A DNA stretch of 64,000 nt from Bradyrhizobium erythrophlei (lineage in GTDB: Bacteria > Pseudomonadota > Alphaproteobacteria > Rhizobiales > Xanthobacteraceae): contig NZ_LT670818.1 in the NCBI RefSeq assembly GCF_900129505.1, positions 5,861,001 through 5,925,000 of the forward strand, written 5' to 3'. The translations under genes were made by a program, and so were the position numbers. Within the stretch, counting starts at the first letter, position 1, and the number at the start of each line of letters is the position of its first letter. Of this stretch, positions 1-64,000 are shown piece by piece. Under the pieces are notes generated by a model that was given only the letters and a program-made list of their open reading frames with translations, had not been told where the DNA came from and did not search any database.

Positions 1-117
1 GAAGAGGGCGAGCGCTGGACCACGATCGGCGTGTCGCCCAACATCATCGACGCCTCGTTCCAGGCACTGATGGATTCGGTGATCTACAAGCTGGTGAAAT
101 CAGGCGCGCCGGCGTGA
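1..117 (+). CDS. cimA: (R)-citramalate synthase, C-terminal fragment
   Basis: The window opens inside a gene. The readable frame runs 38 codons to a TGA at 115-117 and contains GVSPNIIDASFQALMDS, which I recognise as the end of the C-terminal LeuA-type regulatory domain of citramalate synthase / 2-isopropylmalate synthase-like proteins of Rhizobiales. The enzyme condenses pyruvate with acetyl-CoA on a threonine-independent route to isoleucine. The catalytic TIM barrel lies outside the window, so the choice between citramalate and isopropylmalate synthase rests on this tail only. Confidence 0.7.
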   Translation, partial: EEGERWTTIGVSPNIIDASFQALMDSVIYKLVKSGAPA

Positions 118-125
118 CCACTCTC

Positions 126-228
126 CGTCATTCCGGGGCGACGCGAAGCGTCGAACTACGATGTGCAATTGCACATCGGAGAATCTCGAGATTCCAGGTT
201 CGCGTCTTCGACGCGCCCCGGAATGACG
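126..228. repeat. Intergenic palindromic repeat with 15-bp inverted arms
   Basis: The arms cgtcattccggggcg (126-140) and cgccccggaatgacg (214-228) are exact reverse complements. Between them lie smaller palindromes (gatgtgcaattgcacatc and gaatctcgagattc). This arrangement is a familiar dispersed intergenic element in Bradyrhizobium genomes. It fills the space between the citramalate synthase tail and the next gene and could fold as a strong hairpin in RNA. Confidence 0.8.
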
Positions 229-255
229 CTTCAAAATCCGGGAGAATCATCCCCC

Positions 256-633
256 ATGATCGACCACATCTCCCTCGGCGTCGCCGATCTCGAACGCGCC
301 GCGCGCTTCTACGAAGCGACGCTGGCGCCGCTTGGGCTTTCGCGGCTGGTGACGCGACCGGCGACGATCGGCTTCGGCAGGAACTATCCCGAATTCTGGA
401 TCAATTTGCGCGCCGCCATGCCTCCGGTCGCGCCGGAGAGCGGCGTCCATATCTGCCTGCGGGCGAAATCGACCGGTGAGGTCGATGCGTTCCATGCCGC
501 GGCGCTTGATGCCGGCGGCCGCTCCGACGGCGCGCCGGGCCTGCGGCCGCATGATCGCGTGCGTTATTACGCGGCGTTCGTGCTCGATCCCGACGGCAAC
601 CGCATCGAGGCCGTGACGTTTCCCGCGGAGTGA
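256..633 (+). CDS. VOC family (glyoxalase-like) protein
   Basis: This 125-residue protein begins MIDHISLGVADLERAARFYE, the usual first beta-alpha unit of a vicinal oxygen chelate domain, and ends with LDPDGNRIEAV, the usual last strand. The family comprises metal-dependent isomerases, dioxygenases and resistance proteins; the substrate cannot be told here. I chose ATG 256, preceded by cgggagaa, because an upstream in-frame start at 163 would translate the palindromic repeat. One short VOC domain suggests a homodimer. Confidence 0.8.
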   Translation: MIDHISLGVADLERAARFYEATLAPLGLSRLVTRPATIGFGRNYPEFWINLRAAMPPVAPESGVHICLRAKSTGEVDAFHAAALDAGGRSDGAPGLRPHDRVRYYAAFVLDPDGNRIEAVTFPAE

Positions 634-642
634 CGCCAGTCT

Positions 643-1260
643 TCAGAGCCGGCTGGCGATTTCAGGCGCAAGCCCCGCGGCGCGTTCCGGGACGCGGGCG
701 GCGGCGGCACGCAGCCGCGGCAGGATGTCCTCGACCCGTTCGGCCTTGAGAATATCGACCGCCAGCGAAGCCCGAATGAATTCGGTGGCGCGCATATGCG
801 CGAGCAATGCGAGCAAGGGTTCCCAGAAGCCGTCGATATTGGCGAGCAGCACCGGCTTGGTGTGGCGGCCGAGCTGCTGCCAGGTCAGCTGCTCCACCAG
901 TTCCTCCAAGGTGCCGACCCCGCCGGGCAACGCCACGAACGCGTCGGAGCGCTCGAACATCAGCCGCTTGCGTTCGTGCATGTCGGGCGTGACGATCATT
1001 TCTTGAACGCGCTTCAGGGCGTTTTCGCGGATGGTGAGGAAATCGGGAATGATGCCCGTCACCGTGCCGCCGTGATCGAGCACCGATGTCGCCACCGCGC
1101 CCATCAGCCCGATCGAGCCGCCGCCGTAGACGAGGCGGATGCCGTTGTCGGCGAGGGCTTTTCCGAAGCCGATGGCGGCTTCAACAAAGTGGGGATTTGT
1201 GCCGGGGCCGGAGCCGCAATAGACACAGACAGTCCTGATTTTGTTCGTCATGTTTTTCAT
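643..1260 (-). CDS. LOG family protein (TIGR00730-type Rossmann fold)
   Basis: This 205-residue protein has VYCGSGPG near the N-terminus, a VYGGGSIGLMG loop, and the diagnostic PGGVGTLEELVEQL (the PGGxGTxxE motif). Members called lysine decarboxylase in older annotation act as cytokinin riboside 5'-monophosphate phosphoribohydrolases, splitting the base from ribose 5-phosphate. It is convergent with the VOC gene, with only nine bases between the stops. ATG 1260 and the in-frame ATG 1251 are both possible starts, as neither has a clear Shine-Dalgarno. Confidence 0.85.
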   Translation of the reverse strand: MKNMTNKIRTVCVYCGSGPGTNPHFVEAAIGFGKALADNGIRLVYGGGSIGLMGAVATSVLDHGGTVTGIIPDFLTIRENALKRVQEMIVTPDMHERKRLMFERSDAFVALPGGVGTLEELVEQLTWQQLGRHTKPVLLANIDGFWEPLLALLAHMRATEFIRASLAVDILKAERVEDILPRLRAAAARVPERAAGLAPEIASRL

Positions 1261-1450
1261 GTGGCACTGCAGCGTAAAAGCGTCAAGCCTATCGGATTCG
1301 CTCGGGTGGGTGAATCTATCCGCAAATGCCCGGGATTCGCCAAAGAATCGCGCCTAATAAGGGTGCACGCAGCGTTTAAACGCTCTATATGACGGGCAGA
1401 ATGCAGAAAAGCGGAAAACGCGGGACCGCACCTCTCCAGGCTGTTGATTG

Positions 1451-3409
1451 ATGGCTTATCACCACTCGGCCCCCGGCGCCGAAGACACGCTGCCTGCCTC
1501 CCAGAATTCGGCCGAAAAAGCGACCCTGATCGGGACGCTGGTGCATCTGTGGCCGTATATCTGGCCCGGTGATCGCGCCGATCTCAAGATGCGCGTGGTC
1601 TGGTCGGTGGTCTTGCTGCTGGTCGCCAAGGTGGCGACGCTGGCGGTGCCCTTCACCTTCAAATGGGCGATCGACGCATTGACCGGCGCGGATACCGCTC
1701 CGGCCGCGTCGTCGAACTGGACGTTGTGGCTGATCGCCTCGCCCTTCATCATGACCTTGAGCTATGGCGGCCTGCGCGTGCTGATGGCGGTCCTGACGCA
1801 GTGGCGCGACGGCATCTTCGCGGGCGTGGCGATGCATGCGGTGCGCAAGCTCGCCTACCGCACCTTCGTCCACATGCATGAGCTGTCGCTGCGCTTCCAT
1901 CTGGAGCGCAAGACCGGGGGACTGACGCGCGTGCTGGAGCGCGGCCGCTCCGGCATCGAGGTCATCGTGCGGATGGTGATCCTGCAGCTGGTCCCGACCA
2001 TCGTCGAGGTCACGCTGCTGATGGGCGTGCTGTTGTGGAAGTTCGACTGGCGCTACGTGCTCGCGACCATGATCACCGTCGTGATCTTCATGTATTACAC
2101 CTACCTCGCGACCGAATGGCGGATCGAGATTCGCCGCAAGATGAACGAATCCGACACCGAAGCGAACACCAAGGCGATCGATTCGCTTCTGAACTACGAG
2201 ACGGTGAAATATTTCGGGTCCGAGGAACGCGAAGCGGTCCGTTACGACCGTTCGATGGCGCGCTACGAACAGGCCAGCGTCAAGACCTACACCTCGCTCG
2301 CGGTTCTCAATACCGGGCAGGCGATCATCTTCACCGGCGGCCTGACCGCGACCATGCTGATGTGCGCGATCGGGGTCCGCAGCGGACACAATACGGTCGG
2401 CGATTTCGTCATGGTCAACGCCATGATGATCCAGCTCTACCAGCCGCTGAATTTCATGGGCATGGTCTACCGCGAGATCAAGCAGGCGATCATCGACATC
2501 GAGAAGATGTTCAGCGTGCTGTCGCGCAATCCCGAGATCAAGGACGTCGCCGGCGCCAGGCCGCTGGTCGTGACCGCCGGCAATGTGCGCTTCGAGGATG
2601 TGCGCTTCTCCTACGATCCCGAACGTCCGATTCTGAAAGGCCTCAGCTTCGAGGTGCCGGCCGGCAAGACGGTGGCGATCGTCGGACCGTCCGGCGCCGG
2701 CAAGTCGACCATCTCGCGCCTGTTGTTCCGACTCTATGACGTCTCCGGCGGCCGGATCCTGATCGACGGCCAGGATATCCGCAATGTCACGCAGTCATCG
2801 CTGCGGGCATCGATCGGCATGGTGCCGCAGGATACCGTGCTGTTCAACGACAGCATCCGCTACAACATCCGCTACGGCCGCTGGGACGCCACGGACGCCG
2901 AAGTCGAGCAGGCGGCAACGCTCGCCCAGATCGATCCGTTCATCCGGATGTCGCCGAAGGGATACGAGACGCAAGTGGGCGAGCGCGGCCTGAAACTGTC
3001 GGGCGGCGAGAAGCAGCGCGTCGCGATCGCGCGCACGGTGCTCAAGGCGCCGCCGATCCTGGTGCTGGACGAGGCGACTTCGGCGCTCGACAGCCATACC
3101 GAACATGAAATTCAGGAGGCGCTCGAGCGGGTGTCGCGCAACCGCACCTCGCTCGTGATCGCGCATCGGCTGTCGACGATCGTCGGTGCCGACGAAATCA
3201 TCGTGCTCGATCAGGGCCGCATCGCCGAGCGCGGAACCCACGCCCAGCTTTTGGCAACCGGCGGACTTTATGCCAGTATGTGGAACCGGCAGCGCGAGGC
3301 TCAGGAGGCGCGCGAGAGGCTGGCGCGGATCGCCGACGAGAACGAGGCGCCGAACCGCGAGCCGCCACCGGTCGACGACGTGCTGGTGACGCCCGCCGCC
3401 GCCGAATGA
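1451..3409 (+). CDS. ATM1-type ABC exporter (fused permease and ATPase)
   Basis: This is a 652-residue half-transporter. The N-terminal ~330 residues carry about six membrane segments. The nucleotide-binding domain has Walker A GPSGAGKS (412-419), signature LSGGEKQR (516-523) and Walker B with D-loop [12 protein letters not shown] (536-547). The permease resembles the ATM1/heavy-metal-tolerance branch, which exports glutathione-linked sulfur or metal conjugates from the cytoplasm as a homodimer. I chose ATG 1451; TTG at 1448 is also in frame. It is followed after about 60 bp by psd and pssA on the same strand, so co-transcription with phospholipid genes is possible. Confidence 0.9.
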
Positions 3410-3470
3410 CCGAAATCCAATCCGCCCTCTCACGCCGCCGGGAGTGGATACAAATGACAGTGAAGGCTTG

Positions 3471-4169
3471 ATGTCGATCGCCCAATCCATACGCGCGCAA
3501 ATCCCGCCGATCCATCCCGAGGGCTATCCGTTCATCGGCGGCTTTGCGCTTGTCAGCCTGATCCTGTTCTGGATCTGGTCGCCGCTCGGGTGGATCGGCA
3601 CGCTGCTGACGGTCTGGTGCGCGCTGTTTTTCCGCGATCCGGTGCGGGTGACGCCGGTGCGCGAGGGCATCGTGGTGGCGCCGGCCGACGGTCGGGTCTC
3701 GCTGGTGACAGAGGTGCTGCCGCCGGCCGAACTCGGCCTCGGTGACCAGCCGCTGCCGCGGATCTCGATCTTCATGAGCGTGTTCAATTGCCACGTCAAC
3801 CGCAGCCCGGTGGCGGGGCGGATCGATCGCATCGCGTATCGGCCGGGTGCCTTCATCAATGCCGAACTGGACAAGGCGAGCGAGGACAATGAACGTAATT
3901 CGCTGGTTATCTCGACGCCCCATGGGCGCATCGGCGTGGTCCAGATCGCGGGGCTGGTGGCGCGGCGGATCGTTTCGTTCGTTCGCGAGGGGCAATCGAT
4001 CGGCGCCGGCGAACGGTTCGGCCTGATTCGTTTCGGCTCGCGCCTCGACGTCTACCTGCCTGAAGGCACCAAATCGCTGGTCTCCGAGGGCCAGACCGCG
4101 ATCGCCGGGGAGACCATCCTGGCCGATTTCCGGATCAGCGACGGCGGCCGCACCTACCGGACCGATTAA
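3471..4169 (+). CDS. psd: Phosphatidylserine decarboxylase proenzyme
   Basis: This 232-residue protein is the short class of Psd that makes phosphatidylethanolamine from phosphatidylserine at the inner membrane. Two hydrophobic segments lie near residues 20-55. The self-cleavage site is the Gly-Ser pair in [13 protein letters not shown] (G189-S190), where Ser becomes the pyruvoyl group; a conserved [11 protein letters not shown] segment is also present. I chose ATG 3471 because the protein then begins [21 protein letters not shown], the usual start in relatives; ATG 3444 would add nine residues. pssA follows after 73 bp, giving consecutive steps of the pathway. Confidence 0.93.
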
Positions 4170-4242
4170 CCGTTGCCAACGGTCGACCGGCCGGCGGCGC
4201 GCCGCAATGGCGGAACGGGCTTAAGCTTGCTATATGTAAGCC

Positions 4243-5130
4243 ATGCAGATGCCCTTCGATCCCAACTCCCCGGAACTGCGCCGCCGCCGGTTTCGCCCGA
4301 TCCCGGTGCGGATGCTGGTGCCCAACGTCATCACCCTGCTTGCGATCTGCGCTGGGTTGACGGCGATCCGGCTGTCGACGGAAGGGCGGATGGACATCGC
4401 GGTATACGCGATCGTATTTGCCGCCTTCCTCGATGGCGTCGACGGCCGCGTCGCGCGCATGATCAAGGGGCAGTCGAAATTCGGGGCGGAACTCGACAGC
4501 CTTGCCGATTTCGTCAATTTCGGCGTCGCGCCGGGCCTGATCCTGTATTTCTGGCAATTGCACGAACTGAACAATGGCGGCTGGATCGCGGCGATGGTGT
4601 TCGCGATCTCGGGCGGCCTGCGGCTGGCGCGTTTCAACGCCACCATGGACGATCCAAACAAGCCGGCCTTCGCGGCGAACTACTTTACCGGCGTTCCGGC
4701 GCCCGCTGGCGCCATCACCGTGCTGCTGCCGATCTATCTGGCGTTCCTGGGGCTGCCGAAGCCTCCAGCCGTGTTGACTGCCGTCTACACGCTGTTGATC
4801 GCGTTCCTGATGGTGTCGCGACTGCCGGTGTTTTCAGGCAAGACCTGGCGCATGCGCGTGCCGCCGGAAATGGTGCTGCCGGTTTTCGTGTCGGTGATTT
4901 TCTTCATCGCGCTTCTGATCGGCTATCCCTGGTATCTTCTGTCTGTCGGTTCGGTGCTGTACCTGCTGAGCCTGCCGGCCGGATGGAAGTCCTATCGCGA
5001 CCAGAAGCGCAAAGCGGATGCCTTGGCGGCAACGACACCCGCCCATGATGCGCCCGCTGGTCCGGCATCTCCGTTCTTGCCCGTCGTTTCCGAAGCGGAC
5101 GAGGACGAGCGGCCGCCGCGGCTGAACTGA
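4243..5130 (+). CDS. pssA: CDP-diacylglycerol-serine O-phosphatidyltransferase
   Basis: This 295-residue integral membrane enzyme joins serine to CDP-diacylglycerol to make phosphatidylserine, the substrate of Psd encoded just upstream. The CDP-alcohol phosphatidyltransferase motif is intact: D64 and D67 in AFLDGVDGRVAR, then G81, D85 and D89 in GAELDSLADF. Several further membrane helices follow, and the last ~50 residues form a polar, probably disordered tail. The ATP-binding exporter, psd and pssA read as one transcription unit. Confidence 0.93.
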   Translation: MQMPFDPNSPELRRRRFRPIPVRMLVPNVITLLAICAGLTAIRLSTEGRMDIAVYAIVFAAFLDGVDGRVARMIKGQSKFGAELDSLADFVNFGVAPGLILYFWQLHELNNGGWIAAMVFAISGGLRLARFNATMDDPNKPAFAANYFTGVPAPAGAITVLLPIYLAFLGLPKPPAVLTAVYTLLIAFLMVSRLPVFSGKTWRMRVPPEMVLPVFVSVIFFIALLIGYPWYLLSVGSVLYLLSLPAGWKSYRDQKRKADALAATTPAHDAPAGPASPFLPVVSEADEDERPPRLN

Positions 5131-5270
5131 GCGGGCCTTTCGCTCCACGCCGCCTCGGATATCTGCCATGAGCGAACACCGAGTTGGGTTCGATCCCGAT
5201 CTCGGCTATATGGCTTTCCGTGCACGGTCCGCATAAACCGGCCGGCCCCTAAAATCCTGGAGAAAACGCC

Positions 5271-5990
5271 GTGACGGATTCCGCAAAAGCGCCGCTGCCT
5301 GCTTCCCTTCTGGAAGCGTTGGGGCGCTATGATACGCCGACGATCTGCAACGCGATGGAAATCGTGGCACCCGAACGTCGCCTGATCGGCTACACGACCA
5401 AGCCGCTGGTCTGTCCGTTCCCGGATCTGCCGCCGATGGTCGGCTATGCGCGCACCGTGACGATCCGCTCCGTGCTCAAATCCGGTCTTGCGGCCGATGA
5501 ACAGGCCAAACGGCGCATCGACTATTATGAATATGTCGGCACCGGCTTCGGTCCGCGCATCACCGTGATCCAGGATATCGACGGGGCGGATGTCGGCTAT
5601 GGCGCGTTCTGGGGCGAGGTCCAAAGCTCCGTGCACAAGGCGCTCGGCTGTCTCGGCGTCATTACCGACGGATCGATCCGCGACATCCCGCAATGGGCGC
5701 CCGGTTTCCAGGCACTCGCCGGGTCGATCGGGCCGTCGCATGCCTGGGTCCATGCCGAGAATTTCGGCGGCGAGGTGCGCGTGGCCGGGATGACGGTGCG
5801 TTCCGACGATCTCATCCATGCCGACCAGCACGGCGCGATCGTGATCCCGATCGACATTGCCGCCAAAATCCCCGAGGCCGCCGAGCTCTGCGGCCGCCGC
5901 GAGACGCCGATCCTGGAAATCGCCCGAGCCAAGGATTTCAGCCTGGAAGAGCTGAAAGAGGCGCTGAAGCGGTCGGCCGAGATTCACTGA
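5271..5990 (+). CDS. RraA family protein (HMG aldolase-like)
   Basis: This 239-residue protein has an early DTPTICNAMEI segment and the family signature VITDGSIRDI (D133, R137, D138), the metal and substrate site of 4-hydroxy-4-methyl-2-oxoglutarate aldolases. Bacterial members act as oxaloacetate decarboxylases or aldolases; classic RraA instead inhibits RNase E. With 239 residues it is longer than classic RraA (about 160), so a metabolic role is more likely. The start is GTG at 5271, preceded by cctggaga. An SDR gene follows after 27 bp and may share its transcript. Confidence 0.8.
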   Translation: MTDSAKAPLPASLLEALGRYDTPTICNAMEIVAPERRLIGYTTKPLVCPFPDLPPMVGYARTVTIRSVLKSGLAADEQAKRRIDYYEYVGTGFGPRITVIQDIDGADVGYGAFWGEVQSSVHKALGCLGVITDGSIRDIPQWAPGFQALAGSIGPSHAWVHAENFGGEVRVAGMTVRSDDLIHADQHGAIVIPIDIAAKIPEAAELCGRRETPILEIARAKDFSLEELKEALKRSAEIH

Positions 5991-6017
5991 CGTCTTACGC
6001 GCCGGGAGCACATCGCG

Positions 6018-6845
6018 ATGAAGTTGGACGGCAAGACGGTATTGGTCACCGGCTCGACCGATGGCGTCGGCCGTTATGTCGCGGCCAAACTCGCCGCCGC
6101 CGGCGCCAAGGTGCTGATCCACGGCCGCGACGGCGGCAGGGGCAGGGCGCTTGCCGATGAGATCAAGCGCGCAGGACGCGGCGAAGCCGTGTTCTACCAG
6201 GCCGACCTGTCGTCGCTGGCAGGCGCCGGGGGGCTCGCCGAAGCCGTGCTCGCCGATAACACGCGGCTCGACATCTTCATCAGCAACGCCGGCATCGGAT
6301 CGCAGAATGACGGGCCCGCGCGGCAGATCAGCGCGGACGGCCACGAACTGCGTTTCGCGGTCAACTATCTCGCCGGCTTCCTGCTTGCCTATCGCCTGCT
6401 GCCGCTTTTGAAGGCAAGCGCGCCGTCGCGCATCGTCAATGTGGCTTCGCTCGGCCAGCACCCAATCGATTTCGACGATGTCATGATCACGAAGGGCTAC
6501 AGCGGCAGTCGCGCCTATGCGCAGAGCAAATTGTCGCAGATCATGTTCACCATCGATCTCGCCGAAGAGCTGAAAGGGACCGGAATCACCGTCAATTCGC
6601 TTCACCCCGCGACCTACATGAACACCACCATGGTGCGGGCCGGCGGCATCACGCCGATCTCGACGGTGGAGCAGGGCGGCGAGGCGATCCTGCATCTGGC
6701 GGTCGACGACGATATGGCTGACAAGAGCGGGCTGTTCTTCAACGGCATGAACCAGGCGCAGGCCAATCCGCAGGCCTACGACGCGGCCGCCCGCAAACGG
6801 CTGCGCGCGCTCAGCCTCGAACTGACCGGCCTGACGCGACCCTGA
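6018..6845 (+). CDS. SDR family NAD(P)-dependent oxidoreductase
   Basis: This 275-residue short-chain dehydrogenase has the cofactor loop TGSTDGVG (11-18, TGxxxGxG), an NAGIG segment, NVASLG with the catalytic Ser, and a YAQSK active site (YxxxK). Retinol-dehydrogenase-like and WW-oxidoreductase-like SDRs share the overall look, but the substrate is unknown. It follows the RraA-like gene closely on the same strand. Confidence 0.85.
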   Translation: MKLDGKTVLVTGSTDGVGRYVAAKLAAAGAKVLIHGRDGGRGRALADEIKRAGRGEAVFYQADLSSLAGAGGLAEAVLADNTRLDIFISNAGIGSQNDGPARQISADGHELRFAVNYLAGFLLAYRLLPLLKASAPSRIVNVASLGQHPIDFDDVMITKGYSGSRAYAQSKLSQIMFTIDLAEELKGTGITVNSLHPATYMNTTMVRAGGITPISTVEQGGEAILHLAVDDDMADKSGLFFNGMNQAQANPQAYDAAARKRLRALSLELTGLTRP

Positions 6846-7088
6846 GTCTCCCCCGGATCCCGGCACAGCTCTTCGCGCCGCCGGTCACGCAGCGGCACAG
6901 CCTCCGGTATGGTTAGCAGAATATTGAGACCTGGTTTTGCCGCCGGTTGATGGCTCCGTTCCGACGGCAATCGGTTTAACCTTTACGCGTCTTTAATGGC
7001 GGGTACGTAGGGTTCACGTTGCGCAGCTCGGGGTGGGCCGCGCCATCGTCCAGAACGGCCGGTTGTTCGCGTACGCGTTGGAGTTCCC

Positions 7089-7862
7089 ATGGATATCATG
7101 ACGGGCGTTGGGCTCGTGTTCGGGATCATCGTCATTGCAACGATGGTCTTCATGGGCGGCGATCTGCACATGTTCGTCAGCGAACATGCGGTTATCATCA
7201 TCTTCGGCGGATCGATCGCCGCCACCATGATAAGGTTTCCGCTCAGCGCGATTCTGCATGGGCTGCCGCTGGGAGCCAAATTTGCTTTCACGATGAGCCG
7301 GCTGTCGGCGCGTGATCTGGTCGACGAATTGGCCCGCATCGCGGAGATCGCCCGCAAGCAGGGCCCGGTCGGCCTGGAAAAAGTCGAGACCGACGAGCCA
7401 TTCCTGGCCAAGGGAATTCGCTATGTCGCCGACGGCTACGATCTTGAATTCATCCGCGACAATCTCGAACGGGACCGCGACAATTTCCTGATGCATCTCG
7501 ACGAAGGCGGCAAGATCTATCGCGCCATCGGCGATTGCGCGCCGGCCTTTGGCATGATCGGAACCCTGATCGGCATGGTGCAGATGTTCGCCAACATGAC
7601 CGACCCCTCGAAACTCGGCCCGTTCATGGCGACCGCGCTGCTGGCGACGCTGTACGGCGCGCTGGTTGCGAACCTGTTCTGTCTGCCGATCGCCGACAAG
7701 CTGCACGGCAAGCTGCTCGACGAGGAGACCAACCGCACGCTGATCATCGACGGCATTCTGATGATCCGCGATTCCAAGAGCCCGACGCTGGTCCGGGAAA
7801 TGCTGCTGGCTTACCTGCCGGAAAAACACCGCCACGAAGAGGGCGAACCCGTCCCGGCCTGA
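7089..7862 (+). CDS. MotA/PomA-like proton-channel stator subunit
   Basis: This 257-residue membrane protein is of the MotA/TolQ/ExbB superfamily. It has two N-terminal helices (GVGLVFGIIVIATMVFMGG and HAVIIIFGGSIAATMI), a cytoplasmic loop, and the conserved pore helices GDCAPAFGMIGTLIGMVQMF and ALLATLYGALVANLFCLP. MotA-type subunits pair with MotB to couple ion flow to torque. The MotB-like partner starts 33 bp downstream. No flagellar structural gene is nearby, so this could serve flagella encoded elsewhere or another motor. Confidence 0.85.
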   Translation: MDIMTGVGLVFGIIVIATMVFMGGDLHMFVSEHAVIIIFGGSIAATMIRFPLSAILHGLPLGAKFAFTMSRLSARDLVDELARIAEIARKQGPVGLEKVETDEPFLAKGIRYVADGYDLEFIRDNLERDRDNFLMHLDEGGKIYRAIGDCAPAFGMIGTLIGMVQMFANMTDPSKLGPFMATALLATLYGALVANLFCLPIADKLHGKLLDEETNRTLIIDGILMIRDSKSPTLVREMLLAYLPEKHRHEEGEPVPA

Positions 7863-7895
7863 TCGGGCAACTGACGGCGATCCGGAAAGCAGGCG

Positions 7896-8726
7896 ATGGC
7901 CAAGAAGAAACGCGGCGACGCACACGGAGGAGGCCACGGCTGGTTCGTGACCTTCGCCGACCTGATGGGCCTGATGATGAGCTTCTTCGTGATGCTCGTC
8001 GCCTTTTCCACCATGGACAACAACAAGCTCAAAGTCGTCGCCGGCTCGATGCGGGATGCCTTCGGCGTGCAGACCGAGGCACGCTATTCCGGCATCATCG
8101 AATCCGACGGCCTGCCGACGCGGGAGAAGCTGAAGAATACCGACCACATTCCGCCGGAGGAAGCGTCCAACAGGCCGACGCCGGATGACGAGGAGCGCAG
8201 CGTCGCCCGCGGCGCCCGGCTGAAGATCGACCGCGAATTCGCGCTCGCTTCGGCGTCATTGCGGCAGGCGTTGCAGGACATGCCGGAACTGACCGAAGTC
8301 TCGAAACACATCATGTTCGAGGAAACCAAGCAGGGCCTCAATCTGGAAATCGTCGACCAGGATGGCCGCTCGATGTTCGCCGACGGCTCCAAGGAGCCCT
8401 ACGAGCGCACCCGCCGGCTGGTCGAGAAGCTGGCCGTTCCGCTCAAGGCGACGCCGCTGCGCATCTCCATCGTCGGCCACACCGCCGCGGGCTTCGTGCC
8501 GACGCGAAGCGATTACGGCGCATTCGACCTGTCGGCGGACCGGGCCAACGCGGTGCGCCAGATTCTGGCGCGGGAAGGCGTGCCGCCGGCGCACTTTTTT
8601 GGGGTGTCCGGCAAGGCCGATACCCAGCCGCTGTTTCCCGACGATCCCACGCTGGCAGCCAACCGCCGCGTGACCATCACCTTGATGCGCGAAGATCCGC
8701 CGCTTCCTCCCAACCTGACGCCGTAA
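7896..8726 (+). CDS. MotB-like stator subunit with OmpA peptidoglycan-binding domain
   Basis: This 276-residue protein has a short basic N-terminus (MAKKKRGD), then TFADLMGLMMSFFVMLVAFS, the single MotB membrane helix with the essential ion-binding Asp (D22), a linker, and a C-terminal OmpA-like domain (about 150-270) with GHTAAGF and the SADRANAVRQIL segment. It anchors the stator to peptidoglycan while the Asp carries protons. It lies directly after the MotA-like gene, so the two form a stator operon. Confidence 0.87.
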   Translation: MAKKKRGDAHGGGHGWFVTFADLMGLMMSFFVMLVAFSTMDNNKLKVVAGSMRDAFGVQTEARYSGIIESDGLPTREKLKNTDHIPPEEASNRPTPDDEERSVARGARLKIDREFALASASLRQALQDMPELTEVSKHIMFEETKQGLNLEIVDQDGRSMFADGSKEPYERTRRLVEKLAVPLKATPLRISIVGHTAAGFVPTRSDYGAFDLSADRANAVRQILAREGVPPAHFFGVSGKADTQPLFPDDPTLAANRRVTITLMREDPPLPPNLTP

Positions 8727-8887
8727 TTGCCGCTACTATTTTACCAATCCGGATCCGAGCGGGTGTGACGCTGCGGAGACATCCGGTTGCCGCCCCCGAT
8801 GCTACGCTCGCGCGTTGACAAGCCATCGGCGCGAGCGTCGATAGCCGACCGGATCAAATCAACCGTGTGAGCGTTTTTTTCATCATC

Positions 8888-10786
8888 ATGGCCGTCAGCG
8901 TCACATCAGCCGAAGCCCGCGACGGGCCGGTCACGACGGGTTTTTGGGCCCTGACGCTGGGAAGTATCGGCGTGGTGTTCGGCGATATCGGAACCTCGCC
9001 GCTCTATGCCTTTCGCGAGGCCGTCGCCGGCGCCGCGCAGGGCCAGCCGGTTACCCGGGTCATCGTGCTCGGGGTGCTGTCGCTGATCCTGTGGGCGCTG
9101 TTCATCGTCGTCACCGCGAAATACGTGCTGCTGCTGCTGCGCGCTGACAATAACGGCGAGGGCGGCACGCTGTCGCTGATGGCGCTGGGGCAGCGGGCGC
9201 TTGGCCGCAGGAGCTGGCCGCTGATGGCGCTGGGAGTTGTCGGCGCCTCGATGTTCATCGGCGATTCCATGATCACGCCCGCGATTTCGGTGTTGTCGGC
9301 GGTCGAGGGTCTCAAGCTCGCCACGCCGGCGCTCGAGCACTATGTGGTGCCGCTGACGGTCTTCATCCTGGTCGTGCTGTTCGCGGTTCAGAGCGGGGGC
9401 ACCGCGCGCGTGGCGTCCGCCTTCGGGCCGGTCATGGTGGTCTGGTTCTCCGTGATTGCGGTGATGGGTCTCATTCATATCAGTGACGACCCTTCCGTGC
9501 TGGCCGCAATCAATCCCTGGTACGCCCTCGATTTCCTGCTCACGCACGGGACTATCGGACTGGTGACGCTGGGCGCGGTGTTTCTGGCCGTGACCGGCGG
9601 TGAGGCGCTCTATGCTGATTTGGGCCATTTCGGCCGCAAGCCGATTCAGGCCGGCTGGCTTTATTTCGTGCTGCCATCGCTGCTGATCAATTATTTCGGC
9701 CAGGGCGCATTGGTGCTCTCCAATCCCGCCGCGATCGAGAATTCCTTCTACCGGATGGTGCCGGAAATCCTGCTGTTGCCGTTGGTCGTGTTGGCGACCG
9801 CCGCGACCGTGATCGCGAGCCAGGCGGTGATCACGGGCGCCTATTCGCTGACCCGCCAGGCGGTGCAGCTCGGCCTGTTGCCGCGCTTTGAGGTCCGCTA
9901 CACCTCGGAGACGCACGCCGGCCAGATTTATCTGCCTCGCGTGAACCGGCTGTTGCTGATCGGCGTTTTGCTGCTGGTGCTGCTGTTCCGCACCTCGAGC
10001 AATCTGGCTTCCGCCTACGGGATCGCCGTCTCCACCACCATGGTTGCCGACGGCATCATGGGTTTCGTGGTGATCTGGAAGTTGTGGAACTGGCGCGCCG
10101 CCAGCGCCGCGGCGTTGATCGTGCCGTTCGTCGTCGTCGACACGACTTTTTTCAGCGCCAATCTCTTGAAACTGCTCGAAGGCGCGTGGGTGCCGCTGCT
10201 GTTCGGGATCGCCATGGCGGTCATGATCTGGACCTGGCGCCGCGGTTCGGGAATCCTGATCGTCAAGACCCGTCGCATCGAGGTTCCCCTGAACGACCTG
10301 ATCAAAAGCCTCGAAAAGCGACCGCCGCACATCGTCAAGGGCACCGCGGTGTTCCTGACCAGCGATCCGAGTTTCGTGCCGACGGCGCTGCTGCATAATC
10401 TCAAGCACAACAAGGTGCTTCACGAGCAAAACGTGATCCTGACCATCGAGACCGCGCAGACGCCGCGGGTCGACCAGACCGAGCGGGTCCGGATGGAAAA
10501 GATCAGCGACCGGTTTTCGACCGTCCGGCTGCGCTTTGGCTTCATGGAATCCCCGAACGTTCCCAAGGCGCTGGTGATCGCGCGCAAGCTCGGCTGGCAA
10601 TTCGATATCATGTCGACGTCGTTTTTCGTGTCGCGGCGCGCGCTGAAACCTTCGGCGCAGTCTGGAATGCCGTTATGGCAGGACCATCTGTTCATCGCGA
10701 TGAGCCGATCGGCCAACGACGCCACCGACTATTTCCAGATTCCGACCGGGCGGGTGGTTGAAGTCGGCACCCAGGTGACCATCTAG
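8888..10786 (+). CDS. kup: Kup-type low-affinity potassium transporter (copy 1)
   Basis: This 632-residue membrane protein has the Kup/HAK/KT hallmark [14 protein letters not shown] at the N-terminus, about 12 hydrophobic segments and the hydrophilic C-terminal domain ([21 protein letters not shown]...). Kup proteins are K+/H+ symporters of the inner membrane. ATG 8888 is chosen; a GTG at 8867 would add seven hydrophobic residues. Copy 2 lies about 120 bp downstream, and the proteins are nearly collinear, including the very C-terminus [11 protein letters not shown]. Confidence 0.92.
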
Positions 10787-10821
10787 CGACTTATTATGCA
10801 ATTTTGCATGCCGTGGTCGCA
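10785..10821. terminator. Possible stem-loop between the two kup genes
   Basis: Directly after the first kup stop, gcgac (10786-10790) can pair with gtcgc (10816-10820). A nested atgcaa / ttgcat stem lies inside, and caaaa follows. It resembles a weak terminator or attenuator, but there is no T-run on the plus strand. Confidence 0.3.
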
Positions 10822-10908
10822 AAATCAGGCTAGGCTATGCTCCAAGCGCAGGTATAAGCCGCCTCGCTTTGCTACCATGCAGTGAAGCTTTTTGAGGCCT
10901 CCATTCCA

Positions 10909-12834
10909 ATGACCAGCGATGTTGTAGTTCCCGCCCCGGAAACGGCGGCGGCCAATGCGCGTGGCGATACCCATTCGACCGCCGGCTTCAAGGCGCTGAT
11001 GATGGGAAGCATCGGCGTCGTCTATGGCGACATTGGCACCAGCCCCCTTTATGCGCTGCGCGAGGCTGTGATCGCGGCCAGCGGCCCGGGCGGCGTCGCC
11101 AGTCCGCAGGCTGTGCTCGGGGTCGTCTCCCTGATCCTGTGGGCGCTGATCATCGTGGTGACGCTCAAATATGTGGTGATCCTGCTGCGCGCGGATAACC
11201 ACGGCGAGGGTGGAACGCTGGCGCTGATGGCGCTGGCGCAGCGCGCGGTTACCTACGGCGGCAGCGCCATCGTGCTGCTCGGCATCATCAGTGGCGCGCT
11301 GTTCTACGGCGACGCCGTGATCACCCCGGCGCTGTCGGTGCTTTCGGCGATCGAAGGTATCAAGCTCGTCACCGATTCGTTCGAACCCTATGTGGTGCCC
11401 CTGACGGTGCTTATTCTGTTTGTGCTGTTTGCGGTTCAATCGCGCGGCACGGCCCGCGTCGCGGCGTTCTTCGGGCCGGTGATGTGCGTGTGGTTCGCCG
11501 TCATCGCGATCGCGGCGATCACCCCGATCATGCGCCATGCCGAAATTCTGTATGCGCTCAATCCGCTGTATGCCGTTTCGTTCATGCTCCATCACGGCAT
11601 CATCGGCTTCGTCACGCTCGGCGCCGTGTTCCTCGCCGTCACCGGCGCCGAGGCGCTCTATGCCGACCTCGGCCATTTCGGCAAGCGGCCGATCCAGACC
11701 GCCTGGCTCTTTATCGTGCTGCCGTCGCTGGCCCTGAACTATCTGGGGCAGGGCGCGCTGGTCATCGGCGACCCCAAGGCGGTCGAGAACCCGTTCTTCC
11801 TGATGTTTCCCGACTGGGCCCTGATTCCGATGGTTGCGCTCGCCACCCTGGCGACTGTGATCGCGAGCCAGGCCGTGATCACCGGCGCCTATTCGCTGAC
11901 GCGTCAGGCCATTCAGCTCGGCCTGTTGCCGAGATTTGAAATTCGCCATACGTCAGAAGCCCATTCCGGCCAGATCTTCATCCCGCGCATCAACATGCTG
12001 CTGCTGATCGCCGTGGTTATGCTGGTGTTGATGTTCCGCTCCTCTAGCGCGCTGGCGTCGGCCTATGGTATTTCCGTGACCGGGACCATGGTCGTCACGG
12101 GCATGATGGGTTTTGTCGTCATCTGGCGGGTCTGGAGATGGTCGCCGTTCGCGGCCGCGGCGCTGATCGCGCCGTTCCTGTTTCTTGATCTCACCTTCCT
12201 GGCGGCGAACCTGTTGAAGGTGCTGGAGGGCGGCTGGGTGCCGCTGGCGCTGGGCGCCGCGGTGATGCTGCTGATGTATACTTGGCGGCGCGGCAGCCGG
12301 CTGCTGTTCGAGAAGTCCCGCAAGCTGGAGTTTCCGCTGGCCGATCTGGTGGCGATGCTGGAAAAGCGCCCGCCGCAGCGGGTGTCCGGCACGGCCGTGT
12401 TCCTGACCAGCGACCCCGTCAGCGCGCCGACGGCGCTGATGCACAGCCTGAAGCACTACAAGGTGCTGCATGAGAAGAACGTCATTCTCACCATCGAGAC
12501 CGCGCCGACGCCGCGGATCGACCCGGCCGAGCGGGTGAGGCTGGAGGAGATCAGCAAGACCTTCTCCAAGGTCACGCTGCGGTTCGGATTCATGGAGTCG
12601 CCCAACGTGCCCAAGGCGCTGGCGATCGCGCGAAAGCTGGGCTGGCAATTCGACATCATGTCGACATCGTTCTTCCTGTCGCGGCGCGCGCTCAAGCCGG
12701 CCGCGCATTCCGGCATGCCGCGCTGGCAGGACCATCTCTTCATCGCGCTCAGCCGCACCGCCAACGACGCCACCGACTATTTCCAGATTCCGAGCGGACG
12801 GGTGGTCGAGGTGGGAACCCAGGTCACGGTGTGA
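10909..12834 (+). CDS. kup: Kup-type low-affinity potassium transporter (copy 2)
   Basis: This 641-residue paralogue of the preceding gene has the motif [19 protein letters not shown], about 12 membrane segments and the same C-terminal cytosolic domain. The pair clearly arose by tandem duplication. ATG 10909 gives [11 protein letters not shown]; a GTG at 10882 would add nine residues. Bradyrhizobium and relatives often carry tandem kup genes, and the two may differ in affinity or pH range. The sequence alone does not show which is dominant. Confidence 0.92.
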
Positions 12835-12960
12835 TCCCGGGCCTCATCAAATTGCCTCCCGGAGCTTGATTTTCGCCGCCTGAGAGGCGAGGTTGGCTGT
12901 GAAGGCGAGGCCTCGGAAATCGTTGCTGAATTCGCTCTAACCGTCGCTGGGAGGAATTGC

Positions 12961-13287
12961 GTGGGTCAACAGGTCACCGATTTGACGCCGGAGGAAGTCT
13001 CCAGGGGCATGGCCGAGGGACGCTATCTCCTGGTCGACGTCCGCGAGCCGAACGAGGTTGCCGCCGAGGCCTATCCCGGCGCCGTCGTCGTTCCCCTGTC
13101 CAGCTTCGATCCCAAGGCGATCCCCGATCCCGGCGCCAAGCAGGTGGTGTTTGCCTGCCGCTCGGGGAAGCGGTCGGTCACCGCCTCGCTCGCGGCCCAG
13201 GCCGCGGGCCTTGCCTATGACAAGCATCTTGCGGGCGGAATGCTGGCCTGGAAGGCTGCGGGATTGCCGACCAAGACCGGCGGCTGA
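12961..13287 (+). CDS. Rhodanese-like domain protein
   Basis: This 108-residue single-domain rhodanese has LVDVREPNE at the N-terminus and the active-site loop FACRSGKRS with catalytic Cys66, followed by AGGMLAWKAAGLP. Such proteins move sulfane sulfur between small thiols or proteins. The start is GTG 12961, supported by a strong gggagga 6 bp upstream. The aminotransferase gene begins eight bases after its stop, so the two are co-transcribed. Confidence 0.88.
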   Translation: MGQQVTDLTPEEVSRGMAEGRYLLVDVREPNEVAAEAYPGAVVVPLSSFDPKAIPDPGAKQVVFACRSGKRSVTASLAAQAAGLAYDKHLAGGMLAWKAAGLPTKTGG

Positions 13288-13295
13288 CGGCCGCC

Positions 13296-14459
13296 ATGAC
13301 GTCCATGAACAAGGTGTTTGCCGAGCTTCCGGTCACGATTTTCGAGGCCATGTCGCAGCTTGCGCGCGACAACAATGCCATCAATCTCGGTCAGGGTTTT
13401 CCCGACGATCCCGGCCCTGAGGACATTCGCCGCGCGGCGGCGGATGCGGTGATGGACGGCTACAACCAGTATCCCTCGATGATGGGCCTTCCGGAGCTGC
13501 GGCAGGCGATCGCGGCCCATTACGGGCGCTGGCACGGACTTGAGCTAGATCCCATGAGCGAGGTGATGGTGACCTCGGGCGGCACCGAAGCGCTGACCAG
13601 CGCCATCCTGGCGGTGGTCGAGCCCGGCGACGAAGTCATCGTGTTCCAGCCGGTCTATGATTCCTATCTGCCGATCATCCGCCAGGCCGGCGGCATTCCG
13701 CGCCTGCTGCGCCTCGAACCGCCGCATTGGCGGCTCTCCGAGGAGATGCTGCGAGGCGCCTTCAACCACAAGACCAAGGCCGTGCTGTTCAACAATCCGC
13801 TCAATCCGGCGGCCGTGGTCTATCCGCGCGAGGACCTCGAATTGCTGGCGCGGTTCTGCCAGGAGTTCGACACGGTCGCGATCTGCGACGAGGTCTGGGA
13901 GCATGTCGTGTTTGACGGCCGTGAGCATATTCCGCTGATCACCATTCCGGGCATGCGCGAGCGCACCATCAAGGTCGGCTCCGCCGGCAAGATATTCTCG
14001 CTGACGGGCTGGAAGATCGGCTTTGTCTGCGCGGCGCCGCCGCTGCTGCGGGTCGCCGCCAAGGTGCACCAGTTTCTCACCTTCACTACCGCGCCCAATC
14101 TTCAGGTCGCGGTCGCCTACGGACTCGGCAAGACTGCGGAGTATTTTTACCAGATGCGCAACGATCTGGCGAAGAGCCGCGATCGTCTCACAGCCGGCCT
14201 GGAGAGCATCGGCTTCCCGGTGCTTCGTTCGCAGGGCACCTATTTCCTCACCGTCGATTTGTCGCCGCTCGGCCTCAACGAGACCGACGAGGCGTTCTGC
14301 AGGCGCATCGTGACCGACTACAAGGTGGCGGCGATTCCGGTGTCGGCGTTTTACGAACGGGATGCCGTGACCTCGGTGGTGCGGTTCTGCTTCGCCAAAA
14401 ACGATAAAACCCTCGACACCGCGCTGGAGCGTCTGCACGACGCGGTGCATCGCCGATAA
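13296..14459 (+). CDS. Class I/II PLP-dependent aminotransferase
   Basis: This 387-residue fold-type I aminotransferase has INLGQGFPD near the N-terminus, VTSGGTEAL for phosphate contacts, NNPLNPAA for the substrate and cofactor ring, and the PLP lysine K232 in VGSAGKIFSLTGWKIG. It resembles methionine / kynurenine / glutamine transaminases (YbdL type). ATG 13296 is taken; ATG 13305 is possible. It sits between a rhodanese and a polyamine-type binding protein. A sulfur amino acid substrate would fit the rhodanese, but that is inference. Confidence 0.88.
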   Translation: MTSMNKVFAELPVTIFEAMSQLARDNNAINLGQGFPDDPGPEDIRRAAADAVMDGYNQYPSMMGLPELRQAIAAHYGRWHGLELDPMSEVMVTSGGTEALTSAILAVVEPGDEVIVFQPVYDSYLPIIRQAGGIPRLLRLEPPHWRLSEEMLRGAFNHKTKAVLFNNPLNPAAVVYPREDLELLARFCQEFDTVAICDEVWEHVVFDGREHIPLITIPGMRERTIKVGSAGKIFSLTGWKIGFVCAAPPLLRVAAKVHQFLTFTTAPNLQVAVAYGLGKTAEYFYQMRNDLAKSRDRLTAGLESIGFPVLRSQGTYFLTVDLSPLGLNETDEAFCRRIVTDYKVAAIPVSAFYERDAVTSVVRFCFAKNDKTLDTALERLHDAVHRR

Positions 14460-14470
14460 GAGGTCGAAAG

Positions 14471-15580
14471 ATGGGTGACCCCTGCCGCTTCCGACCGCGA
14501 TATGCCGTCGCGATGGCCGTGCTGCTGGCGGCGCTGTCGCCGGCGCGGGCCGCGGAGCGCACCGTCAATTTCTACAACTGGTCGAACTACATGGCGCCGG
14601 GGGTGCTGGAGGACTTCACCAGGGAAACCGGCATCAAGGTGGTCTACGATACGTTCGACGCCAACGAGACACTGGAAACCCGGTTGCTCGCCGGCAAATC
14701 CGGCTATGACGTCGTCGTTCCCACCGCCTATTTCCTGCAGCGCCAGATCAAGGCCAGTATTTTCCAGAAGCTCGACAAGTCGAAGGTGCCGAACCTCGCC
14801 AACGCCTGGCCGGTGGTGACCAAGCAGCTCGCGATCTACGACCCCGGCAATCAATACGCCGCCAATTACATGTGGGGGACGACCGGCATCGGCTACAACG
14901 TCAAGATGGCGCAGAAGATTCTGGGTCCCGACGCCAAAATCGACAGCTGGGACATCGTGTTCAAGCCGGAGAACCTCGCCAAGTTCAAGGACTGCGGCAT
15001 CCACATGCTGGATTCCGCCGACGACATCTTTCCTGCCGCGCTGGGCTATCTCGGCCTCGATCCCAATTCGACCAAGCAGGCGGACCTCGAAAAGGCCGCC
15101 GATCTCGTCACCAGGATCACGCCCTATGTCCGCAAGTTTCATTCATCGGAATATCTGAGCGCGCTGGCGACCGGTGAAATCTGCTTCGTGGTGGGCTGGT
15201 CGGGCGACATCATGCAAGCGCGCAGCCGCGCCGCGGAGGCCAAGAGCGATGTCGAGATTGGCTACGCCATCCCGAAAGAGGGCGCGCAGATGTTCTTCGA
15301 CAATCTGGCGATCCCCGCCGACGCCAGCAATGTCGCGGAAGCCTATGAACTGATCAACTATCTCTACCGGCCCGAGGTCGCTGCAAAAAATTCCGATTTC
15401 CTGTCCTACGCCAACGGCAATCTGGCGAGCCAGAAGCTGGTCGATCCGAAGATTCTCGGCGACAGGAACATCTATCCGGACGAAGCGACGCAGCAGAAGC
15501 TGTTCGTGATCACCGCGCGTGATCCGGCGACCCAGCGCATCATCAACCGGCTCTGGACCAGGGTAAAGACGGGCAGGTAG
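14471..15580 (+). CDS. PotF/PotD-like polyamine ABC substrate-binding protein
   Basis: This 369-residue protein has a signal peptide (AVAMAVLLAALSPARA, cleavage near residue 26) and then VNFYNWSNYMAPGVLEDFT, typical of putrescine/spermidine-binding proteins of the PotD/PotF family. LETRLLAGKSGYDVVVPT and the C-terminal VAEAYELINYLYRPEVAA also fit. It begins 11 bases after the aminotransferase stop. The permease and ATPase genes that normally accompany it are absent: the next gene is lpxXL on the other strand. It may serve a transporter encoded elsewhere. Confidence 0.88.
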   Translation: MGDPCRFRPRYAVAMAVLLAALSPARAAERTVNFYNWSNYMAPGVLEDFTRETGIKVVYDTFDANETLETRLLAGKSGYDVVVPTAYFLQRQIKASIFQKLDKSKVPNLANAWPVVTKQLAIYDPGNQYAANYMWGTTGIGYNVKMAQKILGPDAKIDSWDIVFKPENLAKFKDCGIHMLDSADDIFPAALGYLGLDPNSTKQADLEKAADLVTRITPYVRKFHSSEYLSALATGEICFVVGWSGDIMQARSRAAEAKSDVEIGYAIPKEGAQMFFDNLAIPADASNVAEAYELINYLYRPEVAAKNSDFLSYANGNLASQKLVDPKILGDRNIYPDEATQQKLFVITARDPATQRIINRLWTRVKTGR

Positions 15581-15609
15581 GGGCACCTCTTGGCCCCGAG
15601 CCTTCAGTT

Positions 15610-15743
15610 CGTCATGCCCCGCCAACGGGTCGGCGCGAAGCGCCGCCCGATGACAGGCCCCGGCGGGGCATCCAGTACTCACGATCTGCGTTTGATTCGA
15701 AACGGCGGCGTTTACTGGATCACCCGCCTGCGCGGGTGACGAC
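15610..15743. repeat. Intergenic palindromic repeat cluster
   Basis: The 10-bp arms atgccccgcc (15614-15623) and ggcggggcat (15662-15671) are exact inverses. Further on, cacccgcctgcgcgggtg forms a second tight hairpin. The segment around ctggatcacccgcctgcgcgggtgacgac is a widespread intergenic element in Bradyrhizobium. It separates the convergent PotF-like and lpxXL genes and may help terminate both transcripts. Confidence 0.7.
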
Positions 15744-15762
15744 AAACTCGCTTGTATTTCCG

Positions 15763-16695
15763 CTACCGCCAGCGGCGGTGCAGCCACAGCCATTGATCCG
15801 GATATTCGCGGATCCAGCCCTCGACCACCGAAGTGACCGCCTGCGTCGTGCCCTGAATGTCGATCTGGCCGGAGGCGTCGCGCACCGGCTGTACTTCTTC
15901 CGATAATTCGGCGCGAAACCTGTGGCCGGGCAGGCGGATGATGCGCACGCCATGGATCGGGCAGTCGACCTGCCGCAACAGCCGCGCCAGCATCGGATTG
16001 GCCCTGGTCTTGCGGCCGAAGAAGGTCACCTCGACGCCGTTGGTCAGGTACTGGTCGACCAGCATGGCGACGTGCTGGCCGTTTTGCAGGGCCTCGGCCA
16101 GCCGCAGCGGCGCGTCGCGGCCGGCCGGAATCAGCGTTCCCATCTTGACGGCGCGCAGCTCTTCGATGATGCGGTTGGCCGACTGGCTGTTGGGCCGGCG
16201 AAACAGGATCGTGGCGTCCAGCCCATGCGCGACCGCGGCCACGGCCGGCAGTTCCCAGTTGCCGAGATGGCTCGCAAAGATCAGCGCCGGCTTGCCGTCG
16301 AGCCGCAGCTGGGCAAACAATTCGTGGGTGCGCAGCGGAATTTCGATCCGGCTGGCCTCGGGGTGCGCGGGATCGTGATGCCAGACGTGGTCGAGATGGG
16401 CGAATTCGGCGCCGAGCCGTCCGAGGTTATCCCAGACGCCCGCGAGAATGGTCTCGATTTCCTTTGGCGATTTTTCCGGGAAGGCGGCGGTCAAATTGGC
16501 GCGGCCGATCTTTTGCTCGCGCGTCAGCGGTCCGATGGTGCGCAGAATCCGGCCGAACAAATTGGCGGTCTTGATCGGATCGAAATAGCGGGTGGTGCGC
16601 AACAACGCGATCGTCAACGCGCCGACCGCGGCGTCACCGAGCGGCTTGGTCGCATCGCGGATGCGGGCTTTGGTACGAAGCAGCTGCGGATGCAT
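15763..16695 (-). CDS. lpxXL: Lipid A very-long-chain acyltransferase (HtrB/LpxL family)
   Basis: This 310-residue protein has an N-terminal membrane anchor and the acyltransferase motif FASHLGNWE with H143 and E148 (HX4D/E), followed by LFRRPNS and DQYLTNGVEVTFFGR. It ends WLWLHRRWR, as many family members do. It transfers a hydroxylated C28 chain from AcpXL to lipid A at the inner membrane. It is the last gene of the acpXL operon, 85 bp after the fabF stop. The symbol follows from this operon position. Confidence 0.9.
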   Translation of the reverse strand: MHPQLLRTKARIRDATKPLGDAAVGALTIALLRTTRYFDPIKTANLFGRILRTIGPLTREQKIGRANLTAAFPEKSPKEIETILAGVWDNLGRLGAEFAHLDHVWHHDPAHPEASRIEIPLRTHELFAQLRLDGKPALIFASHLGNWELPAVAAVAHGLDATILFRRPNSQSANRIIEELRAVKMGTLIPAGRDAPLRLAEALQNGQHVAMLVDQYLTNGVEVTFFGRKTRANPMLARLLRQVDCPIHGVRIIRLPGHRFRAELSEEVQPVRDASGQIDIQGTTQAVTSVVEGWIREYPDQWLWLHRRWR

Positions 16696-16780
16696 CAGAA
16701 GCCAACGGCGATTTCGGTCGCGCTCGTATCGCCGCCTGGCAACGTGGCGTCAATCGTCCGCATCGGAATGTCCGAGCCGG

Positions 16781-18058
16781 TCAAACCGGCTCGCCGGTCA
16801 AAACCAGCACGGCATTCTGGCCGCCGAAGCCGAATGAATTCGACATCACGGCAGTGACGCGGGCGTCGCGGGCCTTGTTGGGGACCACGTCGAAGGGGAT
16901 CGCCGGATCCGGAACGTCGTAATTGATGGTCGGCGGAATCCGCTGATGCTCGAGCGTTAGCAGCGAGAAAATCGCTTCGACCGCACCGGCCGCCGAGAGG
17001 GTGTGGCCGACCATCGACTTGTTGGAGGATACCGGGATCGCGCCGGTGCGCTCGCCGAACACGGTCGAGATGCCCAGATATTCCATCTTGTCGTTTTCCG
17101 GCGTGCCGGTGCCGTGGGCGTTGATGTAGTCGATCTGGTGGGGATCGAGGCCCGCATCCGACAAGGCGTTGCGCACGCATCCGATGATCGGCTTGCCGTC
17201 GGGGCTGGAGCGGGTGCGGTGGAACGAATCCGCCAGTTCGCCGCAGCCGGCGACGACTCCGAGGATCTTCGCGCCGCGCGCGGTGGCGGCCTCATAGCTT
17301 TCCAGCACCAGCGCGCCGGCGCCTTCCGCCATCACGAACCCGTCGCGGTTCTTTGCAAACGGGCGCACCGCGCCCTGCGGCGGGTCGTTGTGGGTCGACA
17401 GCGCCGACAGCAATGAGAACCGAACCAGCGCCTCCGGATTGACGGAGCCGTCGGTGGCAACGCACAGCGCGGCGTCCGCCTCGCCACGGCGAATGGCCTC
17501 GACGCCGAGCTGGATCGCGCTGGCGCCGGAGGCGCAGGCGGTCGACAGCGAAATCGGCGACCCCTTGGTGCCGAAGGTCTCGGCGAGATGATCGGCGACC
17601 GAGCCGAACATGAACCGGTGATGATATGGGACGAATTTTTCGCGGCCGCTGACGCGCAGCAGGGCGTCGTAGGTGAATTCAGGCTGCCCGACCGCGTGTG
17701 CCAGCTCGAACCGCTGCGGCCACTCGACCTCAACCGGCGCGACCGCGAGAAACAGCGGACCGGGAAAGTCACCCTTGCTGCCGATGGCGGCCTGGGCGAT
17801 GGCCTCCTCGGTTGCGATATCGGCCAGCCGTTCCGAAAGATCGGTCGATGAAAAGGGCTCGACAGCGACAAAATCGACCGCACCGGCCATTGTCGTCTTC
17901 AGGCCGTCGGTGGGAAAGCGCGTGATGGTCCGTATGCCGGATTCGCCCGCGGTGAGCTTGTTCCAGTTGTCGGCCTTGCCGGCGCCGAGCGAGGTGACCA
18001 CGCCCATGCCGGTAACGACGACGATCGGCCTTCCCTGTTTATCGCGTGGTGCTGTCAT
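16781..18058 (-). CDS. fabF1XL: Beta-ketoacyl-ACP synthase, catalytically intact
   Basis: This 425-residue FabF-type condensing enzyme has all three catalytic residues: Cys175 in SLSTACASGASAI, His315 in INAHGTGTPEND, and His352 in NKSMVGHTLSAAG. It elongates acyl chains on AcpXL toward C28. I chose ATG 18058 (MTAPRDKQG) rather than an upstream ATG at 18130, because the extra 24 residues look non-homologous. It follows the nucleophile-less paralogue by 126 bp, and the two may form a heterodimer. Confidence 0.9.
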   Translation of the reverse strand: MTAPRDKQGRPIVVVTGMGVVTSLGAGKADNWNKLTAGESGIRTITRFPTDGLKTTMAGAVDFVAVEPFSSTDLSERLADIATEEAIAQAAIGSKGDFPGPLFLAVAPVEVEWPQRFELAHAVGQPEFTYDALLRVSGREKFVPYHHRFMFGSVADHLAETFGTKGSPISLSTACASGASAIQLGVEAIRRGEADAALCVATDGSVNPEALVRFSLLSALSTHNDPPQGAVRPFAKNRDGFVMAEGAGALVLESYEAATARGAKILGVVAGCGELADSFHRTRSSPDGKPIIGCVRNALSDAGLDPHQIDYINAHGTGTPENDKMEYLGISTVFGERTGAIPVSSNKSMVGHTLSAAGAVEAIFSLLTLEHQRIPPTINYDVPDPAIPFDVVPNKARDARVTAVMSNSFGFGGQNAVLVLTGEPV

Positions 18059-18184
18059 GTTTTCCCCGCCCGTCGCCAGCATGATCCGGAAAAGCGCAAG
18101 CCGGTTTTCCGAAAGACCATGCTCAAACAAAAGGATAGCGCCAGACTCTGATTCAACGCGTTGAATCGGAGTTTGGCGCCGTGT

Positions 18185-19372
18185 TCACTTGATCGCTTCG
18201 ACCAGGGCCATGCCTTCGCCCCGCCAATGCCCGGCCCCAACCACCACAATCTGGGACGGCGGTGTCGGCATTTCAACCTCCAGCCCGGTGGGATCGTTGG
18301 GCGAAAACAGCGCTCCGCGGGAGATCGAGAGCGCGGCGAGGCCAATTCCCAGCGGAAACTGGGTTTCCATGGTGTGGCCGAACACAGTGCCGGTCGCTCG
18401 CACCGCAAACCCGCGATGTTTGCCCAGGAAGGCCCGTTCTTCCGATGTGACCGGCTCGGCGCCGGTCGCCCCGGTAATGATGGCGCCCTGGCCGTCGATC
18501 TTCCCGAGCTTCGACCACAGCTTTTCCAGGGTCGTCGTGACGTCGCCGGGGTGTTTGCGGAGCGCCAGATCGGCGACCACGTTGGTCAGGCGCGCATAAG
18601 GCCTGGCGCCGCGGGCCTGCGCGTGGGCCTTGGACTCGATGACAAGGAAGGCACCGGCGGACCCGAGCGCGAAGCCGGCATTGTTCTGGCGCGCCCAAAC
18701 CGGAGCGAACTTGTCCTTGAGGTTGAAGCCGCCGAATTCGTAGAGCACCAGCAGGTCCTTGCGCTCCCCGTTTTGCGAACCGCCGATCAGCGCGATGTCG
18801 CTCTGACCGGCACTGATCCGCGCGAGAGCGATCCTGGCCGCGTCGACGCCGGCGGCTTCCTCGCCCATGAAGGTGCGCGACGATCCGGTGACGCCGTGCA
18901 CGATGGCAATATTGCCCGCGAGCAGGTTCGAAAGCTGCGCCAGGAACAGCGTCGGACGCAGATCGTTCATCAGCCGTTCGTTGAGAAAGCCGGGAGCGGC
19001 GTTGCCCAGCGCCGCCAGATTCAGGATGTTGGAGTCCACCGCGAGGTCGCGTTCGCCGCCGCCTGCGGCGACGATCATGTCCATCCGGCCCAGGATTTCC
19101 TTGTTGCCCTTGACGCCAGCGGAATCCAGCGCAAGTCCGGCGGCATAGGTCCCGATGCGCTGCCAGGCTTCCATCTGGCGCTGGTCGCCCTTCTTGGGGA
19201 TCTGGGCGTCCAGGTTTACCAGCGCAAAGGGGTGAACGACGTAGGGCGCAAAACCCTTTTCGTCGACATTGATGCGCCGCGCAGTGAGCGCGTCCCAGTT
19301 TGCGTCCAGCCCCTCGCCGAGCGAGGTCGCCAGACCAATGCCGGTGATCCAGACTTCCGCCGCCTCACTCAT
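18185..19372 (-). CDS. fabF2XL: Ketosynthase-like protein lacking the active-site Cys
   Basis: This 395-residue thiolase-fold protein lies in the acpXL operon. Aligned by eye with the intact paralogue, the nucleophile position is Glu172 (GEEAAGVDAARIA, against TACASGASAIQLG), and the first catalytic His falls in ITGATGAEP, where no His exists. Only the last His survives (FGHTMETQ, H333). Loss of Cys with retained fold is typical of chain-length-factor subunits paired with an active ketosynthase. Its stop-proximal end is well separated from the next gene, but its start overlaps the fabZ-like stop by eight bases, indicating coupling. Confidence 0.87.
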   Translation of the reverse strand: MSEAAEVWITGIGLATSLGEGLDANWDALTARRINVDEKGFAPYVVHPFALVNLDAQIPKKGDQRQMEAWQRIGTYAAGLALDSAGVKGNKEILGRMDMIVAAGGGERDLAVDSNILNLAALGNAAPGFLNERLMNDLRPTLFLAQLSNLLAGNIAIVHGVTGSSRTFMGEEAAGVDAARIALARISAGQSDIALIGGSQNGERKDLLVLYEFGGFNLKDKFAPVWARQNNAGFALGSAGAFLVIESKAHAQARGARPYARLTNVVADLALRKHPGDVTTTLEKLWSKLGKIDGQGAIITGATGAEPVTSEERAFLGKHRGFAVRATGTVFGHTMETQFPLGIGLAALSISRGALFSPNDPTGLEVEMPTPPSQIVVVGAGHWRGEGMALVEAIK

Positions 19373-19838
19373 GCGTCATTGCCTGCTGCGGAAAGCCGAT
19401 CTTGTGGGCCATCGCGTCCATGTGCACGCGCAAATCGGGATGAGGGAAGGGGATATGGCGGAAGGTCAGATCGGCGCTGCACTTCAGCTCGGTGCCGACG
19501 CGTACCTTCGCCGAGGTGACCGCAAATCCCGAACCCTCATACTCGACCTTGGCATCGATCGTCAAAAGCTGACCGGGACTGACGAATCCGCGCATCTTAG
19601 CTTCCTTGATCATCGCCAGGAACGGCATGCGTTCGAACTTCATCAGGCCGAGCAGAAGCCAGCCGGAACTCTGCGCCATCGCTTCGGTCAAGAGCACACC
19701 GGGCATGATCGGATAGCCGGGAAAGTGGCCCTCGAAGATCGTGCTCTTCTCGGGAACCTGGGCCTCGACCGTGATGGTCCTCTCGCCGATGTTGAGGTCG
19801 ACGATGCGATCGATGAGCTGGAAGGTTTCGATTTGCAT
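19365..19838 (-). CDS. fabZXL: 3-hydroxyacyl-ACP dehydratase (FabZ-like)
   Basis: This 157-residue hot-dog-fold protein has the FabZ active-site segment GHFPGYPIMPGVLLTEAMAQ, including H38 and E52. It dehydrates 3-hydroxyacyl-AcpXL during very-long-chain synthesis. It starts nine bases after the acpXL stop and overlaps the start of the following ketosynthase-like gene. The symbol follows the rhizobial acpXL operon naming and rests on context. Confidence 0.9.
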   Translation of the reverse strand: MQIETFQLIDRIVDLNIGERTITVEAQVPEKSTIFEGHFPGYPIMPGVLLTEAMAQSSGWLLLGLMKFERMPFLAMIKEAKMRGFVSPGQLLTIDAKVEYEGSGFAVTSAKVRVGTELKCSADLTFRHIPFPHPDLRVHMDAMAHKIGFPQQAMTHE

Positions 19839-19847
19839 GACGGGCGA

Positions 19848-20129
19848 TTACGCGCCCTTGGCCGCGACCAATTCGTCGATGCGGGCGGCGAGGTTTTTCA
19901 GGACGAAATACTGTTCGGTGGTCGCCTTGCCGTCGTTGACCTCCTGAGTCCATTTCTCCAGCGGCAGCTTGATCCCGAACGCCTTGTCGATCGCAAACGC
20001 GATGTCGAGAAAATCGAGGCTGTCGATCCCCAAATCGTCGATGGCATGGCTCTCGGGCGTGATCGTGTCGCGCGGGATGTCGCAGGTTTCGGCGATAATC
20101 GTGGCGACCTGATCGAATGTTGAGGACAT
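19848..20129 (-). CDS. acpXL: Acyl carrier protein for C28 lipid A acyl chain
   Basis: This 93-residue acyl carrier protein has the phosphopantetheine site [11 protein letters not shown] (Ser37). The sequence [17 protein letters not shown] and the longer-than-usual length are characteristic of AcpXL, which carries the 27-hydroxyoctacosanoate chain used for rhizobial lipid A. I chose ATG 20129; the adjacent GTG 20132 is also in frame. It is the first gene of a five-gene minus-strand operon ending in lpxXL. Confidence 0.93.
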
Positions 20130-20323
20130 CACTAAGCCTTTGATATATTGATGATAAATTCCGAGGTGGGGCCGGAATCGGGCGCAGCGCCCCGAAATGC
20201 CCGATCCGCCGTCCGGAGTCGAGTGCCCGTATATCGGAGCGCTGCCCTGAGTTCAATGGAGGCGGGCAGTGGCTGCGGATTGGATTTGAGGCCCGGACAG
20301 CCCGTCCCGGCCCTCAAAAAAGC

Positions 20324-20671
20324 TTAAAAATGCGGCGTGGAAATGCGCGCGCAATCGCGCCGTCCCATCAGCACGCAATCCTGGGTCTTGCGCATGTCCG
20401 CGATGCTCATGGCGAGCCAGATTCCGACCGCCGTCAGCGCGACGGTAAAGGCAAAGGCCGCGATGTTGGCGAGCATGCGATGGCGGAAATCGTCGGGCTC
20501 GTCCCGCGGCCGCTCGTAGCGCGCAAGGTCATCAGGCTCGCGATCGAGATCCTGCTTGAGCGCCGGCTCGGCCGGATATCCCCGCCGTGCGAGCGGGTGC
20601 GCAGCGGTGCGCGGCCGGAACTTGAGCACGCGGTGCTCCTCTTCCGACACGATAGGTTGCTGGGTTTTCAC
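20324..20671 (-). CDS. Conserved hypothetical single-pass membrane protein
   Basis: This 115-residue protein has a polar, charged N-terminal half (residues 1-65, rich in Arg, Asp and Pro) and one hydrophobic segment, MLANIAAFAFTVALTAVGIWLAM (about 66-88, read in two parts), then a short tail with two Cys (QDCVLMGRRDCARI). It has no recognised domain. It lies upstream of acpXL on the same strand, 190 bp away, and similar small proteins occur in Bradyrhizobium. The function is unknown. Confidence 0.7.
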   Translation of the reverse strand: MKTQQPIVSEEEHRVLKFRPRTAAHPLARRGYPAEPALKQDLDREPDDLARYERPRDEPDDFRHRMLANIAAFAFTVALTAVGIWLAMSIADMRKTQDCVLMGRRDCARISTPHF

Positions 20672-20760
20672 TGCTGCCAGCTCCGGGACATCCAGAAGTT
20701 ATCTAACACAGGGATGCACGCGTCTCACGGAAAATGTTGACATGGCGGCGATGCGAGAAT

Positions 20761-21654
20761 CTATCCCTCCAAAGTCTCATGGAACCGGCCGTAGTCGATT
20801 CTGATTCGTCCGTCCTCCGAAGTATCGAGGATATCGGCATAGCGGTGGCCGAAGCGAATGTCGGAATGGCGGTAGGTCCGTCGGGCGTGGACGGTTTGCG
20901 CTGCAACAACGTCATATCCGGAAACCACCACCATCAATGAAACCTCCTGTCCATTGAAGTCGTCGGCGTCGAGCCCGTAAAGCGGGCTTTGCTCGTCCAG
21001 CACGTGATAAAGCGTCCAGCTCAGGGCGAGCGCCGGGTGCTCGTGTCGCAACAGCGGCAATTCGTAAAACCGGCGGAACGGGGTGCCCTCCAGGCTCAAT
21101 TCATTCCGGAGCATCCACACCCTGGCGGTGGCGTTGCCGATGATGTTGTGGCGTTCATTCGCGAAGCGAACCATCAGAGAGGGCTTGCCCTCATGGCTTG
21201 AGATCACCGGGTTTTCGGCGAACAGCAGCCGCGCTCGCGGCCGGGAGAACCGCGCGAAGATCAATCCGGTCATCAGCGACATCGAGAAGATGCCCGTGAA
21301 CAGCTCCACCGCGGCGACGAAATGCCCGTAATGGGTCTGCGGATGCATGTCGCCGTAGCCGGCGGTCGACAGCGTTTCGATGCTGAAATAGAGATAGTCG
21401 ATATAGGCGCCGCCCGGCACATTGGCGATCGGCTGGTTGCCGATCCAGTAGAACACGGCGAAAACCGCGTTGAAGACGACGAACACCAGCGCGGCGCCGC
21501 CGATGAACGCCGGCCATGAGGCGGTCATGCAGCGGTGGCTGATATCGGCCCAGAAACTGAGACGAAGGCCCTCGGCGATGACCTCGCGGCCGCCGAGCCG
21601 GACGATTTGGGGCTTCGATGTTCGCTCGCTTGGGTTCTTTGCTGAAAAGATCAT
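20761..21654 (-). CDS. KirBac-type inward rectifier potassium channel
   Basis: This 297-residue channel has an amphipathic slide-helix region, a first membrane helix (AALVFVVFNAVFAVFYWIG), a pore helix and selectivity filter ETLSTAGYGDMHP (TxGYG, 97-102), a second helix with GIFSMSLMTGLIFARFSRP, and a C-terminal immunoglobulin-like cytoplasmic domain of ~150 residues. KirBac channels conduct K+ and are gated by lipids or ligands. ATG 21654 is chosen because aaggagag precedes it; an earlier ATG at 21714 adds 20 unlikely residues. Two Kup transporters lie 8-12 kb away. Confidence 0.92.
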   Translation of the reverse strand: MIFSAKNPSERTSKPQIVRLGGREVIAEGLRLSFWADISHRCMTASWPAFIGGAALVFVVFNAVFAVFYWIGNQPIANVPGGAYIDYLYFSIETLSTAGYGDMHPQTHYGHFVAAVELFTGIFSMSLMTGLIFARFSRPRARLLFAENPVISSHEGKPSLMVRFANERHNIIGNATARVWMLRNELSLEGTPFRRFYELPLLRHEHPALALSWTLYHVLDEQSPLYGLDADDFNGQEVSLMVVVSGYDVVAAQTVHARRTYRHSDIRFGHRYADILDTSEDGRIRIDYGRFHETLEG

Positions 21655-21807
21655 GCTCTCCTTCGATAATTCAGAGCGCGATCGGACGCAAAACCGGTCT
21701 CTACCCGTGCCCATCTCGCTCCAAAGCCCATTTCACGGCCTGCGCCATCATGGCATAATCGTAGGCGTTTCAGAGCAATTTTTGCCAGTTTGTCAGGAGT
21801 TTCCATC

Positions 21808-22446
21808 ATGGCGAATACGCGCGAACCGATGCTTCAGCCGATTCCGATCCTGTCGCTGCGGCCGACCCAGATGACGGTCGGAATGATCGAGGTCAAGGAA
21901 AAGCGCAAGCGCTTGCGGGAATACTGGAAGGAACACAAGTCGCACAAGAAGCAGGACGAGTTTCTCGGCCGGCACATGATCCCGGTGGTGCTGGGACCAG
22001 GCAAGCTGCATTATGTCGTCGATCATCATCATCTGGCACGCGCGCTCCACGAAGAGGACGTCGGGGACATTCTGGTTACCGTGATCGCCGATCTCACCAT
22101 GGTCGAAAAGGACGCGTTCTGGGGCGTGCTCGATAATCACAAATGGGTTTATCCCTACGACGCCAAGGGCGAGCGTCACCACTTCAAGGATATTCCGAAG
22201 ACGGTGGCGGATCTCAAGGACGATCCGTACCGGAGCCTCGCCGGCGAATTGCGCCGCGTCGGCGGTTTCGCCAAGGATACGACGCCGTTCAGCGAATTCC
22301 TGTGGGCGGATTTCCTGCGCCGCAAGATACCGCGCAAGAACGTGGAGGCCGATTTCGAAAAGTCGATCGAGAAGGCGCTGGCTTTTGCCAAGGGCAAGGA
22401 CGCGGTCTATCTGCCCGGCTGGTGCGGAGCCGCATCGGACGACTAG
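21808..22446 (+). CDS. ParB-like nuclease-superfamily protein (ParBc_2 type)
   Basis: This 212-residue protein has a ParB-type N-terminal strand (ILSLRPTQMTVGMIEV) and the YVVDHHHLARAL segment seen in the putative ParB-like nuclease family (ParBc_2). It lacks the helix-turn-helix region of true chromosome-partitioning ParB and has no ParA partner nearby. I chose ATG 21808, preceded by caggag; an upstream start at 21790 is less likely. It is divergent from the KirBac gene, leaving about 150 bp for both promoters. Confidence 0.75.
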   Translation: MANTREPMLQPIPILSLRPTQMTVGMIEVKEKRKRLREYWKEHKSHKKQDEFLGRHMIPVVLGPGKLHYVVDHHHLARALHEEDVGDILVTVIADLTMVEKDAFWGVLDNHKWVYPYDAKGERHHFKDIPKTVADLKDDPYRSLAGELRRVGGFAKDTTPFSEFLWADFLRRKIPRKNVEADFEKSIEKALAFAKGKDAVYLPGWCGAASDD

Positions 22447-22452
22447 GAAGGG

Positions 22453-22550
22453 GTGAGTGGCGAATGGTGAGTAGCGAATGGCGAATGTATAAAGCTGATC
22501 GCAGTGGCGACGAACGTGCTTCGCCACTCGCCATTCGCTACTCGCCATCC
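22453..22550. repeat. Inverted repeat of the gcgaatggcgagtagc type
   Basis: Arms of 21 bp at 22464-22484 and 22528-22548 are inverse copies with one mismatch (a G:T pair in RNA). Each arm is itself built of short iterations of gcgaatgg / gagtagcg. It lies between convergent genes, so a bidirectional terminator role is plausible. This type of intergenic repeat recurs in Bradyrhizobium. Confidence 0.75.
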
Positions 22551-22557
22551 CCTTGTA

Positions 22558-23136
22558 CTATTTCGGCAATCGCCCCATCAGGTAAAATTCGTCGTTCGGG
22601 CGCATCGCGGTGACGTTCGCCATCCGGTTCGACAGCGCGAAGAAGGCCGCGATCGCGGCGATGTCCCAGATGTCGTCGTCGGAAAAGCCGCAGGCAGCGA
22701 CCGCCGCAAAATCCCCTTCCGATATCTTGTGGGCTTCCGCGCTCACCTTCATCGCGAAGTCGAGCATGGCGCGCTGGCGCGGCGTGATGTCCGCCTTGCG
22801 GTAGTTGACGGCGATCTGGTCGGCGATCTCTGGGTTCTTGGCCCGGATGCGCAGGATGGCGCCATGCGCGATCACGCAATACTGGCATTGGTTGGCGCTT
22901 GAGGTCGCGACCACGATCATCTCGCGCTCGGCCTTGGTCAGCCCGCTGTCCTTCTCCATCAGCGCATCGTGATAGGCGAAGAAGGCGCGGAATTCGTTCG
23001 GCCGGTACGCCAGCGTCAGGAACACGTTCGGAACGAAGCCGGATTTTTCCTGCACCGCCAGCAGGCGGGAACGAATATCCTCCGGCAGGCTGTCGATCGC
23101 AGGGGGCGGAAAGCGTTTTGCGATGGGCTGGGTCAT
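22558..23136 (-). CDS. Peroxidase-related CMD/AhpD-like protein
   Basis: This 192-residue carboxymuconolactone-decarboxylase-fold protein has NQCQYCVIAHG, the CxxCxxxH redox site of AhpD-like alkylhydroperoxidases, and the upstream SGFVPNVFLTLAYRP segment typical of the peroxidase-related subfamily. It probably reduces peroxides or quinones using its two Cys. I chose ATG 23136 (MTQPIAKRF); an upstream ATG at 23205 would add 23 residues with no family resemblance. Confidence 0.87.
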   Translation of the reverse strand: MTQPIAKRFPPPAIDSLPEDIRSRLLAVQEKSGFVPNVFLTLAYRPNEFRAFFAYHDALMEKDSGLTKAEREMIVVATSSANQCQYCVIAHGAILRIRAKNPEIADQIAVNYRKADITPRQRAMLDFAMKVSAEAHKISEGDFAAVAACGFSDDDIWDIAAIAAFFALSNRMANVTAMRPNDEFYLMGRLPK

Positions 23137-23215
23137 GGGTGGTTCCGGTGTTGGGCCGCCGTGTGCGGCTGGCCGGAACATAGTCGATGACGGTATTTCC
23201 CGCAAAGCCGGCGAT

Positions 23216-23497
23216 TCAGGCCGCTTTCGTGGCGATCGGCTCGATCTTTGCGAGCTCTTTGCCGATCTGCCGCTTTGCCGTCTGAATGTCGTAATCGGTC
23301 TGGAGGTTCAACCAGAGTTCGGGTGAAGTACCGAAGGCCTTCGACAGGCGCAACGCAGTATCCGCGGTCACGCCGGTTGCCTCATTGGACAATCGCTCCA
23401 TGCGCGTCCGCGGCACGCCGCAGGCTTTTGCCTACGCGCCGGAGGAGAGATCGAGCGGCAGCAAAAACTCTTCCCGAAGAACTTCGCCGGGATGCAT
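23216..23497 (-). pseudogene. higA: HigA-type antitoxin gene with premature stop
   Basis: Reading from ATG 23497 gives MHPGEVLREEFLLPLDLSSG, the standard start of HigA/VapI XRE-family antitoxins. An in-frame TAG follows at 23434-23432 (codon 22), and then the frame continues with the helix-turn-helix and the family C-terminus (LSNEATGVTADTALRLSKAF, then SPELWLNLQTDYDIQ). Full length would be 93 codons. A single base change (TAC or TAT to TAG) explains it. No HigB toxin is recognisable on the upstream side. Translation could restart at Met in PRTRMERL, giving an N-truncated protein. Confidence 0.8.
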
Positions 23498-23635
23498 GTA
23501 ATTACGGTGACAGTGCACTCAATTGTCACGGCGCGTGCGCCAACCCGTTGACTTGATCCTGGCCGCAGGTCTCCGTCGCGCCCTGCGGATTTGCGCGTAA
23601 AATCTAATTTCCTGAACCAGATCAAGCTGTTTCTA

Positions 23636-24110
23636 CCTGTCCAGTCCCTTCCGAAAAAATATTCTGGTTTTCCGAAATCGCAAATCACCTTATACCGCCG
23701 CCGTCCACCCCACTTGAGGGGCGTATCGCGATCGTCACGGACGCGGGGTTGGATGCGATGGACGCGGGGCGCTTTTGACGAACAGCGCTAAAGCGGACGG
23801 AGAAGTCGTGTGGTCCTGACGCCTCGACGCTGGCGTCAAGTTTGCGGATCTATTCGCAAGCGACGGTGACAAGAAAGCCCGATCGCCGGGGAGAGTACGA
23901 AGGAAGCCGTTAAAACCATTGCGTGCGGGGATGCCGGGTGATTTCCGGTGCGACCGCTGTGAATACTCGTGTGCATCTTGCACTAACCACTTCGCACACG
24001 AGGCTGCGGGTGCACTGGGCACCCGGCATTCCCCACGCCCTCTTGGGCGGAAGGTTCTTGCAAAACTTCGGGCGCATCGCGCCGCGAGAGTTAAACGTAT
24101 GTCTAAAGTC
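23636..24110 (+). repeat. Degenerate ~475-bp dispersed repeat, copy A
   Basis: This stretch aligns over its whole length with the reverse complement of 31757-32245. Shared landmarks in order include aatattctg.ttt, gcaaatca, gcgatcgtcac, gtgtggtcctgac, cgacgctgg, gacaagaaagcccg, actcgtgtgc, gcacccgg and gcgcatcgcgccgcgaga. It spans no convincing gene, although short open frames in it resemble peptides often mis-annotated in Bradyrhizobium. It occupies most of the gap between higA and the HerA-like gene. Confidence 0.75.
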
Positions 24111-24189
24111 CGTCATTGCGAGCGAAGCGAAGCAATCCATCTCGCCGCACAAAGAAAGAATGGATTGCTTCGCTGCGCTCGCAATGACG
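24111..24189. repeat. 29-bp-arm inverted repeat (cattgcgagcgaagcgaagc)
   Basis: The arms at 24111-24139 and 24161-24189 are inverse copies (cgtcattgcgagcgaagcga... and ...ctgcgctcgcaatgacg) with one or two mismatches and a 21-bp loop. This is a very common intergenic palindrome in Bradyrhizobium. It abuts repeat copy A and lies about 75 bp beyond the stop codon of the HerA-like gene, where it may terminate transcription. Confidence 0.85.
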
Positions 24190-24265
24190 TTGTCAGGGAT
24201 CGCTAAATAACTGGTAGTATCGGCAATCGAACGAGTAGACCCGTGCAGGGACCGACTTTAATGCG

Positions 24266-26005
24266 TCAGCGCAGCGGTTTTTTCAGCAGCGTAAACCGGT
24301 CGGGGTCGAGACCCATCGACGGCTGCAGCATCGGCGCTTCCACCGACATCGGGCGCGCGCCGGGGCGGTCGTTGATGCCGGGATCATTGGGAACGTCGCG
24401 ATGCGAGGTGGCGCCGCGCCAGCGTTCCAGCACCGCGGCGACGAAATGCATGTCGTGGCCGGCGGCGACCGAGGGCGCCGTCGAGATGGTGGCCTCGCTG
24501 CGCGGCAACTGATGCGGCGGCACTTCCTTGAAGCGCAGTCGGGTCGGGAGCGCGACGCCTTCGCCGAACGCCAGCACCTCGCGGGTGCCGAGCGAGGGCA
24601 CGAACGACAACAGGTTTGCCGCGGCGTCGGACACCGCCGAGCGCAGCAGCGCCTGGTCGCGGTCGTTGGCCAGCCGCATCGTGAACAGCGTGTTGCACTG
24701 GGAGATGATGGTGGCGTCGAGTTCGGCCGGGCGCTGCGTGACCAGCCCGAGATAGACGCCGTATTTGCGGCCTTCCTTGGCGATGCGCGAGACCGCCTTG
24801 CGGGTCGGCCCGAACCCGATGTTGCGGTCGGCGGAAGCGTAGCGATGCGCTTCCTCGCAGACGAACAGCAGCGGCGAGACGCCGTCGCTCCACAGCCCGA
24901 AATCGAACGCCATGCGGCACAGCACCGAGACCACGGAATCGATGACTTCGGCGGGGAAGCCGGCCAGCTGCATCACGGTCATCGGCCGGCCATTGGCGGG
25001 CAGCCGGAACAAATGGCTGATGACTTCCGCCATGGTGTCGCCGCCGACATTGGCGTTGTCGAACATGAAGGTGTAACGCGGATCGTTGCGCACGGTCTCG
25101 ATGCGCGAAATCAGCTTGTGGTAGATGATGCGCGAGGAGCGGTTCTCGAGCCTGCCCATGCGCTCGTCGATCAGCGAAATCAGGTCGACCAGCCGATAGG
25201 GGACCGGCGTATCGACGGTAAAGCCGACCGCCTTGGTGTCGCTGCGCTTCAACCCGAGGCGATCGGTGCTCTGGTACTGGGTATAGGCGGCCTTCGCCAT
25301 CGGAATGACTTCGGCGAGGATGTCGAGCTCTTCGGGCACGCCGGGGCGGCCGGCGAACAGCACGTCGACGATCTCCTCGAAATTGAACAGCCAGAACGGC
25401 AGCTTGAGATTGCGCGGATTGAGCACCAGCGCGCGGTCGCCGAAACAGCGGCCGTACTCGTTGTGCACGTCGAGCAGGAAGATCCGCAAATTCGGTCGCG
25501 CCTTGAGGATCTCGTTCAACAGCAGCGATACGCCGGTCGATTTGCCGACGCCGGTCGAGCCAAGCACCGCAAAATGCTTGGACAGCATTTCCTCGATATC
25601 GACATAGGCGACGACGGAGGGATCCTGCTGCAGCGTGCCGACATTGATCTGGTCCGATCCGCTCGGCGCATAGACCGTGCGAAGCTCGTCATGGGTGATG
25701 AGGTCGACGGCATCGCCGATGGTCGGATAGTTGGTGACGCCGCGCTGGAATTTCTGGCGGTCGGGCCCGCCGAGGATTTCGCCGAGCAGATCGACGGAGG
25801 CAGTGGCGATGTACAAGTCGGAAGTCGGCAGATTCTCGCAGGAGACTTCCGTAATCATGGCGACGATGATGGAATTGGCGCAGCGGATGCTGACGAAGCG
25901 GCCGACGGTGGCCCGTACCTCGGAGATGCCCATCTTGCTTGCCGCCAGAAGCCCGACCCGCGCGAGCGAGCCGCGCACCGAAATCACACGTCCGAGGGAT
26001 GTCAC
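24266..26005 (-). CDS. HerA-like ATPase (DUF87 family)
   Basis: This protein of about 579 residues has an N-terminal beta-rich HAS-barrel region (LGRVISVRGSLARVGLL), Walker A LGSTGVGKST (about 148-157), LFVCEEAHRY as Walker B with the sensor Glu, and RIAKEGRKYGVYLGLVTQRP with an arginine finger. HerA/FtsK-superfamily ATPases form hexameric rings that translocate DNA. The usual NurA nuclease is not adjacent. The start is uncertain: GTG 26005 yields a family-like beginning, while TTG 26023 would add six residues; neither has a clear Shine-Dalgarno. Confidence 0.87.
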   Translation of the reverse strand: MTSLGRVISVRGSLARVGLLAASKMGISEVRATVGRFVSIRCANSIIVAMITEVSCENLPTSDLYIATASVDLLGEILGGPDRQKFQRGVTNYPTIGDAVDLITHDELRTVYAPSGSDQINVGTLQQDPSVVAYVDIEEMLSKHFAVLGSTGVGKSTGVSLLLNEILKARPNLRIFLLDVHNEYGRCFGDRALVLNPRNLKLPFWLFNFEEIVDVLFAGRPGVPEELDILAEVIPMAKAAYTQYQSTDRLGLKRSDTKAVGFTVDTPVPYRLVDLISLIDERMGRLENRSSRIIYHKLISRIETVRNDPRYTFMFDNANVGGDTMAEVISHLFRLPANGRPMTVMQLAGFPAEVIDSVVSVLCRMAFDFGLWSDGVSPLLFVCEEAHRYASADRNIGFGPTRKAVSRIAKEGRKYGVYLGLVTQRPAELDATIISQCNTLFTMRLANDRDQALLRSAVSDAAANLLSFVPSLGTREVLAFGEGVALPTRLRFKEVPPHQLPRSEATISTAPSVAAGHDMHFVAAVLERWRGATSHRDVPNDPGINDRPGARPMSVEAPMLQPSMGLDPDRFTLLKKPLR

Positions 26006-26233
26006 AGTGGTTGAACCTGGCAAGTCATGAATGTGGGTCAGGACACCATTATGGGAGCCGGGGGTTGGAGAAACGGTTAAGCGGGGGCAGTTCGGGATGT
26101 CTCAAATCCGCGGCATCCTGGCCGGGATCGCGTTTCGTCGCATCATCCGCGCCGGCGTGCAGGGCCCGATTCTGCTGCAAAATCGGGGAGTTCCGGCAAC
26201 CGGTCGTTAACGGCGGTGCCGGCACCGGCTTAA

Positions 26234-27007
26234 CGTTTCGTTTACCAAGGCGGCAAAGGACAGGGCTTGCCGGCCTATATCGCGATCGTCGGCCTTTATG
26301 TCGCGGCGACCCTGCTCACGCTCGGCGTGGTGGCGCAGTCGAAGCCGCAGCCCGTGGATGCGGCCGCCGATGGCGCGCTGGTCCGTTCGCCGCTGCGCGA
26401 CCTCAAGGAGGGCGTGGCCTATGTCTGGACCACGCCGCGGATGCGCGCTGCGGTGTGGATCGCGTTCCTCGCCAACCTCACCGCCTATCCGGTGTCCAAC
26501 GGATTGCTGCCCTACATCGCCCGCGAAATCTACGGCACCAGCCAGACCGGGCTCGGCTATCTCTCGGCCAGCTTTGCCGTGGGCTCGCTGGTCGGCTCGA
26601 TCCCGTTGAGCGTGATCGGCGGCATCCGCCGGCTGATGATCGCCGCGACCATCCTGTGGTACGCAGCACTTCTGGTGTTCGCGCAGGTCCAAAGCTTGCC
26701 CGCCGCGATCGCCTGCCTGTGCCTTGCGGGCTTCGCGCAAAGCTTGACCATGATCTCGATCGCGGTGATCCGGATGCGCACCGCGAGTGAGCACTTACGC
26801 GGCCGGGTGATGGGCGTGCGCATGCTCGCGATCTACAGCCTGCCGCTCGGCCTCCTGGCCGCCGGCAGCCAGATCGACAGGATCGGCTTCGCGGCCACCG
26901 GCACGCTCTATGCGGCCGCGGGGCTGGCGCTGATGCTCGCCATCGTGCTGCACTGGCGCGCGGATCTGTGGCACCTGCACGCGCCAACTAACGAAAACAT
27001 TTGGTAA
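26234..27007 (+). pseudogene. MFS transporter remnant (C-terminal half)
   Basis: The open frame begins just after a TAA at 26231-26233, with no ATG or ribosome site; the first usable codon is TTG 26267. The ~246 residues contain six or seven membrane helices and match the second half of EntS-like/DUF894 major facilitator exporters, which are usually about 420 residues (YIAREIYGTSQTGLGYL, AFAQSLTMISIAVIRMRT, LRGRVMGVRML). The first half is missing, so this is probably a deletion remnant. Confidence 0.75.
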
Positions 27008-27154
27008 ATTCAGTCAACCCAATTCGTCGTGAGTGACTTCGGCGGACTGGTTTCGCCGAGCCGGGCGGCATGGATGGTTGGAGCGGAACTTTTCCCGGCG
27101 TGCAGCATTGACATCTTCGCTTTGGTCTGGCGGCCAATAACCTGGAGCGTAGCG

Positions 27155-27376
27155 ATGGCAATCCAAATCATCATGGACCACAACGGCGACACCCGGCACA
27201 GCTTCGATGCAAACGACGAACAAGCCCTCTTGAAAGCCGAACGCCGGTTCAAGGCGCTGACGGGTTCTGGCTTCACCGCGGCAACCCGGACCGCTTCCGG
27301 AGAGCCGGTCGTGACGCGCACGTTCGATCCGGCCGCAGAGGAGACTTTGTTCTTCCCGCGGCTCGTGGGCGGATAA
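27155..27376 (+). CDS. Small hypothetical protein (73 aa)
   Basis: The protein starts MAIQIIMDHNGDTRHSFDAN at ATG 27155 with ggag ten bases upstream, and is acidic with a predicted mixed fold. RFKALTGSGFTAA resembles small proteins seen in rhizobial and phage-like hypothetical families that handle a sequence of 'extent values'. It ends 16 bp before the next gene on the same strand, so both are probably made together. The function is unknown. Confidence 0.65.
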   Translation: MAIQIIMDHNGDTRHSFDANDEQALLKAERRFKALTGSGFTAATRTASGEPVVTRTFDPAAEETLFFPRLVGG

Positions 27377-27392
27377 CCGTCTCGGTTCAGTC

Positions 27393-27803
27393 GTGAAGCT
27401 GCTGTATATCGCGTCCGATCGGCTTCGAGGCTTCGCATCGGCCTGTTCAGGCTGGGTAGGGGCTTGGCGTGATTGGCTCTATGATCCCGGTCCCGTCAAC
27501 GAACGGGAGCGGCGGGGCCGAAAGCTTCTGCTTGAATGGCTGTCCGTGGCGCAACGGATACAGTACGAGCAGTACAATTATTTCGATGTCACGGGCTGCC
27601 ATAGCGGAAAGCGGTACCGAATACGCCACGGCATGGGGACGAATATCTATGAACTCGACGACAGGGGCCGCGCGCTGACCGGCTGGTGTTTCGTGCCAGA
27701 GGGTTATCTCGTCGCGGGCGACGTCATGCTGGCCCAGAAAATTGCGCTGGAAACGGACGAGCGGGGTGCGCTGGCACTGGCGAACAATTTCAGCCTCAGA
27801 TGA
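27393..27803 (+). CDS. Hypothetical protein (136 aa), partner of the preceding gene
   Basis: The protein starts at GTG 27393 and has an N-terminal region rich in Trp and Arg (WVGAWRDWLYDPGP), then RYRIRHGMGTNIYELD and GWCFVPEGYLVAGDVML, a compact beta-rich C-terminal block. I recognise the C-terminal block as recurring in Bradyrhizobium hypothetical proteins but know no function. Close spacing with the 73-residue gene suggests a two-gene unit. It is convergent with the DUF763 gene, 56 bp away. Confidence 0.65.
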   Translation: MKLLYIASDRLRGFASACSGWVGAWRDWLYDPGPVNERERRGRKLLLEWLSVAQRIQYEQYNYFDVTGCHSGKRYRIRHGMGTNIYELDDRGRALTGWCFVPEGYLVAGDVMLAQKIALETDERGALALANNFSLR

Positions 27804-27859
27804 TCCGGCGGCGTTCTCTCTCCGACATCGGGTGTTCCGTGAGCCGGCCAGGCAAGCGA

Positions 27860-29101
27860 TCAGCCTGCGGCTTTCGGATCGGCCAGGTCGCGCTCCCAGC
27901 CGAACACCGAGCGGCCGTCCAGGTCAGGCGAAGCCGCGCGCTCGGTGGCGATGAAGGAATCCAGTGAGGGTCCTTGCGCGGTGCGCTCGAGCCGGCGCGC
28001 CTGGTCGTCGAGCCGTTGCAGGGCGCCCATCTCCTCGTCGCGGCCAAGCCTTGCATGTTGGACGGCCGATTTCAGGACGCGGATGGTTTCATCGTAGACC
28101 TTGATCGGAACGGGGTAGGGATGCCGGTCCTTGCCGCCATGCGCCAGGGAGAAGCGCGCCGGATCGCGAAAGCGGTAGGGCGCGCCGTGAACGACTTCCG
28201 CGACCATCGCGAGCGAGCGCACCGTGCGCATGCCGACCCCCGGCGTAAGCAGCAATTCCGGAAAGTCGACCGGGCCGCGCTCGGCGGCGGCGGCGAGCGT
28301 GCCGTGGAGGCGGCGCGAAAATACGTCGGTCGATCGCACGTCATGGTGATCAGGCATCACGAGATGCGGCAGCATTGCTTGCGCGGGGGTTTTTCCCGTC
28401 AGCGCCTCCAGTTCGCTCACGATGCGGTCGGGGCCGAGGCCTGTCAGCAACTCGAGCTGGGCGGCGCGGGACATTTCCGCGCGCTTGTCGGTCAGGTTGA
28501 CGATCTCGCCCTGAGCCGGTCCGTCGATCGCCGTGTGGGGCTCATCGACAAAACTCGCCAGGTTTTCCGAATGCCAGTGGTAGCGGCGCGCCTGCCGCTT
28601 GTCGCCGTTCATGCCCTGCTGCACGACGGTCCACTTGCCGTCGTCGGTGACGAAGAAGCCGTGCAGGTAGAGGTCGAAACCGTCCTGCACGGCGGCGCTG
28701 TCGACCTTGGCGACCAGACGGCTCGCGCGCGTCAGCCTGGCGCCGTCGAAACCGATGCGTTCGCCGAGCAGCCGCAACTCGTCGGGTGTTTTTCGGGAAT
28801 GCTGGCCGCGGCCGCCGCAGACATGGATCCCCAGTTCTTCCTGCAGCGGCCCGAGGCCGCGTTTCAGCGCGCCGATCACGCTGGTGGTAATGCCGGAGGA
28901 ATGCCAGTCCATGCCCATCACGGCGCCGAACGACTGAAACCAGAACGGATGCGACAGCCGCTGCAGGAATTCGTCGCGGCCATAATGGTGCACGATGGCT
29001 TCCGTGATGATGGCGCCGAGCGAGGACATGCGCGTCGCCAGCCATGGCGGGACGCGTCCGCCATGGAGAGGGAGATCGGCGCTGCCGGTACGTCGTGCCA
29101 T
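27860..29101 (-). CDS. DUF763 domain protein
   Basis: This 413-residue protein opens MARRTGSADLPLHGGRVPPW, the characteristic start of DUF763, and continues with ATRMSSLG and HGFFVTDDGKWTVVQQGMN. Residues 283-299 (ELLLTPGVGMRTVRSLA) look like a helix-hairpin-helix DNA-binding motif. I chose ATG 29101, preceded by aagga. It follows the alkB-like gene by 35 bp on the same strand, suggesting a nucleic-acid repair role; this is inference. Confidence 0.85.
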   Translation of the reverse strand: MARRTGSADLPLHGGRVPPWLATRMSSLGAIITEAIVHHYGRDEFLQRLSHPFWFQSFGAVMGMDWHSSGITTSVIGALKRGLGPLQEELGIHVCGGRGQHSRKTPDELRLLGERIGFDGARLTRASRLVAKVDSAAVQDGFDLYLHGFFVTDDGKWTVVQQGMNGDKRQARRYHWHSENLASFVDEPHTAIDGPAQGEIVNLTDKRAEMSRAAQLELLTGLGPDRIVSELEALTGKTPAQAMLPHLVMPDHHDVRSTDVFSRRLHGTLAAAAERGPVDFPELLLTPGVGMRTVRSLAMVAEVVHGAPYRFRDPARFSLAHGGKDRHPYPVPIKVYDETIRVLKSAVQHARLGRDEEMGALQRLDDQARRLERTAQGPSLDSFIATERAASPDLDGRSVFGWERDLADPKAAG

Positions 29102-29136
29102 TCGATCCTTGCGAGCCGGGAATCGACCGAACTCTA

Positions 29137-29712
29137 TCAGGTCCTCGGCTCGGCCATGGTCCGGAACGTGATGGAATATCTGGGCGCTTCGACGGCGGGG
29201 ATGCTGTGCTCCCAGACCTGACGGGACGCACCCGACATCATGTAGAGCGACCGCGGCGCGGCATCGAGCGTGAAGCGCTGCCATTTCTCGCCGGCGGAGC
29301 GCCGGAAGCGGAACTTGCAGGCGCTGCCCAATGAGAGCCCGAATATCCGGTCGAAATGCGGTTTGTCCCGGTGCCAGCCGATGCCGACGCCGACGTCGTA
29401 TTCGGTACAGAGGACCTGCCGGATCAGGGTCCCCTGGCCGCCGAAGGCCTCGACCTCCTTGATGGTCGGCGCCAGCCAGTCCGGGATAGGCTTGGCTTCG
29501 CGGAGTCGCCGCAGCGTGTAGTCGTAGCTGAACCCGAATGACGCCACCCGCCGCTTGCCCTCGTATTGGCCGAACTGAAATGGCTGCAGCGGTAGGGCCG
29601 CGACGTGCCGGATGAGTTCCTGCTCGGCTTCGGGCGAGACGAAGTCGGCGGCGTAGCGCAATCCCTCGGGCTCGGGGGACGGCCCCATAAAGAATGCTAA
29701 TTGCTCGGTCAA
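29137..29712 (-). CDS. AlkB-family Fe(II)/2-oxoglutarate dioxygenase
   Basis: This 191-residue protein has the iron triad H114 and D116 (GWHRDKP) and H169 (WEHSIP), with R178 and R184 in RYSITFR binding 2-oxoglutarate. SLYMMSGASRQVWEHSIP is typical of AlkB homologues that remove methyl groups from nucleic-acid bases by oxidation. It is of the ALKBH-like short class rather than classic E. coli AlkB. DUF763 follows directly. Confidence 0.9.
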   Translation of the reverse strand: MTEQLAFFMGPSPEPEGLRYAADFVSPEAEQELIRHVAALPLQPFQFGQYEGKRRVASFGFSYDYTLRRLREAKPIPDWLAPTIKEVEAFGGQGTLIRQVLCTEYDVGVGIGWHRDKPHFDRIFGLSLGSACKFRFRRSAGEKWQRFTLDAAPRSLYMMSGASRQVWEHSIPAVEAPRYSITFRTMAEPRT

Positions 29713-29919
29713 ACCTGCGCTCTGCTTCGATCATGGCTGGATTGATTTCCAATATGGGAGCGCCGGCGTCTCCAGGGAAGGTGGCCAGCGGCCGCGCTGA
29801 AATCGGGCGCTGCCGTGCAGATCAAGAATCTTTGACCGGAATGATTGCCTATCCTCAGCGAACCGAGTGTGCGAGCCACCGGTCAGATCGCGGCCTGACG
29901 GGAGTGACGAGGAGCATTC

Positions 29920-31677
29920 ATGGCCAGGGTTGTTTCGGTCAATGTGGGCATGCCGCGCGACGTGCCTTGGCGTGGCAAGCCAGTCAGGACCGCGATCTGG
30001 AAACGCCCGGTCGAGGGTCGGGTGTTTGCCGGTCGTCTCAATCTCGTTGGTGATGGTCAGGCCGATCTCGCCGCGCACGGCGGCGAACAGCGTGCCGTGA
30101 TGGTGTATCAGCTCGACTCGTATCGATACTGGTCGGATTTCCTCCAACACTCGGATTTCGAATTCGGTCAGTTTGGTGAAAACCTCACGGTCGAAGGAAT
30201 GGCGGACAGCGACGTCTGCATCGGAGACCGATACCGGATTGGCGGCGCCATCTTTGAGGTAACCCAGCCGCGCGTCACCTGCTGGCGCCTCGGCATCAGA
30301 ATGGGCAACGAGCGGATGCCCGCGCTGGTCGTGGCACATCGAAGACCCGGCTTCTACCTTCGGGTCCTCCAGCAAGGCGAGATCGGGGCGGGGGACGCGA
30401 TTGAAAAGATCGCGGACGGTCCCGAGCGCATGACCGTCGCGGAGATCGATCAGCTGCTTTATTCGGCGGACCACCCGGTGGATGCGCTGCGCCGGGCGGT
30501 GCGGATTTCCGCGTTGAGCCCGGGCTGGCAGGGTTCGATGAACTCCCTGCTCGATGCCGTGCTGGCGGGGAGGCGCAACGGAAATGCCGGTCTTTCGGCC
30601 GCGCCCGCGGCAGCGCCCGCCTGGAACGGCCTGCGCCGGCTGCAAATCGTCGCCAGCAAGCGCGAGAGCGACGACGTCCGGTCGTTCGATCTTGCGGCCG
30701 CAGACGGATCGCGTTTGCCGGATGCGCTGCCCGGGCAGTACCTCGTTGTGCGACTGAAGCCCCGGGCGGATTCGGCGCCCGTCATGAGAAATTACTCGCT
30801 TTGCGGGCCGCCGGGCACCGGCATCTACCGGATCGCCGTCAAGCGCGAGCACGACGGGATCGCAAGCGGCTATCTGCACGAGCGCGCCAGGGTCGGAGAC
30901 GTGCTGGAGGTCTCCGCGCCGCGTGGATCGTTCGTGCTTCAACCAAAGGCGTCGCCTGTCGTACTGATGAGCGCCGGAGTAGGCATCACGCCGCTGCTGG
31001 CGATGCTGCAGACGCTGGTCGAAGCGGAAGAAGCTTCGCCGCGTGAGGTCTGGTGGATTCATTCCGCGCGCGACAGCGCGCACCACCCCTTTGCCGATGA
31101 CGTGCGCCGCCTGATCGCCGGCCTGGACAAGATGCGCTCGTTCGTCTTCTACACGCGTCCCGCTGCCGGCGACCGGCCCGGTTCGCAATACGATGCCGCG
31201 GGACGGCTCGACCTGGCGCTGCTGCAAAAGGCGGGGTTGCCGCTGTCCGGGACCTTTTATCTCTGCGGCCCCGCGGGTTTTATGGGCGCGATGACATCCG
31301 GGCTCACGGAGCAGGGCGTGCCGGGGGTGCGCATCCGGACCGAATTATTTGGTCCGGCCGCCGCTCCGTCTGACGGCGCTGCACGGCCAGCCCCACACAA
31401 GCCGAGCGGCGAACCGGGCTCGGGTCCGATCGTCACTTTCGTCCGCAGTGGTTTGGCCGTGCTCTGGGATAGCCGTTTCGGCAGCCTGCTCGAACTTGCT
31501 GAAGCTTGCGATGTCCCGGTGCGCTGGTCCTGCCGTTCCGGCGTTTGTCACAACTGCGAGTGCGGCATCGTTGACGGCGAACTTTTGTACTCACCTGATC
31601 CGATCGATCCGCCGGGCGCGGGCCTCGCCTTGATTTGTTGCTCCACGCCAAGGACGAGGGTTGATTTGGATCTTTGA
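29920..31677 (+). CDS. MOSC domain / ferredoxin-NAD(P) reductase / 2Fe-2S ferredoxin fusion
   Basis: This 585-residue protein has three parts. Residues 1-220 are a MOSC domain like YiiM (GEQRAVMVYQLD, FGENLTVEGM, Cys121 in PRVTCWRLG), which in YiiM acts on N-hydroxylated or molybdopterin-linked substrates. Residues 235-480 are a flavin reductase (RNYS at 290-293, GVGITP at 353-358, FYLCGPAGFM). Residues 500-585 are a plant-type ferredoxin with C538, C543, C546 and a C573/C574 pair. The chain carries electrons from NAD(P)H to the MOSC site. ATG 29920 has a good gaggag. Confidence 0.9.
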   Translation: MARVVSVNVGMPRDVPWRGKPVRTAIWKRPVEGRVFAGRLNLVGDGQADLAAHGGEQRAVMVYQLDSYRYWSDFLQHSDFEFGQFGENLTVEGMADSDVCIGDRYRIGGAIFEVTQPRVTCWRLGIRMGNERMPALVVAHRRPGFYLRVLQQGEIGAGDAIEKIADGPERMTVAEIDQLLYSADHPVDALRRAVRISALSPGWQGSMNSLLDAVLAGRRNGNAGLSAAPAAAPAWNGLRRLQIVASKRESDDVRSFDLAAADGSRLPDALPGQYLVVRLKPRADSAPVMRNYSLCGPPGTGIYRIAVKREHDGIASGYLHERARVGDVLEVSAPRGSFVLQPKASPVVLMSAGVGITPLLAMLQTLVEAEEASPREVWWIHSARDSAHHPFADDVRRLIAGLDKMRSFVFYTRPAAGDRPGSQYDAAGRLDLALLQKAGLPLSGTFYLCGPAGFMGAMTSGLTEQGVPGVRIRTELFGPAAAPSDGAARPAPHKPSGEPGSGPIVTFVRSGLAVLWDSRFGSLLELAEACDVPVRWSCRSGVCHNCECGIVDGELLYSPDPIDPPGAGLALICCSTPRTRVDLDL

Positions 31678-31756
31678 GGCGGGATCGGGCAAGCTAGTTT
31701 CTTCCGACTTTCGGTGACGCGGCTGAGGATTTCCGATTCAATTGTCAAACAGCGAG

Positions 31757-32245
31757 AGGATGTGCGTCCGCGATCTCGCGGCGCGATGCGCCCGAGCCTT
31801 GCGTCGGCTGGCCGCCCTCTCGAGGCGAGAGGGCGCAGGGAAAGCCGGGTGCGCGCTGCACCCGCGGTCCCGTGTGCAATTGTTATTGGCAAAAGGCACA
31901 CGAGCATACAGGTTCAGCGGAGGCAATCCGGCTTTCCCTGCGCGATGGGTTACGGCTTATTCCGCGCTCTCCCGGGTGACCGGGCTTTCTTGCCACCCTC
32001 ATCCGCGAAAAGTTTTGCTTCCCGCGAACTTGACACCAGCGTCGGGGTGTCAGGACCACACGGCTTCACCGTCCGCCACGGCAGCACTCGTCATTCGCCG
32101 CCATCGCGTCCACCGCATCCCACCGCACGTTTGTGACGATCGCGAGCCGCCCCTCTCATCGGGTGAGACGGTTTTGAAATAGACTGATTTGCGGTTTCTG
32201 AAAATCAGAATATTTCTTCCCGGGGGCTTGACCGGCGTTGGGCGA
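31757..32245 (-). repeat. Degenerate ~490-bp dispersed repeat, copy B
   Basis: On the minus strand this aligns with 23636-24110 from end to end, with substitutions and small gaps; see copy A for landmarks. Internal short hairpins (ccctctcgaggcgagaggg at 31818-31836) differ between copies. It lies in the gap after the MOSC fusion gene, at the boundary where recognisable core genes give way to small and broken ones. Confidence 0.75.
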
Positions 32246-32695
32246 TTTGCCCGTCGGGTCGATTTGTCGCGGGTAGCGCGCGAGATTTCGCTTGCGCGCA
32301 AGACGAAGCAGAGCGCGCGCCGAAGTCACAGACGAGCACGAGGCATGGCTGCAGGGCGATGACAGGGCATCTGGATTTGTCCAATACGCACCGAGCGAAG
32401 AATTAGCCGGACTTCTGGTCAACTGCCGATCAAGAGCGGTCCCGGGCCGCTGTTCAACTTCACCATTTCATTGCGGAAGCGTTCAGCCTGCCGCACCTGT
32501 CCGCCGCTGCTGTTGAGATTTTTCAATCGGCAACAACGGCATCCATGCATCTGAACAGTCGTGTTAGTCGACCGTGCCGCTGCGGGGTGCCGATTCTAAG
32601 CATAGAAAAATCCTTTGTAAAAACTGTGATTGGTTTTGAATTGCTAAATAAGTTTGGTGTGCTACACGCTCGACTCCCGAAAAAGGAATCAAACG
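32246..32695. other. Non-coding stretch, nothing recognised
   Basis: About 450 bp between repeat copy B and a small TTG-start gene. All open frames are short and without family resemblance. The last 100 bp become AT-richer (caaattaa-type runs around 32600-32660) and probably hold the promoter of the next gene. Confidence 0.5.
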
Positions 32696-32875
32696 TTGGC
32701 CAAGAAGAAAACATTAGCCCGTCGCCCATGGACTAAAGAAGATTTGCGTACGTTGAAGACGATGGCGCGCGATAAGCAGGGCGTGAAGAAAATCGCCAAG
32801 GCATTGAAGAGAACCCCCGGCGCAACAAGCGTGATGGCAGTTAAGCGTGGTGTATCATTGAGTACGCGGGGATAA
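32696..32875 (+). CDS. Small basic SANT/HTH-like protein (59 aa)
   Basis: The protein starts at TTG 32696, with aaaagga nine bases upstream, giving (M)AKKKTLARRPWTKEDLRTL. The WTKEDLRTLKTMARDK...KIAKALKRTPGATSVMA pattern resembles a single SANT/Myb-like or homeo-prospero helix-turn-helix. Similar ~60-residue proteins are common and multi-copy in Bradyrhizobium. It probably binds DNA; its targets are unknown. Confidence 0.7.
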   Translation: MAKKKTLARRPWTKEDLRTLKTMARDKQGVKKIAKALKRTPGATSVMAVKRGVSLSTRG

Positions 32876-32971
32876 TGGCCACATTGTAATCCAGCCCAAA
32901 CCTGAATTATTTGTCACTAACTGACTAATTTGTCACTAGATGCCAGCCATCGCTCGCACTATTGCGACGCG

Positions 32972-33190
32972 ATGGTTTACTTCTTTCACATCGTTGGTGG
33001 TTCAGAACTGTATCCCGATGAACTGGGACGTCGTCTGCCCACGCTTGAATCCGCAAAACGTCACGCTAAGGTCCTTGCTGACGAATTGAGGACGGGCGGC
33101 GACTTCTTCGGATCAAGTTTCGTTCGCGTCGTTGATGAGCACGGCAATACAGTCTTCGAATGCCCGGTCTCATCGCCGAAGTCGGACTAA
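32972..33190 (+). CDS. DUF6894-type small protein (72 aa)
   Basis: The protein starts MVYFFHIVGGSELYPDELGR at ATG 32972. The pattern F(H/D)...G..YPDE.G......A...A...L..EL and the C-terminal VRVVDEHGNTVFECP match the small-protein family DUF6894 that is abundant in Bradyrhizobium and Methylobacterium. The function is unknown. It lies alone between remnants. Confidence 0.75.
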   Translation: MVYFFHIVGGSELYPDELGRRLPTLESAKRHAKVLADELRTGGDFFGSSFVRVVDEHGNTVFECPVSSPKSD

Positions 33191-33937
33191 CCCGCAAGCA
33201 AATTCACGACGCTCGCGCCGTGCATATAACGTGGCCCTTCGCGCCGTCCCGTTGCTCCGTCGTAGATACTGCCTCAGGTTCCCAATCAGCTTTCTTCAAT
33301 CGCCGTTCCTCACCGCGTAACAAGAAGCCGTGACGCTTTAGATATGTTGCCTGCGGCTCGAAAATCGGCGGGTCGTGGCGCTTGAACTGGGTGAAGCCGA
33401 GGAAGACGCCCGCATGGCGCGGGCGATGATCGACGCTCCCCCCGGGGTTGCGGCGAAGTTCCCGAAACTGGAACAGTCCTAAGCTCATACTCCCAGCCCG
33501 GACAGAGACGCTGCGTTTTCGCTCCCATTCTGATTCTGCGTGATGGCGAACGGCCGGTGCTGTGGCGCCGGCATCGCTGACGGCGACCGGCGAGCGCAAT
33601 CAGGTTGGCGTTGACACATCAGGCCATCGCAGGATCTTGAGAGGCCGCGGCTGGATGCGAGCTTGGCCGGATTGCAGGGACAGGTCCGCACAGCGCGTGC
33701 GACGATGGGGTGGCGTCCTTGCAAGCTGAGCCTGTGCCTGACGTCGGTAGAGGGGGCCGCAGGAAACTAGGAAGGGCCGTAGATGGCATCCCGTCGCGCC
33801 GACCTCTTTTGCTTCCTGGCGAGGCTCTGCGCCTGCGGATGGAAAGCCTCGCCGATCTTCTTCGGCCCATCGAGCACTAAGCTGTAGTTTACTCGGCATA
33901 ATCGACGCTTCGATCGAGCCGTGCAGGTATCTGGCGA
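33191..33937. other. Intergenic stretch with short coding-like scraps
   Basis: No complete gene was found in ~750 bp. Two plus-strand tails look protein-like: one ends ARAMIDAPPGVAAKFPKLEQS at a TAA near 33480, and one ends LRLRMESLADLLRPIEH at a TAA near 33880. Neither has a start or an identifiable family. They may be the ends of deleted genes. I could not identify the minus-strand open frames here either. Confidence 0.35.
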
Positions 33938-34285
33938 TCAGTTCACGCTTGCCAGGAAGCCAGCCAGAATTGTCCGGCTCTGGCTGAGCGTCTCGATACG
34001 TTCATCGATCAGGCCGACCTGTCGAGCGAGTATTCTGCGCAGGTCGTTGCACGGCTTGAATGCTGGATCGTCGTTCGTCACGCACGGGAGCAACCGCTGG
34101 ATCGTTTCAAGCGTCAGCCCGGCAGCGCCAAGCATTTTGATCCGCCGCACGGTTTTCTCTTCCGCCGGGCCGTAGTCGCGATAACCGGAATCGGTTCGTT
34201 GCGGCGCAAGCAACCCTTCGCCTTCGTAGTAACGCAGCATTCGGACGCTGACTCCCGTCCTCCGGGAGAGTTCACCAATTTTCAC
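33938..34285 (-). CDS. MerR family transcriptional regulator
   Basis: This 115-residue protein starts MKIGELSRRTGVSVRMLRYYEGEGLL, the winged-helix core of the MerR family, followed by a short dimerisation helix (ARQVGLIDERIETLSQSRTIL). It has no effector domain or metal-binding cysteines beyond two scattered Cys, so it is like the small SoxR/CueR-size regulators that respond to aldehydes or redox stress. It is divergent from the alcohol dehydrogenase gene, which it very likely controls via the 19-bp-spacer promoter between them. Confidence 0.88.
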   Translation of the reverse strand: MKIGELSRRTGVSVRMLRYYEGEGLLAPQRTDSGYRDYGPAEEKTVRRIKMLGAAGLTLETIQRLLPCVTNDDPAFKPCNDLRRILARQVGLIDERIETLSQSRTILAGFLASVN

Positions 34286-34297
34286 CTGAAAAACCTC

Positions 34298-34328
34298 TTG
34301 ACCCTGACATCGCTGTCAGACCTTACAG
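34298..34328 (+). promoter_or_regulatory. MerR-type promoter with dyad in a 19-bp spacer
   Basis: ttgacc (34298-34303) is a good -35 box and ttacag (34323-34328) a plausible -10, separated by 19 bp, longer than the usual 17. Inside the spacer is the perfect dyad ctgaca-tcgc-tgtcag (34304-34319). A long spacer carrying the operator is the hallmark of promoters untwisted by MerR-family activators. It faces the alcohol dehydrogenase gene, 43 bp upstream of its start. Confidence 0.75.
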
Positions 34329-34370
34329 ACTGTGCTCATCCAAGTGAATACCCCTTGCGAAGGAGCAACG

Positions 34371-35381
34371 ATGAAAGCCTACCATTTGAATGGCCATGCT
34401 GGTGCTGGTGGCCTTGTGCGAGCCGATGTCAGCAAGCCCGCACCCGCCAACGGCGAGGTCCGCGTCCGGGTCGAAGCGGCAAGTCTCAACTACCGCGACC
34501 TCCTGATCCTCGACCGCGCAAGCCAAGGCGGGTTCAACGGCCGCGTGCCGCTCTGCGACGGTGCAGGCGTCGTTGACGCCATCGGCTCCGACGTCGTGCA
34601 ATGGCAGCTGGGCGACTGCGTTGCCGCATCGTTCTTTCGCGATTGGGTCTCGGGGCCGTTCAAGGCCAGCTACGTTCCGTCAGCCCTCGGTAGCGGCACG
34701 ATGGACGGAATGCTGGCAGAGTATGTCGTGCTGCCGGCAACGGCGCTAGTCTCCGTGCCGGCGCACCTGTCCTCGGTCGAAGCAGCGACCTTGCCCTGCG
34801 CCGGCGTCACGGCCTGGCACGGCCTCATCGCACGCGGCGGGATGGGCAAAGGCGACACGCTGCTGGTCCAGGGAACAGGTGGCGTCGCGCTGTTTGGCCT
34901 TCAGTTCGCAGCGGCGCTGGGGGCGCGTGCGATTGTGATATCCTCCTCGGATGAGAAACTCGCCCGTGCCAAGGCGCTGGGCGGCTCGATCCTCATCAAC
35001 TACCGCGACACGCCTGACTGGGATGTCGCCCTGATGAAAGCGACGGACGGCGAAGGTGCCAGTCATATCCTCGAACTCGGCGGTCCTGGTACCTATGACC
35101 GATCGCTACGATCGGTCGCCTCGGGTGGCAAGATCGTTCAGATTGGTGTTTTGACAGGGTTCGGCCCGAAGCCCGACCTCGCGCGCCTTCAGTGGGAGAA
35201 TGCCGACATCATCGGTATCACCGTCGGATCGGGCGAACATTTCGCCGCTATGAATCGTTTTTTGACCGACAACGCGATTCACCCAATCGTCGATCGGGTG
35301 TACGGCTTCGACGAGGCACCCGAAGCGTTCGCCCATCTCCGGACCGGCTCACACTTCGGCAAGATCGTTGTGAAGCTGTAG
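34371..35381 (+). CDS. Zinc-type alcohol dehydrogenase / quinone oxidoreductase
   Basis: This 336-residue medium-chain dehydrogenase has an N-terminal GroES-like domain (ASLNYRDLLIL, VPLCDGAGVVDAIG) and a Rossmann domain with VQGTGGVALFGLQFA. The catalytic-zinc Cys and His of classical alcohol dehydrogenases are not conserved here (SLNYRDL in place of a C-based motif), which places it nearer to zinc-free quinone-oxidoreductase-like members. ATG 34371 has gaaggag upstream. Control by the divergent MerR protein is probable. Confidence 0.87.
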   Translation: MKAYHLNGHAGAGGLVRADVSKPAPANGEVRVRVEAASLNYRDLLILDRASQGGFNGRVPLCDGAGVVDAIGSDVVQWQLGDCVAASFFRDWVSGPFKASYVPSALGSGTMDGMLAEYVVLPATALVSVPAHLSSVEAATLPCAGVTAWHGLIARGGMGKGDTLLVQGTGGVALFGLQFAAALGARAIVISSSDEKLARAKALGGSILINYRDTPDWDVALMKATDGEGASHILELGGPGTYDRSLRSVASGGKIVQIGVLTGFGPKPDLARLQWENADIIGITVGSGEHFAAMNRFLTDNAIHPIVDRVYGFDEAPEAFAHLRTGSHFGKIVVKL

Positions 35382-35795
35382 GCACGACGGCAAATTGCCG
35401 AGATCATCGTGATCCGAGCGGAAAAGAGCCAAAACTCGGATTTCTGAAGATTCCCCGCATCCATTTGCAGGAAACTGAACAGCGAGCCACCGCGCTCGAG
35501 GAGCGTCGGATCCGAGCACCGGTCGTGCTCAGATCGCCATCAGCCCAGCGCGCGCCGAAGTGTTACGCCCGTAACCACTTCGCACCGAAAGGAAAGAAAA
35601 GCGTAACAGGCGGCTGCGACACTACCTTGAGGCATCTGCCCCTCAAGATAACGGGTCATTGCCGCGTATCAGACGTAACAAAGATATGACGCTGGCAGTC
35701 AGAACGAATCTCCCGGCCGGCGCGGCCCATCGTACGGTTGTGAGCTCGCTAAGCGACGTGTGAAGGTCGATTGGCAGTAATCGGTGGTTTGACGA
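35382..35795. other. Intergenic stretch with one small hairpin
   Basis: No gene was seen in 414 bp. cttgagg (35626-35632) and cctcaag (35641-35647) form a 7-bp stem with an 8-base loop but no T-run. The final 100 bp upstream of the GMC oxidoreductase should hold its promoter, though I cannot place boxes with confidence. Confidence 0.4.
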
Positions 35796-37439
35796 ATGAT
35801 GAGCATGATCTCCGGCGATCTCAGAGGCGGCTGGCAAGTCAATCGCCGCAAGGCCTTGGCGGCGACGGTCGGCGGCGGCTTGGCGCTCTCAGATCTGACT
35901 CGGTCCGCCGGGGCCGCATCCGGCGTCCGCGTACTCCAATCACCTGAACAGCTTCATTCGGCCTACGACTACGTTATTGTCGGTGCGGGCTCGGCCGGCT
36001 GCGTTCTGGCGCATCGGCTCGGTCTGGCTGGACGACGGGTCCTCCTTATCGAGGCCGGCAGCCAAGCGAAGCTGGCAGCCATCGCAGATCCGCCAGAATG
36101 GCCCAAGCTCCAGGGCAGTCAGGTTGACTGGTGCTATTTGACGGTCCCGCAATCGGGGCTGGGAGGCCGCATTATACGCTGTCCGCGGGGCAAGGTCGTG
36201 GGCGGCTCAAGTGCAATCAACGCCCTCGGCTATCTGCGCGGCCACCCGGCCGCTTATGATCGCTGGCCCGATGGGTGGCGTGCTGCGGATCTTCTGCCGT
36301 ACTTCAAGCGCGCCGAGACTTTTTCTGGTGGTGCCAGCGCATGGCGGGGTGGCAATGGTCCTCTGCACGTCCTCTCGCTCGCGAACGTCACGGATCGCAA
36401 TCCTGTGGCATCCGCCTTCATCAAGGCGTCGCAAGACCTTGGGTTCTCGATGACGCCCGATATCGGAGGGGAGGTCACAACAGGCGTTGGCTGGAACCAA
36501 CTCAATATCAAGGGACGGATTCGCCACGATGCGGCGACGGCTTATCTCGGGAGTCTCGAGAGCGTAACCGTCGATCTGCTGGTGGACACGGAAGTGCTCG
36601 GCCTTGTGATTGAAGACGGACGGTGCATCGGCCTGCGGCTTGCCGAACACTTCGTGCGGGCCGACAATGAGGTCTTGCTTTGTGCCGGTGCAATCGATTC
36701 GCCGCGCCTTCTGATGCTGTCGGGAATCGGTTCGGCCGACCAACTCCGAGCTCTCGGCATTCCCGTTGTCCTGGATCTGCCGGATGTCGGCCGCCATCTT
36801 GAGGACCATCTGCTGGTCGCGGGCGTGGCGTATGCGGCACGGCGCGACGTGCCGCGCTCGCACTACCAACATGCCGACGCTCTCCTGTACGAGCCGTGCA
36901 CGGACCCGAATGACAGCCCGGAGCGCGTTGTGATGTGCCTTTCCTTGCCGTTCGTCCTGCCGAGCGTCGGCCCGTTGCCTTCACCGGTTTACGTTCTTGT
37001 GCCTAGCCTGATGCGACCCCGGAGCCGCGGCAGCGTGAAACTTGCCTCCGGCGATCCACGGGTCCCGGCTCTGATTGATCCGAACTATCTCTCCGAGCCG
37101 GCCGATCTGGACCTTCTTGTTGAGGGCGTTTCTCTCGCCCGCGAAATCGGAGCCGGTGCTGCCTTTGCCGACTGGCGTGCGCAAGAAGTCTATCCGGGGC
37201 CCGAGGGAACAAACACCACCGACATACGCAAGTTCGTTCTTCGCGCGGCAGATTCGTTCCACCACCCCGTCGGCACTTGCCGCATAGGGGCTGTCGTCGA
37301 TGAGGCCTTGCGCGTTAAAGGCGTGGCGGGTCTGCGCGTCATCGACGCCTCGGTGTTTCCTGGAATCCCGCAGACGTTCACCAATGCCCCCACAATTGCG
37401 GTAGCCGAGAAGGCGAGCGATTTGGTGCTCGCAGGGTAA
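35796..37439 (+). CDS. GMC family oxidoreductase (choline dehydrogenase-like)
   Basis: This 547-residue flavoprotein has the FAD-binding fold YDYVIVGAGSAGCVLAHRL, the GMC signature PRGKVVGGSSAINAL, and C-terminal HPVGTCRIG with the active-site His. About 40 residues precede the FAD domain, with NRRKALAATVGGGLALS, which looks like a twin-arginine export signal, so the enzyme may act in the periplasm. The substrate (alcohol, polyol or sugar) is unknown. It is not next to a cytochrome or glucose-type small subunit. Confidence 0.88.
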   Translation: MMSMISGDLRGGWQVNRRKALAATVGGGLALSDLTRSAGAASGVRVLQSPEQLHSAYDYVIVGAGSAGCVLAHRLGLAGRRVLLIEAGSQAKLAAIADPPEWPKLQGSQVDWCYLTVPQSGLGGRIIRCPRGKVVGGSSAINALGYLRGHPAAYDRWPDGWRAADLLPYFKRAETFSGGASAWRGGNGPLHVLSLANVTDRNPVASAFIKASQDLGFSMTPDIGGEVTTGVGWNQLNIKGRIRHDAATAYLGSLESVTVDLLVDTEVLGLVIEDGRCIGLRLAEHFVRADNEVLLCAGAIDSPRLLMLSGIGSADQLRALGIPVVLDLPDVGRHLEDHLLVAGVAYAARRDVPRSHYQHADALLYEPCTDPNDSPERVVMCLSLPFVLPSVGPLPSPVYVLVPSLMRPRSRGSVKLASGDPRVPALIDPNYLSEPADLDLLVEGVSLAREIGAGAAFADWRAQEVYPGPEGTNTTDIRKFVLRAADSFHHPVGTCRIGAVVDEALRVKGVAGLRVIDASVFPGIPQTFTNAPTIAVAEKASDLVLAG

Positions 37440-37678
37440 AGCACCGTCAGCTGTTTTTGTGCTCCGACATGCGGCCGTTGAGCGGAGAGCTTGTGTTCTG
37501 AACTAAGGTTGGATCCGTGCATCAATTGGCGACGGCAGTGCTTCTCTGTTGGCTAAGGACGGGCCGTTTCTCCACGGCCAACGCCATGCAGAGCATCGCA
37601 CGCAGCGGCGGTCAATGATCGCGCAAGTGACCGCAACGCGGCGCTGAAGACGTCATTGATGGCCGCGACCACGGTGAT

Positions 37679-37895
37679 TCAGTGCGGAGTTGCAAGCCAG
37701 GGCAGACCCGTCTCGCTGACGTCGCCGCGCGACGGCGCCGGCAGGGCACGGGGAGAGGCCGGCGCTGTGATCTCAGGCTCGACGTTGAGGATATCGAACA
37801 GCCGTTCCGCCGCACCTGACGTGGCCGAGACCTCGCCCCAGATTTTGCTGAGCTGGCCGAGGCCAGCGACAGCGAACGCCGCATACATCGACTTT
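37679..37895 (-). pseudogene. ABC exporter fragment (end of permease domain)
   Basis: About 70 codons read KSMYAAFAVAGLGQLSKIWG, then EVSATSGAAERLFDIL and ITAPASPRALPAPSRGDV. This is the linker between the last membrane helix and the ATPase domain of MsbA-like ABC exporters. The ATPase is gone and the frame ends in unrelated sequence (37679). The longer upstream open frame does not look homologous. It is a deletion remnant. The rest of 37440-37678 holds nothing recognisable. Confidence 0.65.
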
Positions 37896-37947
37896 GGGAC
37901 TGAGTCGATGCCGGAATTAGGACCGGGCACAAAACGCCGTGCTTCGG

Positions 37948-38499
37948 TTATGCGTGCGCCGCCCTGGTCGGCAGTTTTGTGGGCAGCACCTTCGCGAGCT
38001 GGTCCGAGGCATAGCCGAACAGGGCTCCGATCACCATCGAGACAATGAGCAAGACCAGCGGGTTGGCGAACGAGGGCGAGACCAGGTTGTGCAATGGGCC
38101 CGTGGCCGGCGCGGCGGATGGCTGGTGCAGCGAGTATGCCACAAGCGCAGCGTAACCGTAGACGTTGGCCGGTACCACGGACAGCAGATCGATCGAGGCG
38201 ACGATGACGAGGCAGAAAACAGTGACGCCGACGACAATCGCTGGCCAGACCGCTCCCAAACCAGGGACCGGGACGTTGACGATGATCAACAGTGCGACCC
38301 ATGCGACCAGCGCACCATAGGCATTGCCGATAATCGTCTTAACAAGTGCATTGGTGTTGGCACCGCTGTGGAAGAAGCACCCCCAGCCAATGAAGCCCGC
38401 CCACACGAGGACGAAACCGCTCAAGGGCCCGAGCGCGAGAAATGCCCAAATGCCTCCGAGAACGGCGATACTCAAAGAGAGAGCAATCACCTGTGTCAT
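37948..38499 (-). CDS. DUF1097 family membrane protein
   Basis: This 183-residue protein has five or six hydrophobic segments (ALSLSIAVLGGIWAFLALG, FVLVWAGFIGWGCFF, GALVAWVALLIIVNV, IVVGVTVFCLVIVAS, LVLLIVSMVIGALFGY), and FHSGANTNALVKTI lies between the second and third. This is the layout of the DUF1097 family, which has no known function. ATG 38499 is preceded by a strong ggagg; the earlier ATG 38538 is rejected. The gene lies among remnants but appears intact. Confidence 0.82.
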   Translation of the reverse strand: MTQVIALSLSIAVLGGIWAFLALGPLSGFVLVWAGFIGWGCFFHSGANTNALVKTIIGNAYGALVAWVALLIIVNVPVPGLGAVWPAIVVGVTVFCLVIVASIDLLSVVPANVYGYAALVAYSLHQPSAAPATGPLHNLVSPSFANPLVLLIVSMVIGALFGYASDQLAKVLPTKLPTRAAHA

Positions 38500-38666
38500 G
38501 ACATACCTCCCATGTGATGCTTTGTGGTGGAGCGGCACTGCGGATGACCTGCATCGTCGCTGTGCTCTCGCTCCAAACCCAAATATAGCACAATTCCGGT
38601 GAGTCGTTCGGGAGATACTGTAAATCGGCGTCCAATCGTGACCTTGGGAGCCGGTGGCGCGGGTCG

Positions 38667-38867
38667 CTGATTTACACCAGTTTCTGCCGATATGGACTCT
38701 TCGAGGACCACATCGCGACCGCGCCGCATGACATCGACCGGGTTCCGGATCGCCGCCCTAGTCTGGACGACTACGCCGCCGGGCTCTCCTATATGACCGG
38801 GCTCGCTCATGACGCTGGGCAATCAGCCTGCGATCTGTTCAAGGACTACCCGCAGTCCCTGGCTTGA
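38667..38867 (+). pseudogene. Unidentified gene tail without a start
   Basis: The frame from about 38667 to a TGA at 38865-38867 encodes a protein-like stretch (CRYGLFEDHIATAPHDIDRV, PSLDDYAAGLSYMTGL, ACDLFKDYPQSLA) with balanced, gene-like composition. No start codon or upstream continuation is present, and I do not recognise the family. It overlaps the 3' end of the next gene by 22 bases on the opposite strand. It is probably the end of a deleted gene. Confidence 0.4.
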
Positions 38868-39370
38868 AGAAAGTGACCGCCGACGCCTCCGGCTTCGTCG
38901 CGCTGATGCCAGAAAGGCACGGCCGGAACTTCGCAGGACCTGCCGGCGGCCGAAGCTGCTGCTGCCGGTGTGCTTCCGTGCTCCTCAGCTTTTGTGGTGC
39001 GCTCCGACATCTGATGGAAAACTGGCAATTGCAGCACAGTCGCTCGCTGGCCTTCGACGAGCAGCGTCACCAGCACATTGCTTCCATCGGGAAATTCGAT
39101 CGCGTCGTGATGGCGATGCGGCACAATTGGTTCAACCACACCAAATTTGGCAACTCGGAAGCTGGTCGTTCTCGTCCAGATCCATCCCTGGTCGTACTTA
39201 ACGTTTTGCTCGAAGGCTAACTCGGTTCCGGGAAGCAGGCAGACCGCCACACCGGGTTCGCCTTCCGCCGCAAAGCCACGGGTCGAGGTCCTGGGGAACA
39301 TTGTGGTGACGAGCGTCTCTCCAACCTTGGCGGGACGCGATGCCATGGCATGCAGACTATAGTCACACAT
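38846..39370 (-). CDS. Hypothetical protein (MCDYSLH family)
   Basis: This 174-residue protein starts MCDYSLHAMASRPAKVGETL at ATG 39370, with gaggag upstream. The beginning and VAVCLLPGTELAF are shared by a family of ~120-150 residue proteins often seen in Bradyrhizobium; the conserved block ends at TVLQLP near residue 118. The remaining ~55 residues (Ala- and Ser-rich) look like an unrelated extension into the neighbouring remnant, perhaps through a lost stop codon. The function is unknown. Confidence 0.7.
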   Translation of the reverse strand: MCDYSLHAMASRPAKVGETLVTTMFPRTSTRGFAAEGEPGVAVCLLPGTELAFEQNVKYDQGWIWTRTTSFRVAKFGVVEPIVPHRHHDAIEFPDGSNVLVTLLVEGQRATVLQLPVFHQMSERTTKAEEHGSTPAAAASAAGRSCEVPAVPFWHQRDEAGGVGGHFLQARDCG

Positions 39371-39505
39371 CAGATTTGCTCCTCTTTCGAGATAGCGCAC
39401 CCGCACCCGCGATGGCGCGAGCGTCTATCAGTGTGGTCCAGTGGTGAATATTACCCAGCTTGCGGGCAATTCTACGGCCCTCCTCAATTCAAGTATTACA
39501 GAATC

Positions 39506-39523
39506 CGCCGGTTCACGCCGGCG
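39506..39523 (-). terminator. GC-rich hairpin after the zinc-ribbon gene
   Basis: cgccgg (39506-39511) and ccggcg (39518-39523) pair around a 6-base loop, directly beyond the TAA of the minus-strand gene at 39528. No T-run follows, so it may be a weak terminator. The core cgccgg-ttcacg-ccggcg resembles the hairpin at 39933. Confidence 0.45.
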
Positions 39524-39527
39524 CGCC

Positions 39528-39773
39528 TTACCTCGGTGAGTGCAAATCACCTTGAAGCCAGCGTCCAAGACCCTTGGACTTCATAGGATCTTCATACGCG
39601 GCAAGGATCTCATGCACGCGATTGCAGATAGCGCATTCAAACCTATGCAAGTCGACGCCCGGGCGTGCTAGCTCGATACTGACGAGCATCATCGGGGCCT
39701 TGCACTTCGGACAAGCCGGGCGCTCAATTGCAACGAATGGAATGACGGGCGATAGACGTTGAGCCTGGGGCAT
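39528..39773 (-). CDS. Small zinc-ribbon protein (81 aa)
   Basis: The protein starts MPQAQRLSPVIPFVAIERPA at ATG 39773 after gaggga. Two CxxC knuckles (CPKCKAPM and FECAICNRVHE) about 25 residues apart suggest a four-cysteine zinc ribbon. Similar ~80-residue proteins are frequent in Bradyrhizobium and of unknown function. Start at upstream Met 39806 is less likely. Confidence 0.7.
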   Translation of the reverse strand: MPQAQRLSPVIPFVAIERPACPKCKAPMMLVSIELARPGVDLHRFECAICNRVHEILAAYEDPMKSKGLGRWLQGDLHSPR

Positions 39774-39932
39774 GATGCTTCCCTCGAATAGGCGGGAGCG
39801 CAACACTCTCTGTCACCGGTAATGCCTGGGAGGCGGAGCGGTGATTGTTTGAGTATGCGCCTCCGGGGATCTCAAACGCCAGTTAATTCTCGGATATTTG
39901 GAAGGAAGGTAGGCAACAGCCCATACTCCGGG

Positions 39933-39958
39933 CCCGCCGGCTCACCCCGGCGGGTTTT
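39933..39958 (+). terminator. Rho-independent terminator without an obvious gene
   Basis: cccgccgg (39933-39940) pairs perfectly with ccggcggg (39947-39954) around loop ctcacc, followed by ttttgctt. It is a canonical terminator for the plus strand, yet no plus-strand gene ends just upstream. A stem gtttgag (39847-39853) / ctcaaac (39871-39877) lies 55 bp before it, so a short RNA of roughly 110 nt could end here. Confidence 0.6.
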
Positions 39959-40022
39959 GCTTGCCTTCCAAATCGGCACGAGGTTGTCTTGAGGTTCTAT
40001 CGGGATATGGGAGACGACCAAG

Positions 40023-40226
40023 GTGGCAACTGGAACGGTGAAGTGGTTCAACGCGACAAAGGGCTATGGGTTCATTCAGCCCGATAACGGCAGCAAGGAT
40101 GTGTTCGTGCACATCTCCGCGGTCGAGAAAGCTGGGCTCAGCACACTCAATGAGGGTGCAAAGGTGAGCTATGAGGAGGTGCCCAACAAGGGGAAGACTT
40201 CGGCGGAGAATTTGAGGGTCGGGTGA
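40023..40226 (+). CDS. cspA: CspA-type cold-shock protein
   Basis: This 67-residue protein has the RNP-1-like KGYGFIQPD and RNP-2-like VFVHISAV motifs of the cold-shock domain. It binds single-stranded RNA and DNA and melts RNA structure. The start is GTG 40023 with gggagacg upstream. Alphaproteobacteria have several csp copies, so cold induction of this one is not certain. Confidence 0.9.
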
Positions 40227-40393
40227 CTTCGGAAGGGCATGACGAAGCGCCGGCTCACGCCGGAGGGGGCGCGCGCGGTTCGCTGCGCCGGGTCTCTTGT
40301 GCATCGCATCGAGGTTTTGGAACCTTTGAAGGTATTCTATGCCGAGATATCCGCCACTGGCGGATGATTCATGGGGCTTCGCACCCAAACGCT

Positions 40394-40465
40394 GGTAGTG
40401 GATTAGTTTGATTGTGGCGGCGGGTTTCCACTTGTTTCGGCGTGCCCTAGGCGCATATTCCGAGA
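40394..40465 (+). promoter_or_regulatory. Duplicated leader element, copy 1
   Basis: This segment runs from ggtagtgg...agtttgattgtgg to ggcgcatattccgaga, directly before the ACG-start zinc-ribbon frame. It aligns with 40643-40712, which ends at the ATG of the next gene. In both copies the distance from ggtagtgg to ggcgcatatt is about 55 bp. It probably carries shared promoter or ribosome-loading signals. Confidence 0.6.
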
Positions 40466-40696
40466 ACGGCGACAATTATCCGATGCAATTGCGGCGCTGG
40501 GTACAAACGCACCGATGCCAAGCTCTTGGTACCGCACACCGGTCACGCATCCTGTGAAGTCTGCGGGGCCACGCTAGAGTCTTGGTTGGAAAGCACCCAC
40601 GTTGCCACATTCGAACTGTTCAAACCTCCGGGCGGAAAGCCCGGTAGTGGTCAGTTTGATCGTGACAGGATGACTGGCTTGAACGGCAGCGCCTGA
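40466..40696 (+). CDS. Small zinc-ribbon protein with ACG in place of the start codon
   Basis: The frame is open for 76 codons from ACG 40466: TATIIRCNCGAGYKRTDAK, then TGHASCEVCGATLESWLE and THVATFELFKPPGG. The CxC and CxxC pairs form a probable zinc ribbon, and I recognise the family as small Bradyrhizobium proteins that normally begin M-x-A-T-I-x-C. There is no ATG, GTG or TTG in the right place. The position of ACG matches the ATG of the next gene when the duplicated leaders are aligned. Either a start-codon mutation silenced the gene or ACG initiates weakly. The last ~20 residues read through leader copy 2. Confidence 0.65.
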   Translation, partial: TATIIRCNCGAGYKRTDAKLLVPHTGHASCEVCGATLESWLESTHVATFELFKPPGGKPGSGQFDRDRMTGLNGSA

Positions 40697-40712
40697 GGCG
40701 CATATTTGAAAA
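40643..40712 (+). promoter_or_regulatory. Duplicated leader element, copy 2
   Basis: It mirrors copy 1 (40394-40465): ggtagtgg, agtttgatcgtg and ggcgcatatttgaaaa appear in the same order, ending at ATG 40713. No Shine-Dalgarno is visible in either copy; the A-rich gaaaa precedes the start. It overlaps the 3' end of the zinc-ribbon frame. Confidence 0.6.
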
Positions 40713-40907
40713 ATGAACTCCGATTTGTCTGCGCCGTTGACCCACGAAGAATTCGTCTCGTTGCGGGACTGCGCTAAGGGTTTGATGCACCGGACAATCC
40801 CGGCCGAACACAAAGACCGACTGATCCAACTAGGGTACATACAGGAGTTGTCGGGCGGACTTCGACTAACGAACGCTGGCAGACTGAGGATTGCGGAAGG
40901 CAAATGA
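40713..40907 (+). CDS. Small hypothetical protein (64 aa)
   Basis: The protein reads MNSDLSAPLTHEEFVSLRDC, then MHRTIPAEHKDRLIQLGYIQ and GLRLTNAGRLRIAEGK. It is helical, with a wing-like end (GYIQELSGGLRLTNAGRLRI) that resembles the winged-helix tail found in many small regulators. Similar proteins recur in Bradyrhizobium. It follows the second copy of the duplicated leader. Confidence 0.65.
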   Translation: MNSDLSAPLTHEEFVSLRDCAKGLMHRTIPAEHKDRLIQLGYIQELSGGLRLTNAGRLRIAEGK

Positions 40908-40920
40908 CCGACAAGCATCC

Positions 40921-40960
40921 CAAACGCCCTAGGGACCTTGAGGGCCCCTTGTGGCGTTTG
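40921..40960. terminator. 8-bp-stem hairpin after the 64-aa gene
   Basis: caaacgcc (40921-40928) and ggcgtttg (40953-40960) are exact inverses around a 24-base loop, 13 bp after the TGA. There is no T-run, so it could equally be the edge of the IS630 remnant that follows. Confidence 0.4.
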
Positions 40961-40997
40961 CGCCATAATACCGCGCAGATGGCTTGCGCGACATTCG

Positions 40998-41156
40998 CGC
41001 TGGACGTTCCACTTCACCCCAACCTCGGCGTCCTGGCTCAACGCCGTGGAAGGCTTCTTCGCCGAGCTCACAAGGCGCCGCCTCAAGCGCGGCGTCTTCC
41101 GCTCCCCTCGTCCTGCGACATGCCAAACATCATTGGCAGATTCCACTGAGGGCTGA
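40998..41156 (+). pseudogene. IS630-family transposase remnant
   Basis: The frame encodes RWTFHFTPTSASWLNAVEGF, then FAELTRRRLKRGVFRS. This is the conserved end of the DDE catalytic core of IS630-type transposases, including the final Glu in NAVEGFF. Everything before and after is missing or unrelated, and it stops at 41156. It is a scar of an old insertion sequence. Confidence 0.8.
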
Positions 41157-41528
41157 AAAAAGCCCGCGATGCGACCGAATGGCGATGATCAGGGGTTTCT
41201 CGCGTCCTATCTTGAATTCGTAGACTGCAATTTCATAAAGGAGCCGCGACCCAGCGTAGCCAAGGGTCACGAACGCGTTTTCTTGCGAACCTTTTTGAGC
41301 AACTTCCCATCGATTTGCAGCCGACAACGCATCGCCGACAGCATTGCCGGTTTCTTTGTCGATCGATACTTGGCGTTTAAAAGGCGCACTCGGCGCGGGC
41401 CGAACGAGTCCCTCGTCATTTACCCGCACCCATTCCTTAATTTCACACGAATAGATCTCGGCCACGGCTCCGGTCGGGCACACAGCAAGGGCCGCCATAA
41501 TGGCTGCAAATGTGGTGTTGAGTTTCAA
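41130..41528 (-). CDS. Secreted hypothetical protein (132 aa)
   Basis: The protein starts MKLNTTFAAIMAALAVCPTG at ATG 41528, a signal peptide with likely cleavage after AVA (residue 23). The mature part begins EIYSCEIKEWVRVNDEGL and includes ENAFVTLGYAGSRLLYEIAVYEF, suggesting a beta-rich periplasmic protein. I know similar Bradyrhizobium hypotheticals but no function. Its 3' end overlaps the tail of the IS630 remnant on the other strand. Confidence 0.72.
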   Translation of the reverse strand: MKLNTTFAAIMAALAVCPTGAVAEIYSCEIKEWVRVNDEGLVRPAPSAPFKRQVSIDKETGNAVGDALSAANRWEVAQKGSQENAFVTLGYAGSRLLYEIAVYEFKIGREKPLIIAIRSHRGLFSALSGICQ

Positions 41529-41770
41529 TCAAATGACTTTCCGAACTGGCTTGTTACTCTCCCTTAGCGGCACAAGAATCCATCATCGCAAGCATTGCAG
41601 TGGCAAGGTTACCGTCGTGCGTACTCCCGTGCAATAATCAGCACTCGCGTTGGACACGCCTTAAGTGTGCCACGTGAACGACCACATAAGTGCTAACCGG
41701 GTTGGGATTGCGGTTTTTTCCTCGGGTCAGCTATCGCTCAAGCACCGTCAACAGCGACTAGGGGGCGAAT
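41529..41770. other. Intergenic stretch, nothing recognised
   Basis: The divergent region between the minus-strand secreted protein and the plus-strand small frame at 41771. It should contain both promoters. ggttttttcctcgg near 41710 is a short T-run without a clear stem. Confidence 0.4.
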
Positions 41771-41887
41771 ATGTACGAAGTTCTGATATTACTGGCGGTC
41801 GCCAGCATTCCTGATAATCTCTGCTTTGCGAATGCATCGGGCTTGTCTTCCACCATGGGTGGGTGCTGGCATGTTGGCATTTCATGA
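41771..41887 (+). CDS. Small open frame upstream of and overlapping a secreted-protein gene
   Basis: ATG 41771 is preceded by a strong agggggcg. It encodes 38 residues beginning MYEVLILLAVASIPDNLCFA, which looks like a signal or membrane peptide. Its stop (41885-41887) lies 17 bases inside the next gene if that starts at 41871. It may be a real small membrane peptide, a leader that couples translation, or the original N-terminus of the next gene displaced by a frameshift. Confidence 0.45.
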   Translation: MYEVLILLAVASIPDNLCFANASGLSSTMGGCWHVGIS

Positions 41888-42245
41888 GCGGCTTTCGGCG
41901 ATCGCGGCCGGGTTTGTCTTGCTGTTACTTTGCAATCCCGCGCCGGGCTTCGCTCGCGGCAGCCAGGTTGGCCACGACGATCCCTGGAATCCGGAACATA
42001 TCGAACGTCTGCCTCCCGAGGTTCGGAATGCTGTCATCCGCATGTGCCGAGACTCACCGCGCGCCGGCCACTACTTTGCGACCTATTTCAACAATTCGCA
42101 CCTGATGAAACTACACTTCGAACATCTGCACTGTGACGGGCAGGCAGCATTTTGCAGGGGAGATAGTTGCCTCCACGAAGAATACGGCTCTACCCGAGGC
42201 CATTATAGGCTTTTGAAGAGCTACTACGGCAGCAAGAACGACTGA
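41871..42245 (+). CDS. Secreted hypothetical protein (124 aa)
   Basis: From ATG 41871 the protein reads MLAFHERLSAIAAGFVLLLL, a signal peptide with cleavage near APGFA-RG, then DDPWNPEHIERLPPEVR and RMCRDSPRAGHYFATYF. Five Cys in the mature part could make disulfides. ATG 41832 is an alternative start. The mature region resembles secreted Bradyrhizobium hypotheticals of unknown role. Confidence 0.7.
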   Translation: MLAFHERLSAIAAGFVLLLLCNPAPGFARGSQVGHDDPWNPEHIERLPPEVRNAVIRMCRDSPRAGHYFATYFNNSHLMKLHFEHLHCDGQAAFCRGDSCLHEEYGSTRGHYRLLKSYYGSKND

Positions 42246-42392
42246 TCCAAGCCTATAGAAATTTTAGCGCGCCCGCGAACGATCAGAAATCCGAAACGAA
42301 TAGCCGACTTAGCTATCGTTTAGCGGTCCTCTCGTCGCATTTCTCCGCGTCACCGTCGACTAATGCTACATTGTAACGCATCGACTCGCTGA

Positions 42393-43099
<707 letters not shown>

Positions 43100-43234
43100 A
43101 TGGCCCCACGTTCCGTCCCTCCATTGCCAGCGGTTGCTTTCGAAGTCGCGGTCATCGGCGCGACCATTACGACCGCACAGCAAAAGAAACTGTCCGCTTC
43201 GGCACACTCCGCAACTCGCGCCGGCCAGCCTTGA
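43100..43234 (+). CDS. Possible small protein (44 aa)
   Basis: ATG 43100 has gggagc seven bases upstream and encodes MAPRSVPPLPAVAFEVAVIG followed by ATITTAQQKKLSASAHS to TGA 43232-43234. It has no family resemblance. Location, ribosome site and spacing to the H-NS-like gene (34 bp) are the only support. Confidence 0.35.
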   Translation: MAPRSVPPLPAVAFEVAVIGATITTAQQKKLSASAHSATRAGQP

Positions 43235-43268
43235 TCGGGCGGCTGGACCAGTTCTAGGGGATATGAAC

Positions 43269-43613
43269 ATGAAACCCGACGATCTTGAATTGATGTCCGT
43301 TGACGAGCTTTGGGCTCTTCACATGGAAATCGATGCTGTTCTGACGCGCAGGATATCTGCGGAAAAAAGGCAACTTGATCAGCGACTGCGACAACTCGGG
43401 TCAGGTGCATTTGAAGGAAACGTTCGGCGAGAACGGCGTCCCTATCCGCGAGTCCTCCCTAAGTACCGAAACCCCGACAAACCCTCAGAGACTTGGGCGG
43501 GCCGTGGTAAGCGGCCACGCTGGTTGACTGCAAAGCTCAGATCCGGAAAAAAGCTCGACGATTTCCGGATTCAACCGTCCTCAAGTCGGAAGCAGCGCGC
43601 AGCGAGGCGGTAA
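43269..43613 (+). CDS. H-NS family nucleoid-associated protein
   Basis: This 114-residue protein has an N-terminal helical oligomerisation part (LELMSVDELWALHMEIDAVL) and the H-NS DNA-binding signature KYRNPDKPSETWAGRGKRPRWL, here read as YRNPDKP, TWAGRGKRP and WL. Such proteins bind AT-rich DNA and silence acquired genes. ATG 43269 is well spaced from aggggat; ATG 43263 is also in frame. Its place in an accessory, relatively AT-rich segment fits a silencing role. Confidence 0.88.
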   Translation: MKPDDLELMSVDELWALHMEIDAVLTRRISAEKRQLDQRLRQLGSGAFEGNVRRERRPYPRVLPKYRNPDKPSETWAGRGKRPRWLTAKLRSGKKLDDFRIQPSSSRKQRAARR

Positions 43614-44089
43614 CCTAACCTTTTACCTTTTGGCGCGGCGCCGATACCGCCTTCGGCTGATGCCTTTGCAGCGCTCGCATCACGCTTATTCCATCATTTG
43701 AACGCAATTTATTCGGCGACCGATGACGGACATTCCGCGCTTACCGCCTTCGAGCGGTCTTTGTGTGTTTGGCGGTTCCAGAATTAACCCGCAGCGCGGG
43801 TATTCAGCTTAACAAGCGAGTTTCGTCGCGGGGCGCGGTCGCGATTGTATCGTCGTCGCAGTCGCGCGGTGTCCCAAGGTCATGCCACCACTGACCGCGC
43901 GATCAGGGGTCGACGCTTAGCCAAGTGGGAGCGGCCGCCCCGCCCAAACGCGGCGGATGTTCAATGACACAGCGCCGGAGTTTAATTCTCTCGACCGTGT
44001 CAGTCCCATGCTGGATCCTATTGCTCGCAAAAATTTGAACTCTGTCTCTTCCGCCACCAACCGGTCCGAAGCAAGGACCGACACGGCGC
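43614..44089. other. Intergenic stretch with two hairpins
   Basis: No gene was seen in about 475 bp. accgc (43743-43747) / gcggt (43754-43758) followed by ctttgtgtgttt may be a weak terminator for the H-NS-like gene. tcgcgcggt (43862-43870) and accgcgcga (43894-43902) form a 9-bp stem around 23 bases, which could be an operator or structured RNA. Confidence 0.45.
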
Positions 44090-44320
44090 TCATGGATTAA
44101 ATTCGGAGTAAATGTTGCCCTCTAAATCGAGGATGACGGCGACGGACCTGCCATCTTTCACTGTCGCTTTTCCGCGCCAAACTCTGCGGTTGTGCTTTTG
44201 CAATCCAGAAATTGAATACTCTTTTGCTTCGATGTGCGACTTCGCTTGATCTTCGTTGAGGCCGTTGTCGCCCATCAACGCAGGTTGCGGATTTGTCCTA
44301 TTGGGAAATTCGGTAGGCAT
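44090..44320 (-). CDS. Small hypothetical protein (76 aa, PepSY-like)
   Basis: From ATG 44320 the protein reads MPTEFPNRTNPQPALMGDNG, then EDQAKSHIEAKEYSISGLQK and VWRGKATVKDGRSVAVILDLEG. The arrangement EDQAKSHIEAKGY..ISGL.....W.G.A...G..V.V..D..G fits a single PepSY-like fold, and similar short Bradyrhizobium proteins exist, usually with a signal peptide. Here no signal peptide is visible, so the N-terminus may be altered. ATG 44275 is another start. Confidence 0.6.
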   Translation of the reverse strand: MPTEFPNRTNPQPALMGDNGLNEDQAKSHIEAKEYSISGLQKHNRRVWRGKATVKDGRSVAVILDLEGNIYSEFNP

Positions 44321-44577
44321 GATCGCAGAGTAGGACGGATAAATGGTCCCAGAGAAACAAGGGCTCGTGGGATTAATTTGACGACTAGCAACGACTTGTA
44401 GCGCTAGTCGCAAAGGCAGAGGGCCTAGTCGGGGCAATCGCATAGGCTGCTGGTGGCGGCGATCCGCGGCGCTGATTGCAACCGGGACAACACAGTCACC
44501 ATCAATCGTCGTGACTTGTTCAGTTTGAAATCCGTTGCGGCCGGCGAAGAAAGTCAGCGGAATGCCGCGCCCGCTGG

Positions 44578-45492
44578 CTATTTGCCGGGCCCGGCCGCGC
44601 CATGAGCCCTTCGGTTGATGCCCTTGCGGATCAGGCGGTCGATGCGAGGCACGTCAACGTGATTTGCTTCGTGCTCGATCGCGCCTAGCGGTACCGATGC
44701 GCCGATTTGCTTTATTTCTGAGATAACCTCGACGGGCCTTGGAAGCTGCTTGCTCACATCGGAACCTGAGGGCGGCGAGATGTCGTTCGCCGGTCGCGTT
44801 AATGTCCCGTTGTTCATCCCCCAAATCGCTGCCTGTGTCCGATTCTGGACGCGGATCTTGCGAAGGATCGCCTTGACGTGGACTTTCACGGTCGCCTCGG
44901 CGATATCGATCTTTCGCGCGATGCATTTGTTGGAGTTGCCTTCGATCAGGCAGCGCAAGATTGATTTCTCCCGCGCTGAAAGCTGAGGCGTGAGCGTGTC
45001 CTCGGTCGTGAAGAGCATCGCCTCGTTCTTTTCGCCGCGCGGCGCCGTTTCGCCGAGTTGCTCATCTTCGGGACCGAGAACGAATGACAGAAAGGCCGGC
45101 GGGAAAATTATTTCACCCATTATCACCAGTTCCATGGATCTGATGAATGCATCGCACGTCATGATGTCGACGAAATAGCCGTGAGCTCCTGCCCGAAATG
45201 CAGAAACCAGCTCGTCTAGCCGATAGTGATCGGCTACGATCGCGATGCGCCCAGCCGGTTGCTGATCCCTGAGAAGTTCGATTTGTTCGACCGCAGCGTC
45301 AAAATCGTCGCCGGTATGAACGACGAGAAACAGAGGCTGGTGTGATTGAAGTTTGCTCGGCTGCAAATCATCGGCGCATGATACCGAGGCTAAGATGCGA
45401 AAATTTGCCGAGCGCAGGATTTTGGCAAGTCCTTCTCTAAGTAAAATGCTTTTTCCAACAAGTATGGTTGCAAACGATTGTCGCCTCCTCAT
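44578..45492 (-). CDS. LuxR/FixJ-type regulator with degenerate receiver domain
   Basis: This 304-residue protein has a receiver-like domain (about 1-140) and a LuxR helix-turn-helix (LSAREKSILRCLIEGNSNKCIARK and ATVKVHVKAILRKI, about 170-232). The receiver lacks the acidic pair after the first strand (ATILVGKSILLREGL) and has VVHTGDD in place of the phospho-acceptor Asp, so phosphorylation seems unlikely. A 70-residue C-terminal extension is unusual. ATG 45492 follows ggaggg. It is divergent from the second LuxR-type gene, 825 bp away. Confidence 0.85.
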   Translation of the reverse strand: MRRRQSFATILVGKSILLREGLAKILRSANFRILASVSCADDLQPSKLQSHQPLFLVVHTGDDFDAAVEQIELLRDQQPAGRIAIVADHYRLDELVSAFRAGAHGYFVDIMTCDAFIRSMELVIMGEIIFPPAFLSFVLGPEDEQLGETAPRGEKNEAMLFTTEDTLTPQLSAREKSILRCLIEGNSNKCIARKIDIAEATVKVHVKAILRKIRVQNRTQAAIWGMNNGTLTRPANDISPPSGSDVSKQLPRPVEVISEIKQIGASVPLGAIEHEANHVDVPRIDRLIRKGINRRAHGAAGPGK

Positions 45493-46317
45493 GGTGACCC
45501 TCCGAGCGTGGACGCATCTTCACACTGGACCGGATCATCAAGCGCCGGCCCTCTGGCTTTGTGATTGTCGACGGGTTCAAGACCTCTTCTTAAGGCGGAA
45601 GTCTTGGTATCGAATATTCCTGGCTTGTTCAGTCGGTGGGGCTCTCCGCTTTCATAGGGAAAAATTTCGTGGTTAAATTTCGAAAAGCTCTGCGGTCGAG
45701 TTTTGTGTCATTTTTTTGAATGTTAGATTCGAATTACCGATATCCCTATATACCTTTGGTTATAGGTGACGGGCGAGCGCAACCAAGCTGGCGGTCGGCG
45801 ACGAGATGTCGCAGTGGCGTCGCGCCGTGATCTGTGCAGATCGCATTCTCTGATCGAGCTGCACGTTACTAGCGGCCAGACGTTGTAAGAAATTTGCCAA
45901 AATGGTAAAATTAAAATGCGGTGCAAGCAAAAGTGCATCCAATGGCGCGGCCGGCGGGTGGAAACCATTTTGCGAAGATCACATCGGCGCGAATTATCAA
46001 AGATACAATTTGTAATTGTTGCACGCTATGATAGAAATTCTCTTGATAGGAAAGAAACGACGGGCAAGAAAGTCTTCAAGGACGAGCAGAGGACTCGCCG
46101 GTCTGCAAAGTGCTGCCGAGAGAGAGTCGGCGAGCGGACACACTAGAATACCAACTGCTCCTAAGATTGGTTGTTTGGGTAACGTTGGTTGTTCGTTGGC
46201 TTTCAATTTTTGCACTGCACTTCGGCGCAAGTGACTTCGGGAAAATTGTAGATGAAATATATTTAGGCGCGTAGGGTTTAAAGAGAACTGGGGGGCGGAT
46301 TCCCTGAGGGCCCGCCC
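45493..46317. other. AT-rich divergent intergenic region, no gene recognised
   Basis: About 825 bp separate two divergent LuxR-type genes. It is clearly AT-richer than its neighbours (for example aaaatttcgtggttaaattt near 45665 and atgaaatatatttagg near 46251). A small dyad cctata/tatagg lies near 45748-45768. The region is long for a promoter and may once have held a gene; H-NS-like binding would fit its composition. Confidence 0.5.
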
Positions 46318-47064
46318 ATGCGGTGTACCAGCGTGGTGATCGCAGACCGGCATCCTGTGGTTCTGCAAGGTCTGACCAAACTACTCGGAGCCCAGAGTGG
46401 CTTCGAAGTTGTTGCGTGTTGCAGTGACGGTACGAACTGCATGGAAGCGATTCGGAGTTTGGCGCCGGACATCGCCGTTCTCGACATGTCAATGCCTGGC
46501 TTGACTGGGCTGGAAATCCTCGCCATCGTCAACTCCGAGAATCTTACCACACGCTTGGTCTTTTTTACCGCATCTATTGAACACCACGAACTCGTTATAT
46601 TTGCGGCAGCCGGTGCCTACGGTGTTATTATAAAAGATGTTTCGCCCGAAGTTCTGCTGCGGTCTCTGCGGCAGGTTGCCGATGGCCAGAGGCTGCGGCC
46701 GCTGCTTTCCTCCGACCATGAGCTAGCTCGGGAGCAAAGCGACGTCGCTATCACGGAGAATGTGCTGGCGGTGCTGACGGAGCGAGAGCGCCAGATCATG
46801 CGCCTGGTGTCGGAGGGATTGTCGAACAAGCAAATTGGGCGCCGGTTGAAGATTGCCGATGGCACGATCAAAGTGCACCTCCATAACATCTATCAGAAGC
46901 TTGAAATCAACAACCGAACCGTGCTCGCGGCGCTGGCCATATCGCACCATGATCGTGCGGGCTTCCATTCCGGAGATCAAGTCGCAGGACTTGCCCCGGT
47001 TCAGCAACGACCTGAGAAGAGCGAGGCGCCGCTGCCGAATCCTCCGCATCGAATCCATCGGTAA
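46318..47064 (+). CDS. NarL/FixJ-type response regulator
   Basis: This 248-residue protein has an intact receiver: D10 in VVIADRHPV, phospho-acceptor D56 in IAVLDMSMPG, T84 in VFFTAS and K106 in IIKDVS. The LuxR DNA-binding domain (LTERERQIMRLVSEGLSNKQ and DGTIKVHLHNIYQKL) lies at about 152-212. No sensor kinase is adjacent, so the partner is unknown. The start is ATG 46318 after a rather weak gagggc. Confidence 0.9.
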   Translation: MRCTSVVIADRHPVVLQGLTKLLGAQSGFEVVACCSDGTNCMEAIRSLAPDIAVLDMSMPGLTGLEILAIVNSENLTTRLVFFTASIEHHELVIFAAAGAYGVIIKDVSPEVLLRSLRQVADGQRLRPLLSSDHELAREQSDVAITENVLAVLTERERQIMRLVSEGLSNKQIGRRLKIADGTIKVHLHNIYQKLEINNRTVLAALAISHHDRAGFHSGDQVAGLAPVQQRPEKSEAPLPNPPHRIHR

Positions 47065-47226
47065 GGTCGGGGCCACGGGGCGAGTGAAGAGGAGAGCCGC
47101 CGCGGTCGTTCCGCATATCTTTGTCGGACAGTTCCGGGACGGAGACGACCTGTCACTGAATTTCCCTCCAACGTCGATTGCCAACGCCGCCATCCGGGCC
47201 TGCGCGGCGAGGTCCTGTTGAAGCCG

Positions 47227-47724
47227 TTAGGGTCGCAGGTAACTCCAGCCTCGCTCTTGCAGTTCCATGAGCCGGACCACTCCAGCTTTGACGACCTTCG
47301 CCTGCGAGATCAGAGGAATGTCCTTCGCTTCAGCTCTTGTCATGTTCTCGCGAGTATTCCCGCAAGCGGAAAAGGCGAGCTGTGGCATGGCTTCGCTCAT
47401 TGATTTGATGCGCGCTTTGACGGGCGAGGTGTCTTCTCGCAGCATATGCAGTCCGGGCCCATAGGCGACCACCTCGATCTCAACCTTTTGGCCGAGCGCA
47501 CCGTAATGCTTAGCCACATTGTTCACGTTATTAAGGGCGAGATTCATAACGGCGGGGTCATTGACGTCGACTTGCACAACTAGCTGATGCGGCTGCTTTT
47601 GGTTGGCGGCGGTGCTGATTTTGGCCGGAGCCCTGAATTGGGCAGAAATGCCGGGCTGCGTGCTCAGCGCTAAGGCGAGTGCAATGGAGGCCGCTTCGGC
47701 GAGGATGAAAAATGATCTGTTCAT
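47227..47724 (-). CDS. DsrE-family secreted protein
   Basis: This 165-residue protein has an N-terminal signal (ILAEAASIALALALSTQPGISA) and a DsrE/F-like fold: LVVQVDVNDPAVMNLALNNV, EIEVVAYGPGLHML and FSACGNTREN with the conserved Cys. Such proteins bind or relay sulfur, or sense redox, but many secreted members have no known job. It is divergent from the coiled-coil operon, with ~225 bp between. Confidence 0.8.
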   Translation of the reverse strand: MNRSFFILAEAASIALALALSTQPGISAQFRAPAKISTAANQKQPHQLVVQVDVNDPAVMNLALNNVNNVAKHYGALGQKVEIEVVAYGPGLHMLREDTSPVKARIKSMSEAMPQLAFSACGNTRENMTRAEAKDIPLISQAKVVKAGVVRLMELQERGWSYLRP

Positions 47725-47789
47725 GGTGTTATCCTTGATGGGGCTGGCTCAAGTGTACGCTCAGCGTGGTTACGCCCGAATGTGCGGCT

Positions 47790-47827
47790 CAAGAGCGTTC
47801 CACCAAACGCAAGAGCGTTCCACCAAA
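47790..47827. repeat. Two 18-bp direct repeats upstream of the coiled-coil operon
   Basis: caagagcgttccaccaaa occurs at 47790-47807 and again at 47810-47827, a 20-bp period, about two helical turns. The pair lies in the divergent intergenic region and could be a tandem binding site for a regulator of one or both genes. Confidence 0.6.
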
Positions 47828-47950
47828 TGATCGGGTGATCTACTTAATTGCTGCGACTGGCATAGTTACTCCCTTCTGACTACCTCAATTGCGACATCGA
47901 CAAGCGAACGGTGAAGGCTGTGTCATGTGAGCCCGACTTGAGTTATCCTG

Positions 47951-50353
47951 ATGGGCTTGCAGGCAATTGAGACGACAGCCAAGAACCGAAAACCGGTTTT
48001 CCTGGTCAACCAAGATCCTGGTGACGCGACGACCACTGCCCATTGGACAGCGCACCAAGGCGTTTTGTTTCAAACCGAGGGCGCGTCGATTGTTTCCGCA
48101 ATCCGTTCGCTATTGCGACCCAAACCGATCGAGGACATGCGCGGAGCCATTGCACGTGCATCTGTCATTGCAGAGGTGTGTTTTCTGTGGCTTTTCATCG
48201 GAGCCACGTTGGACAAGGGGCTATGCGGTGAAAGCAAGACCCGCGTCCAGGCTTTCGTTGCACCAACCGAAATGGGACCTAAGCTCGCGCAGCCCAACGT
48301 CATGCGGGGCGAAGCCTTGCTGGTCTCGCAGGTTGTTGAAACAACGGTTATCGAGCAAAAGCAGATTCCCGAACGCGGCCGTGAAAAAGTCGACATTCTC
48401 GCAGGCCGGCTGACTCCCATTCGACAGTTAGATGCAGCACAGGGCAAAGCCGCGCAATCCGCCCCTGCGCGGGAGCAAAATCAGGCGCTTGAACACGAAC
48501 AGGAGCCGGACGGGGCTGAAGCCCGTGCACGTGCGACCGCGTCGCTCAGAGGAGAGCTCGATGCGGTGCGGTCAGCGGCTGAGGCGGCGAGGATCAAGCA
48601 AAGGCAGGCGCTTGATCAAGAGCGAGACAGGGCAGACGCCCTTGCGCGTGAACTTACCTCCCTCTGGGCGGAACTCGATGCGGCGCGGATCGTAGGTTCT
48701 GAGGCCGTGCAAGTCCCCGAGGCGGAGGTCCAGCAAAGGCAGGCGCTTGATCAAGAGCGAGGCAGGGCAAACGCCCTTGCGCGTGAACTTATCTCCCTCC
48801 GGGCAGAACTCGATGCGGCGCGGATCGCAGGTTCGGAGGCCGTGCAAGCCCGCGAGGCGGAAATCAAGCAAAAGCAGGAGCTCAAACAGGAGCGGGGCAG
48901 GGCGGACACCCTTGCGCATGAACTTACCTCCCTCCGGGCAGAACTCGATGCGGCGCGGATCGCAGGTTCGGAGGCCGTGCAAGCCCGTGAGGCGGAGATC
49001 AAGCAAAAGCAGGAGCTCGAACAGGAGCGGGGCAGGGCGGATACCCTTGCGCATGAACTTACCTCCCTCCGGGCGGAGCTCGACGCCGCGCGGAATGTAG
49101 GCCCGGAAGTCGCGCAAGCCGCCGCGGCAGAGGTCGAGGAAAAGCAGGCGCTCAAACAGGAACGAGACAGGGCAGAGGCCCTTGCGCGTGAACTTACCTC
49201 CCTTCGGGCAGAACTCGATGCGGCGCGGATCGCAGGTTCGGAGGCCGTGCAAGCCCGCGAGGCGGAGATTAAGCAAAAGCAGGAACTCGAACAGGAGCGG
49301 GGCAGAGCAGACACCCTCGCGCGTGAGCTTACCTCCCTCCGGGCGGAACTCGACGCCGCGCGGAACGGAGGCCCGGAAATCGCGCAAGCCGCCGCGGCGG
49401 TCGAGCAAAAGCAAGCGCTCGAACAAGAGCGAGACAGGGGCGAGGTCCTTGCGCGCGAACTAACTTCCCTCCGCGCAGAACTCGATACGACGCGTGCCGC
49501 GGGTCTGGAGGCCGCGCGAACCGCTGAGGCGGCGAAAATCGAACAAGACCTGGCACTTCGGAAGGAAGGCGAAAAGACCGAGACGCTTGGGCGCGAGCTT
49601 GCCTCGGCGCGGAAAGAGGCCGAGAAGCGTTCCTCACTTCTCGCCGCCGCGCACGCCGAGGTGTTACAGGCGACGGAGACAAATACAGCCATCGCAGCGG
49701 AGCAGAAACTGGCTCTCGCGAGCGAGCACGATCGCGCCGACGCCCGCGCGCGCGAGCTTATCGCCGTCAGGAACGAACTCGAAGCCGCTAACCGGCAGAT
49801 CGCTAACTTGAATGCTCCTGGTGCCGTGCGCTCACGCGAGCCGGCCGTTGATAGCTCGCAGGAGCGGATGGCCGAGTCCTCTTCGAGGACGATCGAGGGA
49901 AAGGAGCGCTCACCGGAACAGATTCGTGGCGAAGCCGTCGCCTCGACCTCGGGACGGTCGTCCGCTTCGGAATTGCCGCGTCCGCAGCCGCAGTCGACCG
50001 CGCGCGAAGCCGCGTCGGATTTGGATCCGAAAGTCGCTGTGAGGACAGAGCGATCTACATCGGCGAGCGCCGCTTCCCGCTCGCTCGCAGACGAACAGAG
50101 GCTGCTTGCTCGGGCAAACGCATTGCTTCTGCAAGCTGATATTAGCGGCGCTCGCCCATTGCTTGAACACGCTGTTGAGCGTGGCAGCGCGCGAGCTGCC
50201 TTTATGCTGGCCGAGACTTACGACGCGCGCGTGCTGCAATCTTGGCGCGCACGCGGAATCTCCGGTGATCTCACGAAGGCGCGTGAACTATATGAACGGG
50301 CGCAGGCAGGCGGCATTGAGGATGCGAAGGAGCGGATCGAAACTTTGAAATAG
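47951..50353 (+). CDS. Membrane-anchored coiled-coil repeat protein with Sel1-like end
   Basis: This 800-residue protein has a probable membrane helix at about 68-88 (ASVIAEVCFLWLFIGATL). Then come about 450 residues of charged coiled coil, including seven tandem 45-residue units (about residues 217-530) built on ALARELTSLRAELDAARIAG. A polar linker follows, and a C-terminal ~90 residues (ANALLLQADISGARPLLEHA, AAFMLAETYDARVL, AGGIEDAKERIETL) resemble a Sel1/TPR pair. The start is uncertain: ATG 47951 or ATG 48137 just before the membrane helix. It heads an operon with TAXI-type and VasI-like genes. The function is unknown. Confidence 0.8.
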   Translation: MGLQAIETTAKNRKPVFLVNQDPGDATTTAHWTAHQGVLFQTEGASIVSAIRSLLRPKPIEDMRGAIARASVIAEVCFLWLFIGATLDKGLCGESKTRVQAFVAPTEMGPKLAQPNVMRGEALLVSQVVETTVIEQKQIPERGREKVDILAGRLTPIRQLDAAQGKAAQSAPAREQNQALEHEQEPDGAEARARATASLRGELDAVRSAAEAARIKQRQALDQERDRADALARELTSLWAELDAARIVGSEAVQVPEAEVQQRQALDQERGRANALARELISLRAELDAARIAGSEAVQAREAEIKQKQELKQERGRADTLAHELTSLRAELDAARIAGSEAVQAREAEIKQKQELEQERGRADTLAHELTSLRAELDAARNVGPEVAQAAAAEVEEKQALKQERDRAEALARELTSLRAELDAARIAGSEAVQAREAEIKQKQELEQERGRADTLARELTSLRAELDAARNGGPEIAQAAAAVEQKQALEQERDRGEVLARELTSLRAELDTTRAAGLEAARTAEAAKIEQDLALRKEGEKTETLGRELASARKEAEKRSSLLAAAHAEVLQATETNTAIAAEQKLALASEHDRADARARELIAVRNELEAANRQIANLNAPGAVRSREPAVDSSQERMAESSSRTIEGKERSPEQIRGEAVASTSGRSSASELPRPQPQSTAREAASDLDPKVAVRTERSTSASAASRSLADEQRLLARANALLLQADISGARPLLEHAVERGSARAAFMLAETYDARVLQSWRARGISGDLTKARELYERAQAGGIEDAKERIETLK
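48599..49543 (+). repeat. Seven tandem 135-bp coding repeats
   Basis: Unit starts at 48599, 48734, 48869, 49004, 49139, 49274 and 49406 are 135 bp apart (132 for the sixth). Units 2, 3 and 5 end in the variant GSEAVQAREAEIK, and units 4 and 6 in GPEVAQAAAAEVE-like variants, so the array grew by mixed duplications. High DNA identity implies recent expansion or gene conversion. Confidence 0.9.
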
Positions 50354-50404
50354 GGGTCGGCTCGTAGCTCGGCCGGCCCCACGTTAGCCAGCTGGAGGAG
50401 GGAG

Positions 50405-51445
50405 ATGCCCATGTCGCCCATGAAGCATTCTACGATGGCATCAGCTACGATGGCATTAGCCGTGCTTGGCCTCCAGCTGCCCGCCGATGCTCAATCCCAC
50501 CCGACGCGGGAGACGCCGGCGGCCGCGGCGGCGCGGAGGGCGGACCTAGCCGCGAAAGAACGGATCAATGCATGGACCGTCGGTCTCGCCGGCGGGTTCA
50601 TCGAAGGTGCTCCGCTTCGGCTCGCGGCAGAGATCGCTCGCGTCGTGAATGAAGAGGACAAGCTTCACGTCATTCCGATCGTGACGCAAGGTGCAACTGA
50701 AAATGTCAACTCGCTGCTATATCTCAGGGGTGTTGATGCGGCCATCATCAACACCGATGCTCTTGACGAGTACAAGGCTCAGGTGCCGTTCATTGAACGG
50801 CGCCTCGTCTACATTCTGAACCTCTTTCCGTCCGAATTGCACATCTTCGTCCGTCCCGAGATCCGGTCACTCGAAGACCTCAGGGGCAAAAAGGTCAACT
50901 TTAACACGCAGGGCACGGCAGCCGCCTATTCGGGTCCACTGATCTTCAGTCGGTTGGGTCTAAATGTGGAAAAGATGTTCATTCCGCATCAAGTGGCACT
51001 GGGGCAAATGAAGCGCGGTGAAGTCTCGGCCGTCGTGTTTGTGACGTCAAAGCCCGTTGACGCTTTTCTGAAGGGACGTTGGGATCCAGGGTTCAAGTTT
51101 CTCCCGATCGAATACGACACCAAATTCGAGGACTACTATCTTCCGTCATCGATCGAGGCGGCCGACTATCCGAACCTGGTGCCAAAAGGTGAGCGGATCG
51201 CGACCATCGCCGTCCCCACCATCCTGGCGGCCTACAACTGGCCTCAACAATCCGACCGCTACCAGCGCGTAGCGCGCTTCGTGGATTACCTGTTCGGTCG
51301 CCTCGACAGGTTGCAGTCCCCCGGATTCGATCCGAAGTGGAAGGATGTCAACCTGCGCGCCAAGGTGCCGGGTCTCGAGCGGTTTCGGCCGGCGCAGGAT
51401 TGGCTCGATCGTCCGCAGGCCGTAACAGCGGCGCCATCACAATGA
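50405..51445 (+). CDS. TAXI-family TRAP transporter solute-binding protein
   Basis: This 346-residue protein has a signal peptide (ASATMALAVLGLQLPADAQS) and then WTVGLAGGFIEGAPLRLAAE, VTQGATENVNSLLYLRGVDA and IRSLEDLRGKKVNFN, the TAXI-type ligand-binding fold. Such proteins normally work with fused TRAP membrane subunits, none of which is here. ATG 50405 follows gaggaggg. It sits between a coiled-coil membrane protein and a VasI-like protein. Confidence 0.87.
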   Translation: MPMSPMKHSTMASATMALAVLGLQLPADAQSHPTRETPAAAAARRADLAAKERINAWTVGLAGGFIEGAPLRLAAEIARVVNEEDKLHVIPIVTQGATENVNSLLYLRGVDAAIINTDALDEYKAQVPFIERRLVYILNLFPSELHIFVRPEIRSLEDLRGKKVNFNTQGTAAAYSGPLIFSRLGLNVEKMFIPHQVALGQMKRGEVSAVVFVTSKPVDAFLKGRWDPGFKFLPIEYDTKFEDYYLPSSIEAADYPNLVPKGERIATIAVPTILAAYNWPQQSDRYQRVARFVDYLFGRLDRLQSPGFDPKWKDVNLRAKVPGLERFRPAQDWLDRPQAVTAAPSQ

Positions 51446-52059
51446 AGGGCGTGGGCGCACTCATTGTAGTCGTGCTCTCAAGCCTGAGCCACGCCTTGTA
51501 TGCTCAAACCGGTGATGCCGTCGATCGCCTCAAGGCATGCTCACGATTTGAAGGCCTTGAGCGGTTGAAGTGCGTCAATGAGCTCTTGCAGGAAATGACG
51601 CCAGACGAGGCCGCGCAACCTCAAGGCCCGAACTGGACCATCAGCGAGACGACCTCACCGGTTGACTATAAGCCGCAGATCGCCGCGCAGACGATGGCGC
51701 GCGCGCCGCAGCAAGACGCCCCGTCAGCGCTCGCCATTCACTGTCGCGCCCAGCGCACCGAGCTGACAATTTCCACGACCGGCTCTTGGAAACAGGCTAC
51801 GGATGGTGAGGTGAAGGTCGTGTACCGGATCAACGAAGAGCCGCCTGTCGAACAGCGCTGGATGCCTGCGGTGACGGGTAAAAACCTCAGCTTTCGGGGC
51901 GACGTTGTGCGCTTCTTGCGCTCGATGCCGGATCGCGGCCAGCTTCTCATCAAGGTGTACGCCGGAAAAGCTACGCCGTCTGAAAGCACGTTTCAATTGG
52001 TCGGGCTTGATCAAGTCCGGCGCAAGATCGCGGCGGCATGCAAGTGGCCGCAGCCCTGA
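51442..52059 (+). CDS. VasI-like secreted protein
   Basis: This 205-residue protein has a signal peptide (VGALIVVVLSSLSHALYAQ). Then come an N-terminal Cys pair (LKACSRFEGLERLKCVNELL), WTISETTSPVDYKPQ, and ALAIHCRAQRTELTIS with a C-terminal CKWPQP. The arrangement CxxxxxxxxRLxC..., W.v....s..dd, and ...C.....l.v resembles VasI/YfgH-like type VI secretion accessory proteins, though no other T6SS gene is seen. Its ATG overlaps the stop of the TAXI gene (ATGA), so the two are translationally coupled. Confidence 0.65.
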   Translation: MKGVGALIVVVLSSLSHALYAQTGDAVDRLKACSRFEGLERLKCVNELLQEMTPDEAAQPQGPNWTISETTSPVDYKPQIAAQTMARAPQQDAPSALAIHCRAQRTELTISTTGSWKQATDGEVKVVYRINEEPPVEQRWMPAVTGKNLSFRGDVVRFLRSMPDRGQLLIKVYAGKATPSESTFQLVGLDQVRRKIAAACKWPQP

Positions 52060-52151
52060 TCGAAAGTCTGTCAATAATCGAATGCGGTCGCATCAGCACC
52101 GCCCCAAAATTCCGCCATTTAGCGATGTGACTCATCGAAAGGAGTTATCGA

Positions 52152-53132
52152 ATGACGATACTGATCACGGGGGGCGCTGGGTTCATTGGCGGCCATACAG
52201 TTCTCGCTCTTATCGATCGGGGCGAAATTCCAATTGTGTTGGATGATCTATCGACCGGTAACAGGGCAGCAGTTCCGTCAGGCGTCCCTTTCTTTGCCGG
52301 CGACATCGGAGATACGGAGTTAGTATTGCGTCTTATACAAAACCATAGGATTGACGCTATCGTACATTTCGCGGCCAAAATAGTCGTTCCGGAATCGGTA
52401 GCCGATCCGCTTAACTATTATCTCAACAACACGGTCAAAACACATACTCTGCTACAAGCAGCAGTGAGAGGAAACGTAAAGCATTTTGTTTTCTCTTCGA
52501 CTGCGGCAGTTTATGGCAACCCAAGTTCTACGCCTGTAAGTGAGACAGCTGATCCAGCGCCGCTTTCGCCTTATGGAAGGTCAAAGCTAATGTCGGAGTA
52601 TATGCTGGTTGATGCAAGCGCGGCATATGATCTGCGGTATGTGACCCTGCGTTACTTTAACGTCGCGGGAGCCGATCCGGCCAGACGCCTTGGTCAATCG
52701 ACACCTGGGGCGACGCATCTAATCAAAGTGGCACTTGAGACGGCACTCCGCCGGCGCTCCTACATGAATATTTATGGCAGCGACTACCCAACGCCTGACG
52801 GTACATGCGTGCGGGATTACGTGCATGTTTCCGATTTGGCTCGTTCGCATCTTGCGGCGCTCGATCATCTGCGGGACGGCGGAGAGTCCCGAACGCTTAA
52901 TTGCGGCTATGGACGGGGGTATTCAGTAAGACAAGTTGTTGACGCAGTAAGGAGGGTCGCGGGAGTTGATTTCGAAATTCGCCAAGCGCCCCGGCGAGCG
53001 GGAGATCCCGCCTCAATTGTGGCAAATAGCGATGAACTCATGAAACTGGGGTGGGAGCCAGAATTGAATGATTTGCCAACAATGATTGAGCACGCCCTCG
53101 AGTGGGAAAAAAAGTTGACAGCGGTTACATAA
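52152..53132 (+). CDS. galE: UDP-glucose 4-epimerase
   Basis: This 326-residue SDR has the N-terminal NAD site ITGGAGFIGGHTV, VFSSTAAVYG with the catalytic Ser, and SPYGRSK with Y141 and K145. LRYFNVAGADP and the VRDYVHVSDLA segment are typical of GalE. It interconverts UDP-glucose and UDP-galactose, supplying galactose for polysaccharide. Codon third positions are visibly AT-richer than in the flanking genes, which suggests separate acquisition. ATG 52152 follows aaaggag. Confidence 0.92.
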   Translation: MTILITGGAGFIGGHTVLALIDRGEIPIVLDDLSTGNRAAVPSGVPFFAGDIGDTELVLRLIQNHRIDAIVHFAAKIVVPESVADPLNYYLNNTVKTHTLLQAAVRGNVKHFVFSSTAAVYGNPSSTPVSETADPAPLSPYGRSKLMSEYMLVDASAAYDLRYVTLRYFNVAGADPARRLGQSTPGATHLIKVALETALRRRSYMNIYGSDYPTPDGTCVRDYVHVSDLARSHLAALDHLRDGGESRTLNCGYGRGYSVRQVVDAVRRVAGVDFEIRQAPRRAGDPASIVANSDELMKLGWEPELNDLPTMIEHALEWEKKLTAVT

Positions 53133-53194
53133 GGGCGGGTCGACCCTCCGCCCAGTGGAAATGTTTAGTTTAATAAGTGGAGGTTGAGCCGACA

Positions 53195-53329
53195 GTGAAA
53201 TTTATTCTCGTTCTCGATGCTGCTCTTGCACTCGTTAGATTGATGTTCCCAATTTACTTTCGCTACCCAGCTTGTTTGGAAACTCGGCATGCGGGATCAG
53301 CTGCGGAAAGGGCGTCGTCCGGTCCGTAA
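53195..53329 (+). CDS. Possible small protein (44 aa)
   Basis: GTG 53195, with tggagg upstream, encodes MKFILVLDAALALVRLMFPI followed by YFRYPACLETRHAGSA to TAA 53327-53329. The hydrophobic start could be a membrane anchor. It has no family resemblance and lies in the gap between galE and the convergent Wzz-type gene, so it is uncertain. Confidence 0.35.
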   Translation: MKFILVLDAALALVRLMFPIYFRYPACLETRHAGSAAERASSGP

Positions 53330-53487
53330 CCTGGCCAGCTTGCTCGGTGCATCCGGATCGGCGTCCATCGGCGAGGCCACTGATCCGCCAGTCTTCGTGC
53401 GAAACGGCTCTTTAACACTCACTGAACTGCCTATCGTCAATACGGCAACATCGCTTTCTCTTGTTGCGACGGCTGCGCGCGGATAGG

Positions 53488-54471
53488 CTATCCAGCGCGG
53501 TCGCCTACGATGGCGAGTTTGTCCGGCCGGGGCTGTCTGCGCAGTGCGAGCCGCAGAGCCAGCCATATCCCGACGCTGAGCGCCGCGCCCGCCGTAAGCC
53601 CAAGAATCAAAATGATACGGGGGCCGGAAGGGAACAAGGTCTTTTCGGCCGCAACAAATGACTGCCCTGTGACGAATCTGACAGTATCATCGTCAGGTGG
53701 CCCGTTACGCAAGGCGGTCAAGCGATTTTGCAGAGTGTCGAGCCGCGTGTGCGCGAGAACGTAGCTCGGGTGACGTACACCGTATACCGAGGAAAGCTCA
53801 GTTAATTCTCCTTCAGCGACGGCCTGGGTATCAGCCAACTGTTGCAACATCTGGCCGCGGAGGTATTCCAAAGCAACCGCGTTGGCAAGCCTGGCGGCCC
53901 GTTCCGGATCTCCTGCTGTAGCCGCGACCGAGATCAAATAGGAGCGCGTCTCGCTAGTCACGGTGATCTTCCGCATCAGCTCGTTCACGGCAAGGTCGCG
54001 CTGCGAGGGTTCCACCGCCGCTAGTCCGAGCCCTGTTCGCATGATCGAGAACACGCGCCACACAATCGACTCACGCGCAAATTCAGGATCCTTATCGAGA
54101 CCGAGCCGAGCAACCACGGCGCTGGCCGTTGCACGCGAGCGAATGCCACGTATGGCACCGTCCACGAGCGCAACAGGGTCGATCGAGGCGATCGGTTGGA
54201 TTTTCGTCCCGGTGGTCCGCTCTTCACGGGTGAAATTGAGATGGATGGTGGCTGCACTCGTATAGCGTGGCCCGATCAGAACGAGAAAAATTGACGCGAA
54301 CAAAAGAGCCGCGAGAAGGATCCCCACAATAAGTAGCTTTTTATGCCAGAGAATTCCTAGCGTGTCGCGTGCGACCTCCTCGTAATAGGCTCGCAGAAGG
54401 GTGGCCTCATTCTCCTTTATCTTTAACTGCGCTGTCATTCTCGACTTTCCGGACTCCAGGGTTGTGGCCAT
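53488..54471 (-). CDS. Wzz/chain-length determinant family protein
   Basis: This 327-residue protein has a cytosolic start, membrane helix one (KLLIVGILLAALLFASIFLVLIG, about 45-67), a periplasmic region with helical, coiled-coil-like parts (EGELTELSSVYGVRHPSYVL), and a second helix near the C-terminus (IILILGLTAGAALSVGIWLAL). This is the Wzz / polysaccharide co-polymerase layout that sets chain length in Wzy-dependent assembly. It lacks a C-terminal tyrosine kinase domain. The start may be ATG 54471 or 54438. Confidence 0.83.
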   Translation of the reverse strand: MATTLESGKSRMTAQLKIKENEATLLRAYYEEVARDTLGILWHKKLLIVGILLAALLFASIFLVLIGPRYTSAATIHLNFTREERTTGTKIQPIASIDPVALVDGAIRGIRSRATASAVVARLGLDKDPEFARESIVWRVFSIMRTGLGLAAVEPSQRDLAVNELMRKITVTSETRSYLISVAATAGDPERAARLANAVALEYLRGQMLQQLADTQAVAEGELTELSSVYGVRHPSYVLAHTRLDTLQNRLTALRNGPPDDDTVRFVTGQSFVAAEKTLFPSGPRIILILGLTAGAALSVGIWLALRLALRRQPRPDKLAIVGDRAG

Positions 54472-54664
54472 GCGGCTTCCGCTACGAGGCCTGCGATCAA
54501 CGCAGGAGCTGCCCCAAACTCCCAGAGTGAACGCCGGATCAGGCACGATGAAAAGGATTCCAGTCGGGGTAATCCATAAGACCTATGCCGGCTGGCCCTC
54601 GGGCCGTTTCGCCCCGGTGCGCCTGGGGCACCGCGCGCGTCGATTGCATGAAGTCGACAGATCG

Positions 54665-57628
54665 CTAACGCACGAAAATCTTGAAGACAGCGGGGTCGAA
54701 TAGGCCGCGGAACAGATTTCTGGCCCGGCTCTCGTCCGCGGCTTGCAGAAGCTCCAGAAACAGAGTCGGGCCGCCGGGCCGCAGGGCTTTACCCTCTGCA
54801 CAGTGTTCGCATGACCCACCGTCCGGATGCACAAGCGAGTGTGCGATCTCGAGCAGGCCCCGCTGGTAAGGATGTCGAACGATCTGGCAGCCGAGGAGCC
54901 GGGCCTCACGGACACAATCGATATTGGCTGGGGCAAGGCTATGTGTGGCTGCGCGAAACATCGGCAGATCCCCTTCCGAGTCGCCGGCCGCGATCGTCTC
55001 GGCGTCGGGCCTCAAGACCCAATCGCGCAGGACCGACAAGCCTGTACCCTTGTCGACATCCTTGGCCACGATCGTCGTATCGATTGTGGTGTGATGGAAG
55101 GACAGCCGATCCAGCCCCAAGGATTTCATCAAATGATGCATGACGAGCGTCGGGAGCGGCGCCGGAGCGCCGCCCCCGATGCTGAACGAGCGCGCCGACT
55201 TCAAGAGAGAGGAGAGAAGGCCGCGCGGCTTGTCGTGGTAGGTGAAAGCCCGAACGGAATATTGATGGCGGTCATCGAGAAATACCCCGGGGAGCAGCCG
55301 CAAATGACTTCTCAGCTCGTCCAACTGGACCATAGCCTCGGGGTTGATGAGAATTCGCTCGCGCTGACCTACAGCGTCCCACAGATAGCTGCCGTGCTCG
55401 GCGACGCCTCCGGCCAAATGATAGGCGTGGCAGTAATCCTTCACTTCAGCGGCCGACCGGGCCGTGTTCAAGGCGACCGAGAATCCATGGGCGTTCAACA
55501 GAGACAGGGCCTCGATGCCGGCCGCCGAGGTGCATGGAAAGCCGAAGAGCCGACGGTCGAGCAGACCGTCGAGATCGAGCGCGACAAGCGGCGAACGCCA
55601 ATCCAGCGCTTGCGGCGGCCGACAAAAGCTGCCGCAATAGCGCGCGGTATGGACCGTGAGAAAATTCCAGGCGCTCATGAGTTGGTGATGGAATTCCTGC
55701 TGCCTGTCGGCGACAAGCGGCTTGCCGAAGAGGTGCTCTTGGGCCGTGTTCATTGCCCAAAAGCCTGCGAGCAATTTGTGCATGAAGAGCCGTTGCTCTA
55801 CGCCTGCGTCTTCCGACTGCTCGACATAGCGCCGGATCAGCCTGCTCTCCTCATCGGGTGAGAGTGCCAGGGTCAGGATGGTCTCCGCCAGGTCGTAGGC
55901 AGGATCGACCACGTTCAGCTCGGACTTGCCCATGCCGTGATGCTCGTAGTCGGTCTTGAGCAATCCCGGTGACCCGGTGATCCATTCGTCTCGCCCCATC
56001 TTGCCGTCAATGAGTGTGGGAAACGGACAAGGCTGCTCGCACAATCGCCGCTCGAGGCGTGGCTGCATCAGCGTGTCCGTGACAATCCGACCGTAGGCTC
56101 TGCTCAGCACCTTCTGTAGCAACCGAAAGCCGTTTTCGTCCCGTCGCAGACCCTTGCGCGATGCGGGGCCTGTTCCCAATCCGAGATGCCGGACTCTCGC
56201 AGCCACATAAGAGGCGGACCTGTCGATCCGCGCCTCGCGCGCCGTATGGTCGTCCTCCGCGATATGCATGTCCTGAGGCAGCGGGGACTGCGGCAGCCAT
56301 TCCATGTAGAGAATCCCGTCGCGCAACCCGAGGATCGGCGGAACAAAGCCAGAAAGCCGCTGTCCGGCCAGAAACGCGTGATAGCCAAGCCACCCCCAAC
56401 CGACGCTTTTTGCCAGGACGTACCGCGTTTCCTCCTGTCCTTGAGGCGTCTTCAAGTGAACTTCGTAAATCCGCTTAAGCCGGGTGCCGCGATCGCCGCG
56501 CGACGAATCCTGCAAGCGAGCGTTGAACTCCCCAGCGCTTTTGCTGGCGACAAGCCCTATGTTGGCGAAATTCTGATGCTGAAAGTACTCAGCCAATCGG
56601 CCTTCCACCAATCTCTGGTCGAGCAGGCGATGCTTATGCCATTGCTCAGCTTCGAGCGACACGACAAGATTCTCGGATAGAGGGCCGAAGCAGTCCCTTC
56701 TCGCCGGGTGAGCAGGGACGAGGGCTCTGAGCTTATCGGGGGCAAATCCGGCTCGGCGAGCCATATCGAGACCCAAGACGACCGTACCACCGGTGTGTGG
56801 CGCGTCGTCCACAATTAGGGCCGTGAAGCCCCGCTGGGCGCAACGCCGGAGTTCCTGACGCTCCCACCGCCCCAGTCCTTTGTTCGGCTGAACCGTCAGT
56901 GAGGACACCGTCTGATAGCCTTCAGTCTTGAGAAATGCTCGCAGCAGCGGAGCGAAATAGGAACCCGAGGTGCGCAACCCCAGGACCAGGATCGCTTCCG
57001 AGCGATTCGGGAAGCGCTGCGCAAAGCGTTGTCCGAGCGCGACCACATCGAAATGCGTCAGGTCGAGCCGGCGAAATGGGGTTGGGACACCGACGTGCTC
57101 GGTTTGCAAATCGGGTGGCAAAGGCGAAAGCAGAAGCTTAGCCAACTTGCTGCCTGTCTCAGCGAAGGGGGTCGGGTCAGAGAGTTGCCCAGCAACGACG
57201 ATTGTAAGAAAATCGTCCAGCCCTGCCCGCCAGCGCTCCCGCCAGCGACGTGCCTGCGCCCGATGGCGCTGCGGCAGGATACCCGTCAGTCTTTCCGTCG
57301 CCCATCTGGCGCTATGCCCAAGGCGTGTTGCGGCCAACGGCCTGGGCATGCGCAGGGTTGGCCCGCGCAGGTATTCGTCAACAGCGTTCAACAGGGCGCA
57401 GGACAGCAGAAATACGTTGTTGACGACCTCTCCGGCCCGCCAGTCATGCGGCACGGCCTTAAGTTTGTCGATCTCGCCGCGAAGGTGGTCGGTCGCTTCA
57501 AGGACCGTCGGAAACGGGTTCAGACACCAATTGTAGGCTTGATAAAATTCGCACTCGGTCGGCAGCAGACATTGTTGCGGCGGCACGGCATCGCGGACCT
57601 GGCGCAGGCGCTTTGTACTTACCAGCAC
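54665..57628 (-). CDS. Three-part protein: phosphoribosyltransferase, kinase-like and HAD phosphatase domains
   Basis: This protein has 987 residues. About 200-300 is a type I phosphoribosyltransferase fold (AILVLGLRTSGSYFAPLLRA, then the PRPP loop LIVDDAPHTGGTVV at 271-284). About 385-600 resembles a kinase/phosphotransferase fold (YVLAKSVGWGWL with a candidate Lys at 407, YMEWL at 441-445, LIDGKMGRDEWI at 539-550 where the HGD loop would be, and a Asp-rich KTDYEHHG...VDPAYDLAET). About 680-905 is a HAD type IIB phosphatase: DLDGLLD (685-691), NTARS (721-725), KDVDKGTGL (856-864) and GDSEGDLPM (882-890). It begins 10 bp after the glycosyltransferase stop in a polysaccharide operon. The reaction is unknown; sequential transfer of phosphoribose and dephosphorylation is my guess. 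Confidence 0.8.
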   Translation of the reverse strand: MLVSTKRLRQVRDAVPPQQCLLPTECEFYQAYNWCLNPFPTVLEATDHLRGEIDKLKAVPHDWRAGEVVNNVFLLSCALLNAVDEYLRGPTLRMPRPLAATRLGHSARWATERLTGILPQRHRAQARRWRERWRAGLDDFLTIVVAGQLSDPTPFAETGSKLAKLLLSPLPPDLQTEHVGVPTPFRRLDLTHFDVVALGQRFAQRFPNRSEAILVLGLRTSGSYFAPLLRAFLKTEGYQTVSSLTVQPNKGLGRWERQELRRCAQRGFTALIVDDAPHTGGTVVLGLDMARRAGFAPDKLRALVPAHPARRDCFGPLSENLVVSLEAEQWHKHRLLDQRLVEGRLAEYFQHQNFANIGLVASKSAGEFNARLQDSSRGDRGTRLKRIYEVHLKTPQGQEETRYVLAKSVGWGWLGYHAFLAGQRLSGFVPPILGLRDGILYMEWLPQSPLPQDMHIAEDDHTAREARIDRSASYVAARVRHLGLGTGPASRKGLRRDENGFRLLQKVLSRAYGRIVTDTLMQPRLERRLCEQPCPFPTLIDGKMGRDEWITGSPGLLKTDYEHHGMGKSELNVVDPAYDLAETILTLALSPDEESRLIRRYVEQSEDAGVEQRLFMHKLLAGFWAMNTAQEHLFGKPLVADRQQEFHHQLMSAWNFLTVHTARYCGSFCRPPQALDWRSPLVALDLDGLLDRRLFGFPCTSAAGIEALSLLNAHGFSVALNTARSAAEVKDYCHAYHLAGGVAEHGSYLWDAVGQRERILINPEAMVQLDELRSHLRLLPGVFLDDRHQYSVRAFTYHDKPRGLLSSLLKSARSFSIGGGAPAPLPTLVMHHLMKSLGLDRLSFHHTTIDTTIVAKDVDKGTGLSVLRDWVLRPDAETIAAGDSEGDLPMFRAATHSLAPANIDCVREARLLGCQIVRHPYQRGLLEIAHSLVHPDGGSCEHCAEGKALRPGGPTLFLELLQAADESRARNLFRGLFDPAVFKIFVR

Positions 57629-57638
57629 GCGTAGCTCC

Positions 57639-58850
57639 TTAAGAGTGGGGGTGCGCGATCAATGGGGCAGCGCGCTCAACTTGGTCGCGACCCCTGAGAG
57701 CTTGCTCGTAGATCGCCATGAGAGCCTTGTGGTTGGCGTCCGCGGTGAAGTTCCGGTCAAATTCCAGACGTGCGGCTCGTCGCATCCGCGCCAGTTCCAG
57801 CGGATCCGCCAGAATTTGTCGCACCTTCGCAGCCAGGTCGACGGGGTCCCCCGGTCTAAAATGAAGCCCGGTGCGTCCGTCGTCGACGATTGCGGCCATT
57901 GCCCCCAATTTTGGAACGATTACCGGCGTCCCTTTGGCGAACGCCTCCACGATCGTCATGGAAAAATTTTCGTAGCAACGGGACGGCAATACCAGAAACA
58001 TCGCCTCTCCGACCAATCCATAGACCGCCTCGCGCGATACATGCCCTAACCATTGGATTGAGGAATCCTTCGTCGCGGCATCCTGTACCGCCGTCGCCAT
58101 TGGACCATCGCCGAGGAGCTTCAGCGACACATCGCCGCCGAGATAACGCCAAGCCTTGAGGAGCGTGTCTAGGCCTTTCTCCGCTGACAATCGACCGACG
58201 AATACCGCGTGGCCACCCTTTCCCTTACCCGCGCCAGGATCGGGATAGGCGAAGTTGGGTTTGATTGCGATCTTGTCTGCGGGCAGGCCCCCTTCGACGA
58301 GCTTGCGTCGACCGAATTCGGTGAGAGCGATATACATGTCGACTGCCGTCGACCAGGTTCCTAGAACTCGGTGCGTCGCGAGCATCGTAGCGACAGTGGT
58401 GCTGGCGGCACGGCTGCCTCGGTAGCACCTGTGCACAATGCCAGGCCAAGGAACCAGCTTTCCAAGACAGTTTTCGCAGACCTCGCCATCGCGAAGAAGA
58501 AGACCGTTAGCGCAGAGAAGGCGAAAGTTGTGCAAGGTCTGCACCACACGAACATTTTCAGCCCGTGCGGCGTAGTAGGCGGCTGGCGAGATTAGTGGAA
58601 ACGTGTTGTGGAAATGAGCAATTTGTACACGGTGCGCTCGGAGCAATTTTCTAAGCTCCCGGTACGCTGAGTGATTCCAGATCGTTCGTGATGCAAGCCG
58701 AATGCGATTCATCCCATTAATCGAGTCATTGTGTAGACAGTATTGCGTCACCTCATGCCCATGCGCTCTGAGCGTCGCAACCTCGGCCGCTACGCACTGA
58801 TCCTCGCCGCCTGGCTGCTGGTAGAAGTTGTGCGCCACCAGAATGTTCAT
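57639..58850 (-). CDS. GT4-type glycosyltransferase
   Basis: This 403-residue protein is a GT-B-fold transferase: N-terminal MNILVAHNFYQQPGGEDQCV, VQTLHNFRLLCANG with the Cys-rich VCENCLGKLVPW segment often seen in this subfamily, and C-terminal HAVFVGRLSAEKGLDTLL and NFSMTIVEAFAKGTPVI with the E(x7)E-type site. It adds a sugar to a growing lipid-linked unit. I chose ATG 58850 over ATG 58898. It is directly followed by the three-part protein gene. Confidence 0.88.
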   Translation of the reverse strand: MNILVAHNFYQQPGGEDQCVAAEVATLRAHGHEVTQYCLHNDSINGMNRIRLASRTIWNHSAYRELRKLLRAHRVQIAHFHNTFPLISPAAYYAARAENVRVVQTLHNFRLLCANGLLLRDGEVCENCLGKLVPWPGIVHRCYRGSRAASTTVATMLATHRVLGTWSTAVDMYIALTEFGRRKLVEGGLPADKIAIKPNFAYPDPGAGKGKGGHAVFVGRLSAEKGLDTLLKAWRYLGGDVSLKLLGDGPMATAVQDAATKDSSIQWLGHVSREAVYGLVGEAMFLVLPSRCYENFSMTIVEAFAKGTPVIVPKLGAMAAIVDDGRTGLHFRPGDPVDLAAKVRQILADPLELARMRRAARLEFDRNFTADANHKALMAIYEQALRGRDQVERAAPLIAHPHS

Positions 58851-58927
58851 CGCAATGAACTCCCAACTCGGACGAAGTCGACCTTGAGCAAGCCGCATCC
58901 GCTATACGATCGTTCTAAACCGCCTTT

Positions 58928-59764
58928 TCACAGTTCGCTTCGGATCGCGTTTACTTTTGGTGCCGTTTCTTCAACATGCGCGCTCGCCGACAATGCGCGT
59001 TGACAAATCTGTCCGTTGGTGAGTGAGGGTGCTTGGCTTGCGAATTCACTCATGTATCGCAAGGCTTCATCCAAACGATGCCACTGCTCGGTTTCCTGCA
59101 GCTCCCATGAATGTCCCCACAGATGGAACACGCCGCCGTATCTGAGGGATTCGTGCAGCAAGGATCGCGCCAACGCAGGCCAATCAGTCGAACGACCACG
59201 AGTCGTAAGCCGCAAGAGGTTCTTGAGGGCTAACCGCTTGACCGCGTTCTTCGCGAACGCAAGGGAGCCGTGCGGATAGGCTTGGATCGTGGTCGGCAGC
59301 AGCATGATCCCCGCATTCTTGCGTGGGAAGTCGAGCGACAATAATTCGACGTTGCGCACACCGAGATAACCTGCCTTTCGAGCTATGTCCAAGTGCCTAT
59401 TTGTGTATTTGCCTTTCGGCGGACAAAACATCAGGCATGGCAGGCCGGTATTGCTTTCGAGCCACGATTTAGATCCGGCAATCTCTTGCCACGCCTTCTG
59501 CTCGGTGGCCTCGGTCAGGACAGCGTGATGCAGGGTATGTGCACCAATTTCGAAAGCGAGACTGAGCTCCCGGATCTGGGCTGCCGGCATCGTCTCATTC
59601 TCGGCGGTCATCGGGATGTAAAATGTGCCGCGCAAACCATGCTTCGAGAGCAGCTCGGCCACACGCAAATCCAGCGGATGGCCGTCGTCCCAACTGGTCG
59701 TGATGAAGGTCGCCGGTTTCACGATCGTCTTTCCATCTATTGCGCTCCGAGCAGAAATCGTCAC
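58928..59764 (-). CDS. Polysaccharide deacetylase family protein
   Basis: This 278-residue NodB-fold protein has the metal site D26-D27 in ITTSWDDGHP and GAHTLHH (His76 and His79/80), plus CPPKGKYTNRHL for the third motif. Family members remove acetyl groups from N-acetylated sugars. No signal peptide is evident, so it probably acts in the cytoplasm on nucleotide sugars or lipid-linked units. It starts 16 bp after the flippase-kinase stop, indicating one operon. Confidence 0.88.
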   Translation of the reverse strand: MTISARSAIDGKTIVKPATFITTSWDDGHPLDLRVAELLSKHGLRGTFYIPMTAENETMPAAQIRELSLAFEIGAHTLHHAVLTEATEQKAWQEIAGSKSWLESNTGLPCLMFCPPKGKYTNRHLDIARKAGYLGVRNVELLSLDFPRKNAGIMLLPTTIQAYPHGSLAFAKNAVKRLALKNLLRLTTRGRSTDWPALARSLLHESLRYGGVFHLWGHSWELQETEQWHRLDEALRYMSEFASQAPSLTNGQICQRALSASAHVEETAPKVNAIRSEL

Positions 59765-59780
59765 ATCGTTTCGGAATTCC

Positions 59781-62120
59781 TCAATTGGTTCGATCGAGGT
59801 GAGACAATTGAGCTCTCAGCCTCAGAAGTATTGCATCTATACGACGGGCGGCGATCTTTTTGACTATCATGCGCCACAGCTCAAGCGATGACGACGAGCA
59901 CAGCGCCTTGAGGTGTACCCGAGCGCACGCCTCAATTTCGTCCAGCAACCGCTGTTTCTCTTCGAATGAACCGATCGTCTCGATGAATGCTCGTAGGATG
60001 CTCTCGGCGAACAATTTCTGGCGCAAGCGGGCTTTGGGATTACCGACAGTGCTCTTCACCCTCACTCCCGTGTCATACAGCATGTATGCCAGGTCGTGTG
60101 ATGCCGGATACCAGCGTCGAGGGACGTCATCGCCAAGAAGAAAGGAATTCGTCCGCGGGCCGAGGTCGACGAAGGAGAGGCTTCTGTTGGCGATATCGCA
60201 GAGGGTGTTGTCGAAGTTGAGGTCTCCGTGAAGTTGCCCGACTGACCAACACCTCTCCATCGCGGCGACGATTGCGCGTGGGGCGGTATCCAATACTTCC
60301 GTTGTCATATTGTCGGCGTCACACAGGAGTGAGGTGAGCGGTCTTCCCGGTACCATGGTCATCACCAGCGCGAGCGGTGACGCACAGACATACAGCGGCG
60401 CGGGGGTAGAAATCGTCCAGCCATTGATGGTGCGACCGTCCACCACTGCATGGAATCGAGAGAGCGCCTCAAGCTGCGTGCGCACCAGCTCGACATTTGG
60501 CGCTGCGGATGGTTTGTACAACTTGATCACCAAACTGCGGTATGCTTGCCAGACCGGCTGCTGGCTCTGCGATGTGACAGCATAAACAATCGCCTGGACA
60601 CCCTCATCAAGCTGTTGAACTACCCAGCCGCTGTCTATGGAGCTTTGGGTGAACTGCTGGACCACCCGGGTCGCCATCGCTGAATTGGAATTCGAGCCAA
60701 TCTGCGTGGGACTTGCATTTAGGTCAAAGTGCGGTACGAGCGCTAAGAACGCTACCCACCGACCCACCGACCCGGCCACGTTACCCGCCAAGAAACCGTA
60801 AGCGGCTCCCAACAGGCCCCACTCGATCATCAATAGCCAGACGAGAACCCCGGTGATAACGGCCCCAACTAAACCGGCCCAGACGATTGCACGAGCGCGC
60901 TCCATGCTTGCCAGCGCGACGGAAGCTGGATTACCTACGGCCGACGCGAGCAGCGCTACGGCGAGAACGGCGACGGTGCGACCCTGTCCCTCGTACTCCT
61001 TCCCGGGATAGAGCAAACGCATCACGTCGTCGCCGACGAACAGGGCCACTATGCAGAACAAGGTCATTGCCGCACCGAGTAAAAGCGCGTCATGAACCAT
61101 CTGACGCCGCAGCAGTGCGCCGCCCCCCTCCTTCAACGCCAAAACTGCTCTTGGCGTCATGATATTGCTAATCCCCGTGATCAGGGGGTTTGCAAACATC
61201 ACGACGCTCATGCACGCGGCGAAGACACCTGTCGCGATCGTGCCGACGACCAGGGCCAACAGCCAGTAAGTTATGTATCCCTGCACGGACACGGTGATCT
61301 GGCCGGCGAAAAGCCATCTGCCCAAGCCCCAACTTTGTCTCGCTGTTGTCAGCACCTGAGTCCAGCGGAACGCAAATTTGCCGCGGGAGAAGCACAGCCA
61401 TATGATCGACGTGGAGGCGCAGGCAAAGCCAAGCGCGGCACAGGCGGTAGCGCCGGACATCCGCCCGACCCAGCCTATCCAGCAGAGTCCGGCCAGCTGG
61501 ATCGTCGCTACCGCCGAATCCAGGATCAGAGCTTGGCCGGTGTGCAGGTGCGCCAAGGAGAACTTGCGACCGAATTCCCGCAAAAGTGCGAAAGGCAGCA
61601 CCCCCGCCAGCGTCCAGGTCATTGCGCGGAGCCGCGGATCTGCGCCAGTTGCGGAAAGAGCCAACGCGATCACGAGCAGGATGACAATGCCGAGCGCCGA
61701 CAATAGAGCGCTGTGTGTCAGCGAGCTGCCCGCATGTTCAGCTGGAGTTCCCCGAGCGCGGTGCTGTTGGATCGTATAGGGCAGTGAGATCAGCGATTCC
61801 TGGATGGAAAGCGACGATACCAGCAGAGAGATTCCGATCGAGTAAAGTCCGAGTTCGTTTGGAACAGTCCAGCGCGCGATCACTACCGTTGTCAGAAAAC
61901 TGGCAGCGCTGACTACCGCCTGATCTGCGAGCGCCAAGGCGTGCGTTCCCCAAGTTCCCCAGGCGGTGCGCAGTAGCGTGACCCACCGCCATCTCATCTC
62001 TTCTTGAGCTGTGCACGGGTCAGCAGTTATAGCGACACATCTCTGCCCGAACGGCGGCGCCGACGATTGGGCCGGTGCTCTTTCCGTGATCGGCAAGCTG
62101 CTTTTCAAATCGTAGTCCAA
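59781..62120 (-). CDS. Wzx-type flippase fused to a kinase-like domain
   Basis: This protein has 779 residues. About 60-470 has roughly 12 hydrophobic segments of the MOP/Wzx polysaccharide flippase type (ALALADQAVVSAASFLTTVV, ANPLITGISNIMTPRAVLAL). About 500-760 is cytosolic and kinase-like: LVIKLYKPS with Lys533, a catalytic loop GQLHGDLNFDNTLCD (HGDxxxxN, 631-638) and SFVDLGPR with a metal-binding Asp652. The domain resembles lipopolysaccharide/Kdo-type and aminoglycoside phosphotransferase kinases. Flippases rarely carry a kinase. It may phosphorylate the sugar, the lipid carrier or a regulator while the unit is flipped. The link to both domains is seen directly in one uninterrupted frame. 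Confidence 0.85.
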   Translation of the reverse strand: MDYDLKSSLPITERAPAQSSAPPFGQRCVAITADPCTAQEEMRWRWVTLLRTAWGTWGTHALALADQAVVSAASFLTTVVIARWTVPNELGLYSIGISLLVSSLSIQESLISLPYTIQQHRARGTPAEHAGSSLTHSALLSALGIVILLVIALALSATGADPRLRAMTWTLAGVLPFALLREFGRKFSLAHLHTGQALILDSAVATIQLAGLCWIGWVGRMSGATACAALGFACASTSIIWLCFSRGKFAFRWTQVLTTARQSWGLGRWLFAGQITVSVQGYITYWLLALVVGTIATGVFAACMSVVMFANPLITGISNIMTPRAVLALKEGGGALLRRQMVHDALLLGAAMTLFCIVALFVGDDVMRLLYPGKEYEGQGRTVAVLAVALLASAVGNPASVALASMERARAIVWAGLVGAVITGVLVWLLMIEWGLLGAAYGFLAGNVAGSVGRWVAFLALVPHFDLNASPTQIGSNSNSAMATRVVQQFTQSSIDSGWVVQQLDEGVQAIVYAVTSQSQQPVWQAYRSLVIKLYKPSAAPNVELVRTQLEALSRFHAVVDGRTINGWTISTPAPLYVCASPLALVMTMVPGRPLTSLLCDADNMTTEVLDTAPRAIVAAMERCWSVGQLHGDLNFDNTLCDIANRSLSFVDLGPRTNSFLLGDDVPRRWYPASHDLAYMLYDTGVRVKSTVGNPKARLRQKLFAESILRAFIETIGSFEEKQRLLDEIEACARVHLKALCSSSSLELWRMIVKKIAARRIDAILLRLRAQLSHLDRTN

Positions 62121-62300
62121 CGCTCCTCCTTCCCGCGTGGTGTTTCTCGGGTGCCATAAGGTGCGTGATCGAAACCAACGACGTTGGGCGTCAACGGCGG
62201 GCGCATTTAGCCGTCATGCGAGCGGTGGAGGGACACGGCAATCGTTCTGCGTGCTGTCCTTGGATGGCCGTAGCGGTGCATGGACATTCCGGGCAACCTC
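62121..62300. other. 180-bp gap within the polysaccharide gene run
   Basis: No gene or clear hairpin was seen. As the genes on both sides point the same way, it may hold an internal promoter for the flippase-kinase unit. Confidence 0.4.
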
Positions 62301-63131
62301 CTATTTGCGAGATGGTGCCCCGACGGGCGCTTGTTTGGAGCGCCGGATGCCGCGGCGCGCGAGATCACCGACAGCGAGAATAATGAAGCCGGGCACGCTG
62401 TAGGCGTAGCGGCGCCACAGGCGCCGCGGTTCCGAGCACAGCCGAAACAGCCACTCCAGCCCGTTTCGCTGTATCCAGCGTGGCGCCTGACGTTTCGTTC
62501 CTGCCAGGAAGTCGAACGCAGCCCCGACGCCGATCATGACCGGGGCCTCGATGCGTCCGAGATGCCGCGCCATCCAGAATTCCTGCTTGGGCGTGCTCAG
62601 CCCCACCCAAATGATGTCAGGTCGAGCCATATTGATGGCGTCAATGTCGGCCTGATCCTCGTCGGGCGTCAACTCGCGGAAGGGAGGGCAGAGCGTGCCC
62701 GCCACCTCGAGGTTGGGATGAGCATTCATCAGGACCTGCTTCAGCTTGTCGGCCACACCTTCTGCACCCCCGTAGTAGAATTGCCGGTAGCCACGCAGGC
62801 TCGAGACGGCCGTCATTTTCCGCATCAGATCGGGGCCATACACGCGGTCCACATTCCCCTTGCCGAGAAGGCGTAAGAGCCAAACCAAGGGCATGCCGTC
62901 AGGCGTTACCATGCCGGCTTCGTTGTGAATGCTGCGCAGGCGCTGGTCGCGCCGGCTCTCCATGACGCCGTGGACGTCGCGGATGCAGACGTAATTGCGG
63001 CTGCGCTCGCTGATCCAGCGCTCAATCGTTGCGATAGCGTCGTCCAGGTTGATGGGACTGACACCGACACCAAGAATGTCGACCCGGTCGTCGCGGATTG
63101 GGCCGGCGGACCTTAACTGGCGACTTTCCAT
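62301..63131 (-). CDS. WecG/TagA/CpsF family glycosyltransferase (GT26)
   Basis: This 276-residue protein reads [45 protein letters not shown] and [20 protein letters not shown], the canonical GT26 motifs. It likely adds the second sugar to undecaprenyl-linked units, as WecG and TagA do. Its ATG overlaps the stop of the epimerase gene by 19 bases, so the two are translationally coupled. Confidence 0.92.
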
Positions 63132-64000
63132 ACGATCTTCTTTGCTTCGTTGGGGCTTGAGAGCAGGCTATCGAAATAGCGGATGGTCCGGCTCAGGCCT
63201 TCCTTGAGCGGCACCGCAGGCAGCCAATGCAGAATCTGTTTGGCGCGGGTGATGTCGGGGCAACGCTGTCGCGGGTCGTCCTGTGGCAGCGGTCGGAACT
63301 CGAGCCTCGAGCGCGAGCCAACAAGGGAGATGATAAGCCCGGCCAGCTCCGAAATGGTTGTTTCGAAGGGATTGCCGAGATTGACCGGTCCGTCGACGTC
63401 GCCCTCGACATTCATCAGACGCGTGAGGGCGTCGACCAGATCGTCGACATAGCAGAACGATCTCGTCTGCGACCCCGAGCCATAGATGGTGATCGGCTGG
63501 TTGTTAAGTGCCTGGATGATGAAACTGGAAACGACGCGCCCGTCCTGCGGGTGCATGTTCGGCCCGTAGGTATTGAAGATGCGCGCGACCCTTATGGCGA
63601 GCCGGTGCTGGCGCTTGTAATCGTAGAACAGCGTCTCGGCGCAGCGTTTGCCTTCGTCGTAGCAGCCGCGCGGGCCCGCCAAATTAACGTGACCGCGGTA
63701 CTCCTCGGTCTGCGGATGGACATCGGGATCGCCGTATACCTCGCTGGTGGACGCTTGCAGAATGCGGGCGCGCAGGCGCTTGGCGAGTCCCAGCATGTTG
63801 ATCGCACCAATCACGCTCGTCTTCGTCGTCTGAACCGGATCATGCTGATAGTGGATCGGCGAGGCTGGGCAGGCCAGATTGTAGATCTCGTCGACCTCGA
63901 CATAGAGAGGAAAGGTTACGTCGTGGCGCATGACCTCGAAGGCGGGCTCGCCGAGCAGTGGTTCGATGTTGCGGCGCGTACCTGTGAAATAGTTGTCGAC
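63113..64000 (-). CDS. UDP-glucuronate decarboxylase (UDP-xylose synthase), 5' end outside window
   Basis: The visible part is 295 codons and runs off the right edge; the frame continues to base 64000 ([17 protein letters not shown]). It has [35 protein letters not shown] (YxxxK) and [20 protein letters not shown], the classic sequence of UDP-glucuronic acid decarboxylase, which makes UDP-xylose. This would supply xylose to the polysaccharide. The N-terminal Rossmann glycine motif lies beyond the window. Confidence 0.9.

What the first reader, a model, noticed from the sequence alone, without database searches (positions are those of the whole stretch)
54665..57628. PRTase-kinase-HAD three-domain protein in a polysaccharide operon
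A PRPP-binding loop (VDDAPHTGGT), a kinase-like middle region whose HGD loop is replaced by IDGKMGRDEW, and an intact HAD type IIB phosphatase sit in one 987-residue chain. PRTase plus HAD phosphatase is the logic of adding phosphoribose and then removing the phosphate, as in arabinan precursor synthesis and in the predicted nucleoside-like pathway of ter operons. In a surface polysaccharide operon it may make a pentose- or ribose-based decoration.
Basis: partly seen in the sequence, partly recalled or inferred. Interest (0 to 1): 0.8.

Follow-up and report, generated by a model that had tools for sequence, protein, structure and literature searches.

The report
Ribosyltransferase-kinase-phosphatase fusion protein family
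A soil bacterium's slime-sugar gene cluster carries a large protein that joins a probable ribose-phosphate-transferring domain, an unusual kinase-like domain and a phosphate-removing domain; it belongs to a widespread, unnamed family that probably adds ribose to a surface sugar or its precursor, but no activity has been measured.

Summary
The gene is window 57628-54665, minus strand, 987 aa, with a type I phosphoribosyltransferase (PRTase) domain with intact PRPP loop, a choline-kinase/APH-fold domain whose HGD loop reads IDGKM...EW, and an intact HAD-IIB phosphatase. The odd kinase loop is not decay: K407, D541, W549, K558, H564, D575 and D579 are invariant in 44 aligned rows, 43 distinct proteins.

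New here: distant two-domain PRTase-kinase proteins without HAD. In 10 of 13 loci read, including Sinorhizobium meliloti pSymB, inositol-3-phosphate synthase and a histidine phosphatase lie within about 5 kb; in two Azospirillum loci a HAD gene lies downstream instead.

In the window the gene sits in an exopolysaccharide locus. Best reading: PRPP-dependent ribosylation, then dephosphorylation, of a glycan, cyclitol or lipid-linked precursor. The logic is known (gPRT-PRP enzymes), but this is not that family. Outside alphaproteobacteria the commonest neighbours found are GNAT and proline-dehydrogenase-like genes, so a polysaccharide role is not shown there. No activity was tested.

The parts
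54665..57628 (-). PRTase-kinase-HAD protein, 987 aa (GTG start at 57628)
57074..57628 (-). N-terminal helical region, residues 1-185
   Evidence: model; aligned with the two-domain family by hhalign from residue 43 on
56579..57073 (-). type I phosphoribosyltransferase domain, residues 186-350
56783..56812 (-). PRPP-binding loop VDDAPHTGGT, residues 273-282
   Evidence: D274 in 44 of 44 rows, D or E at 275 in 44 of 44, T282 in 42 of 44
55625..56575 (-). choline-kinase/APH-fold domain, residues 352-668
55982..56011 (-). non-canonical kinase loop IDGKMGRDEW, residues 540-549 (D541, W549 invariant)
55934..55963 (-). second non-canonical kinase motif LLKTDYEHHG, residues 556-565 (K558, H564 invariant; D560 in 37 of 44 rows)
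54794..55615 (-). HAD-IIB phosphatase domain, residues 672-945
55565..55576 (-). HAD motif I DLDG, residues 685-688
   Evidence: D685 and D687 in 44 of 44 rows
54968..54985 (-). HAD motif IV GDSEGD, residues 882-887
   Evidence: D883 and D887 in 44 of 44 rows
57639..58898 (-). GT4 glycosyltransferase, 10 bases upstream of the target
   Evidence: Glyco_trans_1_4 1.1e-26
58928..59764 (-). polysaccharide deacetylase
   Evidence: Polysacc_deac_1 1.1e-16
59781..62120 (-). flippase-like protein with a fused C-terminal kinase domain (HGD....N present)
   Evidence: Pkinase, APH and Polysacc_synt all below their cut-offs; same cluster in 12 of 51 loci
62301..63131 (-). WecG/TagA/CpsF-family glycosyltransferase
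   Evidence: 2.9e-61
63113..64000 (-). UDP-glucuronate decarboxylase (UDP-xylose synthase)-like gene; runs about 255 bases past the window end
   Evidence: 56% over 278 residues to the annotated S. meliloti UDP-glucuronic acid decarboxylase; full ORF L058:14113-15255
53488..54546 (-). Wzz-like chain-length determinant
   Evidence: Wzz 3.5e-7

Best explanation
The protein is most likely a cytoplasmic two-step ribosylating enzyme. The PRTase domain takes ribose-5-phosphate from PRPP and puts it on a hydroxyl (or other nucleophile) of an acceptor in a surface-carbohydrate pathway: a growing repeat unit, a lipid-linked or free sugar, or in the distant relatives an inositol-based acceptor. The HAD-IIB domain then removes the 5-phosphate so that the product can go on to assembly. 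The kinase-fold domain travels with the PRTase in the homologues seen and keeps an unusual but invariant active-site signature. I think it binds ATP and/or the acceptor, either activating the acceptor by phosphorylation or acting as a non-phosphorylating acceptor or regulatory module. Shown by computation: domain identities, conserved motifs, purifying selection, PRTase-kinase linkage, and the carbohydrate context in alphaproteobacteria. Inferred: activity, acceptor, order of steps, and the role of the kinase.
For: PRTase profile hits and PRPP-motif D274 in 44 of 44 rows. HAD-IIB motifs invariant, with fold matches that include sugar-phosphate phosphatases: mannosyl-3-phosphoglycerate, sucrose- and trehalose-6-phosphate phosphatases. 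EPS genes around the gene, with a UDP-xylose-synthase-like gene. GT4 in 9 of the 33 same-strand genes immediately upstream, from 46 loci. Two-domain PRTase-kinase relatives, aligned over residues 43-629 (hhalign E 2.3e-12, prob 97.7), have inositol-3-phosphate synthase and a histidine phosphatase within about 5 kb in 10 of 13 loci. In the two Azospirillum loci lacking these a HAD gene lies downstream. So 12 of 13 two-domain loci have some phosphatase gene nearby; the thirteenth (L075) is a 3.7 kb contig. Precedent for PRPP transfer then dephosphorylation in polysaccharides: PMC11127046 (abstract and passages), PMC12096443, PMC10299916 (passages).
Against: No activity, acceptor or sugar analysis exists. 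Outside the alphaproteobacterial group GT4/GT2 families match only 3 of 85 and about 5 of 68 scanned neighbours, while PF13480 GNAT matches 9 and 10 (25 of 101 and 25 of 69 families were printed). A proline-dehydrogenase-like gene clusters in 11 of 51 loci. The histidine phosphatase gene is next to the inositol-3-phosphate synthase gene (overlapping it in L082) and may simply make free inositol. The Azospirillum HAD is not adjacent in A. ramasamyi: a PAS-domain gene on the other strand lies between, about 3.8 kb. The kinase has the metal-binding Asn in only 1 of 44 rows and loses the DFG-like Asp in 7 of 44, so phosphorylation is doubtful.
Confidence: 0.5

Rival explanations
1. The enzyme makes a diffusible small molecule (nucleoside-like, aminocyclitol-like or amino-acid-derived riboside), not a polysaccharide decoration. 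The EPS location in the window is then secondary.
For: Distant relatives sit near inositol-3-phosphate synthase, a Gfo/Idh/MocA and a Zn-dehydrogenase. Many three-domain loci have GNAT and proline-dehydrogenase-like neighbours. In the Bacteroidota locus L044 (gene clusters shared by L049 and L055) there are also a ComA-like enzyme and an ATP-grasp protein weakly matching ATPgrasp_Ter. APH-fold kinases commonly act on small alcohols or amines (established knowledge).
Against: In the window and other Bradyrhizobium loci the neighbours include Poly_export, Wzz, flippase-like, deacetylase and GT genes. The two-domain cassette of S. meliloti also holds four glycosyltransferases and a UDP-glucuronic acid decarboxylase.
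Confidence: 0.25
2. The PRTase domain makes a polyprenyl-phosphate-linked ribofuranose donor (as UbiA-type enzymes do), the HAD dephosphorylates it, and the nearby flippase exports it for a periplasmic transferase.
For: The same PRT-plus-phosphatase-plus-flippase logic is reported for Citrobacter youngae O1 (PMC11127046, abstract and passages). A flippase-like gene is third upstream in the window.
Against: The PRTase here resembles type I PRTases, not UbiA. No GT-C gene was named among the neighbours scanned (not an exhaustive search). The flippase-kinase cluster is in only 12 of 51 loci and could simply be the Wzx of the EPS.
Confidence: 0.1
3. PRTase and kinase are pseudoenzymes: a PRPP/nucleotide sensor (compare PyrR, PurR) that controls the HAD or the EPS machinery.
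For: Profile hits include PyrR and PurR. The kinase lacks the canonical Asn and sometimes the DFG-like Asp.
Against: The PRPP acidic pair and the HAD catalytic residues are invariant. The two-domain form has no HAD to control. No DNA- or RNA-binding domain was listed for the protein.
Confidence: 0.15

Closest known systems
gPRT-PRP dual-domain ribofuranosyltransferases (K. pneumoniae O4/O7; H. influenzae Bcs3 CriT-CrpP; C. jejuni Cj1432)
   Same: PRPP-using PRTase-like domain plus HAD phosphatase in one chain, in polysaccharide loci; predicted two-step ribosylation.
   Different: CrpP has a mostly helical cap inserted in the flap; here the HAD is IIB with the large cap between motifs II and III. 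CriT's acidic pair is split (D680 and E818); here D274 and D/E275 are neighbours. The passages I saw of the four papers mention no choline-kinase-fold domain in these enzymes.
Mycobacterial DPPR synthase Rv3806c + phosphatase Rv3807c; C. youngae ORF15 (PRP + UbiA)
   Same: PRPP transfer followed by 5-phosphate removal for cell-surface pentofuranose.
   Different: UbiA is an integral-membrane prenyltransferase; here the domain resembles a type I PRTase.
Two-domain PRTase-kinase family of rhizobia, Azospirillum and Roseomonas (unnamed; e.g. L082, L086-L089)
   Same: Homologous N-terminal region, PRTase and kinase, with a shared D...EW...K.D kinase signature.
   Different: No HAD; PRPP loop VDEGPGLSGSS; the beta3-type Lys is K in 25 and R in 5 of 30; usually near inositol-3-phosphate synthase and histidine phosphatase.
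ter-operon PRTases (PRTase_2, PF15609)
   Same: PRTase in a predicted multi-enzyme biosynthetic operon with HAD and ATP-grasp partners (recalled).
   Different: No PF15609 match to this protein; none in its genome.
APH / choline kinase family
   Same: Fold; invariant K407 and D541.
   Different: No HGD...N; Asn missing in 43 of 44 rows; extra invariant W549, K558, H564.

Membership tests
Type I phosphoribosyltransferases | PRPP loop with acidic pair and T/S-G-x-T/S | tested here: met
   D274 44/44, D or E at 275 44/44, T/S at 279 42/44, G280 37/44, T282 42/44 rows; two-domain relatives D207, E208, S213, G214, S216 30/30
Type I phosphoribosyltransferases | Profile similarity to solved PRTases | tested here: met
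   107 PDB sequences at E<=1; 59 of 60 printed are PRPP-related by name, one is a hypothetical protein; best 2.4e-4, none at 1e-4
Type I phosphoribosyltransferases | Fold match of the PRT domain folded alone | not tested
gPRT-PRP ribofuranosyltransferases | PRTase-like and HAD phosphatase domains in one chain | tested here: met
gPRT-PRP ribofuranosyltransferases | HAD with helical cap inserted in the flap (CrpP-type) | tested here: not met
   NCBIfam HAD-SF-IIB match (below its cut-off); alpha/beta cap about residues 745-840 between T722 and K860; best fold neighbours HAD-IIB; CrpP description from PMC10299916
gPRT-PRP ribofuranosyltransferases | Acidic pair split over two loops (CriT D680/E818) | tested here: not met
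   vicinal D274-D/E275 against a PMC10299916 passage
gPRT-PRP ribofuranosyltransferases | Sequence similarity to solved gPRTs | tested here: inconclusive
   not named among the 60 of 107 printed hits
gPRT-PRP ribofuranosyltransferases | Transfers Ribf-5-P from PRPP to a glycan | not testable with these tools
   needs an assay
HAD-IIB phosphatases | Motifs I-IV | tested here: met
   D685, D687, K860, D883, D887 44/44; T or S at 722 44/44
HAD-IIB phosphatases | HAD-IIB fold | tested here: met
APH / choline kinases | Fold | tested here: met
APH / choline kinases | HGDxxxxN catalytic loop | tested here: not met
   Asp kept 44/44; HG replaced; Asn at +5 in 1/44 rows
APH / choline kinases | Metal-binding Asp of the DFG-like motif | tested here: inconclusive
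   D560 in 37/44, G in 7/44
ter PRTase_2 (PF15609) | Pfam profile match | tested here: not met
   no hit at E<=1 for the protein; no match in G000; 7 of 96 genomes had sub-cut-off matches, 0 over the cut-off

The most novel reading that the evidence does not exclude
PRTase + choline-kinase-fold tandem proteins form a third, so far undescribed class of PRPP-dependent ribosylating enzymes for surface glycans and inositol-containing oligosaccharides. An obligatory atypical kinase domain activates or holds the acceptor, and the phosphatase step is supplied interchangeably by a fused HAD-IIB domain, a histidine phosphatase or a free HAD.
Probability: 0.33. Interest if true: 0.82.

Novelty: new variant of a known kind. 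Interest (0 to 1): 0.63.

Why it matters
Ribose in bacterial polysaccharides was traced to PRPP-dependent enzymes only recently. If this family does the same chemistry with a different PRTase, a different phosphatase and a kinase domain, it opens a second soluble route. It would also give a marker gene for pentose-bearing exopolysaccharides and a handle on an unexplained inositol-phosphate/oligosaccharide cassette on S. meliloti pSymB. The invariant atypical kinase motif is a question of its own that mutants can test directly.

Tried and rejected
Tried: a single-sequence scan of genome contigs found nothing; the alignment scan worked. Search for shorter, PRT-only relatives: 40 hits; I looked only at their two ends, which suggest truncated or frame-broken fragments, so no single-domain relative was established. 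Plasmid and phage collections gave no match to the three-domain protein at E 1e-5. Kinase homology by sequence alone was too weak (choline kinase 0.023), so the domain was folded alone. A PDB profile search with the two-domain family gave nothing at E <= 1. The Azospirillum HAD matched solved HADs named inorganic pyrophosphatase, putative beta-phosphoglucomutase and a carbohydrate phosphatase (best 4.6e-5), so no link to solved PRP domains. Paper searches for BtrL/BtrP (0 papers), ter PRTase terms, inositol-3-phosphate synthase with S. meliloti, TIGR04290/TIGR04295 (0 papers), PRTase with GNAT/ProDH/FemAB (0 papers), PRTase/kinase/HAD/EPS in Bradyrhizobium (10 of 34 listed) and gPRT with kinase domain showed no description of this architecture in their listings; that covers only these searches of an open-licence library. 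In one search every printed row was a HAD-type chain; no PRTase or kinase row appeared, which says nothing about those domains.

Considered and rejected: pseudogene or chance fusion; ter family member; gPRT-PRP member (HAD class and acidic pair differ).
Full report
OBSERVATION. The reported frame is real, on the minus strand, 987 aa, single match in a 9.18 Mb one-contig genome. Pfam lists only HAD-type families; NCBIfam adds one weak kinase model over residues 560-626. AlphaFold2 on 116 sequences (115 of the 120 listed homologues plus the query; P0031, P0056, P0058, P0101 and P0119 left out) gave pLDDT 85.8, pTM 0.89.

MOTIFS. In 44 aligned rows (43 distinct proteins: the query and L058 are the same gene, and L019 and L063 are 97% identical; truncated or partial loci L030, L033, L051-L054, L056, L057 and the two-domain L064 left out), PRT G217, R219, G222, D274, kinase K407, Y416, D541, W549, K558, H564, D575, D579 and HAD D685, D687, K860, D883, D887 are in 44 of 44 rows. 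D560 is kept in 37 of 44 and the kinase Asn at +5 in 1 of 44. Mean pairwise identity over 946 pairs is 0.32 (N-terminal), 0.41 (PRT), 0.44 (kinase), 0.47 (HAD), so the kinase is no less constrained than the PRT. Against L060, dN and dS are 0.047 and 0.285 (PRT), 0.110 and 0.515 (kinase), 0.039 and 0.195 (HAD), 0.174 and 0.397 (N-terminal).

DISTRIBUTION. 874 of 7993 scored candidates at E <= 1e-3. The alignment scan of species genomes gave 45 loci labelled Bradyrhizobium, other alphaproteobacteria, Burkholderiales, Nevskia, Acidobacteria, Bacteroidota, Gemmatimonadetes, Nitrospirae, Rokuibacteriota, Chloroflexi and 'Terrabacteria group' (many are MAGs, so some labels may be wrong). In the own genus 10 of 265 genomes have it, own included; one of these gave only partial matches. 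In an order-wide sample 2 of 199 genomes hit, own and the partial two-domain hit G045. The gene is sporadic.

NEIGHBOURHOOD. In the own genome one strand reads UXS-like gene, WecG-type GT, flippase-like protein with fused kinase, deacetylase, GT4, target, Wzz; Poly_export, a sub-threshold Wzy_C match and a beta-helix gene lie divergent just outside the window. The flippase call is also sub-threshold, and no initiating sugar transferase was identified, so I call it an exopolysaccharide locus, not a complete one. A UXS-like gene at 55-60% identity to the S. meliloti one lies in 8 three-domain loci, all of the own genus (the window counts as L058). Clusters among 51 loci: flippase-kinase 12, Pro_dh-like 11, GNAT 14, GT4 9, Poly_export 7 (named from representatives; ORFs were called by a greedy longest-frame rule, and in L023, L024, L037 and L051 an antisense frame hid the target). 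Of 33 same-strand genes immediately upstream (46 loci), 9 match GT4 families, 6 Pro_dh, 4 GNAT; of 30 downstream 5 match GNAT, 3 GH9, 3 Wzz. Outside the alphaproteobacterial group 153 neighbours were scanned: 152 of the 211 ORFs found within 6 kb in 29 loci plus one Pro_dh-like ORF; nearly half of the 59 left out belong to the Bacteroidota loci L044, L049 and L055. PF13480 GNAT leads (9 of 85, 10 of 68); GT4 families match 3 of 85 and GT2 plus GT4 about 5 of 68, counting the 25 families printed of 101 and 69. The 125 neighbours of the alphaproteobacterial group were not scanned in the same way, so the contrast is not a like-for-like test. L044 carries WecG, deacetylase, ComA-like, ATP-grasp, Pro_dh-like and GNAT genes; L049 and L055 share the deacetylase, ComA-like, ATP-grasp, Pro_dh-like and GNAT clusters. 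This speaks against a uniform polysaccharide role.

TWO-DOMAIN RELATIVES. The partial hit in G045 led to a PRTase-kinase protein without HAD. 1794 of 7995 scored candidates match it; the 120 listed are 500-610 aa with no Pfam HAD, and those with a name are nearly all 'hypothetical protein'; the unlisted rest may include three-domain proteins. Profile-profile comparison aligns the two families over residues 43-629, E 2.3e-12, prob 97.7. In 30 aligned members D449, K466, D468 and D487 are in 30, E456 in 29 and W457 in 28; the Lys matching K407 is K in 25 and R in 5. Of the 13 loci read, 10 have both inositol-3-phosphate synthase and histidine phosphatase within about 5 kb (L064, L078-L082, L086-L089); GT relatives lie in 8 of 13, the TIGR04290 methyltransferase in 8, and a UDP-glucuronate decarboxylase at 60% or more in 6. 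L075 is a 3.7 kb contig with the synthase but no phosphatase. The Azospirillum loci L083 and L085 have neither synthase nor that phosphatase near the gene, but a HAD gene downstream: the next ORF in L083 (its HAD part starts some 200 bases after the stop), beyond an opposite-strand PAS gene in L085. Several of these loci are from sister species and are not independent.

MECHANISM. A PRPP-binding PRTase with a phosphatase, fused or nearby, suggests transfer of ribose-5-phosphate and removal of its phosphate. The histidine phosphatase may instead serve inositol phosphate, so the 'swapped phosphatase' argument is suggestive only. The kinase role is open: loss of Asn and, in some members, of the DFG-like Asp argues for an atypical or non-phosphorylating role, while invariance of K407, D541, K558 and H564 argues for function.

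COMPARISON. PRPP-dependent ribosylation by gPRT plus HAD PRP is established (PMC11127046 abstract and passages; PMC12096443, PMC10299916 and PMC11231755 passages). The founding 2022 paper was not held and was seen only as cited. The present protein works like these at most; it fails two of their structural features. I saw no description of the PRTase-kinase-HAD architecture in the listings of the searches named.

CHECK. On rechecking I corrected the dN/dS wording, the PDB hit description, the EPS-locus claim ('complete' withdrawn), the Bacteroidota loci and the cassette counts; the odds did not need to change.

Noticed in passing
window 59781-62120 (-): A flippase-like protein carries a fused C-terminal kinase domain with a normal HGD....N loop (seen in 6 members); the cluster is in 12 of 51 loci.
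   Followed up: partly
L082:6728-24680 (S. meliloti pSymB): Cassette of inositol-3-phosphate synthase, histidine phosphatase, PRTase-kinase, dehydrogenases, GTs, UDP-GlcA decarboxylase and TIGR04290 methyltransferase, in part conserved in other rhizobia, Azospirillum and Roseomonas; product unknown to me.
   Followed up: partly
L044 (clusters shared by L049, L055): ComA-like enzyme, ATP-grasp weakly matching ATPgrasp_Ter, Pro_dh-like and GNAT genes surround the three-domain gene.
   Followed up: partly
L036:4842-8009 and 11016-13886: Two copies of the three-domain gene in one locus, separated by an 807-aa ORF and an ORF of the Pro_dh-like cluster.
   Followed up: no
L011, L012, L056: The Bradyrhizobium copy in G318 / NAS80.1 appears only as partial matches in short frames: a degraded or fragmentary copy; only noted.
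   Followed up: no
L046:13843-14883 and L050:14920-15777: Tryptophan-pathway genes (trpD-like and trpC-like) lie downstream of the three-domain gene.
   Followed up: no
window 47951-50353 (+): 800-aa ORF with many repeated segments such as RELTSLRAELDAAR, apparently a coiled-coil repeat protein.
   Followed up: no
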